Of a stretch of DNA of 58,907 nt, positions 1-58,907 are shown piece by piece. This DNA is from Flavobacteriaceae bacterium (GTDB lineage Bacteria; Bacteroidota; Bacteroidia; Flavobacteriales; Flavobacteriaceae). A program made the position numbers and the translations under genes. Location of the stretch: NCBI GenBank assembly GCA_013373635.1, contig JABXHN010000025.1, positions 1 through 58,907 of the forward strand, given 5' to 3'. Below the pieces are notes generated by a model. It was not told the DNA's origin and made no database searches. It saw nothing but the letters and a program-made list of their open reading frames with translations. Positions within the stretch are counted from its first letter, which is position 1, and each line of letters begins with the position of its first letter.

Positions 1-130
1 CAAACTGATGTGCTCCTTTTTGCCACAACCACTGATACACTTGATTTCCTCTAAAAGCACTATCCCCCCTAGATACAAAAAAGTCTCTAAGTGCGTCCTT
101 ATCCATGGAACGAATATCTTTTTTAGGCAT
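1..130 (-). CDS. rlmN: 23S rRNA (adenine-2503-C2)-methyltransferase RlmN, N-terminal part only
   Basis: The minus strand reads from an ATG at 130 down to the window edge, giving 43 codons that begin MPKKDIRSMDKDALRDFF and continue with FRGNQVYQWLWQKGAHQF. This matches the RlmN amino terminus (a short lead, then an FRxxQxxxWLW(Q)K motif) that precedes the radical-SAM core. RlmN methylates A2503 of 23S rRNA and A37 of some tRNAs. The gene is cut by the window border, so the radical-SAM CxxxCxxC motif cannot be seen. It is divergent from the acyltransferase gene. The call rests on only 43 residues, but the motif is distinctive. Confidence 0.85.
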   Translation of the reverse strand, partial: MPKKDIRSMDKDALRDFFVSRGDSAFRGNQVYQWLWQKGAHQF

Positions 131-146
131 AGTGCAAAATTTATTG

Positions 147-154
147 CAAATATA
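147..154 (-). promoter_or_regulatory. Candidate Bacteroidota -7 box for rlmN
   Basis: The minus strand carries TATATTTG, a perfect match to the Bacteroidota -7 consensus TAnnTTTG, 17 bases before the rlmN ATG. No clear TTG -33 element lies at the usual 17-23 base spacing, so only the -7 element is claimed. Confidence 0.5.
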
Positions 155-254
155 GACAACTATTGAGCACTGAGAGTGATAATATTAAAAAAACAGAAAT
201 ACACCAATGGATAAACTTTGTATATTTAAAACCTAACCAATTAACAATCAGACT

Positions 255-1382
255 GTGTACAAAGATTCAAAATCTCATTACCTCATTTTAGATGCCCTAA
301 GAGGTATCGCTGCCATTATTGTTGTTTTCTTTCATATTTTTGAAGTATTCGCAAATGGAGATCATACCAAATTAATTATCAACCATGGGTATCTTGCAGT
401 AGATTTCTTTTTTGCACTCTCAGGATTTGTCATTGGGTATGCTTATGACGATCGTTGGAATTCAATGAATCTTAAGAGCTTTTTTAAGAGACGATTGATA
501 CGATTACACCCTATGATTATTATAGGTATGATCATTGGTGCTTTACTTTATTATTTTCAGTTTGGTCCTCTTTTCCCATTCATATCAGAAACACCAGTTT
601 GGAAGCTACTGATTGTAATGCTTATCGGAATGACACTTCTTCCTCTTACTCCCTCAATGGAGATTAGAGGTTGGACAGAGATGCATCCTTTAAACGGACC
701 CGCATGGTCCTTGTTCTTTGAATACATTGCAAATATTTTATATGCCTTATGGCTTCGCAAACTTTCGAATAAATGGATTGCTACACTTGCATTTATAGCT
801 GGAAGTGTACTAATTCATATGGCTGTAACCAGAGGGGATATCATCGGAGGTTGGGCATTGAATTCTGAACAAATCTATGTGGGATTCACCCGCTTACTCT
901 ACCCATTTCTAGCCGGTTTATTACTTTCTAGAATCTCTAAACCCAAGAAACTCAACAATGCATTTCTATGGACAACACTGATACTTACTATTGTATTAGC
1001 TATTCCAAGAATTGGTGGAGCTCAGCAAGGATACCTCAATGGAATTTACGATTCTCTAATCGTAATCGTTGTATTTCCAATTCTGGTTTATATGGGATCT
1101 TGTGGTCAAATCGTTTCTGATCGAGTAAAAAAACTAGCGACTTTCTTAGGAAATTTATCCTATCCTTTATACATCACTCATTATCCAATTATGTATATTT
1201 TTATGGCCTGGGTTGCTCGAAATGAGCTCTATGTCGATCCAACCTCAACAGATAAATTACCACAATTGATCATCGCTTCTCTAGCAACACTGATTACTTC
1301 TATTTTATTGGGACACTATTTATTTAAAATCTACGATCTACCAATTCGATCTTGGTTGACCAAAAAATGGATGAATAAATAA
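255..1382 (+). CDS. Acyltransferase-3 family membrane protein (OafA/YrhL type)
   Basis: A 375-residue integral membrane protein. It begins with the family signature: LDALRGIAAIIVVFFHIFE (about residues 13-31) contains the arginine and histidine of the R-x(10)-H active-site motif, followed by FFFALSGFVIGY (about 51-62). About ten hydrophobic helices follow, and the end is basic. The family transfers acyl (often acetyl) groups to cell-surface sugars such as O-antigen, capsule or peptidoglycan; the substrate cannot be deduced here. The start is GTG at 255, just before the conserved YLILDALRG stretch, and no ATG fits as well. The gene stands alone between rlmN and queA and has no glycan-synthesis neighbours. 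A TATATTTA sequence at 221-228 is a weak promoter candidate. Confidence 0.85.
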   Translation: MYKDSKSHYLILDALRGIAAIIVVFFHIFEVFANGDHTKLIINHGYLAVDFFFALSGFVIGYAYDDRWNSMNLKSFFKRRLIRLHPMIIIGMIIGALLYYFQFGPLFPFISETPVWKLLIVMLIGMTLLPLTPSMEIRGWTEMHPLNGPAWSLFFEYIANILYALWLRKLSNKWIATLAFIAGSVLIHMAVTRGDIIGGWALNSEQIYVGFTRLLYPFLAGLLLSRISKPKKLNNAFLWTTLILTIVLAIPRIGGAQQGYLNGIYDSLIVIVVFPILVYMGSCGQIVSDRVKKLATFLGNLSYPLYITHYPIMYIFMAWVARNELYVDPTSTDKLPQLIIASLATLITSILLGHYLFKIYDLPIRSWLTKKWMNK

Positions 1383-1387
1383 TGGTA

Positions 1388-1417
1388 TAAAAAAACCCGA
1401 CTATTTCAATCGGGTTT
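1388..1417 (-). terminator. Intrinsic terminator downstream of queA
   Basis: An 8-bp stem (1393-1400 with 1410-1417, AAACCCGA/TCGGGTTT) is followed on the minus strand by a run of U (As at 1388-1395 on the plus strand). It lies between the convergent acyltransferase and queA genes. The U-tract faces queA, so termination is stronger for the minus strand, although the hairpin may also slow plus-strand transcripts. Confidence 0.8.
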
Positions 1418-1439
1418 CTGATATTCGAGTTCTAACTGA

Positions 1440-2489
1440 TTATAAAATCAACATAGCATCTCCGTAAGAGTAGAACTTATAGCCTTGTTCTACTGCTTCT
1501 TTGTATGCTTTTTTCATCAAATCATGCCCCATAAAGGCTGAAATCATCATCAAAAGAGTTGATTTAGGCGTGTGAAAATTGGTAATCATACAGTTTGCAA
1601 TACTAAAATCATACGGTGGAAAAATAAACTTATTGGTCCATCCTTCGTAGGGGTTTAGAGTTTGCTCTGAACTAACAGAAGATTCTAATCCTCTCATAAC
1701 CGTTGTACCAACAGCACAAACTCTTTTTTTATGAAGTTTAGCATTGTTGACAACCGCTACAGATTCTTCAGGTATCACTAATTCTTCAGAATCCATTTTG
1801 TGTTTTGATAAATCTTCTACTTCAACTGGATTAAAGGTTCCCAATCCAACGTGAAGGGTCAATTCTGCAAAATTAACTCCTTTAATTTCTAAACGCTTTA
1901 GCAAGTGTTTTGAAAAGTGCAATCCTGCAGTAGGAGCTGCTACAGCACCTTCATTTTTAGCGTAGATGGTTTGATAACGCTCTTCATCATCTGGCTCTAC
2001 CTCTCTTTTGATATATTTTGGAAGTGGTGTTTCTCCGAGATCTCTAAGTTTTTTTCTAAACTCTGTGTATGAACCGTCGTATAAGAAACGTAGGGTTCTT
2101 CCTCTTGAAGTTGTATTGTCTATTACTTCAGCTACTAATGAATCATCATCACCAAAGTAAAGTTTGTTTCCAATACGAATCTTACGAGCTGGATCTACTA
2201 GCACATCCCACAAACGTTGTTCCTCATTTAATTCTCGTAATAAGAACACTTCAATTCTAGCTCCAGTCTTTTCTTTGTTCCCGTATAGACGCGCTGGAAA
2301 CACCTTAGTATTATTGAGTACCATCACATCGTCTTGGTCAAAATAATCGATTAGGTCTTTAAAATATTTGTGTTCAATACTTCCATCCTTTCTATTGATG
2401 ACCATCAAACGAGCCTCGTCTCTGTGCTCAGATGGATATTCTGCTAATAGTTCTTTCGGAAGATCAAAATTAAAATGAGATAACTTCAT
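1440..2489 (-). CDS. queA: tRNA preQ1(34) S-adenosylmethionine ribosyltransferase-isomerase QueA
   Basis: 349 residues, the normal QueA length. The start [22 protein letters not shown] matches the family opening (FxFxLPxxLIAxxP). Further matches are [24 protein letters not shown] and [16 protein letters not shown], the last forming the conserved catalytic core. QueA transfers ribose from SAM to preQ1 at position 34 of GUN-anticodon tRNAs to make epoxyqueuosine. A queuosine-precursor transporter of the YhhQ family is encoded elsewhere in this window (51226-51936), which suggests the cell can import queuosine precursors. The gene has its own promoter upstream and a terminator downstream, so it appears monocistronic. 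Confidence 0.97.
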
Positions 2490-2514
2490 AGTTGTATAGA
2501 TTCAATTTTTATAA

Positions 2515-2552
2515 AGGTTGCAAATATACAACCTCAACTAGGGGGTTGTCAA
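2515..2552 (-). promoter_or_regulatory. queA promoter with an inverted repeat around the -7 box
   Basis: On the minus strand a TTG (2552-2550) is followed after 21 bases by TATATTTG (2528-2521), a perfect TAnnTTTG box. The -7 box is exactly framed by a perfect inverted repeat, AGGTTG-TATATTTG-CAACCT (2534-2515). A further GGTTG/CAACC-type element lies just upstream at 2543-2548. The promoter call fits the Bacteroidota pattern; an operator role for the repeat is inference. Confidence 0.6.
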
Positions 2553-2568
2553 GTAAATAGCAATAAAT

Positions 2569-3819
2569 CTAATGAGATACTCCTATTCCTATGGTTTGCA
2601 TATCCTCCCAGAAGTCAGGAAAGGACTTGGTAACTACCATCGCATCTTCAACTTTGAAGGGAACTAAGAGGGCTAATGGGGCAAAAGCCATTGCCATTCG
2701 ATGATCGTTATAAGTTGCAACAGATACTCCCAGATTGTAATCACCCTCAAAGAGTTCTAATTGAAGTGATTTGTCATCGATAGTTACCTTGGCTCCGAAC
2801 TTAGAGAGTTCATTGTAAAGAGCTACAAGACGATCGGTCTCTTTTATCTTAAGTGTGTGTAATCCAGTCAATGAACAAGAAACACCCAAACCAAAACAAG
2901 TCACTGCTATTGTTTGAGCAATATCTGGAGCATTTGCTAAATCCCATACCAAACCTGAATTCTTCACCTTAGAAGATACTTCACTTATCTTTTTAAGCAC
3001 AATTGAATGTCCTTCATAGGTCGTTTCAACTCCTAATTCTGTGTAGATTTGTGCAAGAACAGAATCTCCTTGAAGAGAGTCTTTTTTATAGGAGGAGAGT
3101 TTAATTTGAGAACCTATATCAGCTAAGGCACAAAGGCTGTAGAAATAAGAAGCAGAACTCCAATCGGACTCCACCACTAATTCTTGTGCACTCACAGATG
3201 ACTTGTGTGCTACTTTGATTATTTGTCCTTCAAAACTAGTTGATACTCCTATGCTATCTAAAAGAGCTAGAGTCATTTTTATATAAGGAACCGAAGTGAT
3301 TTTTCCTTCTAGGTGTAACTCCAATCCATTGGGAAGACTCGGTGCAATTAGCAGTAGTGAGGAAATGTACTGACTACTGACATTGGCAGCCATCACTACT
3401 TTGTTTTGTTCTAATTTTTTTCCAGTAATTTTTAATGGAGGATAGCCTTCATTCTTGGTGTATTCAATTGAAGCTCCAAGCGATCGAAGGGCGTCAACTA
3501 AAATCTTTATAGGGCGTTCCTGCATACGTTTAGATCCAGTAAGTATAACCTCTTTCCCTTCGCGAGAAGCAAAATAGGAAGTCAAAAAACGCATGGCTGT
3601 TCCAGCGTGATGAATGTCCACTTCCCCTTGATTAATCTTTAATCCAGCTGCCATTGCAACTGCATCGTCAGAATTGGAGGTATTGCTAATACTAATCTTA
3701 TCAAAAAGCGCTTGTAATAACAAGAGTCTGTTGGTTTCACTCTTAGAACCTGTTATTTGTATGTCCGCTTGTAGGTTCTTTGACTTAGGCAAAGACAATT
3801 CAAAAGTATATAAAGACAT
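2569..3819 (-). CDS. aroA: 3-phosphoshikimate 1-carboxyvinyltransferase (EPSP synthase)
   Basis: 416 residues. It catalyses shikimate-3-phosphate + PEP to EPSP, the sixth shikimate-pathway step. Visible motifs in order are GSKSETNRLLLL (substrate-binding Lys and Arg), HAGTAMRFLTSYF, KRMQERPI, SSQYISSLLLIAP, SDWSSASYFYSL, PDIAQTIAV, KETDRLVAL (catalytic Glu/Arg) and DHRMAMAFAPLAL. The usual NAGT is HAGT here. It is the last gene of a tight minus-strand set: rsgA, dtd, the MazG-like gene and aroA are separated by only 1-4 bases. A terminator separates it from the upstream Phe/Tyr operon, so it may not follow the same attenuation control. Confidence 0.97.
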   Translation of the reverse strand: MSLYTFELSLPKSKNLQADIQITGSKSETNRLLLLQALFDKISISNTSNSDDAVAMAAGLKINQGEVDIHHAGTAMRFLTSYFASREGKEVILTGSKRMQERPIKILVDALRSLGASIEYTKNEGYPPLKITGKKLEQNKVVMAANVSSQYISSLLLIAPSLPNGLELHLEGKITSVPYIKMTLALLDSIGVSTSFEGQIIKVAHKSSVSAQELVVESDWSSASYFYSLCALADIGSQIKLSSYKKDSLQGDSVLAQIYTELGVETTYEGHSIVLKKISEVSSKVKNSGLVWDLANAPDIAQTIAVTCFGLGVSCSLTGLHTLKIKETDRLVALYNELSKFGAKVTIDDKSLQLELFEGDYNLGVSVATYNDHRMAMAFAPLALLVPFKVEDAMVVTKSFPDFWEDMQTIGIGVSH

Positions 3820-3823
3820 AGTC

Positions 3824-4150
3824 TTATTTTAATTTAGTGTTGTTGTGATGTCTATCGTGATCGCGTTTAGATTTGAGATCTAATTTTTTATCAAACGACT
3901 TTTGAAGATCTATTCCGGTTTGATTAGCTAAACAGAGAACTACAAATAAAACGTCTGCCAATTCTTCACCGAGATCTTTGTCTTTATCCGATTCCTTCTC
4001 AGATTGTTCTCCATAACGTCTGGCGATAATTCTAGCAACCTCTCCTACTTCTTCTGTGAGTTGAGCCATATTGGTCAGTTCGTTAAAATAACGAACTCCG
4101 TGGTTTTTAATCCACTCATCTACTGCTAATTGTGCGTTTTTGATATCCAT
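3824..4150 (-). CDS. MazG-like nucleotide pyrophosphohydrolase
   Basis: 108 residues, all-alpha. The MazG metal-binding signature is present: LTEEVGEVARI (E-E-x-x-E) at about residues 31-41, followed by GEELADVLFVVLCLAN with the E-x-x-D pair at about 62-77. Such single-domain proteins hydrolyse (d)NTPs to the monophosphate and PPi, often as a house-cleaning activity. The C-terminus is rich in Lys, Asp and His (KRDHDRHHN) and could bind metal. The stop lies 4 bases before the aroA start and the start 1 base after the dtd stop, so the genes are almost certainly cotranscribed. The substrate is unknown. Confidence 0.88.
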   Translation of the reverse strand: MDIKNAQLAVDEWIKNHGVRYFNELTNMAQLTEEVGEVARIIARRYGEQSEKESDKDKDLGEELADVLFVVLCLANQTGIDLQKSFDKKLDLKSKRDHDRHHNNTKLK

Positions 4151-4151
4151 C

Positions 4152-4604
4152 TTATTCTTTGTTATGTGTATCGATACTAATGGTAACAGGACCGTCGTTT
4201 AAAAGCGATACTTTCATATCTGCTCCAAAGACCCCTGTGCCTACTTTTTTTCCTAATTGCTGTTCACAGGCCACCACAAATCGCTCGTATAATTCATTAG
4301 CCACCTCAGGCTTAGCTGCGGTGATGTACGAGGGTCTATTGCCCTTTTTTGTCGCAGCGTACAATGTGAATTGACTCACGACAATTAAATCCTCTCCTAC
4401 CTCTAAAAGCGACTTATTCATCACTCCATTCTCATCGTTAAATATACGCAAGTTGAGTATTTTCTTAGACAACCAATCGATATCAGATTGTTCATCTATA
4501 TGTGTCACTCCTAGTAGGACCAAAAGACCTGAATCAATTTCAGAAATCGTCACACCTTCTACTACAACTCTAGCGTTTTTAACTCTTTGAATTACAGCTC
4601 TCAT
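4152..4604 (-). CDS. dtd: D-aminoacyl-tRNA deacylase Dtd
   Basis: 150 residues, full length. It begins MRAVIQRVKNARVVVEG, the standard Dtd opening. The active-site motif SQFTLYA lies at about residues 77-83 and the cross-subunit Gly-cisPro motif, here NDGPVTISID, near the end. Dtd hydrolyses D-amino acids (and mischarged glycine) from tRNA and acts as a dimer. It sits between rsgA and the MazG-like gene with gaps of 1-2 bases. In this window it forms part of a ribosome/translation-quality group ending in aroA. Confidence 0.97.
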   Translation of the reverse strand: MRAVIQRVKNARVVVEGVTISEIDSGLLVLLGVTHIDEQSDIDWLSKKILNLRIFNDENGVMNKSLLEVGEDLIVVSQFTLYAATKKGNRPSYITAAKPEVANELYERFVVACEQQLGKKVGTGVFGADMKVSLLNDGPVTISIDTHNKE

Positions 4605-4606
4605 TT

Positions 4607-5554
4607 TTATTCACTATAGTTATTAACCCTGTAATGTTCATCTTCACCTTCCATCATTTGAATATAAGAACGGTAACGAGACCAAGCGATACGATTTTCG
4701 TCCAGTGCTTCTTTAACGGCACAATGGGGCTCGTCTATATGAAGGCAGTTGTTAAACTTACAAGCTGATTTTAGTTTAAAAAACTCTGGAAAATAATCTC
4801 CAATGGTCTCCGGTTCCATATCAACGACACCAAAACCTTTAATACCAGGAGTATCAATAATTTGCCCTCCAAATGATAAATCATACATTTCTGCAAAGGT
4901 GGTCGTGTGTTGTCCTTGGCTGTACAACTCTGAAATTTCAGTAGTCTTTAATTTCAGCCCAGGTGATATCGCATTGATCAGGGTTGATTTACCAGTACCT
5001 GAATGACCTGAAACCAAAGTTGTTTGATCTTTCATCAGGTCGATAATTTGATCTAAACCTCTTTTTTTAATCGCAGAAATTTCCACACATTGATATCCAA
5101 TAGACTTGTAAAGCATTTGCAAGAATTGAGCTTCCTCTCTACTTTGATCCGTATACGAATCAGCCTTGTTAAAGACCAGTACTACAGGAATATCATAAGC
5201 CTCAGCAGTGACTAGAAAACGATCGATAAAGGCTGTAAGTGTCGGAGGATTATCAATGGTCACCAACAGTAATGCCAAGTCAATATTTGAGGCGATTATT
5301 TGAGTTTGTTTGGAGAGGTTAACCGACTTTCTAATGATATAGTTTTTGCGTTCCTCGATGGAATGAATAATACCAACAGTCTCATCTCCCTTTTTTTCTA
5401 CATCAAATTCAACCTGATCTCCGACCGCAATTGGATTGGTACTCTTAATTCCCTTTATTCGGAATTTTCCTTTGATACGGCATTCGTATACGTCACCTGA
5501 TGCTGTTTTCACAACATACCAACTACCAGTAGATTTGTATACGATTCCTTTCAC
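4607..5554 (-). CDS. rsgA: Ribosome small-subunit-dependent GTPase RsgA
   Basis: 315 residues. An N-terminal OB-fold (about 1-70) is followed by a circularly permuted GTPase. The NKAD (G4) motif comes before the P-loop GHSGTGKST (G1), then DTPGIKGFG (G3), and a C-terminal zinc motif C-x4-C-x-H-x5-C follows. RsgA assists late 30S maturation. The start codon is GTG at 5554, supported because the conserved family opening M-x-GIVYKSTGSWY begins there. A terminator for the upstream DAHP synthase gene lies about 15 bases upstream. A TATCTTTA sequence between that terminator and the GTG is a possible -7 box, which would give a very short or absent 5' UTR. Confidence 0.96.
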   Translation of the reverse strand: MKGIVYKSTGSWYVVKTASGDVYECRIKGKFRIKGIKSTNPIAVGDQVEFDVEKKGDETVGIIHSIEERKNYIIRKSVNLSKQTQIIASNIDLALLLVTIDNPPTLTAFIDRFLVTAEAYDIPVVLVFNKADSYTDQSREEAQFLQMLYKSIGYQCVEISAIKKRGLDQIIDLMKDQTTLVSGHSGTGKSTLINAISPGLKLKTTEISELYSQGQHTTTFAEMYDLSFGGQIIDTPGIKGFGVVDMEPETIGDYFPEFFKLKSACKFNNCLHIDEPHCAVKEALDENRIAWSRYRSYIQMMEGEDEHYRVNNYSE

Positions 5555-5565
5555 GGTCTAAAGAT

Positions 5566-5591
5566 AAAAAATAAGGGGCTTAAAAGCCCCC
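5566..5591 (-). terminator. Intrinsic terminator of the Phe/Tyr operon
   Basis: GGGGCT (minus strand 5590-5585) pairs with AGCCCC (5580-5575) around a 4-base loop. A U-rich tract follows on the minus strand. It lies 10 bases after the stop of the DAHP synthase/chorismate mutase gene and separates that operon from rsgA. Confidence 0.8.
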
Positions 5592-5599
5592 TATCCTCA

Positions 5600-6682
5600 T
5601 TAGTGGTTTACTATTTTTTCTTGGTGGTTAATCGATTCTTGGTGAATAGCTTTAAATAGTTTTAAAACAAATTCTTCACTAAGTCCTCTCTTTTCACCTT
5701 CTAAAATCATTCTTCCTAAAATTTCATTCCAACGGCTACTCTGTAATACAGATACGTTGTGTGCTTCTTTTAGTTGTCCAATAGCATCTGAAATTTTCAT
5801 ACGTTTTCCTAAACTCTCTAATAACTGCTCATCAATCACATCGATTTGAGAACGAAGCGTTCCAATTTCGTTGTTAAATGCCTGTTCAGGATCGTTTTGC
5901 TTACGCACTTTTAAGTCCTTCATCATTTTGATCAAAGAAGCTGGAGTCACTTGTTGAGGTGCATCAGACCATGCATTTTCAGGATCGTGATGTGTTTCGA
6001 TCATTAAACCATCGAAATTTAAATCAAGTGCCGTTTGACAAACTTCGTGAACCATGTCTCTCTTCCCAGTAATATGAGAAGGGTCGTTGATGATTGGTAA
6101 ATCAGGGAATCTTTGTTGTAATTCAATCGCTAATTGCCATTCAGGAATATTTCTGTACTTTGTTTTTTCATAAGTTGAGAAACCTCTGTGAATCACCCCT
6201 AAGTTTTTAATTCCAGCATTGTATAAACGCTCAACAGCACCTAACCACAAAGCTAAATCTGGATTTACTGGATTCTTAATAAGAACAATCTTATCAGTTC
6301 CTTTTAATTCATCAGCAATTTCTTGAATAATAAATGGAGATACAGTAGAACGAGCTCCAATCCACAATAAATCAACATCGTATTCCAAAGCGAGTTTAAC
6401 GTGATCTTTGTTTGCAACTTCAGTAGCTGTTTTTAATCCAGTCTCTTCTCTTACTTTTTGTAACCATTTTAATCCTAAAGCACCAACACCTTCAAATCCT
6501 CCTGGTCTTGTTCTAGGCTTCCAAATACCCGCTCTAAAATAATTTACATCCGTGTCTTTAAGCTCGTGAGCTATTTTCAACACTTGCTCTTCTGTTTCAG
6601 CACTACAGGGTCCTGCAATCACTAGGGGATGATCTAAGTTCATATCATCCAACCACTTTCTCAAATTCTTTGAATTTTCCAT
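5600..6682 (-). CDS. Bifunctional DAHP synthase / chorismate mutase
   Basis: 360 residues with two domains. Residues about 1-265 are a type-I DAHP synthase of the KDPG-aldolase-like (AroF-I beta) subfamily, shown by GPCSAET at 24-30, AGIWKPRTRPGGFEG and DPSHITGKRD. Residues about 272-360 are an AroQ-type chorismate mutase (LRSQIDVIDEQLLESLGKRM). It condenses PEP with erythrose-4-P and also converts chorismate to prephenate, so one protein covers the entry to the shikimate pathway and to the Phe/Tyr branch. In this subfamily the fused mutase can also act as a regulatory domain. It is the last gene of the operon, 8 bases after tyrA, with its own terminator. Confidence 0.95.
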   Translation of the reverse strand: MENSKNLRKWLDDMNLDHPLVIAGPCSAETEEQVLKIAHELKDTDVNYFRAGIWKPRTRPGGFEGVGALGLKWLQKVREETGLKTATEVANKDHVKLALEYDVDLLWIGARSTVSPFIIQEIADELKGTDKIVLIKNPVNPDLALWLGAVERLYNAGIKNLGVIHRGFSTYEKTKYRNIPEWQLAIELQQRFPDLPIINDPSHITGKRDMVHEVCQTALDLNFDGLMIETHHDPENAWSDAPQQVTPASLIKMMKDLKVRKQNDPEQAFNNEIGTLRSQIDVIDEQLLESLGKRMKISDAIGQLKEAHNVSVLQSSRWNEILGRMILEGEKRGLSEEFVLKLFKAIHQESINHQEKIVNH

Positions 6683-6690
6683 CGTTTTAA

Positions 6691-7548
6691 TTAATTATTA
6701 TGGGGAATCCCATTTAATATTTCCTTTATTTTATTCGTTTGTTCCATCTCGTTAAAAACAGCCTCATAAGCATCGTCTTCCATCAATTTCTTGAATGCTG
6801 TTAGATTAGAGATATACTCTTCTAATGCTTCAATAACATTAGATTTATTTTCAGCAAATATGGGAGTCCACATTGCTGGTGAACTTTTGGCAAGACGAAC
6901 CGTGCTTTCAAAACCTGATCCAGCCATGTCAAAAATATCATTTTCATTCTTTTCCTTTTCAATAACCGTCTTCCCTAACATAAAGGAGCTAATATGTGAT
7001 AGATGCGACACATATGCAATGTGCTTGTCATGTGACTTGGCGTTCATATAGCGAATTCTCATCCCTATAGCTCTAAAGAGCTCTACCGCTTTTTCCTGAA
7101 GTTTAAAAGCCGTGGCTTCCACTTCGCAGATGATCATTGTCTTGTCTTTATACAGTCCCTCTAAAGCTGCTTCTGGTCCAGAAAATTCAGTACCTGCAAT
7201 AGGGTGACATGCTAAAAAGTTTTTGCGATTGGTATGGCTCTTCACCGCCTCACAAATCGGTTCTTTGATCGATCCTGCGTCAAAAACCAGACAGTTGTCT
7301 GAGATTCGATCCAATACATCGACAAGAACTGGAACACTTACATCCACTGGAATACTAAGTATGACAACATCAGCCTTTGACAAATCCTCCATAGTAGCCT
7401 TGTGATCGATAATTCCCAGCTCCACAGCCTTGTCAAGAGTTGCCTCTCTTCTACTGATTCCGAAGAAATTAGCATCAGGGTATTGAGTTCTTAGGTCTTT
7501 TGCAAAAGACCCTCCTATTAAACCAACACCGATTAAAAATACATTCAT
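6691..7548 (-). CDS. tyrA: Prephenate dehydrogenase
   Basis: 285 residues. It begins MNVFLIGVGLIGGSFAKDL, a Rossmann GxGxxGG nucleotide-binding motif. The catalytic HPIAGTEFSGP motif lies at about residues 115-125, and the helical SHLSHISSFML segment is typical of TyrA. It oxidatively decarboxylates prephenate to 4-hydroxyphenylpyruvate. There is no fused chorismate mutase; the mutase is fused to the next gene instead. The start is 1 base after the aminotransferase stop. No C-terminal ACT domain is visible, so regulation may be transcriptional (the leader upstream of pheA) rather than by direct Tyr binding. Confidence 0.95.
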   Translation of the reverse strand: MNVFLIGVGLIGGSFAKDLRTQYPDANFFGISRREATLDKAVELGIIDHKATMEDLSKADVVILSIPVDVSVPVLVDVLDRISDNCLVFDAGSIKEPICEAVKSHTNRKNFLACHPIAGTEFSGPEAALEGLYKDKTMIICEVEATAFKLQEKAVELFRAIGMRIRYMNAKSHDKHIAYVSHLSHISSFMLGKTVIEKEKNENDIFDMAGSGFESTVRLAKSSPAMWTPIFAENKSNVIEALEEYISNLTAFKKLMEDDAYEAVFNEMEQTNKIKEILNGIPHNN

Positions 7549-7549
7549 C

Positions 7550-8698
7550 TTAGTTAAATCGATTTAATGCTTCAACAATTTTTTCTTCAGGAACACAAAG
7601 TGAAAAACGCACATAGCCTTCTCCATTGGATCCAAATATCGTTCCAGGTGCGATGAAGATGTCGTGCTCGTATAAGAGTTGATCCACCATCATTTCACTT
7701 GTAGTATGATTATTGCCAATCTTTGCCCAAACAAACATTCCTACAGCTGAAGGATCATAACTCAAATTGAGTTTGTCTGCTAATGCAAAGATGGCCTTTC
7801 TGCGTTTAGCGTAAATTTCGTTAAGTCCATCAAACCATGATTTAGGAGCTTTTAAGGCTTCAATCGCTCCTTTCTGAATTCCGTAAAACATTCCAGAATC
7901 CATATTGCTCTTTACTTTGAGAACCGCTTCTACTAAATCAGCTCTTCCCATGAGCATTCCAACTCTCCAACCTGCCATATTGAATGACTTGGATAGCGAA
8001 TTGAGTTCTAAAACGACTTCTTTTGCACCTTCTAAGGCAAGGATACTTTTTGGTGTTTTGTTGAGCACAAAACTGTATGGATTGTCCTTAACTAATAATA
8101 TTTGATGCTTTTTTGCAAAGGCAATTAAAGACTCCAAATCTGCATCTTCAGCAACAGCTCCCGTAGGCATATGAGGGTATCCTAGCCACATGAGTTTCAC
8201 CCCACTTAAATCCATTTTTTCTAGATCTGCAACCTGTGGAAACCAATTGTGTTTTTCTTCTAAATTGTAAAACAAAGGCTCTGCTTCTACCAAGCGCGTT
8301 ACAGAGGTATAGGTTGGATATCCAGGGTTTGGAACCAACACCTTATCTCCTGGATTTAAGAAGGCCATAGAAATATGCATGATTCCCTCCTTGGATCCCA
8401 TCAGTGGTAATACTTCACTAGTTGGATCTAGAGAAACTCCGTAATAGGTCTTGTAAAAATTCGCCATCTCCTCTCTTAACTCAGGAAGTCCCTGATACGA
8501 TTGGTATTGATGTGCTGATGGATGCGAAATAGCATCAGTAAGCGCATCGAGCACCTTTTGAGAAGGTGGTAAATCTGGAGAACCTATTCCCATATTGATG
8601 ATTGGCTTTCCTTGGCCCAACAGACCTCTTACCTCTCTCAATTTTTGTGAGAAATAGTACTCTTTTACCGATTGTAATCTATTGGCATTTTCAATCAT
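7550..8698 (-). CDS. PLP-dependent aminotransferase, class I/II, of the Phe/Tyr operon
   Basis: 382 residues, fold-type I. The PLP lysine lies in LNSLSKSFNMAGWRVGML (about residues 231-248). NPGYPTYTSV, DNPYSFV and the late VRFSLCVPEEKI are the usual substrate and phosphate-binding stretches. By position it should transaminate phenylpyruvate and 4-hydroxyphenylpyruvate (or prephenate) to complete Phe and Tyr synthesis. Sequence alone does not separate an aromatic from an aspartate/LL-DAP-like aminotransferase. Its ATG overlaps the pheA stop in an ATGA arrangement, pointing to translational coupling. Confidence 0.9.
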   Translation of the reverse strand: MIENANRLQSVKEYYFSQKLREVRGLLGQGKPIINMGIGSPDLPPSQKVLDALTDAISHPSAHQYQSYQGLPELREEMANFYKTYYGVSLDPTSEVLPLMGSKEGIMHISMAFLNPGDKVLVPNPGYPTYTSVTRLVEAEPLFYNLEEKHNWFPQVADLEKMDLSGVKLMWLGYPHMPTGAVAEDADLESLIAFAKKHQILLVKDNPYSFVLNKTPKSILALEGAKEVVLELNSLSKSFNMAGWRVGMLMGRADLVEAVLKVKSNMDSGMFYGIQKGAIEALKAPKSWFDGLNEIYAKRRKAIFALADKLNLSYDPSAVGMFVWAKIGNNHTTSEMMVDQLLYEHDIFIAPGTIFGSNGEGYVRFSLCVPEEKIVEALNRFN

Positions 8699-9522
8699 GA
8701 TCGAGCATTTTTATATTCTCCTAAGACTAAAAATTCTTCTGCCATAATTTCCAATAGAGAATGGGCTTTTTGGTAGTCTTCATACTTGTCAAAGGTCACA
8801 TCTACAAAAAAGGCATATTTCCAAGGAACATCAATTACTGGAAGGGATTGAATCTTCGTCAGGTTAATCGAACAATCACTTAAGACATTAAGCACCGTAG
8901 CAAGAGAGCCTCTTTTGTGATCCAATACAAAACGAAGTGACGCCTTGTTGATTTCACTCTTTGGAAGTTCCTTATTGCTTGCATTAATAATGATAAAACG
9001 TGTTGAATTGTGTTTAATCGTCTGAATATCATCTTCGATGATTTCAAGTTGGTATAATTCAGCAGCTTTCTTTGGTGCAATAGCAGCAACACCCATGAGT
9101 TTTTGCTCCTGAATATGTTTAGCAGAATCAGCGGTATCACTAGTCTCCACTAACTTTATATGAGGGTATTCATCAAAGAATTTCTTACACTGAAGAAGCG
9201 CCATAGGATGAGAATGCACTTCTTTAATATCCTCTAATGATTGACCTTCTAAAGCCATGAGATGATGATGGATATTCAAATAGTGTTCTCCAATAATATG
9301 AAGCTTGTTGTGATGAACAAGTGCGTAGTTCGGAATAATAGAACCAGCAATAGAATTTTCTATGGCCATCACTCCCTTATCAACACTACCATCGAGTATC
9401 TGACGAACCATTTGATCAAAGCTATCACACTCGCTGAGTGTAATATCAGTTCCAAAATAGTCTAATGCTACTTGATGGTGATTGGATCCCTTGATCCCTT
9501 GTATTGCTATTGTTAAACTCAT
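8695..9522 (-). CDS. pheA: Prephenate dehydratase
   Basis: 275 residues. The catalytic domain spans about 1-180 and contains the HNSTRFIII motif, whose Thr is catalytic. A C-terminal ACT domain (about 195-270) follows. It converts prephenate to phenylpyruvate. In the ACT domain the classic ESRP phenylalanine-binding motif reads QSLP (NLTKIQSLPV), so feedback inhibition by Phe may be altered. It is the first structural gene of the operon. Its ATG lies only 2 bases after the U-tract of the attenuator terminator, so expression is expected to depend on read-through. Confidence 0.96.
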   Translation of the reverse strand: MSLTIAIQGIKGSNHHQVALDYFGTDITLSECDSFDQMVRQILDGSVDKGVMAIENSIAGSIIPNYALVHHNKLHIIGEHYLNIHHHLMALEGQSLEDIKEVHSHPMALLQCKKFFDEYPHIKLVETSDTADSAKHIQEQKLMGVAAIAPKKAAELYQLEIIEDDIQTIKHNSTRFIIINASNKELPKSEINKASLRFVLDHKRGSLATVLNVLSDCSINLTKIQSLPVIDVPWKYAFFVDVTFDKYEDYQKAHSLLEIMAEEFLVLGEYKNARS

Positions 9523-9524
9523 TT

Positions 9525-9550
9525 AAAAAAAAATCCCGCTCTTGCGGGAC
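9525..9550 (-). terminator. Attenuator terminator just upstream of pheA
   Basis: On the minus strand GTCCCGC (9550-9544), loop AAGA and GCGGGAT (9539-9533) form a 7-bp stem followed by an uninterrupted run of nine U (9533-9525). The U-tract stops 2 bases before the pheA ATG. A terminator here, after a Phe/Tyr-rich leader ORF and before the first structural gene, is an attenuator rather than the end of another transcript. No minus-strand gene lies upstream for about 0.5 kb. Confidence 0.9.
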
Positions 9551-9594
9551 TTCTATAATTTTATGTTGATTTCTCAAATACTATATAAAGCCCC
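9546..9594 (-). promoter_or_regulatory. Antiterminator helix of the Phe/Tyr attenuator
   Basis: On the minus strand GGGGCUUUAUA (9594-9584) can pair with UAUAGAAGUCCC (9557-9546): 8 pairs, one bulged A, then 3 more pairs, including two G-U. The 3' strand contains the first five bases of the terminator 5' arm, so the two helices are mutually exclusive. The 5' strand begins with the last base of the leader stop codon. A ribosome finishing the leader would therefore mask it, whereas one stalled on Phe/Tyr codons would leave it free. A six-base match (ATACTA at 9634-9629 with TAGTAT at 9583-9578) could form a protector hairpin. Confidence 0.78.
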
Positions 9595-9650
9595 TAGCCC
9601 CTATTAAAATAGAAGTAAAAATAAGCGTTAGTATAAAATTGAGTATTCAT
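9594..9650 (-). CDS. Phe/Tyr leader peptide of the attenuator
   Basis: The 18-residue ORF MNTQFYTNAYFYFYFNRG runs from an ATG at 9650 to a TAG at 9594-9596. It contains four Phe and four Tyr, with YFYFYF at residues 10-15, and is preceded by the purine-rich AAAGGAAAT. It lies directly upstream of the antiterminator and attenuator terminator of the pheA operon. That placement and codon content are the hallmarks of ribosome-mediated attenuation as in E. coli pheL and trpL. The alternating codons fit an operon that makes both amino acids, since shortage of either charged tRNA would stall the ribosome in the same stretch. Being only 57 bases, it would be missed by normal gene calling. Confidence 0.88.
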   Translation of the reverse strand: MNTQFYTNAYFYFYFNRG

Positions 9651-9825
9651 ATTTCCTTTATTGAGCTGCTAATTTAGTATTAAAATTTATTTGAGCAAAT
9701 GAAATCATATGATTTTTACGTAATTAGCATAATTCATCACAATTTATCTCTATATAATTATATTTAAGAGGGATGAATTTAATTCTTATTAATTTGATAT
9801 AAGATGTCGTTTAACGAATCCCTAG
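9651..9825. other. AT-rich intergenic region upstream of the leader
   Basis: No gene or stable hairpin is seen. The promoter of the leader transcript must lie here on the minus strand. The best -7 match is TTCATTTG at about 9701 to 9694 (7 of 8 to TAnnTTTG), without a convincing TTG at the right distance, so no promoter is claimed. Confidence 0.5.
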
Positions 9826-9854
9826 TTGAAAATATCATCGGTTCCATATTTTTA
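9826..9854 (+). promoter_or_regulatory. Candidate promoter for the small membrane protein gene
   Basis: TTG at 9826-9828, an 18-base spacer and TATTTTTA at 9847-9854 (7 of 8 to TAnnTTTG). The first ATG of the small gene is 20 bases further on. The arrangement fits the Bacteroidota promoter pattern. Confidence 0.45.
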
Positions 9855-9874
9855 CATAATACAGCAATTAAAAA

Positions 9875-10111
9875 ATGAAATGTGAAAGTAATATGAAAAA
9901 TACAATATCAAAATATCCAATTATTTATTTATTCCTATTCTGTTGTGGTGGGCTAATATTAGGTATTGAGTTGAGTGAAATTATAAAACACGGATTTCCT
10001 AAAGACAATGTAAATCTCATACTGGATCTTAGCAGTATAATCTTCACAGCATTTTTATCTTTTTATTTTTTCTTTTGTTTTATAAAGACAAAAAAAACTA
10101 AACCTGACTAA
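9875..10111 (+). CDS. Small hypothetical membrane protein
   Basis: 78 residues with two hydrophobic segments (about residues 15-33 and 50-70) separated by a charged loop, and a basic tail ending KTKKTKPD. This predicts a two-helix inner-membrane protein. I do not recognise a family. A second ATG at 9893 (MKNTISKYP) is an equally possible start. Its 3' end overlaps the convergent metF stop by 4 bases. A reasonable promoter lies upstream. It is AT-rich and sits between two large biosynthetic operons, so it could be a lineage-specific insertion. Whether it is translated is not certain. Confidence 0.5.
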   Translation: MKCESNMKNTISKYPIIYLFLFCCGGLILGIELSEIIKHGFPKDNVNLILDLSSIIFTAFLSFYFFFCFIKTKKTKPD

Positions 10112-11058
10112 AACAAGGCTTTTGCAATATTGTAAATATTGTCAGATTTACCCATAGAATAGTAATGAAGTACTGGTACTCCAGCTTCTTTGAGTTCTCT
10201 GGATTGTTGAATTGCCCACTCGGTTCCTACCTCTCTTACAGCTTTATTATCCTTAGCGGCATCCACTGCATCAACTAAATCTTGTGGAAGGTCTATTTTA
10301 AATACCTGTGGTAATATATTTAAATGACGCTTTACTGCAATCGGTTTTATTCCTGGTATGATTGGAATAGTGATTCCCATAGCTCTTGCAGCCTCTACAA
10401 ACTCAAAATACTTTTGATTGTCAAAAAACATCTGTGTTACGACATAATCAGCTCCCTGATCTACCTTGTGTTGTAATCTTTGTAAGTCGGTCTTTAGAGA
10501 AGGAGCCTCCATATGTTTTTCTGGATATCCAGCTACTCCTACACAAAAATCAGAAAAAATTCCATCCTCTGTTGATTCGTACAGAAACTTTCCTTTGTTT
10601 AAATTCTTTATTTGAGTAACGAGCTCTGATGCATAAGTATGCCCTCCCTTTGTCGGAGTGAAAAAAGCCTCCTCTCTACGAGCATCTCCTCTTAATGCCA
10701 TCACATTTTCAATTCCCAAATACTGACAATCAACCAACATATATTCGGTTTCTTCTTTAGTAAAACCTCCACAGATCACATGAGGAACCGCATCGATCTT
10801 ATATTTATTCATGATCGAAGCACAGATTCCAACTGTTCCAGGTCTGGTTCTGGTGATCTGTTTTTCCAATCCACCCTCTTTTTGAATGTAAATGGCCTGT
10901 TCTCTCGAGGTAGTCACATCGATAAAGGGAGGCTTAAATTCCATTAGCGGATCGATATTGTTGAACAATTCCTGTATTCCCTTCCCTTTCACTGGAGGGA
11001 CGATTTCAAAAGAAAACAAGGTGTCTTTTGCCTGATTGATATGATCGGTAATTTTCAT
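10108..11058 (-). CDS. metF: Methylenetetrahydrofolate reductase MetF
   Basis: 316 residues, a flavin-dependent TIM barrel. The opening FSFEIVPPVKGKG carries the catalytic Glu, followed by FIDVTTSREQ, VMALRGDAR and GADYVVTQMFFDNQKYFEF, all characteristic of MetF. It reduces 5,10-methylene-THF to 5-methyl-THF, the methyl donor for MetH. It starts 4 bases after the metH stop and is the last gene of the methionine operon. No terminator is seen between it and the convergent small gene. Confidence 0.97.
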   Translation of the reverse strand: MKITDHINQAKDTLFSFEIVPPVKGKGIQELFNNIDPLMEFKPPFIDVTTSREQAIYIQKEGGLEKQITRTRPGTVGICASIMNKYKIDAVPHVICGGFTKEETEYMLVDCQYLGIENVMALRGDARREEAFFTPTKGGHTYASELVTQIKNLNKGKFLYESTEDGIFSDFCVGVAGYPEKHMEAPSLKTDLQRLQHKVDQGADYVVTQMFFDNQKYFEFVEAARAMGITIPIIPGIKPIAVKRHLNILPQVFKIDLPQDLVDAVDAAKDNKAVREVGTEWAIQQSRELKEAGVPVLHYYSMGKSDNIYNIAKALF

Positions 11059-11062
11059 AATC

Positions 11063-14000
11063 TTATTCGTTTGCTAAATTTGGAGCGAGCCACTTTTCTG
11101 CCTTTTCAATCGCTATTCCCTTTCTTTGGGCGTACTCCTCTAATTGTTCTTTAGTTATTTTTCCAACTCCAAAATACTTAGCCTCAGGATGTGCAAAATA
11201 GTATCCGGATACGGATGCTGCAGGCCACATGGCCAGACTTTCAGTAAGCGTTACCCCAATTGCATTTTCGACATCTAATAATTCCCAAATCGTTTCTTTT
11301 TCCAAGTGATCTGGACAAGCTGGATAGCCTGGGGCAGGCCTAATTCCCTTATACTGTTCACCGATGAGCTGATCATTAGTTAAATCCTCATCCTTAGCAT
11401 ACCCCCAGTAATTGGTTCGAACCTCTTTGTGGAGGTATTCAGCAGCTGCTTCAGCAAAACGGTCAGCGATCGCTTTAACCATGATGGAGTTGTAGTCATC
11501 GTGATTTTGCTGGTGCTGTTTCGCTAGTTCATCTGCTCCAAATACCGAAACACAAAAAGTTCCTATATAATCAGTCACATTTGATGATTTAGGTGCTATA
11601 TAGTCGCTAAGCGCCCTGTAAGAAGCTCCATCTCGCTTCTTGAGCTGTTGGCGAAGGGTTCTAAATACTTTACCATTGGCAAGTTCTATATCATCACTAT
11701 CATTACTATTAGCCTCAAAAATTCCAAAAACAGCTTTGGCTTGTAGTTGCTTTTGATCGATGAGTTCCTCTAAAGTAGCAAGAGCGTCTTTGTATAGACT
11801 GGTCGCTTGTTCTCCAACAACCTCATCAGTTAAAATAGCAGGATATTTTCCGTGTAAATCCCAGGATCTAAAAAAGGGAGTCCAATCGATAAACTCTTTA
11901 AGATCATTGAGGTTTAAGTCTAAAACCTTAATCCCTTTCTCCTTTGGTTCTACTGCTTGAAATTGATCCCAATTCAGAGCTACTTTATCGGCTCTTGCAT
12001 CGACAAGGGACACATAGGTTTTCTTTTTGGTTCGAGCCAAGAACTTCTGGGCAAACTCCTGGTACTCGTTTTGGATTTCCTGTTTGTAACGATCATTGGT
12101 TTCCTCTTGAAGCAAGTCTCCAACCACCGTTACCGCTCTAGAAGCATCATTGACATGAACTACTCCATATGGGTATTCTGGTGCAATCTTCACAGCAGTA
12201 TGTGCCTTAGAAGTCGTTGCTCCCCCAATGAGTAATGGTATTTGAAATCCTTCGCGTTTCATTTCTTTAGCTAAGAACACCATTTCATCTAAGGATGGAG
12301 TAATCAGTCCACTGAGTCCAATGACATCCACCTGTTCTTCCTTAGCCTTGGCAATAATCTTTTCAGGTGGAACCATCACTCCGAGATCCACTATTTCATA
12401 ATTGTTACAAGCTAAAACGACCGATACGATATTCTTACCGATATCGTGTACATCACCCTTGACAGTCGCCATTAATATCTTACCAGCTGCCTTAGTCTTC
12501 TCACCTGATTGATTGTTCTCAATTTCGATAAAGGGCAATAAATAGGCTACCGCCTTTTTCATAACACGAGCTGACTTGACCACCTGCGGTAAGAACATCT
12601 TACCATCACCAAAGAGGTCTCCAACTACATTCATTCCAATCATCAAATTGCCTTCGATGACTTCGATCGTTTTCTTACTGGCTAATCTCGCTTCTTCTAC
12701 ATCTTCAATAATGTAAGAATCGATTCCCTTTACGAGTGCCCTAGTGATTCTATTTTGAAGGGGTTCTTCTCTCCAAGAGAGATCTACCTTGGATTCTTTT
12801 GCAGTCCCCACTACTGTTTCAGCAAAATCCAAAAGACGTTCCGTCGCATCATCTCTACGATCTAAGATCACATCTTCAACATGCTCCAAAAGATCCTTAG
12901 GAATGTCATCGTATACTTCTAAAAGAGCAGGATTGACAATTCCCATATTCATTCCCGCTTTAATAGCGTGATATAAGAATACCGAATGCATGGCCTCTCG
13001 TACAGGATTGTTTCCTCTAAAACTGAAGGACACATTACTCACACCACCGGATACGCTACAATGAGGTAAGTTTTCTTTTACCCATCGTGTTGCTTCGATA
13101 AAATCAATTGCATTTTTGCGGTGTTCATCCATCCCAGTAGCTACAGGAAATATATTGAGGTCAAAGATGATATCCTCAGCTGGGAAATTAACCTCATCTA
13201 CCAAAATATCATAAGATCTTTTGGCTATTTCAATTCTGCGATCGTAATTATCAGCTTGTCCTACCTCATCAAAAGCCATCACGATAACTGCTGCACCGTA
13301 TTGTTTGATCGATGTAGCTTGTTGGATAAAATTCTCTTCTCCTTCTTTAAGTGAAATGGAATTTACTACACATTTTCCTTGAACGACCTGAAGACCCGCT
13401 TCAATAATCTCCCATTTGGAAGAATCGATCATAATGGGAACCTTTGAAATATCAGGTTCAGAAACGATAAGATTTAAGAATTCTACCATAGCCTCCTTAC
13501 CGTCGATTAGACCATCGTCCATATTGATATCGATAATCTGAGCACCATTATCTACTTGATCTCTTGCTATATCGAGAGCTTCATCAAATAAGCGATCCTT
13601 GATGAGTCGAAGGAATTTTCGAGAACCTGCCACATTGGTACGCTCACCAACATTGATAAAATTACTTTCTGGAGTAATCACAAGTGGTTCCAAGCCAGAG
13701 AGTTTCATCTGATGATCTTTAGACTGACCAAATACTCTTGGCTTTCCCTTTGAAGCTTCCTGAGCAATAGCTGCTATGTGTTCTGGCCTTGTTCCACAGC
13801 AACCTCCAACGATATTGACCAGTCCTTTTTCGATATAATTCTTTATTTGAGCAGCCATCTGTTTGGCTGTCTCATCGTATTCTCCAAAAGCATTTGGCAA
13901 ACCAGCATTTGGGTGAGCCGATACTGCAAAAGGAGCTTTCTGTGCCAAAACTTCAAGATGTGGAGTCAAGGCATCAGCACCTAAGGCACAGTTAAAACCA

Positions 14001-14725
14001 ATGGATAACAAATTAGCATGTGCCATCGAAATTAAAAAGGCTTCAGCCGTTTGTCCAGAAAGAGTTCTACCAGAAGCATCTGTAATGGTACCACTGATCA
14101 TAATCGGCAAATCGATCGAGCGTTCCTTATTAACCGCTTCGATAGCAAATAATGCCGCCTTTGCATTTAAGGTATCAAAGATGGTCTCGACTAATATGAT
14201 ATCAACACCTGCATCTACCAGAGCGTCGACCTGTTGCTTATAGGCTGTTCTTAACTCTTCAAATGAAATGGCTCTAAAACCAGGATTATTGACATCAGGC
14301 GACAAACTTGCTGTCTTGTTGGTAGGCCCGACACTCCCTGCTACAAAGCGAGGTTTTGAAGGGTCTTTTTTCGTAAACTCATCACAGACTTCTTTGGCGA
14401 GTTTAACAGCCTCAAAATTTAACTCATAGACCAATTCTTGCATCTGGTAATCTTCCATAGCAATGGTTGTACAAGAGAAGGTATTGGTTTCTATGATATC
14501 TGCACCCGCCTCAGCGTATTTGCGATGAATGGTCTTAATCGCCTCTGGCTGGGTTAGGGTTAATAAATCATTATTCCCCTGAAGTGGAGAAGGCCAATCT
14601 GCGAATCGCTTACCACGATAATCCTCTTCCGTAAATTTGTACTCTTGAATCATGGTTCCCATGGCTCCATCGAGTACTAAAATGCGTTTTTCTAATTGAG
14701 CTACTATGTCTTTTTTTGTTGCCAA
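11063..14725 (-). CDS. metH: Cobalamin-dependent methionine synthase MetH, full length
   Basis: 1220 residues with all four modules. The homocysteine-binding domain (about 1-325) has zinc ligands Cys246 and Cys309/Cys310 (GGCCGT). The pterin-binding domain (about 350-620) contains [13 protein letters not shown]. The B12 domain (about 650-890) contains GDVHDIGKN with cobalt-ligating His760. The SAM-dependent reactivation domain (about 900-1220) contains [14 protein letters not shown]. It transfers methyl from 5-methyl-THF to homocysteine and requires B12, which I do not see made in this window. The start appears to be TTG at 14725 (TTG GCA ACA AAA), giving the expected [20 protein letters not shown]; no in-frame ATG fits better. 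It follows metZ by 12 bases. Confidence 0.97.
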
Positions 14726-14737
14726 TAGATGTTGTAT

Positions 14738-15919
14738 TTAAGCGTTTGCTTTTTCTAAAGCTTGATCGATATCTGCAATGATATCATCGATATGTTCTAA
14801 TCCTACAGAAATACGTATCATTCCTTCACTGATACCAGCGTCTTGAAGTTGCTCAGGAGTTAATTTGGAATGCGTTGTCGATGCAGGATGGGTTACTATA
14901 CTTCTTGAATCTCCTAAATTAGCAGAGAGCGACAGCATTTGAATAGCATTAAAGAATCGTTTCCCTGACTCTAAACCACCTTTAACTTCAAAAGCCACAA
15001 CAGCTCCACCTGCCTTCATTTGCTTTTTCGCTACCTCATACATGGGATGAGACTTTAAAAAAGGATATTTTACCATCTCAACTTCGGGATGTGCTTCCAA
15101 GTGCTTGGCGAGTGCCAATGCATTTTCACAATGACGATCTACACGAACCGCTAAGGTTTCTAAACTCTTAGAAAGTACCCATGCATTAAATGGAGAAAGT
15201 GCAGGTCCAGTGATTCTAGCAAAACGATACACCTTATCGATAAGATCAGCAGAACCTACGGTTATACCTCCCAATACTCTTCCTTGACCATCCATCAACT
15301 TGGTTGCTGAATGAATCACTAAATCAGCACCAAAAGCAATAGGTTGTTGTAAATATGGAGAGGCAAAGCAGTTATCGACAATCAATAACAATTGATGCTT
15401 TTTAGCCAATTTTCCTAAAGCTTCTAAATCCAAAACATCTACTCCAGGATTGGTTGGAGATTCCACGTATAGAATCTTTGAATTTGGTTGAATCAACCTC
15501 TCAATTGATTCCATTGAATCCGTCACTTTAAAAAGTGACGTTTCAATATTCCACTTGGGAAAGAAATTGTTATACAAACTTAATGTCGATCCAAATACAC
15601 TTGCTGAAGAAACAATATGATCACCACTGTTAAGCAGTGCAGCAAATGTTGAATAGACAGCCGCCATTCCAGATGCGAAGGCAAATCCTGCCTCAGCTCC
15701 TTCCATTTGACATACCTTTTCAATAAACTCAGAAGAGTTGGGATTGGAATATCTGGAATAGATATTGCGTTCTTTCTCCTCTGCAAAAGAGGCTCTCATA
15801 TCTTCAGCATCCTCAAACACAAAACTAGAAGTTAAGTATAAGGGTGTGGAATGTTCTAAGAACGAACTGCGTTCGTTTTGAGTTCTTATAGCGTTTGTTT
15901 CAAACTTTTTCTTAGTCAT
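14738..15919 (-). CDS. metZ: O-acylhomoserine sulfhydrylase (MetZ-like, Cys/Met metabolism PLP enzyme)
   Basis: 393 residues. PLP lysine Lys207 lies in HSATKLMDGQGRVLGG, a form typical of O-succinylhomoserine sulfhydrylases (MetZ). SRYSNPNSSEFIEKV and FASGMAA are further family motifs. It should make homocysteine directly from an activated homoserine and sulfide. Its partner is the homoserine acyltransferase domain encoded immediately upstream (2 bases away), whose acyl donor (acetyl or succinyl) I cannot determine. A cystathionine gamma-synthase role is less likely because no metC/beta-lyase is present and the motif is MetZ-like. Confidence 0.88.
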   Translation of the reverse strand: MTKKKFETNAIRTQNERSSFLEHSTPLYLTSSFVFEDAEDMRASFAEEKERNIYSRYSNPNSSEFIEKVCQMEGAEAGFAFASGMAAVYSTFAALLNSGDHIVSSASVFGSTLSLYNNFFPKWNIETSLFKVTDSMESIERLIQPNSKILYVESPTNPGVDVLDLEALGKLAKKHQLLLIVDNCFASPYLQQPIAFGADLVIHSATKLMDGQGRVLGGITVGSADLIDKVYRFARITGPALSPFNAWVLSKSLETLAVRVDRHCENALALAKHLEAHPEVEMVKYPFLKSHPMYEVAKKQMKAGGAVVAFEVKGGLESGKRFFNAIQMLSLSANLGDSRSIVTHPASTTHSKLTPEQLQDAGISEGMIRISVGLEHIDDIIADIDQALEKANA

Positions 15920-15921
15920 AA

Positions 15922-18900
15922 CTATGCTTTTTCTACGATGCGTAATATATCTCCAAACACCCCTCTTGCAGTCACAGCTGCTCCTGCACCTGCTCCTTGA
16001 ATCACAATAGGGTTTTCTCCATAGGACTCTGTGTAAATCTCAATGAGCGAATCGGATCCTTTCATCTGTCCTAATGGACTCTGCTTTGGAACTGAAACTA
16101 ACTTCACTTCTAAATTTCCTTTGGATTGCTGTAAATCTCCTGAGAGATCACCAACATATCTCAACACATGATCTTCTTTTTGATTTGCTTTTAAAGCAGC
16201 AAATGTCTCATCTAATTCCTCAATTCTATTTAAGAATTCATCTTTAGACAACGAAGCTAAATGATCTGGAATCAAATTCTGAATCACCACTTCAGAAAGC
16301 TCATTCTCTAAATCCAATTCTCTAGCTAAGATAAGGAGTTTTCTACCGACATCGTTCCCCATCAGATCTTCCCTTGGATCGGGTTCGGTAAACCCTTTTT
16401 CCAAGGCTTCTTTTACCTGAGTCGAAAAGGCAACATCCTTATCACAAAAGGTGTTAAATATATAGGAAAGTGAACCTGAGAACACTCCCTTAATACGAGT
16501 GATATTTTCTCCTGAAAGATGTAATAATGCTATGGTGTTAATCAGTGGCAACCCAGCTCCAACATTGGTCTCATATAAGTATTGCTTTTGATTTGAAGCC
16601 AAGACTTCTCGAAGTTCATTGTAGAATGAAATCGATTTAGTATTGGCAATCTTATTCGACGACACCAAATCAAATCCATGAGCTACAATATCTTGATAGT
16701 GATCTACAAAAACACTATTAGCAGTATTATCAACTAAGATGAGATTCTCTAAATGGTTTTGATCTGCAAAAGCATACAGTTCAGCTAAATCATTGGAAGT
16801 AGAAGCCTTAGAGAGTTGAGCTCTCCAATTCTTATCGATTCCTTTGTGATCTAACAACAACTGTTTTGAATTGGCCAACGCAAAAATATTGAGTTTGACC
16901 CCTTTCTTTTGTTCGATGGTATCCGCAGCTTTAATGATTTGATCCACGAGTGTCCCTCCTACATTACCAACACCAAATATGGCGAGGTTTACTTTCTTGG
17001 ATTGACCAAAAATTTCACCGTGAATTACATTAAGCGCCTTGTGTAAATCGGACTTCTTAAGCACCAAACTCACGTTCTTACCAGTAACCGTATTATTAAA
17101 CAGCAAGGGAACTACGCCATTGTTGATAATCGCAGAATAAGGTTTGTGAAAACCGCTGAGGTCTTGACCGACAATCGAAACCACCGATACATTATCTACT
17201 CCACTGATGGTATTGACATCCTGAGAATAGAAATCTTGTTCAAATTCTCGCTCTAAGGCGATTATTGCCTGAGTCGCATCATCGGCGTTTACAACAAGTC
17301 CAATTCCTCGTTCTGAAGAACCCTGTGAAATAATACTTACAGAGATGTTTTTATTTCCAAGGGCCCCAAAAATACGCGCATCTACTCCGGCTTTTCCGAG
17401 AAGACCTCTACCCTCGATATTGATCAGTGTTACATCTTCAATCACTGAAAGTGATTTGATTCCTTGCTTAGAACTCTTAGCACTAATAAGTGTCCCTTGG
17501 TTATCCTCGTTAAAGGTATTGAGAATACGAAGTGGAATATTCTTTTCAATAAGCGGAATAATCGTTTTCGCATGTAAGATATTCGTTCCAAAATTTGCTA
17601 ACTCATTGGCCTCAGAATATGAGAGGTTTTCGATAAGTTCTGCATCTTCTACGAGTTCTGGATTTGCCGTAAAGATTCCATCTACATGAGTGTAGTTTTG
17701 AAGTTCTTTAGCATTCAAGAAATTAGCGAGTAAAGCCGCTGAATAGTTGGATCCATTTCTACCGAGTGTTGTCGTTTCATTATCGACATTGGATGCGATA
17801 AAACCAGTAAATACAGGAATCAATCCTTTGGGTAATTCTTCAAAAGCTTTAATCACATTTTCTTTTGAAATGTGCTCTATCACTTGAGCATTTCCGTGAA
17901 TATCATTGGTTTTAATCAGTTTTCTAGCATCTATTTCTCGAGCTTTAATTCCTCTGTTGTTCAAAAGCTCCACAATCACCCGAACTGAAATTAATTCTCC
18001 ATATGACAAGAGTTGATCTTTGGTTTTTGAAGAATAATCACCAACAAGTGCTACCCCTGAAAGTAATTTCTCAATAGCTTTAAACTCTTCTTCGAGTAAA
18101 CTAGCTTTAACAGGACTTGATTGTTCTTTTTTGAAGGCTTCAAAGTCCTGTGAAAAAGAAACACCTCTCGAAGCTTTAGACAATAAATCAATCAAGGCAT
18201 CTGTTGCTTCTCCTCTTGCTGATAAAACCACAGCAATCGGAATTTTCAAATGAGCTTTTTTATCAATTATAGACAATACATGCTCAAGGCCAGTTCCATT
18301 GGCAAGAGAGCGTCCTCCAAACTTTAAGACAGTGATTTTATCTAATTGAGCATCTTTATTAAAGATAGAATCCAACAAGCGTTCCATCTGATCGTATTCG
18401 ATCAAAAAGGCATCGTGACCGTGAAGGGAGTTGACCTCTCCGTAGGTTACATTACTATGTGCTTGTGCTAATTGTTTAAAGGTCTCTTTGTTTTCAACTG
18501 CAGTAAAGAACATATCAGAATCCACACCGATGATATGAATATTGGTGTTGGAATTTTGAAGTCTTTCAAATGCTGCTGTACCATTTCTTGTGATATCAAT
18601 CGATCTGAGCAATTGATTCATCAATTTATAAGCCTTCAACTGAAAACGCTCTTGAAGTTTTTCTCCGTGATGCGTAAGCCAACTCTCTACATTAAAAACT
18701 TGAAGATCTTCATTAGTGCTACGACCAAAACGTTGTTTAAAAGATTCAGGAGTTCTATAACACAGCATCGCATGCATACGAGCGTCGTGAACAGGCTGTT
18801 TTGAGTTGAGCAAGAATTGTTCTTGTATTTGACAATTGGCAATCAACCAATCGGTGGATTTCCAATCCGAAGCTACCGGTATTAAGTGCTGGGTAAGATT

Positions 18901-19308
18901 TGGATTTAAAGCAGCCATTTCCCATGCAATACCTCCACCTAGAGACCCTCCGATTAAAGCGAATAGTTGATCTATTTTCAACTGCTCTAATGCAATCAAA
19001 AAGATCTTAGCAATATCTTGAGCTACAAAATCTTTATAATTATCGATGACAAATCCATCATAACCATTACCTGGAATATTAAAACAAATAATCGTATACT
19101 TATTGGTATCAATACACTTTCCTTCTCCGATGAGCGTTTTCCACCATCCCGTCGCTCCTGCTACATTTGAATTACCTGTAAGAGCGTGATTTACCATCAC
19201 CACAGGAGCAGTTCCTAATTCTTTTCCAAAGAGTTCGTAGGACAATTCTATATCAATAGTATATCCTGTATTTGTGGTGTACTTATCTATTTTTAATTTT
19301 TCTAACAT
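15922..19308 (-). CDS. Trifunctional homoserine O-acyltransferase / aspartate kinase / homoserine dehydrogenase fusion
   Basis: 1128 residues in one continuous frame. Residues 1 to about 318 form an alpha/beta-hydrolase acyltransferase (MetX type) with nucleophile Ser122 in GGSLGG, Asp265 in GVDSDMF and His298 in HGHD. Residues about 324-770 form an aspartate kinase (KFGGRSL, TTLGRNGSNYSAAL) with two ACT-type regulatory segments (about 620-770). Residues about 772-1128 form a homoserine dehydrogenase with Rossmann motif FGVGNVGG and the signature GFTEPDPREDLMGNDVGRKL. The protein covers the first, third and fourth steps from aspartate to acyl-homoserine; only Asd is missing. It sits between metK and metZ. 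The kinase-dehydrogenase part is ThrA/MetL-like; the extra N-terminal MetX domain is the unusual part. Confidence 0.93.
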   Translation of the reverse strand: MLEKLKIDKYTTNTGYTIDIELSYELFGKELGTAPVVMVNHALTGNSNVAGATGWWKTLIGEGKCIDTNKYTIICFNIPGNGYDGFVIDNYKDFVAQDIAKIFLIALEQLKIDQLFALIGGSLGGGIAWEMAALNPNLTQHLIPVASDWKSTDWLIANCQIQEQFLLNSKQPVHDARMHAMLCYRTPESFKQRFGRSTNEDLQVFNVESWLTHHGEKLQERFQLKAYKLMNQLLRSIDITRNGTAAFERLQNSNTNIHIIGVDSDMFFTAVENKETFKQLAQAHSNVTYGEVNSLHGHDAFLIEYDQMERLLDSIFNKDAQLDKITVLKFGGRSLANGTGLEHVLSIIDKKAHLKIPIAVVLSARGEATDALIDLLSKASRGVSFSQDFEAFKKEQSSPVKASLLEEEFKAIEKLLSGVALVGDYSSKTKDQLLSYGELISVRVIVELLNNRGIKAREIDARKLIKTNDIHGNAQVIEHISKENVIKAFEELPKGLIPVFTGFIASNVDNETTTLGRNGSNYSAALLANFLNAKELQNYTHVDGIFTANPELVEDAELIENLSYSEANELANFGTNILHAKTIIPLIEKNIPLRILNTFNEDNQGTLISAKSSKQGIKSLSVIEDVTLINIEGRGLLGKAGVDARIFGALGNKNISVSIISQGSSERGIGLVVNADDATQAIIALEREFEQDFYSQDVNTISGVDNVSVVSIVGQDLSGFHKPYSAIINNGVVPLLFNNTVTGKNVSLVLKKSDLHKALNVIHGEIFGQSKKVNLAIFGVGNVGGTLVDQIIKAADTIEQKKGVKLNIFALANSKQLLLDHKGIDKNWRAQLSKASTSNDLAELYAFADQNHLENLILVDNTANSVFVDHYQDIVAHGFDLVSSNKIANTKSISFYNELREVLASNQKQYLYETNVGAGLPLINTIALLHLSGENITRIKGVFSGSLSYIFNTFCDKDVAFSTQVKEALEKGFTEPDPREDLMGNDVGRKLLILARELDLENELSEVVIQNLIPDHLASLSKDEFLNRIEELDETFAALKANQKEDHVLRYVGDLSGDLQQSKGNLEVKLVSVPKQSPLGQMKGSDSLIEIYTESYGENPIVIQGAGAGAAVTARGVFGDILRIVEKA

Positions 19309-19317
19309 AATCTTTTT

Positions 19318-20574
19318 CTAAAGGTTAAAAGCTTCCTTAACAACATCAACATAATCGAGTTTCTCCCAAGTAAAGAGCTCGACTTCTTTTTCAATTCTTC
19401 CGTTGTATGGTGATTCAAATACCTTGCTAATAGTCTTAGGTTGTTTCCCCATATGACCATAAGCTGCAGTCTCCAAATAAATAGGATTTCTAAGCTTGAG
19501 ACGTTGCTCAATTGCATAAGGTCTCATATCGAATAACTTCCCTACAATTTTAGCAATTTCACCATCACTTAATTCGACATTAGAAGTACCATAAGTATCC
19601 ACAAAAATTGAGGTTGGTTCTACTACGCCAATAGCATAGGATATTTGTACAAGGATTTCATCAGCAACTCCTGCTGCCACAAGATTCTTAGCGGCGTGTC
19701 TTGCAGCATAAGCTGCAGAACGATCTACTTTTGAAGGGTCTTTTCCAGAAAAAGCTCCACCTCCATGGGCTCCTTTACCTCCGTAAGTATCCACAATGAT
19801 TTTTCTTCCTGTGAGCCCTGTATCTCCATGAGGACCTCCAATCACAAACTTACCGGTTGGATTGATAAAGTATTTGATTTGATCATTGAACAATACTTGA
19901 ACATATTCAGGTAGTTGCTCAATCACTCTTGGAATTACAATTTCAATAATGTCTTTCTTGATTTGAGCGAGCATGGCATCGTCATCCGCTAAAAATGGAT
20001 CGTGCTGAGTAGATACAACAATGGCATCAATACGCTGAGGCACGTTGTCATCAGAATATTCAATCGTCACCTGAGACTTCGCATCAGGTCTTAAATAGCT
20101 AATTGTAGATCCCTCGCGTCGAACCTTTGCCAATTCTTGAAGTATTTTGTGTGAAATATCTAAAGCTAAAGGCATAAAGTTCTCTGTCTCCTTGGTGGCA
20201 TAACCAAACATCATTCCTTGATCCCCAGCTCCTTGCTCCTCTTTCGAAGCACGATCTACACCTTGATTGATATCCTGAGATTGTTCGTGAATCAGAGAGA
20301 TTACTCCACAGGAGTCACCGCTAAACTGATACTCACCCTTGGTATATCCAATAGCATTAATGGTATCTCTAGCAATACGCTGTACATCTAAATAAGTTTC
20401 ACTCTTAACTTCTCCTGCCAATACAACTTGCCCTGTAGTAACTAGGGTTTCACAAGCTACTTTTGATTCTGGATCAAAAGCTAAGAAATAATCTAAAAGT
20501 GCATCACTGATTTGATCGGCTACCTTGTCTGGGTGCCCTTCGCTAACTGATTCTGAGGTAAATAAATACGCCAT
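19318..20574 (-). CDS. metK: S-adenosylmethionine synthetase MetK
   Basis: 418 residues. It has the signatures [14 protein letters not shown] at the N-terminus, [10 protein letters not shown] (about residue 115) and [16 protein letters not shown], the P-loop-like signature. It makes SAM from methionine and ATP. At 418 residues it is longer than E. coli MetK (384), as is usual in Bacteroidota. It is the first gene of the methionine operon and is preceded by a SAM-binding leader, so the enzyme that makes SAM is placed under SAM feedback. The ATG at 20574 overlaps the AAGGAT sequence that the leader may sequester. Confidence 0.97.
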
Positions 20575-20604
20575 CCTTTTATTGTTTTATAGGTAGGAAG
20601 GATT
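20573..20604 (-). promoter_or_regulatory. Candidate expression platform of the metK riboswitch
   Basis: On the minus strand AATCCTT (20604-20598) is complementary over six bases to AAGGAT (20578-20573), which covers the region before the metK start and the first two bases of its ATG. The same element, extended as AATCCTTCCT (20604-20595), is perfectly complementary over ten bases to AGGAAGGATT (20703-20694) inside the aptamer. This gives two mutually exclusive states: ligand-free aptamer captures the element and frees the start, while ligand-bound aptamer releases it to cover the start. The pairings are seen directly; the mechanism is inference. Confidence 0.6.
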
Positions 20605-20639
20605 GGCTAGGTAGAATGTCACGATAAGATACCGAAACA

Positions 20640-20706
20640 ACTGCTTTAGCAATTTTTTTTGTAGAATTTTCTACAAGAGGTTGCAATCAGTCAAATCCTT
20701 CCTCTT
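20640..20706 (-). ncRNA. SAM-II-type (SAM-alpha) riboswitch upstream of metK
   Basis: The minus strand shows stem P1 AAGAGG/CCTCTT (20706-20701 with 20680-20675) enclosing a loop with GATTTGACTGATTGCAA. After an inserted hairpin TTGTAGAA/TTCTACAA comes TTGCTAAAGCAGT. The loop and tail can form the SAM-II pseudoknot: GCAA (20684-20681) with TTGC (20652-20649), and ACTG (20691-20688) with CAGT (20643-20640). The conserved core GATTTrAcyG-ATTGCAA and the GCTAAA tail match the SAM-II consensus as I recall it. The inserted hairpin makes it a longer variant than the minimal alphaproteobacterial form. Position before metK and the whole methionine operon supports SAM sensing. I could not run a covariance model. 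Confidence 0.88.
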
Positions 20707-20719
20707 TTAATTTAGAATG

Positions 20720-20727
20720 CAAATATA
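20720..20727 (-). promoter_or_regulatory. Candidate -7 box of the metK operon promoter
   Basis: Minus-strand TATATTTG is a perfect TAnnTTTG box. Transcription starting 5-8 bases downstream would begin just ahead of riboswitch stem P1 (20706). A TTTG overlapping the neighbouring terminator U-tract (20745-20742) is the nearest -33-like element, but its spacing is only 14 bases. Confidence 0.55.
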
Positions 20728-20742
20728 CGCAAACTAGTAGAC

Positions 20743-20777
20743 AAAAAAAACTTCCCAAAGAAAATTCTATGGGAAGC
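20743..20777 (-). terminator. Intrinsic terminator of the GLPGLI / barrel operon
   Basis: CTTCCCA/TGGGAAG (20776-20770 with 20757-20751 on the minus strand) forms a 7-bp stem with a 12-base loop, followed by eight U. It lies 22 bases after the outer-membrane protein stop and abuts the metK promoter region. Confidence 0.85.
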
Positions 20778-20798
20778 TTCTATTCCTATTGAATTGCA

Positions 20799-23480
20799 TT
20801 ACAATTCGTACTTAATCTGAAACACCACATAACGCGGTTGAACGACATAGGCGGAGGTCGAGCTAAACAAATCGTTAAAGCTATCTTGATTGAGTGCTCT
20901 TGTGTCTAATAAATTGGTTCCCACCAAAGAATACTCCCATTTAGAATCCTCTTTTTGATACGAAAGATTTGCTTCTAAGAACTCGTATTGATTGGAAGTC
21001 GTCCCTGCGTCATTTCGGTAATTGTAATAGTCATAATCCGCAGTAAATATGAAGTTCTTTAAGAATTGTGCATCAAATTTCACAAAGGGACTATCGGTGT
21101 AGAACTTATTCATAAAACCGCCGTTATCATATCGATTGTTTGAATAAGAATATCCCATTTCAATATTTGGAGCCTTGTAAAATTGAGTTCTTAAAGAAGT
21201 TCTGTAAGATTGCGTAAACGAAGTAGAAACTCTTGCCTGATCATTGATAATATTGTTAAACGTATTGCCTGCCATGCGAACTGAAGAACTAAACTTAATC
21301 TTCCCAAAGGTTCTCTGATAATTCACTGAACCGTTTATCATCTCATCTGCCAAATTGGAATTATAAACAGAATTGACCTGATTAATTCCGCTGATCGCTG
21401 TTTGATTCTTAAATGCATTCAACTGTTTATTATAGCTGAGGTTTGCATATATGTTTTGAAAATTAAACATATTAAAACTAAAGAAATTCAAAGAAGCAGA
21501 GTGATACAAGGCTGATTCTAAATTTCTATTACCACTAAACATACGGTTGTAATTCGAGAACACATAACCCTTTGAAATATTCTCGATGTCGGTAAATGAT
21601 CTACTAATTCGATAATTAAAACGCAAACTTTCAGATTTCTTTAAATTGTAATTGATAAACAAATCTGGAACGATATTGAACTGCTTTGTCTCCATTATAT
21701 TGGACAACTGATCGTCTACCATCCTGTATTGATGTGCTAAGACTCCAGGGTTCAGGGTTAATTTTCCTAGTTTTACTTTATAATACAATCCCAAGTATGA
21801 ATCAGAAAAATTGTAGCTCACATCGTTATTGAGGGTTGCATCAGCAAAATTAGATCTGCTTCCTCCATCTAATAATTGAAAAATGTTTGAATCAAAAGAT
21901 TGTCTCGATTGAAGTGTTCCAATATTAAATTTCAAATTTGATTGATCCCCAGTGATTAAATAGTAATCCACATTGGCATCCAATCGATTGGTCGTTATCA
22001 ACTTTTCTTGATTGATATTGTAAAGTGAAGTATCAGCAAGTGGTAAAATTCCTATAAATGGCCTTTGTTCTTTTATTGCTTGATAAAAGGGATCTTCATT
22101 TTGATGTAAGAACTTAGCTTGAACAGCTAGGATGTTCTTCGCATCAATCGTGTAGTACAAATTAGTGTTCTGGGTTACCGAAACAGGTTTTTGAGTTTTA
22201 ATCTCTTCGATATTATCTACTAATGATGAAACTGACAATACGGTGCGATCTTCATCTTGCTCAGAGCTCTTGTAGAGCATATCGTAATCCCATTGTAAAT
22301 CGACATTTGGTTTATAGGTAAAATTAAACTTCGCCAGTCCCAAGGTTGATTTTTGATCAATAGCTGTGGTACTAACCTCCGTTTCATTTGAAGCGATAAA
22401 TGTTCTAGAGGTATTGGTCTCTAGTTGTGTCCCCGTATACGAATAAATTGCAAAACCACCCATTGTAAAAGCGTCACTTGGATTGTACGAAAAGTTAAAG
22501 GCTGCAAACTTCGTGTCTATAGATTTGGCTCTATTGTTCTGCATTAAAGAAATTCCCAAACCACCTGAAGACACATTGAAGTTGGTACCTGTATTGGCGG
22601 TTTGCATTCCCATACCTCCTGTGAAATTAAAATAATCTCTAGGAGTAAAAGGCAACGAACCAATATTATTAACATCTGTAATGAGGTTTATTGATAATTT
22701 TTTAGAGTAATAAAACACCTTTGGATGTACTAAAAAACGATCATCTAAACCTTTTCCAGCAGTGAGTTCTCCAAACCAAAAATGATCTTCCCCTTCTTTA
22801 AGCCGAATATTTAAAGCGACATTATCTTGATTATTGGTCACTCCACTAAGTTGGTTCACATCGGAGTAATTTCTGAGTACTTCAATTTTATCAAGGGCTT
22901 TAGCAGGAATATTTTTAGATCCCATCTTGGTATCTCCATCAAAAAAATCCTGACCTTCCACCATTAACTTTGTTACCTTCTTACCCTCAACCTCTACTTC
23001 TCCATCTTCGTTAATTTCAACACCAGGCAACTTTTTTAGAACGTCTTCTAATTTCTTTTCAGAACCTGTAGTAAAAGAGTCTGAATTGTACACTATGGTA
23101 TCTCCTTTAATCTTTACAGGCATTTCGTAGGTGATTTCAACCTCGTCTAATGATTCAGATTGAGGATCTAGCACCACATCGTAATTCATGTCGAGTTCCT
23201 TAGTTGATATGGTGAGTTCTTTAGTAGAGAAACCAATATAACTAATCTTTAAACTGTAAGTCGTATTCGTTTTAACATCGATACGATACAATCCATTGGG
23301 ATTAGTGATTCCAAAACCATCTAATTCATTGGTAAGTGAATTAATTGCTACTACATTGGCCATATCCAAAGCAGTTCCCTGAGCATCTTTTACGGTTCCA
23401 CTCAAAGTAATTTTTTGTGCGTGTCCAAAAGCTACAACAAGCAGACAGCCTATCAGTAGCAAAAATTGTTTTTGTTTCAA
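20799..23480 (-). CDS. TonB-receptor-like outer membrane beta-barrel protein with CarboxypepD-regulatory N-domain
   Basis: 893 residues. A signal peptide spans about residues 1-21 (cut after FGHA). A carboxypeptidase-D regulatory-like domain follows (ITLSGTVKDAQGTALDMANV, about 24-105). Then comes a plug-like region with LKKLPGVEINEDGEVEVEGK and a long C-terminal beta-barrel ending in an aromatic-rich strand (VVFQIKYEL). This architecture is common in Bacteroidota and is related to TonB-dependent receptors, but no TonB box is obvious and the ligand is unknown. The start is TTG at 23480, one base after the GLPGLI stop, so translation is probably coupled. It is followed by a terminator. Confidence 0.88.
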   Translation of the reverse strand: MKQKQFLLLIGCLLVVAFGHAQKITLSGTVKDAQGTALDMANVVAINSLTNELDGFGITNPNGLYRIDVKTNTTYSLKISYIGFSTKELTISTKELDMNYDVVLDPQSESLDEVEITYEMPVKIKGDTIVYNSDSFTTGSEKKLEDVLKKLPGVEINEDGEVEVEGKKVTKLMVEGQDFFDGDTKMGSKNIPAKALDKIEVLRNYSDVNQLSGVTNNQDNVALNIRLKEGEDHFWFGELTAGKGLDDRFLVHPKVFYYSKKLSINLITDVNNIGSLPFTPRDYFNFTGGMGMQTANTGTNFNVSSGGLGISLMQNNRAKSIDTKFAAFNFSYNPSDAFTMGGFAIYSYTGTQLETNTSRTFIASNETEVSTTAIDQKSTLGLAKFNFTYKPNVDLQWDYDMLYKSSEQDEDRTVLSVSSLVDNIEEIKTQKPVSVTQNTNLYYTIDAKNILAVQAKFLHQNEDPFYQAIKEQRPFIGILPLADTSLYNINQEKLITTNRLDANVDYYLITGDQSNLKFNIGTLQSRQSFDSNIFQLLDGGSRSNFADATLNNDVSYNFSDSYLGLYYKVKLGKLTLNPGVLAHQYRMVDDQLSNIMETKQFNIVPDLFINYNLKKSESLRFNYRISRSFTDIENISKGYVFSNYNRMFSGNRNLESALYHSASLNFFSFNMFNFQNIYANLSYNKQLNAFKNQTAISGINQVNSVYNSNLADEMINGSVNYQRTFGKIKFSSSVRMAGNTFNNIINDQARVSTSFTQSYRTSLRTQFYKAPNIEMGYSYSNNRYDNGGFMNKFYTDSPFVKFDAQFLKNFIFTADYDYYNYRNDAGTTSNQYEFLEANLSYQKEDSKWEYSLVGTNLLDTRALNQDSFNDLFSSTSAYVVQPRYVVFQIKYEL

Positions 23481-23481
23481 A

Positions 23482-24384
23482 TTAGTCTTGTCTTATCATG
23501 ATTCTATGTCCTTCTCCACCTCTGCTTCCAGCTCTAAAGCGCTCTTGCATCTCTTTCATTTTCTTTTGAATGATTTCATCAAATTCAGCTTGAGCTACCT
23601 TTTTCCCCTTTGAAGGTTCTTCAATTTCTTCAGCTTCTTCTGGATTGAGAACTATTTTTGAACACAATAAGGTGGTGCGATCATCTTGAATTTCAAGAAT
23701 CAATCCTGGTAATCCCCAGTAATGAGCAGGACCTTGACCTATTGGAATATCCATGGTATACCAGGCTGTTATCTCAATTTCCTTTGGAGTATCCATACGA
23801 TCGAACAACGATGTTGTTTCAGTCTTTGTTGAATCTTTAGCAACAGCGGCCTCTTTTTGCTCCTCTTCTTTCTTTTCTTCTCTTGGAGGTGGACCAAAAC
23901 GCATGCGATTAGGATCTACTTTTCGAATTGCAGTTGCTTTATAACAGGTGTAATTTCCAATCTTTTTAGTTTCTCCACTGAGTTTCCAATCGAGTTTTTT
24001 CAATGAATCTTGCACCAAAAACAACTTTCCAAAAGTTTCAGTGCTATTTGAGTAACGCTGTTCTTTAATGTTTTTGTAATAAAGGTCATCACCTCCGCCT
24101 CCCATCATCGAAAAGCGAAAACCACCCTGACCACCTGGTTGTTCCAGTTTTTGTTTTTCCTTATAGGTTGATGAAGTTCGATCAAAGTTCAAAACAAATG
24201 TTTTTTCAAAAGCACTCTTCATTCGCTCTTCAATCATCTTTTTTTGAGCAGGAGGCATATCTCTTCCTCCAAAATTAAAATCTACAGAAGTTTTAGACTC
24301 ATAAGTCGCTTGACCATTAAATGATTGTGCATAAAGAACAATACTTGAACTAAGAGTCAAAAAAAGTGTAACAATAGTTTTCAT
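23482..24384 (-). CDS. GLPGLI family protein
   Basis: 300 residues with a Sec signal peptide (about 1-19, cut after LYA). The family-defining motif appears as YWGLPGLILEIQDD at about residues 222-235. The middle and end are rich in Lys and Glu (PPREEKKEEEQKEAA and the region after GKK), probably periplasmic and flexible. GLPGLI proteins are Bacteroidota-specific, of unknown function, and usually encoded beside a TonB-receptor-like barrel, as here. That suggests a role in export, maturation or metal handling with the barrel, but this is not established. A -7 box lies upstream at 24433-24440. Confidence 0.9.
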   Translation of the reverse strand: MKTIVTLFLTLSSSIVLYAQSFNGQATYESKTSVDFNFGGRDMPPAQKKMIEERMKSAFEKTFVLNFDRTSSTYKEKQKLEQPGGQGGFRFSMMGGGGDDLYYKNIKEQRYSNSTETFGKLFLVQDSLKKLDWKLSGETKKIGNYTCYKATAIRKVDPNRMRFGPPPREEKKEEEQKEAAVAKDSTKTETTSLFDRMDTPKEIEITAWYTMDIPIGQGPAHYWGLPGLILEIQDDRTTLLCSKIVLNPEEAEEIEEPSKGKKVAQAEFDEIIQKKMKEMQERFRAGSRGGEGHRIMIRQD

Positions 24385-24432
24385 ATATAGTTATTTGATT
24401 TATTAGACATATAAAACCTAAAAAGGTTTAAT

Positions 24433-24440
24433 CAAAAATA
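24433..24440 (-). promoter_or_regulatory. Candidate -7 box of the GLPGLI operon
   Basis: Minus-strand TATTTTTG matches TAnnTTTG perfectly, 48 bases before the GLPGLI ATG. No TTG is found at the ideal distance. Confidence 0.45.
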
Positions 24441-24541
24441 CACTTATTTATTCAATCGCTTCCTTTTGATACTTTGTGAGTTTGTCCTATATTGTATAGC
24501 CTTTACGAAGGAGAACAAAAATAACCAAACAACTCATTTCT

Positions 24542-25156
24542 ATGCATATAGCAATCGCTGGAAACATTGGATCTGGAAAAACAACATTGACCAATTTGCT
24601 CGCTAAGCAATTTAATTGGGAACCGCATTTTGAAGAAGTAGATGACAATCCTTACCTGGATGATTTTTACAATCAAATGGAACGTTGGAGTTTTAACCTT
24701 CAGATCTTTTTTCTCAAGAGCAGATACCAACAAATTTTAGAGATCAGAAAAAAAGAAAAGAACGTCATTCAGGATCGAACCATCTATGAGGATGCTTTCA
24801 TCTTTGCTCCCAACCTTCACGCGATGGGACTGATGACCAATAGAGATTTTAAAAACTACTCCGATCTCTTTGAACTGATGGAGAGTTTAATAAATCCTCC
24901 TGACTTACTTATTTACTTAAGAAGTTCGATTCCCAATCTTGTAAAACAAATTCAAACAAGAGGAAGAGATTATGAGAACAGTATTTCTATAGATTATCTA
25001 AGCAGACTTAACGAACGCTATGAAGCTTGGTCTCAGAGTTACACCAAAGGAAAACTCTTGGTTATTGATGTGGACGATTTAGACTTTGTAAACAATCCTG
25101 AACACTTAGGAGAAGTCATCAATAAAATCAACGCTGAAATCAACGGATTATTCTAG
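24542..25156 (+). CDS. Deoxynucleoside kinase (dCK/dGK family), stand-alone
   Basis: 204 residues. The P-loop GNIGSGKT lies at 7-14, with FEEVDDNPYLDDFY after it (substrate-binding Glu). The family DRS-type motif appears as QDRTIYEDAFIFA near residue 80, and a lid with RGRDYE near residue 142. It phosphorylates deoxynucleosides for salvage; base preference is not decidable by eye, with deoxyadenosine/deoxyguanosine or broad specificity possible. The window encodes a second, divergent copy fused to FolK (53753-54892). It is divergent from the GLPGLI gene and shares a bidirectional terminator with hppA. Confidence 0.9.
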   Translation: MHIAIAGNIGSGKTTLTNLLAKQFNWEPHFEEVDDNPYLDDFYNQMERWSFNLQIFFLKSRYQQILEIRKKEKNVIQDRTIYEDAFIFAPNLHAMGLMTNRDFKNYSDLFELMESLINPPDLLIYLRSSIPNLVKQIQTRGRDYENSISIDYLSRLNERYEAWSQSYTKGKLLVIDVDDLDFVNNPEHLGEVINKINAEINGLF

Positions 25157-25226
25157 AGCGTAGCGATAGAAAAATACGTTAGATTATTCTGAATGAAATA
25201 ACAAAACTTAATGATCATAAAAAACA

Positions 25227-25250
25227 AAAGCCCACTTTTCAGTGGGCTTT
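25227..25250. terminator. Bidirectional terminator between the deoxynucleoside kinase and hppA
   Basis: A perfect 9-bp stem, AAAGCCCAC/GTGGGCTTT (25227-25235 with 25242-25250), has a 6-base loop and lies between convergent genes. T-rich sequence follows on both strands, and it is stronger on the minus strand. Confidence 0.85.
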
Positions 25251-25274
25251 GTTGTATATAAGACTAAGTGAATC

Positions 25275-27665
25275 TTAGCTATTTTTCTTTTCTACTCTCA
25301 CTTCGATGATTTCACCATCTGCAGCAGATTCAGCTTCAACTTTTTTAAGTTGTTCTTGAATTTCTGCCTCAGTTCCTTTAACAGTGTAGGTCTTAGTTTG
25401 AGCTTCACCGTCTTTAGTAGTTTGAACAGTGATCGTTGCCTCAGCTAAGTCATCAGAAGAAGTAGCATTTACAGTTACTTCAACTGTGTTATGAGCTTGA
25501 TGAGCCTCAGCTGCATGTCCATTTCCTAAGATTGGAGCAATTACCAAACCAACTAAACAAGTCAATTTGATTAAGATGTTCATTGAAGGTCCAGAAGTAT
25601 CTTTAAATGGATCACCAACAGTATCTCCAGTTACAGCTGCTTTGTGAGCATCAGAACCTTTGTAAGTCATTTCTCCATTAATTTCAACACCAGCTTCAAA
25701 GGATTTCTTAGCGTTATCCCAAGCACCACCAGCATTGTTTTGGAAGATAGCCCACATAACACCAGAAACAGATACACCAGCCATATAACCTCCAAGAGGC
25801 TCAGCACCGAACACCAATCCAATAATAATTGGAGTGATGATGGTAATTAAACCTGGTAAGATCATTTCTTTAAGAGCCGCTTGAGTTGAAATATCAACAC
25901 ATTTAGCGTATTCAGGAGTTCCCTTTCCTTCCATAATTCCAGGGATTTCTCTAAACTGTCTTCTAACTTCTTGTACCATTTCCATCGCAGCTTTTCCAAC
26001 TGATTCCATTGCAAGTGCAGAGAATACTACTGGAATCATACCTCCTACGAATAACATAGCAAGTACATCCGCTTTAAAGATGTTGATACCATCGATACCT
26101 GTAAAGGTAACATAGGCAGCAAAAAGAGCTAATGCAGTAAGTGCAGCAGAAGCAATTGCAAATCCTTTACCAACAGCTGCAGTTGTATTACCAACTGAAT
26201 CTAAGATATCGGTACGCTCACGAACTTCAGGATCTAATTCACTCATCTCAGCAACACCACCAGCGTTGTCAGCAATAGGACCAAAAGCGTCGATAGCTAA
26301 CTGCATTGCAGTAGTAGCCATCATTGCAGAAGCTGCAAGAGCAACTCCGTAGAATCCAGCTAAAGCATAAGAACCATAGATGGCAGCAGCAAATAAGATT
26401 ACAGAAGCAAAGGTAGATTTCATACCTACTGAAAGACCTGCGATAATATTTGTAGCAGCACCAGTTGATGAGTTTTTAACGATATCTAACACAGGCTTCT
26501 TTCCTAAAGAAGTATAGTAAGCAGTTACTGCAGAGATTAAAGCTCCAACAGCAAGTCCAATAAGTGCAGCGTAGAACACGTGTCTTGATGGAACAGCTTT
26601 TAAACCTTCTCCAAAGAAGTTCATTTGTAATGTTTCAGGAAGCATCCAGTCGATTAAGAACCAACTCGCCACCACTGTAAGAGCGATAGCAGCCCAGTTT
26701 CCAGTATCCAATGCTTTTTGAACTTGTGGTTCTTTAGCATCGTTTGAATTAATTTTTACTAAGAAAGTTCCGATGATCGATGCTACAATCCCAACACCAG
26801 CAATAACAATCGGAAGTAAGATTGGTCCCATATTGTTAAATGCATCCGTAAAGCTTGTGGCTGATGACATATCTTTAATCAAGTAATTTCCTAGTACCAT
26901 AGAAGCTAATACAGTAGCTACATAGGAACCGAAAAGGTCAGCTCCCATACCTGCAACATCTCCTACGTTATCACCTACGTTATCAGCAATAGTAGCAGGG
27001 TTACGAGGATCATCCTCTGGAATTCCAGCTTCTACTTTTCCTACAAGGTCAGCTCCAACGTCAGCAGCTTTGGTATAAATTCCACCACCAACACGTGCGA
27101 ACAATGCAATAGACTCAGCTCCTAATGAGAAACCAGCTAAGGTTTCGAGAACTAAAGTCATTTCATCGTAAAAAGAACCACCGTTTCCTAAGAAGATTCC
27201 TAAGAAAACAAAGAAAAGTAAACTAAGTCCAAGTACTGCTAAAGAAGCAACACCTAATCCCATTACAGTTCCTCCACCAAATGATACTTTCAGCGCTTGA
27301 GGTAATGAAGTTTTAGCAGCTTCAGCAGTTCTAGCATTCGCTTCAGTAGCGATACGCATACCGATATTTCCAGCTAGAGCAGATGAAAAAGCTCCGAAAA
27401 TAAATGCTGGAATAATCATCCATGATGTAGTATCTACTATCAATGATATCCCAAATAACGCAGCAGATGCGATGATTACGAATACGAATAACAATCGGTA
27501 TTCAGCTTTTAAGAAAGCAAGTGCTCCCTCTTTAATCGCAGTCGAAATTCCCTGCATTTTTTCATTTCCAGATGCTTGTTTTTTAACCCAAATCATCTTT
27601 GATAACATGAATAATAAACCGATAACTGCAAAAGCTATTGGTATAAAAATTACGTTTGATTCCAT
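25275..27665 (-). CDS. hppA: Membrane-bound ion-pumping pyrophosphatase (K+-dependent type)
   Basis: 796 residues with about 16 transmembrane helices. The catalytic signatures are DDPRNPATIADNVGDNVGD and, later, GDTVGDPFKDTSGPS. It couples pyrophosphate hydrolysis to H+ and/or Na+ transport. The motif GNTTAAVGKG carries Ala where K+-independent members have Lys, so K+-stimulated activity is expected; many such enzymes pump Na+, but ion choice is not settled by this. After the last helix (ILGNGHAAEAHQAH) there is an extra acidic soluble tail of about 80 residues (about 717-796) rich in Glu, Asp and Thr. It is preceded by a promoter and ends at a shared terminator. Confidence 0.95.
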   Translation of the reverse strand: MESNVIFIPIAFAVIGLLFMLSKMIWVKKQASGNEKMQGISTAIKEGALAFLKAEYRLLFVFVIIASAALFGISLIVDTTSWMIIPAFIFGAFSSALAGNIGMRIATEANARTAEAAKTSLPQALKVSFGGGTVMGLGVASLAVLGLSLLFFVFLGIFLGNGGSFYDEMTLVLETLAGFSLGAESIALFARVGGGIYTKAADVGADLVGKVEAGIPEDDPRNPATIADNVGDNVGDVAGMGADLFGSYVATVLASMVLGNYLIKDMSSATSFTDAFNNMGPILLPIVIAGVGIVASIIGTFLVKINSNDAKEPQVQKALDTGNWAAIALTVVASWFLIDWMLPETLQMNFFGEGLKAVPSRHVFYAALIGLAVGALISAVTAYYTSLGKKPVLDIVKNSSTGAATNIIAGLSVGMKSTFASVILFAAAIYGSYALAGFYGVALAASAMMATTAMQLAIDAFGPIADNAGGVAEMSELDPEVRERTDILDSVGNTTAAVGKGFAIASAALTALALFAAYVTFTGIDGINIFKADVLAMLFVGGMIPVVFSALAMESVGKAAMEMVQEVRRQFREIPGIMEGKGTPEYAKCVDISTQAALKEMILPGLITIITPIIIGLVFGAEPLGGYMAGVSVSGVMWAIFQNNAGGAWDNAKKSFEAGVEINGEMTYKGSDAHKAAVTGDTVGDPFKDTSGPSMNILIKLTCLVGLVIAPILGNGHAAEAHQAHNTVEVTVNATSSDDLAEATITVQTTKDGEAQTKTYTVKGTEAEIQEQLKKVEAESAADGEIIEVRVEKKNS

Positions 27666-27690
27666 TTTATATATTTAGTTTAAAGTGGCG

Positions 27691-27698
27691 CAAAAGTA
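27691..27698 (-). promoter_or_regulatory. Candidate -7 box of hppA
   Basis: Minus-strand TACTTTTG is a perfect TAnnTTTG box 25 bases before the hppA ATG. The -33 position holds a T-rich stretch rather than a clean TTG. Confidence 0.5.
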
Positions 27699-27782
27699 AT
27701 GATTTCAATTCGAAACTAAAACTAATTTTTGCAATAAAAAGCAAGAAATCCCTGCAATTCAAATTGTTATCAAGGATCTTTT

Positions 27783-27813
27783 AAAACAAAAAGAGCTGAC
27801 ATCTGCCAGCTCT
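27783..27813 (-). terminator. Intrinsic terminator of pdhB
   Basis: AGAGCTG/CAGCTCT (27813-27807 with 27798-27792 on the minus strand) forms a 7-bp stem with an 8-base loop, followed by a U-rich tract. It lies 25 bases after the pdhB stop and ends that transcript before hppA. Confidence 0.8.
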
Positions 27814-27837
27814 AATTTTTAAATGAAAGGTGATACC

Positions 27838-28815
27838 TTATTTATACAACACCTTTTTTACTGCTTTAATTACATCCTCTGCACCAGGAAGCCACTCTTT
27901 GAAAAGAGCTGCAGAGTATGGAGCTGGTGTATCAGCAGTGTTAATTTTTATCACAGGAGCATCTAAATAATCAAATGCTTTATCCTGTACTTGATAGGTG
28001 ATTTCAGAAGCGACATTTGCAAATGGCCAAGCTTCTTCAAGAATCACCAATCTATTTGTTTTCTTAACCGACTCGATGATACAGTTGATATCCATTGGAC
28101 GCACTGTTCTCAAATCGATCACTTCGATAGAAATACCTTCTTTTTCAAGAGCATCGGCAGCTATATGAGCTTCTTTGATGATTTTACCAAAAGAAACAAC
28201 TGTTACATCAGTTCCAGTTCTAACTACATCAGCAACTCCTAGTGGAATGGTGTATTCACCTTCTGGCACCTCACCCTTATCTCCGTACATCTGTTCTGAT
28301 TCCATAAAGATTACTGGATCAGGGTCCTGAATAGAAGCTTTCAATAATCCTTTCGCATCTCTTGGATTCGAGGGAACTACTACTTTAAGACCTGGAGTAT
28401 TTGCAAACCAGTTTTCAAAAGCTTGAGAGTGAGTCGCTGCTAATTGACCTGCAGAAGCCGTAGGACCTCTAAATACAATCGGACAATTAAGCTGACCTCC
28501 AGACATTTGACGAATTTTTGCTGCATTATTGATAATTTGATCAATACCAACTAAGGCAAAGTTAAATGTCATAAATTCAACGATCGGCTTATTACCGTTC
28601 ATCGCAGATCCAACAGCGATACCAGCAAATCCAAGTTCTGAAATTGGAGTATCTAAAACGCGATCAGGACCGAACTCGTCTAACATTCCTTTTGATGCTT
28701 TATAAGCACCGTTATATTCAGCTACTTCTTCACCTAAAAGGTAAACTGTAGGGTCTTTTCTCATTTCTTCAGACATAGCTTCTGCTATTGCCTCTCTAAA
28801 TTGTAGTGTTTTCAT
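27838..28815 (-). CDS. pdhB: Pyruvate dehydrogenase E1 component, beta subunit
   Basis: 325 residues. It has the transketolase pyrimidine-binding domain (about 1-180; LLGEEVAEYNGAYKASKGM, GIAVGSAMNG, HSQAFENWFANTPGLKVV) and a C-terminal transketolase domain (about 195-320). It pairs with an E1-alpha subunit to decarboxylate pyruvate for acetyl-CoA. No E1-alpha, E2 or E3 gene is in the window, and the gene has its own promoter and terminator, so it is monocistronic here. A branched-chain 2-oxoacid E1-beta is a lesser alternative. An unusually good Shine-Dalgarno-like AAGGAG lies about 9 bases before the ATG. Confidence 0.92.
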   Translation of the reverse strand: MKTLQFREAIAEAMSEEMRKDPTVYLLGEEVAEYNGAYKASKGMLDEFGPDRVLDTPISELGFAGIAVGSAMNGNKPIVEFMTFNFALVGIDQIINNAAKIRQMSGGQLNCPIVFRGPTASAGQLAATHSQAFENWFANTPGLKVVVPSNPRDAKGLLKASIQDPDPVIFMESEQMYGDKGEVPEGEYTIPLGVADVVRTGTDVTVVSFGKIIKEAHIAADALEKEGISIEVIDLRTVRPMDINCIIESVKKTNRLVILEEAWPFANVASEITYQVQDKAFDYLDAPVIKINTADTPAPYSAALFKEWLPGAEDVIKAVKKVLYK

Positions 28816-28844
28816 CTATGTGGACTCCTTAATTAAAGTGGGAA

Positions 28845-28852
28845 CAAAAATA
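28845..28852 (-). promoter_or_regulatory. Candidate -7 box of pdhB
   Basis: Minus-strand TATTTTTG (TAnnTTTG) lies 29 bases before the pdhB ATG. The transcript would include an AAGGAG sequence at about 28830-28825. Confidence 0.5.
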
Positions 28853-28932
28853 GTGAATTAATAAAACATTTACGAACTAAATTTGGCTAAAAAATAATCC
28901 TATGCATGCATAATAAATTGAAATAAAATGCT

Positions 28933-28940
28933 TATATTTG
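28933..28940 (+). promoter_or_regulatory. Candidate -7 box of the etfBA transcript
   Basis: TATATTTG, a perfect TAnnTTTG box, lies 40 bases before the etfB ATG. A TTG at 28918-28920 is too close to be a standard -33 element. Confidence 0.5.
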
Positions 28941-28978
28941 ATAGTAAACATGATTGCAAACAATTTAACCCTTAAGAG

Positions 28979-29725
28979 ATGAAAATACTCGTATGCATTA
29001 GTAATGTTCCCGACACTACTTCTAAGATAAATTTCAAGGACAACAATACTCAATTCGACACCACAGCTGTTCAATTTGTCATCAATCCAAATGATGAATT
29101 TGGGCTCACTAGAGCTATGTGGTTTAAAGAAAAATCTGGGGCAAGTATCGATGTGATCTCTGTAGGAGACGCTTCTGTTGAAGCTTCATTGAGAAAGGCG
29201 CTAGCTATTGGAGCTGATGCTGCCATTCGAATCGATACAATTCCAAAGGACGGTTTTAGTGTTGCAACTGAAATCGCAGCCGTCATTAAAGACAAGAATT
29301 ACGACTTGATTATCGCTGGAAGAGAATCCATCGATTACAATGGAGGAATGGTGCCTGGAATACTAGCCCATTTATTGGGATACGAGTTTATCAATAAGTG
29401 TACCGCTTTAGAAGTAGAAGGTTCTACTGTAAAAGCAGAACGCGAAATTGAAGGAGGAAAAGAGGTTCTATCTAGTAGTCTACCTTTAGTAATTGGAGGT
29501 CAAAAAGGACTTGTAGAGGAAAAAGATTTAAAAATTCCCAATATGAGAGGAATTATGACTGCTCGATCAAAACCTCTTGAAGTCATCACACCTCAAGGGA
29601 CGGCTGAACTGTCAACAGATGTCACTTTTGACAAACCTGAAACAAAATCCGACATCACTATGATCCCTGCTGATCAATTAGATTTACTTATCAACCATTT
29701 ACACAACGACGCTAAAGTCATTTAA
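28979..29725 (+). CDS. etfB: Electron transfer flavoprotein beta subunit
   Basis: 248 residues. It begins MKILVCISNVPDTTSKINF and includes FVINPNDEFGLTRAMWF, AIGADAAIRID and AGRESIDYNGGMVPGILAHLLG. The adenine-nucleotide (AMP) binding loop is typical of EtfB. With EtfA it passes electrons from acyl-CoA and other dehydrogenases to the quinone pool through ETF:quinone oxidoreductase. etfA follows after 11 bases. No acyl-CoA dehydrogenase gene is seen adjacent. Confidence 0.95.
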   Translation: MKILVCISNVPDTTSKINFKDNNTQFDTTAVQFVINPNDEFGLTRAMWFKEKSGASIDVISVGDASVEASLRKALAIGADAAIRIDTIPKDGFSVATEIAAVIKDKNYDLIIAGRESIDYNGGMVPGILAHLLGYEFINKCTALEVEGSTVKAEREIEGGKEVLSSSLPLVIGGQKGLVEEKDLKIPNMRGIMTARSKPLEVITPQGTAELSTDVTFDKPETKSDITMIPADQLDLLINHLHNDAKVI

Positions 29726-29736
29726 TATAAGTCATT

Positions 29737-30681
29737 ATGTCTGTACTCGCATTTATAGAATCCAACAACGGAAGCTTTAAAAAAAGTGATTTAGAAGTTG
29801 CCTCATATGCTGCAGCATTAGCCGCAGCCACGAATACTGAAGCCATCGCACTAGTATTCAACTCTGATGATTGTAGCCCATTGGGAACTTACGGTATTTC
29901 TAAAGCTCTTAAAGTATCCACTGAGCAGTTCAACGCATCTTCATATGCGGCGACTATCGAGGTTGCTACAACCCAAGAAGCTGCTACCGTACTAATTTGT
30001 TCATCGAGTTCAAATTCGAAATATATCGCCCCATTAGTTGCAGCATCTCTTAAAGCTGCATATGTTCCAAATGTAATCGCCTTACCAGAATCTGGAACAT
30101 ATCCTCGCAATGTATTTAGCAACAAAGGAATAGCTCACACAAAGGTCAACAGTGAACTTTCCATTATCGGAATTGCTCCTAACACTTATGGAGTTCACGA
30201 GAACCCTACCCAAATAAATCAAATAGATTTTAATCTTGTTTCTTCTAGTTCAAAAACTCAAAGCACTTCGACTGAAACAGCTTCTGATAAAATTTCTATT
30301 GCAGATGCCGATATCGTTGTATCAGCAGGAAGAGGACTCAAAGGCCCTGAAAACTGGGGAATGATCGAAGAACTCGCACAAGTTTTGGGCGCTGCTACTG
30401 CCTGCTCTAAACCCGTATCTGATATGGGGTGGAGACCACATTCTGAGCACGTAGGACAAACCGGTAAACCAGTTTCATGTAATCTTTATTTCGCGATTGG
30501 AATCTCTGGAGCCATTCAACATCTCGCAGGTGTGAGTGCTTCTAAAACCAAGGTTGTGATCAACACAGACCCTGAAGCTCCTTTCTTTAAAGCAGCCGAT
30601 TACGGTATTGTTGGTGATGCCTTTGAAGTAGTACCTCAACTTATTGAAAAATTAAAAGCTTTTAAAAGTGAAAACAGCTGA
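29737..30681 (+). CDS. etfA: Electron transfer flavoprotein alpha subunit
   Basis: 314 residues. The C-terminal FAD domain is clear: VVSAGRGLKGPENWGMIEEL, SDMGWRPHSEHVGQTGKPV (FAD-contacting Arg/Ser/Gln), IAIGISGAIQH-like YFAIGISGAIQHLAG, and a late NTDPEAPFFKAADYGIVGD. The N-terminal half is a Rossmann-like domain with many Ala residues. It binds the FAD cofactor and partners EtfB. It is followed 41 bases later by the bifunctional nuclease gene on the same strand. Confidence 0.95.
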   Translation: MSVLAFIESNNGSFKKSDLEVASYAAALAAATNTEAIALVFNSDDCSPLGTYGISKALKVSTEQFNASSYAATIEVATTQEAATVLICSSSSNSKYIAPLVAASLKAAYVPNVIALPESGTYPRNVFSNKGIAHTKVNSELSIIGIAPNTYGVHENPTQINQIDFNLVSSSSKTQSTSTETASDKISIADADIVVSAGRGLKGPENWGMIEELAQVLGAATACSKPVSDMGWRPHSEHVGQTGKPVSCNLYFAIGISGAIQHLAGVSASKTKVVINTDPEAPFFKAADYGIVGDAFEVVPQLIEKLKAFKSENS

Positions 30682-30722
30682 GATTTTTCTATATTGTTTA
30701 GCTGAAAAAGCAGTAGTTATAA

Positions 30723-31325
30723 ATGAATCTGGTTCCCTTAAAAATAAAAGGAATTTCCTATAGCCAAACGCAAAATGGGGCCTATGCCCTTATATTGACT
30801 GAAATCGATGGTGAGCGAAAATTACCAATTGTAATTGGAGCTTTTGAAGCACAATCCATTGCAATTGCACTTGAAAAAGACATCAAACCACCAAGACCTT
30901 TAACTCATGATTTATTCAAATCATTTGCAAAGCGATTTGACATTCAATTAAAAAAGGTCATCATTCACAAATTAGTAGACGGAGTATTCTATGCGAGTAT
31001 TGTATGTCATAAAGATGGCCAAGAAGAAGTTTTAGACGCTAGAACCTCAGATGCAATTGCTTTAGCTCTTAGATTTGATACTTCCATATTCACCTATGAA
31101 AGTATCCTAGAACAAGCTGGGATCATACTCGACGTAAAGGAGGCAGATCCTAAAAAAATTGAAGCCTACAAACAACCTCAACAATTACCACAAGACACCA
31201 AAGCAGATCCCTCTCTGAGTAAGCTTTCACTTGATAAACTCAAAGAAGCACTAGAACAAGCAGTTCAAATGGAAGACTACGAATACGCAGCTGCCATCAG
31301 GGATGAAATTTCCAAACGCAATTAA
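30723..31325 (+). CDS. Bifunctional nuclease family protein (DUF151) with UVR-like C-terminal motif
   Basis: 200 residues. An N-terminal DUF151/BFN domain (about 1-135) contains IVIGAFEAQSIAIALE and ARTSDAIALALRFD. A C-terminal helical hairpin (about 160-200; SLDKLKEALEQAVQMEDYEYAAAIRDEI) has the form of the UvrB/UvrC interaction motif. Plant members of the family have been described with DNase/RNase activity; the role in bacteria is unclear. It is followed 3 bases later by the nucleoside transporter, so the two are probably cotranscribed. Confidence 0.9.
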   Translation: MNLVPLKIKGISYSQTQNGAYALILTEIDGERKLPIVIGAFEAQSIAIALEKDIKPPRPLTHDLFKSFAKRFDIQLKKVIIHKLVDGVFYASIVCHKDGQEEVLDARTSDAIALALRFDTSIFTYESILEQAGIILDVKEADPKKIEAYKQPQQLPQDTKADPSLSKLSLDKLKEALEQAVQMEDYEYAAAIRDEISKRN

Positions 31326-31328
31326 CTT

Positions 31329-32669
31329 ATGATCCCATTACAAAGTCAATTAATTCCATCCGAATCCTTTAGCAGTATCAGCCTTTTAAAAGGAGTTGTT
31401 GGAATGCTCGTTATTATCGCTATCGCCTATGTGTTTTCATCTAACAGAAAAGCCATCGTTTGGAAAACCGTTGGTATTGGATTGGGGCTTCAACTCATAC
31501 TCGCGATCGGTGTTCTTAAAATATCTTGGGTTCAAAGTTTTTTTAATGCTATCGGTAGTCTCTTTGTAGCAGTACTCGATTACACCATAGTTGGATCAAA
31601 ATTTCTTTTAGGGAATCTCCTAGATGCCTCTGATCCTTCCATTGGATATATCTTTGCCTTTCAAATATTACCAACGATTATTTTCTTTTCAGCACTGACC
31701 TCCGTATTGTTTTATTTGGGAGTTATCCAAAAGGTTGTAAAGGGATTGGCTTGGCTTCTCACTAAATCCTTAGGGATATCTGGACCTGAAAGTCTTTCAG
31801 TGGCTGGTAATATTTTCCTTGGACAAACTGAGGCTCCTCTGATGATCAAAGCTTATTTAGAAAAAATGAATAAGTCAGAAATTCTATTGGTGATGATCGG
31901 TGGAATGGCTACAGTTGCAGGAGGAGTGTTGGCTGCTTATATTGGATTTTTAGGCGGAGAAGATCCTGAAACTAGACTCATGTTTGCAAGGCATTTGATT
32001 GCAGCCTCTGTAATGGCTGCTCCAGGAGCCATTGTCGTATCGAAGATTCTACACCCTCAAACAGAAGAAATCAGTCAAGATTTGAGTGTATCACAACAAA
32101 AAATTGGATCCAACTTATTGGATGCCATATCCAATGGAACCACTGAAGGATTAAAGCTTGCACTAAATGTGGGAGGTATGCTCCTAGTTTTTGTCGCTTT
32201 TATCGCCATGATGAATGGATTGTTGGATTGGATTGGAACCATAACCAACACCAATGATCTTATTGCAAATAACACTGCCTTTGAAGGACTCTCTCTCGAA
32301 GCTATCATGGGAACAATTTTTGCTCCACTCATGTGGCTTATTGGAGTTGCTAGAGAAGATATCGCACTAATGGGACAACTTTTAGGTATCAAATTAGCCT
32401 CTAGTGAATTCGTAGCCTATACACAACTTGCCACCTTAAAAGATGTAGCTTCTTCCATTCACTTTAGTTATAATAAATCAGTGATTATGGCAACTTATAT
32501 GCTTTGTGGATTTGCAAATTTTGCTTCGATTGGAATTCAAATTGGAGGAATTGGATCTCTCGCTCCAAATCAGCGAAAAACACTTTCTAAATTCGGAATG
32601 AAAGCAGTCCTTGGAGGAACTTTAGCCTCCCTTTTATCTGCGACCATTGCCGGAATGATTTTGGGATAA
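31329..32669 (+). CDS. Concentrative nucleoside transporter (NupC/CNT family)
   Basis: 446 residues with about 10-12 hydrophobic segments. CNT-family motifs include LGISGPESLSVAGNIFLGQTEAP (about 151-173), which holds the conserved Gly-Gln-Thr-Glu nucleoside-binding stretch, and later CGFANFASIGIQIGGIG. It imports nucleosides by symport with H+ or Na+. It lies upstream of thyA and folA; with the deoxynucleoside kinases elsewhere in the window this supports a salvage route for deoxynucleosides. Confidence 0.93.
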   Translation: MIPLQSQLIPSESFSSISLLKGVVGMLVIIAIAYVFSSNRKAIVWKTVGIGLGLQLILAIGVLKISWVQSFFNAIGSLFVAVLDYTIVGSKFLLGNLLDASDPSIGYIFAFQILPTIIFFSALTSVLFYLGVIQKVVKGLAWLLTKSLGISGPESLSVAGNIFLGQTEAPLMIKAYLEKMNKSEILLVMIGGMATVAGGVLAAYIGFLGGEDPETRLMFARHLIAASVMAAPGAIVVSKILHPQTEEISQDLSVSQQKIGSNLLDAISNGTTEGLKLALNVGGMLLVFVAFIAMMNGLLDWIGTITNTNDLIANNTAFEGLSLEAIMGTIFAPLMWLIGVAREDIALMGQLLGIKLASSEFVAYTQLATLKDVASSIHFSYNKSVIMATYMLCGFANFASIGIQIGGIGSLAPNQRKTLSKFGMKAVLGGTLASLLSATIAGMILG

Positions 32670-32743
32670 AAAGTTGATAAATTGTTGGTAATTGACCACC
32701 TCCAATCTTAGTTCACACCGATTGAATTCCTAAATTTACCCCT

Positions 32744-33568
32744 ATGAAGCAATATCACGACTTACTCAAGCACGTTCTAGAAAACGGCATCGAAAAAGGA
32801 GATCGAACAGGGACGGGAACCAAAAGTGTTTTTGGTTATCAAATGCGATTTGACCTATCAGAAGGATTTCCAATGGTAACAACCAAAAAACTTCATTTAA
32901 AGTCAATCATATACGAACTTCTTTGGTTTATAGCTGGAGATACCAATATTGAATATCTTCAAGAAAACGGCGTTCGAATTTGGAATGAATGGGCCGATGA
33001 AAAGGGTGATTTAGGACCAGTGTACGGAGCTCAATGGAGAAACTGGAACGGTGATGGTATCGATCAGATCAAAAACCTCATCGAAGGATTAAAAAACAAC
33101 CCCGACAGTAGAAGACATATGGTTTCTGCTTGGAACCCTTCAGTGATGCCTGATACTTCAGTATCCTTTTCAGAAAATGTAGCTAACGGTAAAGCCGCAC
33201 TTCCACCATGCCATGCATTTTTTCAATTCTATGTGGCTGACGGAAAACTATCTTGCCAGCTTTACCAACGTTCAGCAGATATCTTTTTAGGAGTTCCATT
33301 TAATATTGCTTCCTATGCCCTATTCACTATGATGGTCGCTCAAGTGTGCGGTTATGAGTATGGGGATTTTGTCCACAGTTTTGGAGATGCACACATCTAC
33401 AACAACCATATGGAACAAATAGAGTTGCAACTCAGTAGAGAACCAAGACCGCTTCCTCAAATGAAAATCAATCCAGATATCAAAGATATCTTTGAGTTTA
33501 AATTTGAAGACTTTAGTCTAGAAAACTACGATCCTCACCCTCACATCAAGGGTAAGGTAGCTATATAA
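32744..33568 (+). CDS. thyA: Thymidylate synthase ThyA
   Basis: 274 residues. Catalytic Cys156 lies in [12 protein letters not shown]. Other conserved stretches are [11 protein letters not shown] (phosphate Arg), [29 protein letters not shown] and [14 protein letters not shown]. It makes dTMP from dUMP using methylene-THF, yielding dihydrofolate that the next gene recycles. The gap to folA is 2 bases. Confidence 0.97.
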
Positions 33569-33570
33569 GT

Positions 33571-34065
33571 ATGAGGGAACTGATTCTAATTGCAGCTGTA
33601 GGCAACAACAATGTCCTTGGCAAAGACAACAAGCTCTTGTGGCATTTGCCGGATGACTTTAAGCACTTTAAGGAGTCTACGATGGGGCACCCGATGTTGA
33701 TGGGACGAAAAACCTTTGAGAGTTTACCTGGAGTCCTAGCTAACCGAAAGCATCTAATCATTAGCAGAGACCTCAACTATACCATTGAAAATCAAAATTG
33801 CAGTGTTGTTCATTCTATTGAGCAGGGCCTGGAAGAGTGTAAAGAATTTCGAAATGTATTTGTGATTGGAGGTGGTCAAATCTATGCACAATGTATTGAA
33901 ATTGCGACTAAAATCATACTTACAAGGGTTAATGGGGATTTTGAAGCTGATACCTATTTCCCAACTATTGATGAGTCACTTTGGAAACAAACTGAATCCA
34001 TCTACCATCCAAAAGACGCCAAACACGCATTTGATTTTACGATTGAAACTTACGTGAGGAGGTAA
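33571..34065 (+). CDS. folA: Dihydrofolate reductase
   Basis: 164 residues. It has AAVGNNNVLGKDNKLLWHLPDDFKHFK (catalytic Asp in LPDD), MGRKTFESLP and VIGGGQIYAQ, all typical of DHFR. It regenerates tetrahydrofolate from the dihydrofolate produced by ThyA, encoded 2 bases upstream. Its 3' end overlaps the convergent murI gene by 16 bases. Confidence 0.96.
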   Translation: MRELILIAAVGNNNVLGKDNKLLWHLPDDFKHFKESTMGHPMLMGRKTFESLPGVLANRKHLIISRDLNYTIENQNCSVVHSIEQGLEECKEFRNVFVIGGGQIYAQCIEIATKIILTRVNGDFEADTYFPTIDESLWKQTESIYHPKDAKHAFDFTIETYVRR

Positions 34066-34844
34066 CAGTTCTCTTGATAGGACTTTGGCACAAATCGCTT
34101 GAGTAGTTCTATGGCTCCAGTGGTATAAAACAGATGTGTTGTCTCATTTGAAATCGCTAAGGCTTCAATTTCTTCAAGGCGCTTTTTTACTTGCAGTGCC
34201 ACTGGCTTACTCGATTCAATAATTCTAAGCTCAGATGTTGACAAAGAATCGATCATCGGTATGAGATAGGGATAATGAGTACATCCTAAAACAAGAGTGT
34301 CCACCTTTTGTTCTAACATAGGCTTGAGGTATAAATTTAATAAGCTCTTGAGTTCCTCTGATTTGTCCTCCACAGACTCAATAGCTTCCACAAGTCCAGT
34401 TCCTTCCTGAGTAATAATTTCAATACCCGAAGTATAGTCCGTTACTGTTTTGTGAAACATTGAAGAGTAGAGTGTTCCCTTAGTTGCCAAAACTCCTACC
34501 TTCCCTGTTTTAGTCATCAGTGCAGCCGGCTTAATAGCAGGTTCAATCCCTACAAAAGGAAGATCGTATAAAGAGCGTAATTCAGCGATCGCATTGGTGG
34601 TTGCAGTATTACAAGCAACTAATATTAATTTACAGCCTTTTTCTATTAGGAAGTTCGTCGCTTTGATAGAACGTTCTAAAATTTCTTCTTTGGACCGATT
34701 TCCATAAGGAGCATATGCCGAATCACAATAGTAGATCGTCGACTCCTGATCCAATAAATGCACCAAAGTATTCCAGACAGTTAAGCCTCCAACACCAGAA
34801 TCAAAAACACCTATAGGAGCATTCATATTCACTTTTTCATGCAA
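34050..34844 (-). CDS. murI: Glutamate racemase
   Basis: 264 residues as drawn. The two catalytic cysteines are in LVACNTATTNAI and LVLGCTHYPYLIP, and the N-terminus has IGVFDSGVGGLTV. It makes D-glutamate for peptidoglycan. A second ATG six codons in (34826, MNAPIGVFDSGVGG) fits the family start better, so the real protein may be 258 residues. It lies downstream of the OmpH/BamA cluster but is read from its own start beyond a terminator, and it converges on folA. Confidence 0.95.
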   Translation of the reverse strand: MHEKVNMNAPIGVFDSGVGGLTVWNTLVHLLDQESTIYYCDSAYAPYGNRSKEEILERSIKATNFLIEKGCKLILVACNTATTNAIAELRSLYDLPFVGIEPAIKPAALMTKTGKVGVLATKGTLYSSMFHKTVTDYTSGIEIITQEGTGLVEAIESVEDKSEELKSLLNLYLKPMLEQKVDTLVLGCTHYPYLIPMIDSLSTSELRIIESSKPVALQVKKRLEEIEALAISNETTHLFYTTGAIELLKRFVPKSYQENCYLLT

Positions 34845-34866
34845 TTTAACTCAAGTATATTCAATA

Positions 34867-34891
34867 AAAAAACCGCTGATAGCGGTTTTTC
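34867..34891 (-). terminator. Terminator of the bamA-ompH operon
   Basis: A perfect 10-bp stem, AAAAACCGCT/AGCGGTTTTT (34869-34878 with 34882-34891), has a 3-base loop and is U-rich on both strands. It lies 25 bases after the ompH stop and between ompH and murI (both minus strand). Confidence 0.88.
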
Positions 34892-34915
34892 TATATATGA
34901 TCTGTAATGAGTTTC

Positions 34916-35425
34916 TTAGAAACCTAATTCTTTTTTAACCAATGGTAATAAATCAGTACCATTTGCAACGATCAAACCGTAACCTTGTGTTGCATCAATT
35001 ACGTAATCGAATCCTTGAGCAGCAGCAACCTTATCGATAGCAGCCTTCGCTTTTTCAGAAATGGGAGCGAATAACTCAGCTTGCTTTTTTTGCAATTCTT
35101 GTTGAGCAGCAGCTTGAGCATCTTGAATCGACTTTTCGTATCCTTGTAATTCTAAAGCTCTCTTTTCGTTTTCTTCTTGAGTTTTTGAAGAGGACTCATT
35201 CGAATAAAGGGTATACTTATTTCTAAGTTCTGTCATTGAATCTTCAATATCAGCTCTATAAGTATCTTGCAATTTCTTCAATTCAGCTTCAGCAGATTTC
35301 ATCTCTGGCATCTCCGAAAGTAATTGCTGTACATTGATATGTGCAACTTTACTCTGTGCATTTACATAACTTGAAGCTGCCACAAATAACATCAAGGCAA
35401 CCGTGATCTTCTTTAAATTTCTCAT
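34916..35425 (-). CDS. OmpH/Skp family periplasmic chaperone
   Basis: 169 residues with a signal peptide (about 1-23, cut after YVNA). A predicted helical, charged coiled-coil (about 40-125; many Glu, Lys, Ala and Gln) forms the tentacles of the Skp fold. It ends with FDYVIDATQGYGLIVANGTDLLPLV, typical of the OmpH core. Skp-like proteins keep unfolded outer-membrane proteins soluble for BamA. It is the second of two consecutive OmpH genes downstream of bamA, 62 bases after the longer paralogue. Confidence 0.93.
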   Translation of the reverse strand: MRNLKKITVALMLFVAASSYVNAQSKVAHINVQQLLSEMPEMKSAEAELKKLQDTYRADIEDSMTELRNKYTLYSNESSSKTQEENEKRALELQGYEKSIQDAQAAAQQELQKKQAELFAPISEKAKAAIDKVAAAQGFDYVIDATQGYGLIVANGTDLLPLVKKELGF

Positions 35426-35487
35426 CTTGTTTTTAATATTGAACGTTTATTTTTATTTGTTTGATTTATATCCGGTAAATATAATAT

Positions 35488-36549
35488 TTATGATATAGAA
35501 TCTTTATTCTTTTGAGCAGCTTTTTTACGAGCTTCCATTAATTTTTTCTTACGAGCTTCATACTCAGCTTTTCGCTTAGCTCTAGCATCCATTTTTGCTT
35601 TAGTAGTACTTTCACTTTTTGAAACAGTACTGTCCTTTTTTACTTCTTGCTCCTTTTTAGAGGTATCTACTTTATCTGAAGTTGTTTTAGAACTCGTCTC
35701 AGATTTTACATCAGATGTAGACTCGCTAATATCTTTTTTGGAGGTACTTTCATCCTTTTTATCGGCAGTAGTGTCCGTTTCTGATTTCTTTTTATTCCTA
35801 GCATCCAACAGTGCTTTTTTACGAGCTTCATAATCTGCTTGACGCTGTTCTCTAGCCTCCTGTTGTTTCTTCTTTTTCTCTTCTAATAACTGAGCTCTCT
35901 GATCTGCAATTTCTTTCTTTTGATCTTCTCGCTCTTCTACAGCCTCGTTAGGATTGATATCTGATTCTTCCTCTTCCTTAGAATTGATTTCTTTATCTGA
36001 TTTTTCATAGTTGGATTTTCGTTCAACCTTTGCAAATTCATCTAAAATCATATCACTTAAATCATAGCGCTTTTGAGAGTAGAGCAAATTGGCCTCATCC
36101 GACTTTTGAAATATAAAATCAAACTTTTTCTCCTCACCAATTTTTTTGATAATCAAGAAAAGCTCATCCTGAATTGGCTGCATAATAGCCTTTTGCTGAA
36201 ACATCAAATCACCAGTGGGTCCAAAACGCTGTTGCTTGTATTGAAGAAGCTCCTTAGTAGCTGCATTGATTTCTATTTCTCTGTCTTTGATGAGTTCTTC
36301 GGTTAACAAAACACGCTCTACTTCCAGAGCGTTTTTCAAGACATCAATCGCCTGTTCTCTTGCAGCAATCTCTTGCTTCCACAACTCTACTTTAGCATTT
36401 AAATTCTTTTGGGCAATATCGTAGGAAGGAACCTTTGTAAGAACGTAATCTAAATCTACAAAACCAACACGCACTCCTCTTTGAGCATACAGACTAGCAC
36501 TGCTTAAAAGCAGCGTTAACAGCAATAGTGATTTTGTAATTGTTTTCAT
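35488..36549 (-). CDS. OmpH/Skp family chaperone with long Lys/Glu-rich C-terminal extension
   Basis: 353 residues, about twice the usual OmpH length. A signal peptide (about 1-22, cut after LYA) is followed by the OmpH core (about 24-172; RVGFVDLDYVLTKVP and FDFIFQKSDEANLLYS). The remaining 180 residues are low-complexity: Lys/Glu helical stretches, then Ser/Thr/Asp/Lys-rich linkers. A module occurs twice: ADYEARKKALLDARNKK (238-254) and AEYEARKKKLMEARKKA (328-344). It starts 3 bases after bamA stops, so it is cotranscribed with bamA. The tail could contact peptidoglycan or client proteins, but this is a guess. Confidence 0.9.
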   Translation of the reverse strand: MKTITKSLLLLTLLLSSASLYAQRGVRVGFVDLDYVLTKVPSYDIAQKNLNAKVELWKQEIAAREQAIDVLKNALEVERVLLTEELIKDREIEINAATKELLQYKQQRFGPTGDLMFQQKAIMQPIQDELFLIIKKIGEEKKFDFIFQKSDEANLLYSQKRYDLSDMILDEFAKVERKSNYEKSDKEINSKEEEESDINPNEAVEEREDQKKEIADQRAQLLEEKKKKQQEAREQRQADYEARKKALLDARNKKKSETDTTADKKDESTSKKDISESTSDVKSETSSKTTSDKVDTSKKEQEVKKDSTVSKSESTTKAKMDARAKRKAEYEARKKKLMEARKKAAQKNKDSIS

Positions 36550-36552
36550 TTT

Positions 36553-39135
36553 TTAAAATTGTTGTCCAATGATAAAATGTGTTTGCCATCCACTAGGTCC
36601 TACTGAACCTGGTTGATTGTCTGAATCAAATCCGTAACCAAAGTCGATTCCCAATAATCCAAATGCTGGCATAAACACACGAATCCCAACACCTGCAGAT
36701 CGCTTCATATCAAACGGATCAAACTCCTTAAATGTATTAAAAGCATTACCAGCTTCCAAAAATGTCATCGCATAAATAGATGCTGAAGGCTTTAATGTTA
36801 ATGGATAACGTAGCTCCATTGAGAATTTATTATAAACCACTCCCCCTTCTTGTTGACCTGTAATCGGATCTAATGGAGTTAGTGATTGATTCTCATAACC
36901 TCTTAACTGAACTACATCCCTACCGTCTAGAGTAAAGTTTCCAAGACCATCCCCACCTACGAAGAAACGCTCAAAAGGAACGGATCCAATGTCGTTGTTA
37001 TAGTGACCTAAGAATCCAAACTCTGTATTTGTTCTGAGAACGAGTTTATCGATGATTCTAGTATACCAATCTCCTTTTATTTTTACCTTGTAAAATTCCA
37101 ACCACTTAAATCGAGCTTCTTCAAGTTCTTCCAATCTTCTCAAATCTACTGCTGTAGCTTCTCCACGAGATCTCAAATCGATAATCTCATCGCTTTCTTC
37201 TTTAATAGCTGCAAAATCCTTGCCAGAACCCATTAGCGAAAATGGAGGTGATAATTTAGCAGTAAATTCAAAATTAGAACCCGTTGTAGGGAATATTGGG
37301 TTTGGTCCAGAAGATTTTCTAGAAAGACCAAAAGTATATGTAAAGGAATTGGACGACCCATTTCCAAAGTTAAATAGACCTATATTATAGTTATTGAAAT
37401 CGTATTGCTGATATCCCAAAGCAGTCGAAAGGGTGAAGAAATCATCTGGCCATTGTAGGCGTTTTGCAAGTCCTACAGACATCCCTGTGATTGCGAATGA
37501 TCTCGATCTGTCTACATCTCTACGAATATAATCAAAAGAGAATTGTTGTGTTCTGGATAGGGAGATATTGAATTGAACTGGTTTCTTCCCTCCTAACCAT
37601 GGCTCAGAAAAATTTAAGGAGTATACCTTAAAAGTTCTCGAAGCTTGAAGTCGAAGTGCAAAATTTTGTCCATCTCCCATAGGAACTGGTTGATAAGCTT
37701 CTTTATTGAAAATATTTTTCATTGAGAAGTTATTGAAAGCCAATCCTAAGGTTCCGATAAAACCTCCTCCTCCATATCCTCCTTGGAGTTCGATTTGAGA
37801 TGATCCAGACTCTACAAGGTCGTAGTGTAAATCTACAGTACCAGAGTTAGGATCTGCATTTTGAACATCTGGAGAAATCTGTTCGGCATCAAAGAATCCA
37901 AGCTGTCCTAATTCACGAATCGAACGAATAATATTGTCTTTAGAATAACGCTGCCCAGGACGTGTTCTGAGTTCTCTGAAAATCACATGATCGTTTGTAC
38001 GGTCATTACCGGCAACAGTTACGTGATTTAAAAACGTTTCTTTCCCTTCAATAATACGTATTTCGAAATCAATGGTATCATTGGCTGCAGCAATTTCCAC
38101 AGGGTTGATACTTGAGAATAAATATCCGTTATTCTGATAGAGGTTCGTAACATCTTCTCCATCGGGCTTTGAATTATCCGCAATACGCTTGCGAAGTAAC
38201 ACTCCATTGTAAGTATCTCCTTTTTTGATTCCGAGCACGGAACTTAATTGCTTATCAGAATATACAGTGTTTCCAACAAAATCTATATCACCAAAGTAAT
38301 AACGTTTACCTTCTTCAATTTTAATGTTTAATGCAATACGCTCATCGTCAATTTTAGTGATGGTATCCGATAAAATACGAGCATCTCTAAAGCCGTTTTC
38401 AGCATAAGCATCGATTAATAGTCCCAAATCTTCATCGTAATCCTCTGGGATATACTTTGACTTTTTCCAAAATCTTCCAGGAAAGGCTACCTTGGTTTTC
38501 TTAAGTGCTTTCTTGAGCTTTTTTACTTTTAAATTTTCATTACCCTCAAAGACGATATCTGAAATTTTAACTTTGGTACCTTTATCGATATTGATCACAA
38601 CTTGCTGTGAATTCGTAGAAGCTGTATCATTTTTGGTTGTGATCAACACCTTTGCATTCAAATACCCTTGATCTTTATACTTGTTTTCTAAGTAATTCTT
38701 AGTATTTGAAATTAAACTTTTAGTGATTTTTTTACCCTTTTTAAGATCGGTATCTTCAACGATACCATCTACTTTTCTAGGGTTGATTCCAACCACTTTG
38801 ACTTCTGATAAAACTGGACGTTCAATGATTTCTAATTCTAAAAATGCTTGATCACCTTCGACCTTATTCAAATAAAAGTTAATATCAGAAAAGAGCTCTA
38901 AGTCCCAAAGTTTATTAATAATTGCACTTATTTGTTCACCTGGAATCGTTATGAGCATTCCCTCTCTGAGCCCCGTATAAGTTTTTACAGTTTGCTCGTT
39001 ATAGGTTTGTAATCCTGTAATTTTAAGCTCAGCAATGGTGTATTTTTTACCATTGTCGTAGTCTGTTTGAGCCATTACAGATAGGCTGCTTAATGCACAG
39101 ACTAACACTATTATTAATCGAGTAATCGTTAACAT
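36553..39135 (-). CDS. bamA: Outer membrane protein assembly factor BamA
   Basis: 860 residues from the ATG at 39135. I prefer this start because it opens a signal peptide (MLTITRLIIVLVCALSSLSVMA) and clears the uppS stop at 39140; an upstream in-frame start at 39201 would overlap uppS. About five POTRA repeats (about 28-430) are followed by a 16-strand barrel ending IIGQQF, with a C-terminal Phe. The barrel contains VQLRGYENQSLTP, a form of the VRGF/RGY loop-6 motif. It inserts beta-barrel proteins into the outer membrane. Neighbours are uppS and porG upstream and two OmpH chaperones downstream. Confidence 0.95.
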   Translation of the reverse strand: MLTITRLIIVLVCALSSLSVMAQTDYDNGKKYTIAELKITGLQTYNEQTVKTYTGLREGMLITIPGEQISAIINKLWDLELFSDINFYLNKVEGDQAFLELEIIERPVLSEVKVVGINPRKVDGIVEDTDLKKGKKITKSLISNTKNYLENKYKDQGYLNAKVLITTKNDTASTNSQQVVINIDKGTKVKISDIVFEGNENLKVKKLKKALKKTKVAFPGRFWKKSKYIPEDYDEDLGLLIDAYAENGFRDARILSDTITKIDDERIALNIKIEEGKRYYFGDIDFVGNTVYSDKQLSSVLGIKKGDTYNGVLLRKRIADNSKPDGEDVTNLYQNNGYLFSSINPVEIAAANDTIDFEIRIIEGKETFLNHVTVAGNDRTNDHVIFRELRTRPGQRYSKDNIIRSIRELGQLGFFDAEQISPDVQNADPNSGTVDLHYDLVESGSSQIELQGGYGGGGFIGTLGLAFNNFSMKNIFNKEAYQPVPMGDGQNFALRLQASRTFKVYSLNFSEPWLGGKKPVQFNISLSRTQQFSFDYIRRDVDRSRSFAITGMSVGLAKRLQWPDDFFTLSTALGYQQYDFNNYNIGLFNFGNGSSNSFTYTFGLSRKSSGPNPIFPTTGSNFEFTAKLSPPFSLMGSGKDFAAIKEESDEIIDLRSRGEATAVDLRRLEELEEARFKWLEFYKVKIKGDWYTRIIDKLVLRTNTEFGFLGHYNNDIGSVPFERFFVGGDGLGNFTLDGRDVVQLRGYENQSLTPLDPITGQQEGGVVYNKFSMELRYPLTLKPSASIYAMTFLEAGNAFNTFKEFDPFDMKRSAGVGIRVFMPAFGLLGIDFGYGFDSDNQPGSVGPSGWQTHFIIGQQF

Positions 39136-39139
39136 ACAA

Positions 39140-39877
39140 TTACTCGTCCAGTTGTTCACTTGTTTTTCCAAATCTTCGTTCTCTATTTTGGTAGCTGACA
39201 ATAGCTTTAATCAATTCCTCCTTGCTAAAATCAGGCCAATACTCATTGATAAAATACAATTCTGCATAGGCAATTTGCCAAAGCATAAAATTGCTAATAC
39301 GATGTTCCCCACTGGTTCTTATAAGCAGATCCACATCGGGCAAATTATGCGTGTAAAGATGAGTATTTATAATCGATTCATCAATTTTTTCAGAAGAAAT
39401 TATATTATTTTTAACGTTGTCCGCTATCTTTCTTATCGCTTGTATCAATTCTGATCTTGAACCATAACTCAAAGCCAATGTAAGAGTCATACCGTCATTA
39501 GAACTGGTTTTACTTAAAACCTTTTGAAGCTCTTTATATGCCTTAGTAGGCAACATTTCAATATCACCTATAGTATTTAATCGAATATTGTGCTTCATAA
39601 AACTGTCGAGTTCCTTATTGAGAGACTTTACCAACAATTTCATCAATAAAGCAACTTCGTGTTTTGGACGATTCCAGTTTTCTGTTGAAAAGGTATACAG
39701 CGTCAAATATTCGACACCTAATTCCACCGCAGCTTCCACAGTGCGTTTCACAGCTTGTACTCCCTGCGAATGACCATAGGTCCTCTTTTCTCCTCTCTCC
39801 TTTGCCCAACGTCCATTTCCATCCATGATAATGGCAATATGAGAAGGGGTTTTATTGATATCGATAGTAGTTGACAT
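39140..39877 (-). CDS. uppS: Isoprenyl (undecaprenyl) diphosphate synthase UppS
   Basis: 245 residues from the ATG at 39877 (MSTTIDINKTPSHIAIIMDGNGRWA). I chose this start because it falls 1 base after the porG stop; an alternative at 39913 would overlap porG by 35 bases. Motifs are IIMDGNGRWAKERG (catalytic Asp), LYTFSTENWNRP, LALSYGSRSELI and a late LIRTSGEHRISNFMLWQ. It is a cis-prenyltransferase making the C55 carrier lipid for peptidoglycan and surface glycans. Confidence 0.95.
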   Translation of the reverse strand: MSTTIDINKTPSHIAIIMDGNGRWAKERGEKRTYGHSQGVQAVKRTVEAAVELGVEYLTLYTFSTENWNRPKHEVALLMKLLVKSLNKELDSFMKHNIRLNTIGDIEMLPTKAYKELQKVLSKTSSNDGMTLTLALSYGSRSELIQAIRKIADNVKNNIISSEKIDESIINTHLYTHNLPDVDLLIRTSGEHRISNFMLWQIAYAELYFINEYWPDFSKEELIKAIVSYQNRERRFGKTSEQLDE

Positions 39878-39878
39878 A

Positions 39879-40568
39879 TTAATTATAACATTGAGTACAA
39901 GGTTTCTTTCCAAAGGTATATGTCAGCGTCATTCCCGAGAACACATACCAATCATTAGAAGCTGTATTTCCAAAAGCGTAAGATTCATAACCAGGACCAA
40001 TAGGGTGAGACCCGTCAAGATTGTCATTAAAACTGTAGCGAACACCTGTTTCAAGAGCAGCGACAAAATACTTTGCAATCTTGTATTTCACACCAACAAT
40101 AAGTGGAAGTGCAAAGTTGTACTTTACTCCTAAGGGATAAAAACCCACCAAATCTCCTTTGTAAAAAGAGCTTTTGTATTGATAATAACTCACTCCTGTA
40201 AATATATAAGGAGTCCATGAAGCATTGAAGCGATGCAATTCAAAAGAATTAAAGTTCACTTCCAAACCAGCTGTAAAATCTCTAAGTCTTGTCTCATTGC
40301 GATATCCCCTCTTTGCTCTTGCAGGAATATTAGAGGCAGCATCATCCATGATGAGTTGTGTGTGAGTGGTTGATATTCTCCAAGTATATCTCAAGCTTTT
40401 ATTCCACTTAAACAGTGCTCCATAGGCCTCGGAGTTGGGATTTATATACCAACTTGGACCTAAATCTGATATCGCATTGGAGCCACCTACAAAAACACCT
40501 GCTTCAAAAACTTGAGCAGGAGCTAGAGTGCTAAAAAACACGAATATAAAAAACCACTTTAACTTCAT
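39879..40568 (-). CDS. PorG-like outer membrane beta-barrel protein (DUF6089 family)
   Basis: 229 residues with a signal peptide (about 1-18, cut after LAPA). A compact beta-barrel follows, with alternating aromatic strands and a late VFSGMTLTYTFGKKPCTQCYN. The C-terminus has a C-x2-C pair. As I recall, the gene between NAD kinase and uppS-bamA in Bacteroidota is the PorG/DUF6089 family; in Porphyromonas the corresponding protein belongs to the type IX secretion system. Family assignment is by context and overall form, so the T9SS role is inference. A -7 box lies just upstream. Confidence 0.72.
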   Translation of the reverse strand: MKLKWFFIFVFFSTLAPAQVFEAGVFVGGSNAISDLGPSWYINPNSEAYGALFKWNKSLRYTWRISTTHTQLIMDDAASNIPARAKRGYRNETRLRDFTAGLEVNFNSFELHRFNASWTPYIFTGVSYYQYKSSFYKGDLVGFYPLGVKYNFALPLIVGVKYKIAKYFVAALETGVRYSFNDNLDGSHPIGPGYESYAFGNTASNDWYVFSGMTLTYTFGKKPCTQCYN

Positions 40569-40581
40569 TGGACAAAGGAGG

Positions 40582-40589
40582 CAAATTTA
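40582..40589 (-). promoter_or_regulatory. Candidate -7 box of the porG-uppS-bamA-ompH operon
   Basis: Minus-strand TAAATTTG (TAnnTTTG) lies 13 bases before the porG ATG, so the 5' UTR would be very short. The transcript would run through uppS, bamA and both OmpH genes to the terminator at 34867-34891. Confidence 0.5.
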
Positions 40590-40659
40590 AAAAATTTGTT
40601 GAGATATCACTACGATAAGCTCACTCATTCTATAACTCCATTTTTAAATTCTTAGTACG

Positions 40660-41535
40660 TTAATTGCGTTTATCTTCTCCCCAAAGCAATTTTTTTCTGA
40701 GTGTAGATATAAAACTCTCTGAATTAAACTTGACCATTTTCACTTTAAAAGCAGCTTTTTTTATGATTAATTCAGTTCCTGTCGCTACAACAGCCAATCT
40801 CGAGTCCAAAGAGAGTACGTGCTGAGATTCTCTTCCCGACACCTTAATCTTTACTTCTGTATCTTCTGATATCACCAATGGACGCGCATTGAGATTGTGA
40901 GGGGCTATTGGGGTCAGAACCATGGAACGCGTAAGTGGGGCAATCACAGGACCACCACAACTCAAAGAATACCCCGTGGAACCAGTAGGAGTCGCTACAA
41001 TAAGACCATCAGCCCAATAAGAGGTTAGATATTCCCCATCTAAATAAGTTTCAACGGTAATCATCGAAGTGGTATCCTTTCGTATTACAGTGATTTCATT
41101 GAGAGCAAAATTTAAGTCGAAACCTAAGGAAGCAGCATTCTCCAAACTGATTAAAGACCGTTCTTCAATAGTATAAGCCCCAGCGATGAATTCAGTAATG
41201 ACTCTTTGCACCTCTTCTTTGTTAAATGTGGAAAGATAACCCAATCTACCAGTATTGATGCCGACAATTGGAATTCCCAAATCCTTGACAATGGTCACCG
41301 CTCTTAACATGGTTCCATCGCCTCCAAAACTCACAAAGAGATCAAAGGATTGATCTAATCCTCCATCAGCTTTAAAAACATCAGCCTCAATTGGACAATC
41401 GTGATCTTTTAAGTGATCTAAAAAGACCGATTCAAAAGCAACTTGTGCATCAATGCTTTTCAGCGCTTTTAAAAATTCTAAAACCGAATGAGAATCGCTC
41501 TCTTCTATCTTATGTCCGAATAAAGCTACTTTCAT
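40660..41535 (-). CDS. nadK: NAD kinase
   Basis: 291 residues. The GGDG motif appears as SFGGDGTMLRAV (about 70-81), with NTGRLGYLS after it and LRKDTTSM-like substrate stretches. PTGSTGYSLSCGGPV is the second conserved block. It makes NADP+ from NAD+ with ATP or polyphosphate. Its ATG shares one base with the stop of the CBS protein upstream (TGATG), so they are translationally coupled. It ends 91 bases before the porG start and no terminator is seen between them. Confidence 0.96.
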   Translation of the reverse strand: MKVALFGHKIEESDSHSVLEFLKALKSIDAQVAFESVFLDHLKDHDCPIEADVFKADGGLDQSFDLFVSFGGDGTMLRAVTIVKDLGIPIVGINTGRLGYLSTFNKEEVQRVITEFIAGAYTIEERSLISLENAASLGFDLNFALNEITVIRKDTTSMITVETYLDGEYLTSYWADGLIVATPTGSTGYSLSCGGPVIAPLTRSMVLTPIAPHNLNARPLVISEDTEVKIKVSGRESQHVLSLDSRLAVVATGTELIIKKAAFKVKMVKFNSESFISTLRKKLLWGEDKRN

Positions 41536-42185
41536 CAGAGATTTAAATAAGCATTAAAATAGGCTGCGTGATCTTTAAGGGTTTCCTTAAGGTGATCCGA
41601 GGCATCAGAGTACATCACTTGATAAGCTGCTCTAGATAGTGCATCTACCACCATATCACAGTTTTGAATAGCGATTTTAACAGTGAGTTCTACTCTATTT
41701 TCAACTTGATCAGTGATGAGTATCCCTAGTAATTTACCTCCGTTGCGCTCTATTAAGTCAACGATTGAACCAAAATTGCAAGCGTGCTCCTCTAAACTTA
41801 GAACGATGATATATCCCGCTTGTTTAATCAAGGACAAACTGAGAATACCCTTATTTAATTCATCGTATCTGTAGGCACCACAGTAATTCTGATTTTGATC
41901 GACAACTGCTAAAACATCTGTATTGAGGTTAGAAAAGAGTTCAAATGAATGAAACCAGTGTAAATCGTTTAAAATACAATCAGGTTTTAATAAATAAGCA
42001 TAGGTGTTTAATTGTTTATCAGGTTCTAATCCTATCAACAAGTCCATTGACATGACCCCTAAAAACAAACCATTCTCAACGACGATTGCGACAGACAATT
42101 CCTCCGTATCGAGGTAATCCACTGCATCACTAACACGGTCTTGCAGTGTAAATAATCGCAGTTCGTTATTGAGTGTACTTATCAT
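41535..42185 (-). CDS. CBS-domain protein
   Basis: 216 residues. The N-terminal 130 residues show a CBS pair (SDAVDYLDTEELSVAIVVENGLFLGVMSMDLLI, then TDVLAVVDQNQNYCGAYRYDEL). The C-terminal part has an ACT-like pattern (YIIVLSLEEHACNFGSIVDLIERNGGKLLGI), so it may combine CBS and ACT-like ligand-sensing modules. CBS domains bind adenosyl ligands. It is coupled to NAD kinase, so it may tune that enzyme by adenylate state; this is speculation. It is divergent from pdxJ. Confidence 0.8.
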   Translation of the reverse strand: MISTLNNELRLFTLQDRVSDAVDYLDTEELSVAIVVENGLFLGVMSMDLLIGLEPDKQLNTYAYLLKPDCILNDLHWFHSFELFSNLNTDVLAVVDQNQNYCGAYRYDELNKGILSLSLIKQAGYIIVLSLEEHACNFGSIVDLIERNGGKLLGILITDQVENRVELTVKIAIQNCDMVVDALSRAAYQVMYSDASDHLKETLKDHAAYFNAYLNL

Positions 42186-42242
42186 CTTTGTTATTTGTAT
42201 GCAAATTACTAATTAATTAATGGAAAAAGGAAGTGGGTTTTG

Positions 42243-42250
42243 TATTTTTG
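42243..42250 (+). promoter_or_regulatory. Candidate -7 box of pdxJ
   Basis: TATTTTTG (TAnnTTTG) lies 18 bases before the pdxJ ATG at 42269. A start codon upstream of this (TTG at 42260) would barely be included in the transcript, which supports 42269 as the start. Confidence 0.5.
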
Positions 42251-42268
42251 CCTTAGAATTTGATTATT

Positions 42269-42982
42269 ATGACAAAACTCAGCGTAAACATCAATAAAAT
42301 AGCAACACTTCGAAATGCCAGAGGTGCTAATATGCCTAATTTACTTAAAAGTGCTACTGATATTGAATCTTTCGGAGCTCAAGGAATCACGATTCATCCA
42401 AGACCGGATGAACGCCATATTCGATACCAGGATGCTAGAGATTTAAAATCAATTGTCACTACCGAATACAATATCGAAGGGAATCCCGTTGATCAGTTTA
42501 CGGATTTAGTCTTAGAAGTACTACCTACTCAAGTAACGCTTGTTCCTGATGCTATTGATGCTATTACTTCGAATGCAGGTTGGGATGCGATCAAACACCA
42601 AGAATACCTCAAAGGAGTAATAAAAACTTTTAAATCAAAGGGTATTCGCACCTCGATATTTATGGATCCTGTAGAGGAACAAATAAGAGCTGCTGCTGCG
42701 ACCGGAACAGATCGAATCGAACTTTATACCGAAGCCTATGCACAGGAATATCCAACTAATCGAGAAGCGGCAATAGCCCCTTATATCAAGGCCGCAGAAT
42801 TGGCACATGAACTAGGACTAGGCATCAATGCAGGTCATGATTTAAGCCTTGAAAACATAGAATACTTCAGCAAGAACATCCCTTATTTAGACGAAGTTTC
42901 CATAGGACACGCCCTAATTTGTGAATCCCTATACCTAGGATTAGAACAGGTCATTCAAGGTTATTTAAAAGCGATGAGTTAA
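42269..42982 (+). CDS. pdxJ: Pyridoxine 5'-phosphate synthase
   Basis: 237 residues from ATG 42269 ([19 protein letters not shown]), the conserved start; an in-frame TTG at 42260 is less likely. Motifs are [17 protein letters not shown] and [11 protein letters not shown], as in PdxJ. It condenses 1-deoxyxylulose 5-phosphate with 3-amino-2-oxopropyl phosphate in de novo vitamin B6 synthesis. The stop TAA shares a base with the ATG of the following hydrolase. Confidence 0.95.
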
Positions 42983-43752
42983 TGGATTTATATTCACTAA
43001 TACTCGGTGAAGAAAACACCAAAGACCTCATCATTCTTCACGGATATTTAGGTATGTCCGACAATTGGAAGACACTTGGAACTGCCTTCTCAAATGCTGG
43101 TTTTAGAGTTCATCTTGTCGATCAACGAAATCACGGTAGAAGTTTTCACTCTGACGAATTTTCCTATGAATTAATGGTAGAGGATCTCATCCGTTATATG
43201 GATCACAACCAAATAAAACAAACGAGTATTCTTGGACATTCTATGGGAGGTAAAACTGCAATGTTTGCCACAACCACCTACTCAGAACGCTTTGACAGGC
43301 TCATCGTAGCTGATATTGCTCCAAAAGAGTACGCACCACACCATCAAGTGATTATTGCAGCCCTTTTGGAACTCTCAAGTCAAGAAATCACGTCCAGAGC
43401 TTTTGCTGACCAGGAGTTAAGTAAACACATCAAAGACTTTGGCATACGTCAATTCTTACTTAAGAACCTCTACAGAAAAGAAGACAAGTCCTTAGGGTTT
43501 AGACCGAATATCAAAGTATTAGGACAACATATGAAGAGCATTGGAAAAGCCTTAGAAATCGATCAAAAGTTTGAAAAACCAACGCTTTTTATCAAAGGTG
43601 AACAATCAGATTACATTTTAGATGAAGATCAATTTATTCTCGATTATCACTTTCCACAAAATCAACTTCAAAGCATTCCCAAGGCAGGTCATTGGCTACA
43701 TGCCGAAGACCCAAAACGATTTTATGAGATTGTAATAGAGTTTCTCAAATAA
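42982..43752 (+). CDS. Alpha/beta-fold hydrolase (YbfF-like esterase)
   Basis: 256 residues. The oxyanion HGYLG (20-24) and nucleophile Ser87 in GHSMGGK are visible, as is a C-terminal His in KAGHWLHAEDP. A helical cap lies between. The overall form (DQRNHGRSFHSDEFSYELMVEDL) matches the YbfF acyl-CoA/ester hydrolase group. Substrate unknown. It is coupled to pdxJ by a one-base overlap, though no functional link to B6 is known. Confidence 0.88.
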   Translation: MDLYSLILGEENTKDLIILHGYLGMSDNWKTLGTAFSNAGFRVHLVDQRNHGRSFHSDEFSYELMVEDLIRYMDHNQIKQTSILGHSMGGKTAMFATTTYSERFDRLIVADIAPKEYAPHHQVIIAALLELSSQEITSRAFADQELSKHIKDFGIRQFLLKNLYRKEDKSLGFRPNIKVLGQHMKSIGKALEIDQKFEKPTLFIKGEQSDYILDEDQFILDYHFPQNQLQSIPKAGHWLHAEDPKRFYEIVIEFLK

Positions 43753-43835
43753 AAAATTATAGCTTATTTTTCATTTAATTTTACTATTTTAGTGGGATAA
43801 GCTTTGATGCTTTACTAAACTAAACGTGTTTATTC

Positions 43836-45368
43836 ATGAAAAAACTTACCTATTTACTGCCTTTGGCCGGACTTTTATTGGTCAATTGTTCCAAAGAAGA
43901 ACCTTTCATCAACCCCGACAACAACAATAATAACGAAACTGTAACCTACTCTAGTGGATCAGCTGATTTTAGTAATTATGTCGCATTAGGAAATTCGCTT
44001 ACTGCTGGATATTCCGATGGAGCCTTATTTATGGAAGGTCAAACCAACTCATTTTCTAACTTACTTGCGAATCAATTTGAATTAGCTGGTGGTGGAGATT
44101 TTGACATTCCATTTATGGCTGACAATTTAGGTGGAGCCACCTTAGGAGGGACTCAAATTCTAAACAACAGAATGATCCTTTCTTTTGCAAGTGGTTCTCC
44201 AGCCCCTACCGTAATATCTGGTACACCAAGTACTGAAATCACGAATCGACTTAGTGGATCATTCAACAATATGGGAGTACCAGGAGCTAAATCCTATCAC
44301 TTGTTAGCTCCAGGTTATGGAAATATTCAGGGGGTTGCTTTAGGCCTAGCAAACCCTTATTTTGCTCGTTTTGCATCGAGTCCAACTACTACCGTATTTG
44401 CTGACGCACTAGCACAGGCTCCAAGCTTTTACTCCATGTGGATTGGAAATAACGATGTATTAGGATATGCCACTGCTGGTGGAGATGCTGCAAATCAAAC
44501 TGGAAATCTAGATCCTTCAACCTATGGAGGAAGTGATCTTTCCGATCCCAACGTAGTAGCAGCTGCAATCAATGGAATGGTAGAAACCCTAGGAGCCATA
44601 GGAGCTAAGGGAGCAATCGCCAATGTTCCTGATGTGAACGCTGCCCCTTTCTTTACCACTGTCCCTCACAACCCTATTCCATTAGACGCTACTACTGCCG
44701 CCGCCTTAAATCAAGCGTATGCAGCCTACAACGGTGGTCTACAAGCAGCCTACGCAGCTCTTAATGCTGTAGCACCAGGATTATTTACTGCTGAAGAAGT
44801 TGCTGCACGTACCATTAGTTTTGAAGCTGGATTAACCAATGCAGTTGTCATTATAGATGAATCATTAACCAATCTTGGTGCCATCAATCCTGCTTTCGCA
44901 GCCCTACCACAAATCCGTCAGGCCACTGCTGAGGACTTGTTAGTTTTAACATCTCAAAATATCATTGGAACACTTGCAGATCCTTCCAATCCACTTTCGG
45001 TGAATGGAGTTGCGATTCCTCTTGCTGATAAATGGGTACTCACGCCAGCTGAGCAAACGGAAATAAATACAGCTATTAGTGCAATTAACACCTCTATTGC
45101 TGGGATCGCTCAAGCGAATGGATTGGCATTAGTAGACGTCAATACGTTCTTTAAAACAGCAGCTACAAATGGAGTTACGATGAGCGATGGATCAGTCCTC
45201 ACCGCTACTTATGGTTCAGGTGGACTTTTCTCTCTTGATGGAATTCACCCATCTCCAAGAGGTAATGCAATAATCGCCAATTTATTTATTAAAGCCATCA
45301 ATGCTAAGTTTGGTTCTGATCTACCTGAGGTAGAACCATTGAACTACAAAGCATTGTACTTACAATAA
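43836..45368 (+). CDS. GDSL/SGNH-family lipoprotein hydrolase
   Basis: 510 residues. A lipoprotein signal peptide with lipobox LLVNC gives lipidated Cys18, followed by an Asn-rich linker. SGNH blocks are YVALGNSLTAG (Ser54; GNSL replaces the GDSL form), IGNND (block III) and DGIHPSPRG (block V, Asp and His). The middle (about 215-440) is rich in Ala and Asn and long for the family. It is probably surface- or periplasm-anchored with esterase or lipase activity; the target is unknown. A terminator follows. Confidence 0.85.
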   Translation: MKKLTYLLPLAGLLLVNCSKEEPFINPDNNNNNETVTYSSGSADFSNYVALGNSLTAGYSDGALFMEGQTNSFSNLLANQFELAGGGDFDIPFMADNLGGATLGGTQILNNRMILSFASGSPAPTVISGTPSTEITNRLSGSFNNMGVPGAKSYHLLAPGYGNIQGVALGLANPYFARFASSPTTTVFADALAQAPSFYSMWIGNNDVLGYATAGGDAANQTGNLDPSTYGGSDLSDPNVVAAAINGMVETLGAIGAKGAIANVPDVNAAPFFTTVPHNPIPLDATTAAALNQAYAAYNGGLQAAYAALNAVAPGLFTAEEVAARTISFEAGLTNAVVIIDESLTNLGAINPAFAALPQIRQATAEDLLVLTSQNIIGTLADPSNPLSVNGVAIPLADKWVLTPAEQTEINTAISAINTSIAGIAQANGLALVDVNTFFKTAATNGVTMSDGSVLTATYGSGGLFSLDGIHPSPRGNAIIANLFIKAINAKFGSDLPEVEPLNYKALYLQ

Positions 45369-45393
45369 ACAATTAACTAAACTAAACTTGATT

Positions 45394-45421
45394 AAGGCGT
45401 CCTATTAGGGCGCCTTTTTTT
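45394..45421 (+). terminator. Intrinsic terminator of the GDSL lipoprotein gene
   Basis: AAGGCGTCCT/AGGGCGCCTT (45394-45403 with 45407-45416) is a 10-bp stem with a 3-base loop, followed by a run of U (45415-45421). It lies 26 bases after the stop. Confidence 0.88.
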
Positions 45422-45435
45422 ATACAAATTAGCTA

Positions 45436-45465
45436 TTGTAAACTCATTAAAAAGCATTACTTTTG
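45436..45465 (+). promoter_or_regulatory. Promoter of tig (complete Bacteroidota type)
   Basis: TTG at 45436-45438, a 19-base spacer and TACTTTTG at 45458-45465, an exact TTG-N19-TAnnTTTG. It lies 31 bases before the tig ATG. This is the clearest promoter in the window. Confidence 0.75.
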
Positions 45466-45496
45466 CAGCCCAATTGAATATTCTAAATAGCAAGAA

Positions 45497-46822
45497 ATGA
45501 ATGTAGTAAAGACACAAATCGATACTTTAAACGCAGAGTTAAAGGTTAGTATTGAAAAATCTGATTACGCCAATAAGGTAGATGACATTTTAAAAAATTA
45601 CCGCAAAACAGCTAATGTACCAGGTTTTAGAAAAGGTCAGGTTCCAATGGGAATGATCAAAAAACAGTACGGTAAAGCCGTTTTAGTAGACGAGGTTAAC
45701 AAATTAATCCAAAGCGGTATCAGCAATTTCTTAGAAGAAGAAAAACTTGCTATTTTAGGAAATCCGCTTCCAAAAGAAGACGATCATATTGATTGGGATG
45801 CTGATGTATTGGAATTTGTATTTGAATTAGGACTTGCTCCTGAATTTGAAGTAGCCATCAAGTCTAAAAAAGCGATTACACACTACAATATTGTAGCCGA
45901 CAAAAAGATGTTAGACGAACAAGTTGAACGTATTGCACTACAATATGGAAAATTAGTTCCTGCAGATAAAGTAAGTGATGCTTCTGAAATCACTTTAGTG
46001 ATCAAAAATGAAGAAGCTGGAGTTGATAATAAAACAACCATCACTTTAGAGCAAATCAATGCTAAAGATGCTGTTAAAAAGATCAAGGCTGCTAAATCAG
46101 GTGATGTTCTTGAACTTTCAACTAAGGAACTTTTTAAAGATCAAGCAGTTTTAGCAAGAGCTTTAGGCAAAGACGAAGCTGAGGTTGCTGACCTAGACAT
46201 AAATCTCAACATTAGTATTGAAGGAATTACTAATCGTGAGCCTGCTGAATTAAACCAAGAGCTCTTCGATAAATTATTCGGAAAGGACGAGGTTAAATCT
46301 GAAGAAGAATTAAGAGCTAAACTTACAGAAGATGCACAGGGTCAATTTGAGCAACAAACTGATCAAAAACTTTTAAACGATGTTACTGAAAACTTAGTAG
46401 AGTCTACAAAATTTGATTTACCTGCTGAATTCTTAACAAAGTGGATCCGTGTAAGTGGTGAGAAAGAGATCTCTCAAGAAGAGGCTGCTGCTGAATACGA
46501 AAAAGCAGAACAAGGATTGCGTTACCAACTTATCGAAGGTAAGATTATCCAAGACAACAAACTTCAGATTGAATTTGAAGAGTTGAAAGATTTTGCAAAA
46601 GGATTAATCAAAGAACAAATGGCTCAATACGGTCAGTTAAATCCAGATGAGAAAGAATTAGATGGAATCGCTGCGCGAGTGATGTCAAATCAAGACGAAG
46701 TAAAACGTCTTCAAGAGCAATTGATGAGCAAAAAACTCGTAGCATTCTACAAAGAAAACGCAAACTTAAAAACCAAAGAGCTTTCTTACGACAAGTTTGT
46801 TAAAGAAGTATATGGGGCTTAA
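45497..46822 (+). CDS. tig: Trigger factor
   Basis: 441 residues. The ribosome-binding N-domain has the signature VPGFRKGQVPMGMIKKQYG at about residues 38-56. A middle region and a long helical C-terminal substrate-binding arm follow. The peptidyl-prolyl isomerase region is divergent, as is common in Bacteroidota. It is a ribosome-associated chaperone. Upstream of clpP and clpX, the order tig-clpP-clpX is the conserved bacterial arrangement, but here tig has its own terminator, so clpPX is a separate transcript. Confidence 0.95.
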   Translation: MNVVKTQIDTLNAELKVSIEKSDYANKVDDILKNYRKTANVPGFRKGQVPMGMIKKQYGKAVLVDEVNKLIQSGISNFLEEEKLAILGNPLPKEDDHIDWDADVLEFVFELGLAPEFEVAIKSKKAITHYNIVADKKMLDEQVERIALQYGKLVPADKVSDASEITLVIKNEEAGVDNKTTITLEQINAKDAVKKIKAAKSGDVLELSTKELFKDQAVLARALGKDEAEVADLDINLNISIEGITNREPAELNQELFDKLFGKDEVKSEEELRAKLTEDAQGQFEQQTDQKLLNDVTENLVESTKFDLPAEFLTKWIRVSGEKEISQEEAAAEYEKAEQGLRYQLIEGKIIQDNKLQIEFEELKDFAKGLIKEQMAQYGQLNPDEKELDGIAARVMSNQDEVKRLQEQLMSKKLVAFYKENANLKTKELSYDKFVKEVYGA

Positions 46823-46842
46823 AGCTTAAATTAAGTATATTT

Positions 46843-46878
46843 ACGGTGTTAAAAGGCAACTTTTAGCACCGTTTTTTT
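46843..46878 (+). terminator. Intrinsic terminator of tig
   Basis: A 13-bp stem, ACGGTGTTAAAAG/CTTTTAGCACCGT (46843-46855 with 46860-46872), with one G-U pair and a 4-base loop, followed by seven U. Confidence 0.9.
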
Positions 46879-46902
46879 ATCAATTTGTTTTAGTATCGAA
46901 CT

Positions 46903-47577
46903 ATGAATTACGCTAAAGAGTTTAAAAATTTTGCCATAAAAGATCAGGGGATCAGCAGCACCTATTACGACAATATACTCTCGAGTATGTATCCCGTAGG
47001 AATGACTCCTAATATCATTGAAGAACGACAACTCAATGCCATTGCAATGGATGTGTTTTCGAGATTGATGATGGATCGTATTATCTTCCTAGGAACCGGT
47101 ATAAACGATCAAGTGGCCAATATTGTTCAGGCTCAATTATTATTCTTAGAAAGCGCTGATGCTTCAAAAGATATTCAAATCTATATCAATTCACCTGGTG
47201 GTAGTGTATATGCTGGTTTGGGAATTTACGATACCATGCAATTCATCAAACCTGATGTAGCGACTATTTGCACCGGAATGGCAGCATCTATGGGTGCTGT
47301 GTTACTATGTGCTGGAGCAGCAGGTAAACGCTCTGGTCTTACTCATTCTCGAGTGATGATTCACCAGCCATTATCTGGGGCACAGGGTCAAGCTAGTGAT
47401 ATTGAAATCGCTGCAAAAGAAGTATTGAAAATCAAAGATGAATTATATCAAATCATTTCAAAGCATTCAGGTCAACCCTTCGATAAAGTATACGAAGACT
47501 CTGATCGTGATTATTGGATGAAAGCTGATGAGGCTAAGTCTTATGGAATGATCGATGAGATTTTAACAAGAGAATAA
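46903..47577 (+). CDS. clpP: ATP-dependent Clp protease proteolytic subunit
   Basis: 224 residues. The catalytic triad is visible as Ser129 (GMAASMG), His154 (HSRVMIHQP) and Asp203 (DRDYWM). INSPGGSVYAGLGIYD is the conserved block before the serine. It forms the 14-mer chamber and works with ClpX or ClpA. The N-terminus is longer than the mature form, so processing is likely. clpX follows 18 bases later. Confidence 0.97.
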   Translation: MNYAKEFKNFAIKDQGISSTYYDNILSSMYPVGMTPNIIEERQLNAIAMDVFSRLMMDRIIFLGTGINDQVANIVQAQLLFLESADASKDIQIYINSPGGSVYAGLGIYDTMQFIKPDVATICTGMAASMGAVLLCAGAAGKRSGLTHSRVMIHQPLSGAQGQASDIEIAAKEVLKIKDELYQIISKHSGQPFDKVYEDSDRDYWMKADEAKSYGMIDEILTRE

Positions 47578-47595
47578 TACCTTAAAATAGGCATC

Positions 47596-48831
47596 ATGGG
47601 AAAGAATGAATTAGAATGTTCGTTTTGTGGGAGAAAAAAGCCTGAGACCAACTTACTTATAGCTGGAATTGAGGCCCATATTTGTGATCGATGCATTGAA
47701 CAAGCCCACGGTATTGTCGCTGAAGAATCCAAACAAATAAAAAATGACGATCTCTCTTCAGAGCTCGAGCTTAAAAAACCTATTGAAATAAAGGAATTCT
47801 TAGATCAATATGTCATTGGACAAGAAAAGACTAAGAAGGTACTATCTGTTGCGGTTTACAATCACTACAAGCGATTGCTTCAACCTAAAGACAAAGAAAA
47901 CGATATTGAGATTCAAAAGAGCAATATCATTATGGCAGGACAAACAGGTACGGGTAAAACACTTGTAGCTAAATCCATCGCCAGAATGCTCAATGTTCCT
48001 CTAGCTATTATCGATGCCACCGTACTCACTGAGGCTGGTTATGTAGGTGAAGATGTAGAAAGCATCCTCACTCGTTTACTACAAGCAGCTGATTACAACC
48101 TTGAAAAAGCTGAACGCGGAATAATTTTTATCGACGAGATCGATAAAATTGCTCGTAAGAGTGATAATCCATCCATTACTAGAGATGTCTCAGGTGAAGG
48201 GGTCCAACAAGGGCTTTTAAAACTTCTTGAGGGAACAAAAGTAAATGTTCCACCAAAAGGAGGTCGCAAGCATCCTGATCAAAAATTCATCGAAGTCAAT
48301 ACCGAAAACATCCTCTTTATTGCTGGCGGTGCCTTTGATGGAATTGAAAAGAAAATAAGTAACAGACTTAATATGCAATCGGTAGGATATTCTGCTTCAA
48401 AAGCTGAGGAAAAAATCGATCAAGAAAACCTTCTACAATACATCATCCCTAAGGATTTAAAAGATTTCGGGTTGATTCCCGAGATCATTGGAAGACTTCC
48501 AGTACTCACTCATATGAATCCTTTAGACAAAAAGACACTACGTTCAATTCTTACTGAGCCCAAGAACGCGCTTATCAAACAATACGAAAAACTATTTGCA
48601 ATGGATGGCGTAGCTTTTAGCATTACTGATGATGCTCTGGATCATATCGTTGAAAAAGCATTGGAATACCAATTGGGTGCTAGAGGACTTCGTTCTCTTT
48701 GTGAAATGATCTTTACCGACGCCATGTTCGAATTGCCTTCGAGCGATGAAACTGAGTTTAAAGTAGACAAAGAATACGCTCTTAAAAAGCTTTCGTTTGA
48801 ACAGATGAGACAGCTTAAAGCGGTGTCTTAA
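47596..48831 (+). CDS. clpX: ATP-dependent Clp protease ATP-binding subunit ClpX
   Basis: 411 residues. The zinc-binding domain has Cys8, Cys11, Cys30 and Cys33. Walker A GQTGTGKT is at 115-122, Walker B is [10 protein letters not shown] and the sensor region follows. It unfolds tagged substrates for ClpP. Its 3' end overlaps the convergent GH3-family gene by 17 bases. Confidence 0.97.
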
Positions 48832-50344
48832 TTTCTTGTAGATTTAAAAGTTCATCCATATAGGTTCTAGAATTAGATAATCTAGGAATCTTGTGCTGTC
48901 CTCCTAATTTGTTTTTAGAAGCTAGCCAATCGTGAAATAAATTCACTCTTGCAACTGATATCACAGGTGGATCTAGTGTCATATTGTTAAATCTCTTGGC
49001 TTCGTAATCTGAATTCAAGGACTTGAGTGCGTTGTCTAAGGCATCTGAAAAACGATCGATGTTTTTAGGCTTTTTTGAAAATTCAATAAGCCATTGATGC
49101 GTTCCCTTTTGATTTCCCTCCATAAATACAGGTGCAGCAGTAAAATCACTGATCTGTGCATTGGTTTTTCTACAGGCTATCTTTAAGGCTTGTTCCGCAT
49201 TTTCGATAATGAGCTCTTCTCCAAAAACATTGATATGATGCTTTGTTCTTCCCGTCACTACAATTCGATAGGGTTTGGTGGATGTAAATCGTACCGTATC
49301 TCCAATAAGATAACGCCAAAGTCCGGCATTGGTAGTAATTACTAAAGCGTAATTCACACCGATAATGACCTCGCTTAAACGAACAACTCTTTGATTCGAA
49401 GCACCAAAAGTATCCATCGGAATAAATTCATAGAAAATACCGTAATCGAGCATTAAAAGTAGGTCACTTGCTCCATTGCGATCTTGTATCGCAAAGAATC
49501 CTTCCGAGGCATTGTATATTTCGTAATAGTTAAAATCACTCTTAGGGATTAATTCCTTGAACTGATCCACATAGGGGGTAAAGCTCACTCCTCCATGAAA
49601 ATATACTTCTAAATTTTCCCAGAGTTCTAATAAATGATCTTCTCCAGATTGATCAATGACTTTGTTTAATAGCACCAGCATCCAAGATGGCACTCCTGCG
49701 AGTGAAGTGACATTTTCAAATTTGGTCTCTTCTATAATGGCTTCCATCTTTTGATCCCAATTACTCATCAGAGAGACCTTATTAGAAGGCGTTGAACTCA
49801 TCTCTGCCCAAAAGGGAGCATTGTCTATTAAGATAGCGGACAAGTCTCCAAAAACGGTTCCATTTTCCTCGTAAAGCTCCTTAGATCCACCTAGCCTTAA
49901 ACTCTTGCCTGAAAACAACTGTGAATTGGGATTATTGTGAAAATACAAAGACAGTAAATCCTTACCCGATTTGTAATGACAATCTTCCAGAGATTGGTTA
50001 CTCACAGGAATAAACTTACTTTTGGCGTTGGTAGTTCCGCTACTTTTCGCAAACCATTTGATTGGAGATGGCCAAAAAATATTGTCTTCACCTTTGCGTG
50101 ATCGTTCGATAAGCTGGGATATATCTTCATAGGATTGAACTGGTACTTTATCCTTAAAATCCTCATAGGATTTCATCTCCTGAAAACCGTATTGACGTCC
50201 AATTTCAGTGTCTTCAGCTACTTCTAATAAATTAAAAAGCACTTCGCTTTGAACCTCATGAGGGTACTTCATAAACAACTCAATCTGATGAATACGTTTT
50301 TTAAGTATCCATGATGCAATTGAATTTAGAACAGATATTCCCAT
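48815..50344 (-). CDS. GH3 auxin-responsive-promoter family (adenylate-forming) protein
   Basis: 509 residues. Adenylation motifs are [15 protein letters not shown] (ATP phosphate), [12 protein letters not shown] and [17 protein letters not shown]. In plants GH3 enzymes join amino acids to acyl acids (jasmonate, auxin) through acyl-AMP; bacterial members are common in Bacteroidota but of unknown substrate. It is divergent from DUF2797 and convergent with clpX, so it is a single-gene transcript. Confidence 0.9.
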
Positions 50345-50418
50345 TTTGGTATCTTTACGTCAAGTTTGGAGATTAAAAATAACTTTATTTAAATCAAATA
50401 CAAATCAAAATCACACTT

Positions 50419-51213
50419 ATGGAGTTTAAAGGCGTATTAAAAAAGATGAAAACCCAATTAAATCAGCCCATCGAATACTACTTAGAATTTGAGAATGATT
50501 GGGTCAATGTCAATCAACTCCTGGAGAAAAAAATTCGAATCAGTTTTGACTCCTATCAGTGTTTGAGTTGTGGATCCGATCAGGAGATCTTTAGACAAGG
50601 ATTTTGTAAATCGTGTTTTTTTGAACAACCTCAAGCTGGTGATTGGGTCATGAGACCTGAATTATCTACTGCACACCTCGGAAAAGAAGATAGGGATTTA
50701 GAATATGAAAAACAGGTACAACTCCAACCCCATATTGTATACTTAGCTAATTCCTCTCATCTCAAAGTGGGAGTTACCAGAAAATCACAGATTCCAACAA
50801 GATGGATTGACCAAGGAGCTCATGAAGCTATTGAGGTCGTAGAGGTTCCAAACAGATACCTTGCAGGAATTACAGAGGTGGCACTCAAGAACTTTGTCGA
50901 TGATAAGACCAATTGGAGAGCCATGCTTACCAACAACACCAAGGATGAAGATTTAGTTCAAATGAAAGACAAACTAGCTCCTCAGCTACCAGAGGAAGTC
51001 AAAGAATACCTAGTGCAAAATAATACGGAGACCCATTTGGAGTTCCCAGTACATCAATATCCTGAAAAAGTAAATTCTCTTAACCTTAAGAAAGAAAATT
51101 CATTCGAAGGAATCCTCAAAGGAATCAAGGGTCAGTACTTCATTTTTGAATCTGGAAAAGTATTTAACGTCAGAAGCCACGAGGGATTTGTCGTACGATT
51201 AGAATTGCTCTAA
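50419..51213 (+). CDS. DUF2797 zinc-ribbon protein with GIY-YIG-like segment
   Basis: 264 residues. A C-x2-C...C-x2-C ribbon (CLSCGSDQEIFRQGFCKSCF, about 46-65) probably binds zinc. Residues about 110-137 read IVYLANSSHLKVGVTRKSQIPTRWIDQG, which resembles the beginning of a GIY-YIG/T5orf172-like fold: a Tyr strand, K-V-G-V-T, then Arg. I do not know the function. A nucleic-acid role would fit but is inference. It is flanked by GH3 (divergent) and by the queuosine-precursor transporter (convergent, 12 bases away). Confidence 0.8.
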   Translation: MEFKGVLKKMKTQLNQPIEYYLEFENDWVNVNQLLEKKIRISFDSYQCLSCGSDQEIFRQGFCKSCFFEQPQAGDWVMRPELSTAHLGKEDRDLEYEKQVQLQPHIVYLANSSHLKVGVTRKSQIPTRWIDQGAHEAIEVVEVPNRYLAGITEVALKNFVDDKTNWRAMLTNNTKDEDLVQMKDKLAPQLPEEVKEYLVQNNTETHLEFPVHQYPEKVNSLNLKKENSFEGILKGIKGQYFIFESGKVFNVRSHEGFVVRLELL

Positions 51214-51225
51214 GACAAGGCTCGT

Positions 51226-51936
51226 TTAAATAGTGTCAAGCTCTTCTCCTACCTCTAACTTAAACCTCTTTCGCATCAGATAGACAAATAAATACAGAAA
51301 GGGAGTATCTGTTATCGCTACCAACACTTTAAAGATAACTCCACTGATCACCAATCCCATAAAAGAACTCCAAGGCAATACGCCAAAGATGCAGAGTAAG
51401 CCAACTACTGCAGTGGTGTCGATGATTTGAGAACTAAAGGTTGAGAAATTGTTTCGAAGCCAGAGCATTTTTCCTTTGGTTAGGCGTTTCCAAAAATGGT
51501 ATACCGCTATATCTACGTATTGAGCAAAAAGATAGGCGATCATAGAAGCTAGAACTCCAATTGGGGAGAGCGCAAAGACCTGATGAAAAACCTCATCACT
51601 GACAGGTGAATTATCAATGGCAGGTAAATAATTTGCAATTAATATAAGACCCATTGAAAATACCGATGCAATGATTCCAGCTGTTACGACTTGATTAGCT
51701 CTTTTTTTACCGTAGATTTCAGAGATTAAATCGGTGATTACAAAAGTGATCGGATACGGAAGAATCCCGACAGAAATTTCAAATAATGAGGCTCCAAACA
51801 AGGTGAACTCTTCACCAAAAGGATGCCAATAAACAAACTTCTGAAATATGAGGTTTGAAGCAACCAAAGAAGTAATAAAAATCGCTCCTAAAAATAGATA
51901 GATACGCTCTGCTAAGACCTTGTCTTTATAATTCAT
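51226..51936 (-). CDS. Queuosine precursor transporter (YhhQ/QPT family)
   Basis: 236 residues with about 6-7 hydrophobic helices. The segment PYPITFVITDLISEIYGKKRAN (about 56-77) and the later STFSSQIIDTTAVVG are family signatures. YhhQ members import queuosine precursors (preQ0/preQ1). It shares its first base with the last base of the sppA stop (TAATG), so expression is coupled to sppA. QueA, which acts on preQ1-modified tRNA, is encoded at 1440-2489. Confidence 0.93.
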   Translation of the reverse strand: MNYKDKVLAERIYLFLGAIFITSLVASNLIFQKFVYWHPFGEEFTLFGASLFEISVGILPYPITFVITDLISEIYGKKRANQVVTAGIIASVFSMGLILIANYLPAIDNSPVSDEVFHQVFALSPIGVLASMIAYLFAQYVDIAVYHFWKRLTKGKMLWLRNNFSTFSSQIIDTTAVVGLLCIFGVLPWSSFMGLVISGVIFKVLVAITDTPFLYLFVYLMRKRFKLEVGEELDTI

Positions 51937-53693
51937 TAATCTATTTTTAAATGATAAGGCAACTCAGTGTAGATGTGTTGCTCTACAGGAACCTTTATAA
52001 ATTCTTGAATTAATTCAATAGGATCTTCACTTTTGGCCTTGATCGTATAAAAACTTTTAATCGAACTACTCAAGCCTGCTAGGTCTTCCATAAAGAGTTC
52101 AAAAGGAGATTTATAATGAGGGTAATCCACTACTGAATAGCTGTCTAAATCGGCTACTTCAGCAGCATAAGCAATAGCATCTTCAAGCTCTCCTATTTCA
52201 TCGATTAATCCAATCTTTAAAGCATCATATGCTCCCCATACTCTTCCTTGTGCAATAGCATCTACCTGTTCAACACTCATTTCTCTAGAGACACTGACGC
52301 GCTCTAAAAAGGATTGATAAACAAAGGCAATTGATTCTTGCATATAGGTTCTAAAAGAATCCGACATCGGTGAAAACGGTGAGTAATGAAGTGGTGCTCC
52401 ATGGGTACTTACAAGCTCTGTGTTAATTCCGATTTCTTCAACGAGTTCACTAGCATTGGGAATGGTTCCAAAAACACCAATCGAGCCTGTAATAGTGGTA
52501 GGTGTTGCAAATATCTTTTCTCCAGGCAATGCGATATAATATCCACCAGAAGCAGCGACATCTCCCATGGATACTACAAGAGGTTTTTTAGTCTTTGCTT
52601 TTAATAGCGCTTGATAAATGTTTTCTGATATGAGTGAACTACCTCCTGGAGAGTCAATTCGAAGTACAATCGCCTTTACAGAAGAACGATCAGCAGCCTT
52701 TTCTATGGCATTGACCATCATTTTCTCACCGATGTACTCATGAGACCCATAACCGGGTTCTATAGCCCCTTGGGCATAAACCACAGCAACCTTATCCTTC
52801 TGCGATGAGTCTCTTTTTAATCCAGAAGCATAATCCATCACTGAGACTTTTTTTATCTTATTTGGAAGTGACAAATTCATTTTGACCTTCAACATCGAGT
52901 CGTATTGATCCTTAGTCTGCAAAACATCTACGAATCCATTCGCTAATGCTTTATTTGGGTTACTCGTTCCTAATGAACGAATTATGTCATCCAACTGCTT
53001 AACAGTCATCGATCTAGAAGAAGCCATATCGGATCCAATGGCGTCCCATAATCCCCCTAGAAGTAATCCTAATTGTTCTCGGTTTTGATCACTCATCTCA
53101 TTAAAGAGATAGGGTTCAACAGCACTCTTGTATTCCCCCTGACGAATTACCTCCATCTTAAGTCCCGTCTTATCCTGAAAATCTTTGTAATACATCACCT
53201 CTGCCGTAAGGCCTCCCAACAAAAGACTTCCTTGTGAATTTAGAGATACGGTATCGGCAACCGAGGCAATATAATAACTGCTTTGAGAATAAAAATCTGC
53301 ATAAGCCATTATCGGCTTACCACTTTCCTTAAAAGACTCTAAAGCTTTTCGAAGGCGTTGTAATTGTGAAATTCCAGCAGACATAAAATTGTTTCGAATA
53401 CTAATCCCCTTAATCTTGGGATCAGTTTTAGCGGCCTCAATTGCTAATAACAACTGATCCATTCCAACAGTGACATTCATCATTGGAGAAAAGGGATCTG
53501 AATCACTACTAGGAGCTTTATCTTGAACAATTGAAGACAAACTGAGTTCTAATACAGAATTATCCTTAATTGGTTTTGGTTTTGATTCATTGGTTCCAAT
53601 CAACATCAAAAAAAAGAAAGACATAAAAAACAGTATAAAAACTGATGTTAAAGTTCCTAAAATAGAAGCGAGTAAATTTCTCAAAAAGTTCAT
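51936..53693 (-). CDS. sppA: Signal peptide peptidase SppA, 67-kDa type
   Basis: 585 residues, the long (tandem-domain) form. One N-terminal transmembrane helix (about 7-33) is followed by two S49 protease domains. The second domain contains GDVAASGGYYIALPG and TPTTITGSIGVFG with the catalytic Ser. The N-terminal domain has SQSSYYIASVADTV, a candidate region for the catalytic Lys. It degrades signal-peptide remnants in the inner membrane. It is divergent from folK-dNK and coupled to the queuosine-precursor transporter. Confidence 0.94.
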   Translation of the reverse strand: MNFLRNLLASILGTLTSVFILFFMSFFFLMLIGTNESKPKPIKDNSVLELSLSSIVQDKAPSSDSDPFSPMMNVTVGMDQLLLAIEAAKTDPKIKGISIRNNFMSAGISQLQRLRKALESFKESGKPIMAYADFYSQSSYYIASVADTVSLNSQGSLLLGGLTAEVMYYKDFQDKTGLKMEVIRQGEYKSAVEPYLFNEMSDQNREQLGLLLGGLWDAIGSDMASSRSMTVKQLDDIIRSLGTSNPNKALANGFVDVLQTKDQYDSMLKVKMNLSLPNKIKKVSVMDYASGLKRDSSQKDKVAVVYAQGAIEPGYGSHEYIGEKMMVNAIEKAADRSSVKAIVLRIDSPGGSSLISENIYQALLKAKTKKPLVVSMGDVAASGGYYIALPGEKIFATPTTITGSIGVFGTIPNASELVEEIGINTELVSTHGAPLHYSPFSPMSDSFRTYMQESIAFVYQSFLERVSVSREMSVEQVDAIAQGRVWGAYDALKIGLIDEIGELEDAIAYAAEVADLDSYSVVDYPHYKSPFELFMEDLAGLSSSIKSFYTIKAKSEDPIELIQEFIKVPVEQHIYTELPYHLKID

Positions 53694-53712
53694 AGCAATA
53701 TTTTATCTAAAA

Positions 53713-53720
53713 CAAATATA
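53713..53720 (-). promoter_or_regulatory. Candidate -7 box of sppA
   Basis: Minus-strand TATATTTG (TAnnTTTG) lies 19 bases before the sppA ATG. Confidence 0.5.
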
Positions 53721-53752
53721 GTTAAAGTCTTTTTTTGCGACCTTTGCTTGTG

Positions 53753-54892
53753 ATGAATAAAGCAACTAAAACGGCAATCTTTTCTCTTGGCTCTAATTTA
53801 GGAGACCGCAAAACACTACTTCAAAAGGCGATTTATATGCTAGAGGAGCGATTGGGAACCATCGAAAAAATTTCAGCAGTTTACCAAACTCCTGCCTGGG
53901 GATTTAAAGGAGAAGACTTCTACAATTGTTGCATAAGTATTACTACTGAAAAGAATCCAGAAGTGATCATGGATACAATCGAAGCCGTTGAAGGTCAGTT
54001 GGGAAGAGAACGCTACCAAGACAACAACTATCATTCGAGAACCATAGATGTTGATCTGCTGTTTTTAGATGACATGATTCTAAACACAGAACGTCTAATC
54101 CTACCCCATCCACATATACACAAAAGAAAATTTGTATTAGAACCATTGCTGGATATAGCAGATAATTTTGTTCATCCCATCTTAAAAGAAGATATCAAAA
54201 CCCTCATTGAAAAATGTGAGGACGATTCAAAGCTCACTAAAACTGATGTAAGACTCTACAAAGACCCCCAACTGAATTACGGTGGTATTCGACATTTGGT
54301 TATCGAGGGAAACATCGGAGCTGGAAAAACCTCATTAGCTCAAAAACTCTCTAAGGATTTTAATGCCAAACTGATCGAAGAAGAGTTTAAAGACAATCCT
54401 CTTTTGGAACTTTTTTACAAAGATCCCAAAAAATACGCCTATGATTTAGAGGTGTCATTTTTAGAGGATCGCTATCAACAATACCATGAGCATATCCACC
54501 ATCACAAAGAAGAAGATGGCTTGTTGATTTCTGATTACGACCTTAAAAAATCATTGATTTTTGCCTCCATAACTCTTGACCAGGAAGATTATTTCAATTA
54601 CAAATCTCTTTTTGAGCTCAAACACCAACAACTCAGAGCAGCAGATGTATACCTCTACCTCGATCAACCGACTGATAGGCTAATGAAAAATATTGCCAAG
54701 AGAGGTAGGCCTTACGAACAAACCATCAAGGCAGAGTACTTAGAACAAATAGCCAGTGCTTATCAAGATTATTTTAAAAGCAGTACACACCCTATTTTAA
54801 GAGTCGATGCTTCTCAGATGGATTTTTTAAATTCGGAGGAAGATTACAGAGAACTAATCAAAAAACTTGTGAGTTTTTCGATTAGGAATTAA
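53753..54892 (+). CDS. folK: Bifunctional HPPK (FolK) / deoxynucleoside kinase
   Basis: 379 residues from ATG 53753; a TTG at 53735 in the same frame is less likely. Residues about 1-150 are HPPK: FSLGSNLGDR, PAWGFKGEDFYNC and RTIDVDLLFLDD. Residues about 180-379 are a deoxynucleoside kinase with P-loop GNIGAGKT (186-193), EEEFKDNPLLELFY and lid-type RGRPYEQ. Where the stand-alone kinase at 24542-25156 has the DRS-type motif (DRTIYEDA), this domain has SDYDLKKSLIFA with no Asp-Arg pair. HPPK makes a folate precursor; the kinase domain should salvage deoxynucleosides. As I recall, this fusion occurs in Flavobacteriia. Confidence 0.92.
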   Translation: MNKATKTAIFSLGSNLGDRKTLLQKAIYMLEERLGTIEKISAVYQTPAWGFKGEDFYNCCISITTEKNPEVIMDTIEAVEGQLGRERYQDNNYHSRTIDVDLLFLDDMILNTERLILPHPHIHKRKFVLEPLLDIADNFVHPILKEDIKTLIEKCEDDSKLTKTDVRLYKDPQLNYGGIRHLVIEGNIGAGKTSLAQKLSKDFNAKLIEEEFKDNPLLELFYKDPKKYAYDLEVSFLEDRYQQYHEHIHHHKEEDGLLISDYDLKKSLIFASITLDQEDYFNYKSLFELKHQQLRAADVYLYLDQPTDRLMKNIAKRGRPYEQTIKAEYLEQIASAYQDYFKSSTHPILRVDASQMDFLNSEEDYRELIKKLVSFSIRN

Positions 54893-55409
54893 GCTGTTTG
54901 TAGAATTCCCATAGAACAACCCCAGCACTAACTGAAATATTCAAAGAGTGTTTGGTGCCCGATTGAGGTATTTCAATAACTTGATTACAAGCCGATACTA
55001 CTTCTTGATTAACTCCCATCACTTCGTTTCCAAAAACTAGGGCATAGGATTTTTGATTAAAAGGATAATTATTAAGCATAGTTGCATTTTCTGCTTGTTC
55101 TATAGCGACACAACAATAACCCTGCTCTTTTAAGTTTTCTACAACCTCAATAGTTGATGCTGAATATTCCCACTGAACACTTTCAGTAGCTCCTAAAGCT
55201 GTTTTGTGAATATCTTTGTGTGGTGGTTTTGCAGTGATTCCACAGAGGTAAATCTTTTCGATTAAAAAGGCATCCGAAGTTCTAAATACCGAACCTATAT
55301 TATTGAGTGAACGAATGTTATCTAAGATTACCACCACTGGTATTTTGGAAGTGTTTTTAAATTCTTCCACACTCAATCGATTTAATTCCTCATTGGCTAG
55401 TTTACGCAT
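54882..55409 (-). CDS. TrmH/SpoU-family RNA 2'-O-methyltransferase
   Basis: 175 residues. The three knot motifs are NIRSLNNIGSVFRTSDAF (motif 1), ALVFGNEVMGV (motif 2) and IPQSGTKHSLNISVSAGVVLWE (motif 3). It methylates a ribose 2'-OH in tRNA or rRNA; the target is undetermined. It overlaps the convergent folK-dNK gene by 11 bases and is divergent from mutS. Confidence 0.92.
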   Translation of the reverse strand: MRKLANEELNRLSVEEFKNTSKIPVVVILDNIRSLNNIGSVFRTSDAFLIEKIYLCGITAKPPHKDIHKTALGATESVQWEYSASTIEVVENLKEQGYCCVAIEQAENATMLNNYPFNQKSYALVFGNEVMGVNQEVVSACNQVIEIPQSGTKHSLNISVSAGVVLWEFYKQLNS

Positions 55410-55447
55410 AAAACGAAGTTATTCTAAAATATTAACAACTATTTGCT

Positions 55448-55480
55448 TTGGGCTTCTAAAATAGTACATTGGTATCTTTA
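55448..55480 (+). promoter_or_regulatory. Candidate mutS promoter
   Basis: TTG (55448-55450), a 22-base spacer and TATCTTTA (55473-55480, 7 of 8 to TAnnTTTG), 34 bases before the mutS TTG start. Confidence 0.45.
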
Positions 55481-55514
55481 AAAACCACTACAAAATTAAA
55501 CAAACTATTCTCTT

Positions 55515-58121
55515 TTGACTCAAAAGGATACAAATAAGAAAACAAGTCCGCTAATGAAGCAGTACAACGGGATCAAAACCAAGTATCCCGATGCATTGTT
55601 GCTCTTTAGAGTTGGAGACTTTTACGAGACCTTTGGAGCAGATGCTATCAGGGCTGCTGAAATATTAGGAATTGTTCTTACACACAGAAATAACGGTGGT
55701 GATAAAACAGAGCTAGCCGGCTTTCCGCATCATTCACTAAACACTTATTTACCCAAATTAGTAAAGGCTGGCTGTAGAGTAGCCATATGTGATCAGTTGG
55801 AAGATCCTAAAATGACCAAAAAGATTGTCAAAAGAGGCGTTACTGAACTAGTAACCCCAGGAGTTGCCTTTAACGATGATATTCTCCATTCTAAAAGCAA
55901 TAACTTCTTAGCAGCACTCTATGAGCACAAGGATTTATTTGGAATTTCATTTGTAGACATTTCCACTGGAGAGTTTTTAACGTATCAAGGGAACAGAGAA
56001 CAAATCGATAAACTCATTGAAAATTTCTCTCCTTCAGAAATACTAGTAGCCAAGCCTCAAAAAACTAAAATCACTAATTTATTTGGAACTCAACTCCACT
56101 ATTTCTTTATGGAGGATTGGGCTTTTAGTGAGGATTATGCCTTTGAAAAACTCACTGCTCATTTTAAAACCAAGTCCCTAAAAGGATTCGGTATCGATGA
56201 TTATACCCTTGGGATGATTACCGCTGGGGTGGCTTTACATTATATTTCAGAGACTCAAAATGACAAAATAGGACATATCAATACCATTAAACGTATTGCC
56301 AATGACGATTATGTATGGATGGATCGTTTTACCATCGATAATTTAGAGCTCTATCAGACCTCTTATACACAGGGAGTATCCCTATTACAAATTATCGATA
56401 AAACACTTTCTCCAATGGGAGGAAGACTTCTCAAACGATGGCTTGCACTTCCTTTGAAGAACTTACAGCAGATTCAACAGCGACAAGAAATTGTCACTTA
56501 CTTTTATTTAAACGACAGCACAAGCATTGCTATTAGTGAAGAACTCAAACAAATAGGAGATTTAGAACGATTGATCTCTAAAGTTGCTGCAGCAAAAATT
56601 AGTCCTAGAGAACTCGTTCAATTAAAACGATCACTGCTTTCCATCCAACCTATTAAGGAATTACTCCAAGGATCAAATCAAAAGGCCATTCAAGAACTAG
56701 CGAAGAAAATTCACAGTCTTGAAGATCTTATTTCTCAAATCGATCAATGCCTCAATGAAGAAGCTCCTGTGGTCATTGGCAAAGGAATAACTATTGCAGA
56801 AGGATACCATCAAGAACTTGATGAACTAAGAGGCATTGCTTACTCTGGCAAAGACTACTTAGACCAAATGCTGGTTCGAGAAACAGAGCGTACAGGCATT
56901 GGAGCCTTAAAAATTGCATCTAACAATGTTTTTGGGTACTATATCGAAGTAAGAAACACTCACAAAGACAAGGTCCCTGAACAGTGGATTAGAAAACAAA
57001 CCCTAGTCAATGCTGAGCGTTATATTACAGAAGAGCTCAAAGAATACGAAACGAAGATACTTGGAGCTGAAGAACAAATTTTAAGCTTAGAACAACAACT
57101 CTTTGCTGAACTAGTTACTGAGACTCAAAACTACATCAAGGAAGTACAGCAGAATGCTCATATTTTAGCACAGATTGATTGCTTAAATGGATTTGCAATT
57201 CTCGCACATGAAAATGATTACCACTCTCCAAAACTAGACGAAAGCTATCAACTCAACATCAAAGATGGAAGGCATCCGGTTATTGAACAACAATTACCAA
57301 TCGATGAAGCCTATATTGCTAATGATCTCTTTTTAGATCGAGAAAAGCAACAACTCATCGTCATCACAGGACCTAATATGAGTGGAAAGTCAGCCACACT
57401 AAGACAAACCGCTTTGATTGTTCTTCTGGCTCAGATGGGATCATTTGTTCCAGCCAAAGAAGCACATATTGGAATCGTCGATAAGATATTTACAAGAGTT
57501 GGAGCTAGCGACAATATCTCCAAAGGAGAATCGACCTTTATGGTGGAGATGAATGAAACAGCCAGTATTCTTAACAACCTCAGTGATCGATCTTTAATCA
57601 TCTTAGATGAAATTGGAAGAGGAACCTCCACCTATGATGGAATTTCCATTGCTTGGGCCATTGCAGAGTACTTACACCAATCTGAGGAACGACCTAAAAC
57701 ACTTTTTGCGACTCATTATCACGAACTCAATGAGATGGAAAAACAGTTTGATCGTATTCACAATTACAATGTTTCCATCGAAGAACTCAAGGACAAAGTT
57801 CTCTTTAAACGCAAACTGATTCCAGGAGGGTCGGCTCACTCCTTTGGAATTCACGTAGCTAAAATGGCGGGAATGCCACAGCAAGTTCTCAACAAAGCCA
57901 ATGCTATCTTAAAAAAGCTAGAAGCAACTCATGGAACCGAACATCGATCAGAAAGCATCAATGAGCTCGCTGAAGATATGCAATTGAGTTTCTTCCAGCT
58001 CGATGATCCTACACTAGAAGCCATCAAAGAAGAACTTCTAGAAACGGACATCAACAACCTCACCCCTGTTGAAGCCTTAAACAAGCTCAACGCTATTAAA
58101 AACAAACTCTCTAACAAATGA
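55515..58121 (+). CDS. mutS: DNA mismatch repair protein MutS
   Basis: 868 residues. The mismatch-recognition motif is RVGDFYETFGADA (Phe-Tyr-Glu), with P-loop ITGPNMSGKSATLRQ and Walker B LIILDEIGRGTSTYDG. Connector, lever and clamp regions are in place. The start is TTG at 55515 (TTG ACT CAA AAG). No ATG lies upstream in frame, and the first internal one (55554) would cut off the conserved lead. The stop overlaps the next gene in an ATGA. Confidence 0.96.
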   Translation: MTQKDTNKKTSPLMKQYNGIKTKYPDALLLFRVGDFYETFGADAIRAAEILGIVLTHRNNGGDKTELAGFPHHSLNTYLPKLVKAGCRVAICDQLEDPKMTKKIVKRGVTELVTPGVAFNDDILHSKSNNFLAALYEHKDLFGISFVDISTGEFLTYQGNREQIDKLIENFSPSEILVAKPQKTKITNLFGTQLHYFFMEDWAFSEDYAFEKLTAHFKTKSLKGFGIDDYTLGMITAGVALHYISETQNDKIGHINTIKRIANDDYVWMDRFTIDNLELYQTSYTQGVSLLQIIDKTLSPMGGRLLKRWLALPLKNLQQIQQRQEIVTYFYLNDSTSIAISEELKQIGDLERLISKVAAAKISPRELVQLKRSLLSIQPIKELLQGSNQKAIQELAKKIHSLEDLISQIDQCLNEEAPVVIGKGITIAEGYHQELDELRGIAYSGKDYLDQMLVRETERTGIGALKIASNNVFGYYIEVRNTHKDKVPEQWIRKQTLVNAERYITEELKEYETKILGAEEQILSLEQQLFAELVTETQNYIKEVQQNAHILAQIDCLNGFAILAHENDYHSPKLDESYQLNIKDGRHPVIEQQLPIDEAYIANDLFLDREKQQLIVITGPNMSGKSATLRQTALIVLLAQMGSFVPAKEAHIGIVDKIFTRVGASDNISKGESTFMVEMNETASILNNLSDRSLIILDEIGRGTSTYDGISIAWAIAEYLHQSEERPKTLFATHYHELNEMEKQFDRIHNYNVSIEELKDKVLFKRKLIPGGSAHSFGIHVAKMAGMPQQVLNKANAILKKLEATHGTEHRSESINELAEDMQLSFFQLDDPTLEAIKEELLETDINNLTPVEALNKLNAIKNKLSNK

Positions 58122-58519
58122 AAAAACTCTTATTAACTTTAGGAATTAGTGCAATACTATTATCTTGCGCTAACTCTCAAAACAACACTATGAACAACAC
58201 ACAAGGACCTTTTTATCACGTGGTGTTCTTTTGGATGAACAATCCAGATAGCGCCCAAGAACAAGAACAATTACTCAGTGAATTAGAACGCTTTATGGAT
58301 AAAATCCCACAGCCAATCTCAAAACACATCGGGAAACCTGCTGGAACACCAAGAGAAGTTGTTGACAATACGTATCAATTCAGTCTTGTTCTCAATTTTG
58401 AATCCAAGGAATCTCAAGATGAATACCAAACGGATCCAATCCATTTAGAGTTCATTGATAGAGCTCAACATCTATGGAAAAAAGTACAGGTTTACGATTC
58501 GTATATCGCAACTGAATAA
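58118..58519 (+). CDS. Dabb-domain (stress-responsive alpha-beta barrel) lipoprotein
   Basis: 133 residues. A lipoprotein signal has lipobox ILLSC with Cys17. The rest is a Dabb domain (about 31-130), shown by FYHVVFFWMNN, a helical middle and YQFSLVLNFESKESQDEYQTDPIHLEFID. Dabb proteins are small dimeric alpha-beta barrels, some of them enzymes, and this one is unusual in being exported. It overlaps mutS by 4 bases (ATGA), so translation is coupled. No functional link to mismatch repair is known. Confidence 0.85.
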   Translation: MKKLLLTLGISAILLSCANSQNNTMNNTQGPFYHVVFFWMNNPDSAQEQEQLLSELERFMDKIPQPISKHIGKPAGTPREVVDNTYQFSLVLNFESKESQDEYQTDPIHLEFIDRAQHLWKKVQVYDSYIATE

Positions 58520-58544
58520 TTTTTTCTTTTTTAGGAATTTTTCT

Positions 58545-58573
58545 TTGGGATTTAGATAATTGTATTAAATTTG
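58545..58573 (+). promoter_or_regulatory. Promoter of the tRNA-Gly/tRNA-Leu transcript
   Basis: TTG (58545-58547), an 18-base spacer and TAAATTTG (58566-58573), a perfect TAnnTTTG, 37 bases before tRNA-Gly. Confidence 0.65.
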
Positions 58574-58609
58574 CAACCTCATCTAAAAGATGAATGTTCT
58601 TTAAATAAC

Positions 58610-58682
58610 GCGAAAATAGCTCAGCTGGTAGAGCGCAACCTTGCCAAGGTTGAGGTCGCGGGTTCGAGCCCCGTTTTTCGCT
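58610..58682 (+). tRNA. tRNA-Gly (anticodon GCC)
   Basis: 73 bases form a full cloverleaf: acceptor GCGAAAA/TTTTCGC, D-arm with AGCTCAGCTGGTAGAGC, anticodon stem CAACC/GGTTG with loop TTGCCAA (anticodon GCC), and T-arm GGGTTCGAGCCCC. Discriminator U. CCA is not encoded. Confidence 0.97.
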
Positions 58683-58715
58683 CTTTATAAAAGCTATTAC
58701 TTTTTAAGTAATGAG

Positions 58716-58799
58716 GCTCGAGTGGTGGAATTGGTAGACACGTTGGACTTAAAATCCAATGAACATTAGTTCGTGCGGGTTCAAGTCCCGCCTCGAGTA
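58716..58799 (+). tRNA. tRNA-Leu (anticodon UAA)
   Basis: 84 bases with a long variable arm, as expected of class II. Acceptor GCTCGAG/CTCGAGT (first pair G-U), anticodon stem TTGGA/TCCAA with loop CTTAAAA (anticodon UAA), and T-arm GCGGGTTCAAGTCCCGC. Discriminator A. It lies 33 bases after tRNA-Gly and is probably cotranscribed. Confidence 0.96.
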
Positions 58800-58804
58800 C
58801 AGAG

Positions 58805-58843
58805 ACCCTTGTTAATCTTTTGATTTTCAAGGGTTTTTTGTTT
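58805..58843 (+). terminator. Terminator after the tRNA pair
   Basis: ACCCTTG/CAAGGGT (58805-58811 with 58828-58834) is a 7-bp stem with a 16-base loop, followed by a U-rich tract. The last 64 bases of the window show no gene. Confidence 0.75.
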
Positions 58844-58907
58844 TAAATAGTTTTATTTGTACAGACATTTCATAATAAATCTTTATTAAGGAATAATAAA
58901 AACTTAA

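Follow-up and report, generated by a model that had tools for sequence, protein, structure and literature searches.

Organization of the aromatic gene run and its leader

The window, a 58,907-nucleotide stretch from a Flavobacteriaceae bacterium with a 2.5-Mb genome, carries on its minus strand a run of aromatic biosynthesis genes headed by pheA, and all parts of the leader described below lie on the same strand as this gene. Among named contigs, the nearest relative of this pheA is found in an uncultured Flavobacteriaceae bin (98% identity), and the next in Maribacter (75%). The features, in the order of transcription, are as follows.

9696–9699, minus strand: TTTG, candidate upstream promoter element of the Bacteroidota type (sequence match)
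9669–9676, minus strand: TAAATTAG, candidate −7 promoter element, 19 nt from the TTTG (sequence match)
9594–9650, minus strand: leader ORF MNTQFYTNAYFYFYFNRG, 18 codons, with ATG at 9650–9648 and stop codon TAG at 9596–9594
9606–9623, minus strand: control codons Tyr-Phe-Tyr-Phe-Tyr-Phe (position-wise composition and frame test)
9584–9594, minus strand: strand 2, the antiterminator 5′ strand, which begins inside the leader stop codon (fold)
9546–9557, minus strand: strand 3, the antiterminator 3′ strand, which overlaps the terminator 5′ arm and covaries with strand 2 (fold)
9525–9554, minus strand: intrinsic terminator, a hairpin with a nine-U tract (fold and hairpin scan)
8695–9522, minus strand: pheA, prephenate dehydratase (PDT domain; Pfam PF00800, 7.6e-60; ACT match under the cut-off)
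7550–8698, minus strand: class I/II aminotransferase (Pfam PF00155), overlapping the end of pheA
6691–7548, minus strand: tyrA, prephenate dehydrogenase (Pfam PF02153, PF20463)
5600–6682, minus strand: DAHP synthase fused to chorismate mutase (Pfam PF00793, PF01817)
2569–3819, minus strand: aroA, EPSP synthase (Pfam PF00275), in the same minus-strand gene run

The aroA gene is the fourth after that for the DAHP synthase-chorismate mutase fusion, and the gaps between the called ORFs are at most 45 nt; this spacing suggests that aroA may be co-transcribed with the pheA gene run. The whole aromatic operon is presumably transcribed as one unit. In the best 80 of 121 related loci, which were kept for the comparison, the aminotransferase gene follows 3′ of pheA in 80/80, tyrA in 78/80, and the DAHP synthase gene in 76/80.

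Transcription would start near 9664, about 14 nt 5′ of the leader ATG. For the motif counts, we relaxed what we take to be the Bacteroidota promoter consensus and used a sample of 218 leaders, close relatives included. As a result, TTG-N17..21-TAnnT[TA][TA]G was found upstream of 121 of the 218 leaders, compared with 2.4 in single-base shuffles, and a −7-like motif was found for 194 of them, compared with 25 in shuffles, most commonly at a distance of 26 nt before the leader ATG.

The original prediction, made from the sequence, had proposed an 18-codon ORF rich in Phe and Tyr and containing YFYFYF, and both its coordinates and its residue counts (four Phe and four Tyr) proved correct. The window leader has no Trp. 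It had further proposed that 9594–9584 pairs with 9557–9546, starting at the last base of the stop codon. The coordinates were again right, and the minimum-energy fold contained eight contiguous pairs, 9594–9587 with 9553–9546, at −13.8 kcal/mol for the folded stretch. Taken alone, the window antiterminator is only moderately unusual (z −2.44, with 3 of 200 shuffles equal or better, and 2 of 30 linker shuffles folding equally well), and the case for an attenuator rests on conservation. The proposed nine-U terminator was also confirmed. Its stem comprises nine pairs, 9552–9544 with 9539–9531, around the loop AAGA, or 11 pairs under a looser scan, and the hairpin has a z score of −4.30, with none of 200 shuffles as good. 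The nine Ts occupy 9533–9525, ending 2 bases before the pheA ATG (9522). As predicted, the two structures have sequence in common; they share 9552–9546 and are thus mutually exclusive. A small ORF in which codons for the operon's products abound, an intrinsic terminator between this ORF and the first gene, and a conserved antiterminator that excludes the terminator are all features of a ribosome-mediated attenuator, and all were found here.

The hexamer GGGGCT is present twice on the minus strand of the window leader, at 9601–9596 and 9594–9589. The first copy lies within a small predicted hairpin formed with leader codons, 9615–9609 with 9604–9598, which may perhaps act as a pause site.

Conservation of the leader in Flavobacteriaceae and beyond

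We then investigated the spread of the leader. It precedes a terminator in all 80 of the best-matching loci (best 80 of 121). The family sample consisted of 149 Flavobacteriaceae genomes, one per genus, of which 130 contain the PDT gene and 19 gave no PDT match. The leader was present in 125 of these 130 genomes, in agreement with the conservation in relatives that the original prediction called for; 122 were detected by a script as leader plus hairpin and three by reading. The three leaders missed by the script are those of L127, where the start is lost at the contig end, L179, where the extract stops in the hairpin 5′ arm, and L190, where the hairpin went undetected. On reading, the leader was absent from the other five regions of the 130 (L115, L142, L147, L172, and L192). 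A strict aromatic ORF, defined by at least 7 Phe or Tyr residues, a content of at least 35%, and an ATG start, occurred in 85/130 regions; shuffled sequences gave 1.25 and the opposite strand gave 2. Together with a hairpin followed by a T run, it occurred in 83/130 regions, whereas dinucleotide shuffles averaged 0.2.

Outside the family, 9 of the 23 loci taken from elsewhere in the order passed the script, as did 7 of the 18 from the remainder of the class, at least one of the latter (L244) being doubtful. None was accepted in two other families of the order, f5 (6 loci) and f16 (4 loci, from 0.6-Mb genomes). Some further loci outside the family carry an aromatic ORF, but with no hairpin acceptable to the script.

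The covariance model R1 matched 7 of 119 class genomes at E ≤ 0.01, the own genome included. Its seven foreign matches comprised three pheA leaders and four sequences that read as ordinary terminators; the model thereby adds three loci of the class (L266, L267, and L268), each directly 5′ of an apparent prephenate dehydratase gene. These counts reflect a low sensitivity across many genomes, as exemplified by genome G127, which was missed and has the leader (L013). In the own genome, where scoring covered 150 of 3080 candidates and reading covered 8 of 13 matches, the pheA leader stood out as the single strong match of the model (E 3.5e-7), the next being at 0.5. Leader-peptide attenuation is indicated as the usual control of Phe and Tyr synthesis in Flavobacteriaceae, as is its presence in further Bacteroidia.

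Codon content of the leader peptides

In the 80 best-matching loci, most of the peptides, encoded upstream of the terminator, have the form MTxxYFWNGFYFYFFFKRGxGLL. Per 100 residues, the 122 script-detected family leaders contain 23.4 Phe, 15.6 Tyr, and 3.1 Trp, compared with a background of 4.4, 3.6, and 0.84, respectively, in the long ORFs of the 80 loci, which corresponds to enrichments of 5.3-, 4.3-, and 3.7-fold. Trp is present in 84 of the 122 peptides. In the last five codons of the aromatic block, T[TA][TC] was found 585 times out of 610 in frame and 185 and 193 times out of frame, and both this frame contrast and the high aromatic content of the block derive partly from selection, since the block was picked by in-frame runs of aromatic residues. 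At the third positions of the block codons, T and C are both common.

These contents bear on which amino acids would be sensed. A leader that responds to Phe only, as in E. coli pheL, with the Tyr codons as passengers or for the tuning of speed, would agree with Phe being the commonest residue at the last block codon (position 0, 83%) and at positions −1 (80%), −2 (80%), and −4 (72%). However, the 4.3-fold enrichment of Tyr, its occurrence at least twice in every one of the 122 leaders and in 71% of them at position −3, and the presence in the operon of tyrA in addition to pheA all argue against this explanation, which we consider unlikely. The codon enrichment instead suggests that Tyr is sensed as well as Phe.

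In one clade (68 leaders), whose peptides end in ETLYV, a Tyr codon beyond the switch point is common (55% Tyr at +8). A ribosome stalled at this codon would favor termination, not antitermination.

Joint changes of the pairing strands

In 121 of the 122 family leaders, at least five contiguous pairs join strand 2 to the 5′ arm of the terminator. In comparison with linker shuffles, the antiterminator helix had a mean z score of −3.5 over the 122 leaders, and its energy beat all 30 shuffles in 92 of them, whereas helix length alone did so in only 25. Furthermore, counted from the first base of the final block codon, the helix starts 10–17 nt downstream in 114/122 leaders.

We tested the covariation of the antiterminator by cross-pairing, as the MAFFT alignments A1 and A2 place strand 2 one base off register between clades. 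In 71 non-redundant leaders, the strands of the same leader paired at a mean of −13.0 kcal/mol, compared with −9.6 kcal/mol for foreign strands, a difference favored by the fact that the 71 were drawn from the 114 of 122 leaders already known to have the helix at 10–17 nt. None of 5000 permutations reached it; the permutation of strands ignores relatedness, and this figure is support, not a probability. The own strand was better than the foreign mean in 69/71 leaders and within the top tenth in 31/71. The strand-3 cores CCCG, CTCG, or CCTG are matched in strand 2 by GGG, GAG, or AGG in 55 of 62 leaders, and nine more leaders have other cores. In alignment A1, both partners have changed in 8 of the 10 terminator pairs; the hairpin finder demanded perfect stems, which makes this covariation and the 3:4 cross-pairing partly circular, and the rows of the pairing test were preselected for having a hairpin, which favors the result. 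Compensatory changes, as expected from the original prediction, were thus found in both helices, with this selection caveat for the terminator. By eye, in both A1 and A2, the leader frame is shifted by one base against the strand 2 register between two clades (CGGGACT in one and CGAGACT in the other).

Effect of ribosome position and the proposed mechanism

The effect of the ribosome was calculated by thermodynamic folding of cut transcripts with an assumed footprint of 13 nt; footprints of 11 to 15 nt move the edge of the switch by about one codon. Over the 122 leaders, the mean antiterminator probability was 0.75 with the ribosome at the upstream aromatic codons and 0.69 at the last one, then decreased to 0.46, 0.18, and 0.09 over the three codons that follow, and was 0.08 at the stop codon, where it lay below 0.3 in 117/122. 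In the window, it was 0.76 at the last Phe codon, followed by 0.58, 0.24, and 0.05, and 0.02 at the stop codon. The proposal that a stalled ribosome frees the antiterminator strand and a ribosome at the stop codon hides it, the behavior of an attenuator, was thus borne out in this folding calculation. The E. coli K-12 leaders pheL, thrL, leuL, hisL, trpL, and pheM gave curves of similar shape, high at the control codons and 0.00–0.12 at the stop codon. The fit was imperfect for two of them: leuL levels off at just 0.5 and partly recovers, to about 0.3, ahead of the stop codon, and hisL drops already at the last His codon. A seventh E. coli leader, ivbL, was excluded, since the finder gave no hairpin.

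On these grounds, namely the conserved parts, pairings that exclude each other, strands that change jointly, and the spacing from the codons to strand 2, we conclude with a probability of about 0.92 that the pheA-aminotransferase-tyrA-DAHP synthase operon is under the control of ribosome-mediated transcription attenuation. In the proposed mechanism, RNA polymerase would start about 14 nt before the leader ATG, and a ribosome would follow on the leader peptide. When charged tRNA-Phe and tRNA-Tyr are ample, the ribosome would reach the stop codon and cover strand 2 (9594–9584), leaving strand 3 free to form the terminator, and transcription would stop before pheA. When either charged tRNA is short, the ribosome would stall within the aromatic block, whose final codon starts 14 nt 5′ of strand 2, and strand 2 would capture strand 3, so that no terminator forms and the operon is read. 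The charging of the tRNAs would thus be the signal for the response in the cell.

A protector (1:2) fold is usual in E. coli attenuators and is not strictly defining. When the leaders were folded up to strand 3 without a ribosome, the antiterminator probability was 0.79 in the window and 0.61 on average over the 122 leaders, with 17/122 below 0.3, whereas the six E. coli leaders gave 0.00–0.33 when folded from 14 nt before the ATG and 0.08–0.34 from 30 nt before. Other results point to some protection. Before strand 3 exists, strand 2 pairs upstream with a mean probability of 0.57 (0.56 in the window), and shuffles fold slightly less well than the upstream region (mean z −1.0; below −2 in 18/122). 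The pairing of strand 2 with strand 3 decreases from 0.75 with a stalled ribosome to 0.51 in the naked transcript, and falls by more than half in 38/122 leaders. The high values without a ribosome suggest, with less certainty, that many family leaders, including that of the window, have no strong protector hairpin. Without a protector, an untranslated leader might tend to read through and would be ON, opposite to what is seen in leaders of the E. coli type. We tentatively speculate that a protectorless three-strand attenuator sensing Phe and Tyr, and in most genera of the family Trp as well, was the ancestral control of the aromatic operon, including DAHP synthase, in Bacteroidia, a proposal that we ourselves hold to be rather doubtful.

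Alternative explanations

Translational control, in which the hairpin near the pheA ATG would block ribosome entry and the leader ribosome would decide access to the start, was rejected as the main mode. The T run of the window does end 2 nt before the ATG, and the hairpin lies at most 12 nt from the assigned ATG in 36/122 family leaders; however, it is more distant in the other 86 (13–40 nt in 54 and more than 40 nt in 32). In addition, T runs of 5–10 follow the hairpin in 122/122 leaders, five Ts having been required by the finder, and at least seven Ts are present in 114/122. Such a run serves termination rather than a block of translation, and we regard this mode as very unlikely.

The leader ORF might also encode a functional small protein, with a merely constitutive terminator before pheA, and its reading frame indeed looks protected. 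However, outside the aromatic block this short peptide varies, and the codon spacing and the joint changes of the strands would be left unexplained. Furthermore, in two lineages, that of the window and L031 and that of L088, a premature TAG interrupts the leader at the same variable codon, and the downstream letters GGGGCT or GGGACT have been kept; L088 retains the usual stop codon as well, with three codons between the two stops. The preservation of the tail letters despite the early stop in two lineages implies that the tail is conserved as RNA, as expected for a pairing role. A stand-alone small protein, which these surviving pairing letters led us to reject, is thus highly improbable.

Finally, a metabolite riboswitch or T-box, to which a structured 5′ element might otherwise point, can practically be dismissed, since no Rfam family reached its cut-off in the leader region, the T-box was not among the ten matches there at E ≤ 10, and the aromatic ORF would go unexplained.

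Other leaders in the genome and comparison with known systems

Besides the attenuator proposed for pheA, the own genome contains two further leaders of such kind, making three with that of pheA. At locus L273 (G000:C34), a His-rich leader, MKKTHSHHHIVNYFQTR, is followed by a terminator directly before hisG; the Rfam His_leader model gave no match in the own genome, although this leader is present by reading. At locus L111 (G000:C90:148501-148619), a Bacteroid-trp leader scored 48.7 bits against a cut-off of 49, and contains a Trp-rich ORF, VNKNYTNTKWWWNSQS, which starts from GTG and lies upstream of an apparent anthranilate synthase gene. For the ilvD match of this genome, no leader was found by reading in the 420 bases upstream. 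In the window itself, a SAM-II riboswitch (69.1 bits) lies at 20636–20710 on the minus strand, and the genes at 10108–19308 on the same strand resemble, by reading, those for methionine and homoserine.

Leader-peptide attenuation is a classical kind of regulation, and a 2004 comparative study by Vitreschak and colleagues reportedly included some Bacteroidetes. The Bacteroid-trp element (Rfam RF01692) is an attenuator, which fits the Trp codons found in the copy of the own genome. It resembles the pheA leader as a Bacteroidota leader before an aromatic biosynthesis gene, but differs in its Trp codons and its operon, and it was not listed at E ≤ 10 for window positions 9400–10110. The best Rfam match by bits at the leader was the Phe_leader model (RF01859), at 28.0 against a gathering score of 55, and hence below the cut-off.

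In the literature, Bacteroid-trp is given as one of the cis-regulatory RNAs (PMC2864571), and a transcriptome study of Bacteroides thetaiotaomicron describes short ORFs in long 5′ UTRs that are reminiscent of leader peptides (PMC7366714). A 2021 study of Flavobacterium psychrophilum describes, upstream of pheA, a 5′ element that is structured and conserved, occurs in other Flavobacteriaceae genera as well, and has no Rfam hit; the same section mentions strong clues that amino-acid operons are preceded by leader-peptide attenuators (PMC9723704). This element is probably the same as the window leader. For pheA, that section specifies neither the leader sequence nor its codons or pairing, and it does not name pheA in connection with attenuation. 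The literature searched showed no fuller description of a flavobacterial pheA leader. The pheA leader was thus partly anticipated in print (PMC9723704), and its novelty, judged against this section, is moderate. As far as we found, the present analysis gives the specific wiring, namely the codons, strands, and switch point, for an element that had previously only been flagged in flavobacteria.

Among the closest known systems is E. coli pheL-pheA, with which the window leader shares an aromatic leader peptide, a mutually exclusive antiterminator and terminator, a switch at the last Phe codon, and the same first target gene. In contrast, the pheL peptide has no Tyr, where the window leader has four, and tyrA is on the opposite strand in E. 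coli, but lies inside the pheA gene run here. E. coli pheM, the leader of pheST, is similarly Phe-rich, with one Tyr, and shows a similar shape of the switch, but controls phenylalanyl-tRNA synthetase rather than biosynthesis. Without a ribosome, the antiterminator probability is low for pheL (0.14) and 0.24–0.34 for pheM, as opposed to the high value of the window leader. The possible absence of a protector would set the window leader cleanly apart from its E. coli counterparts.
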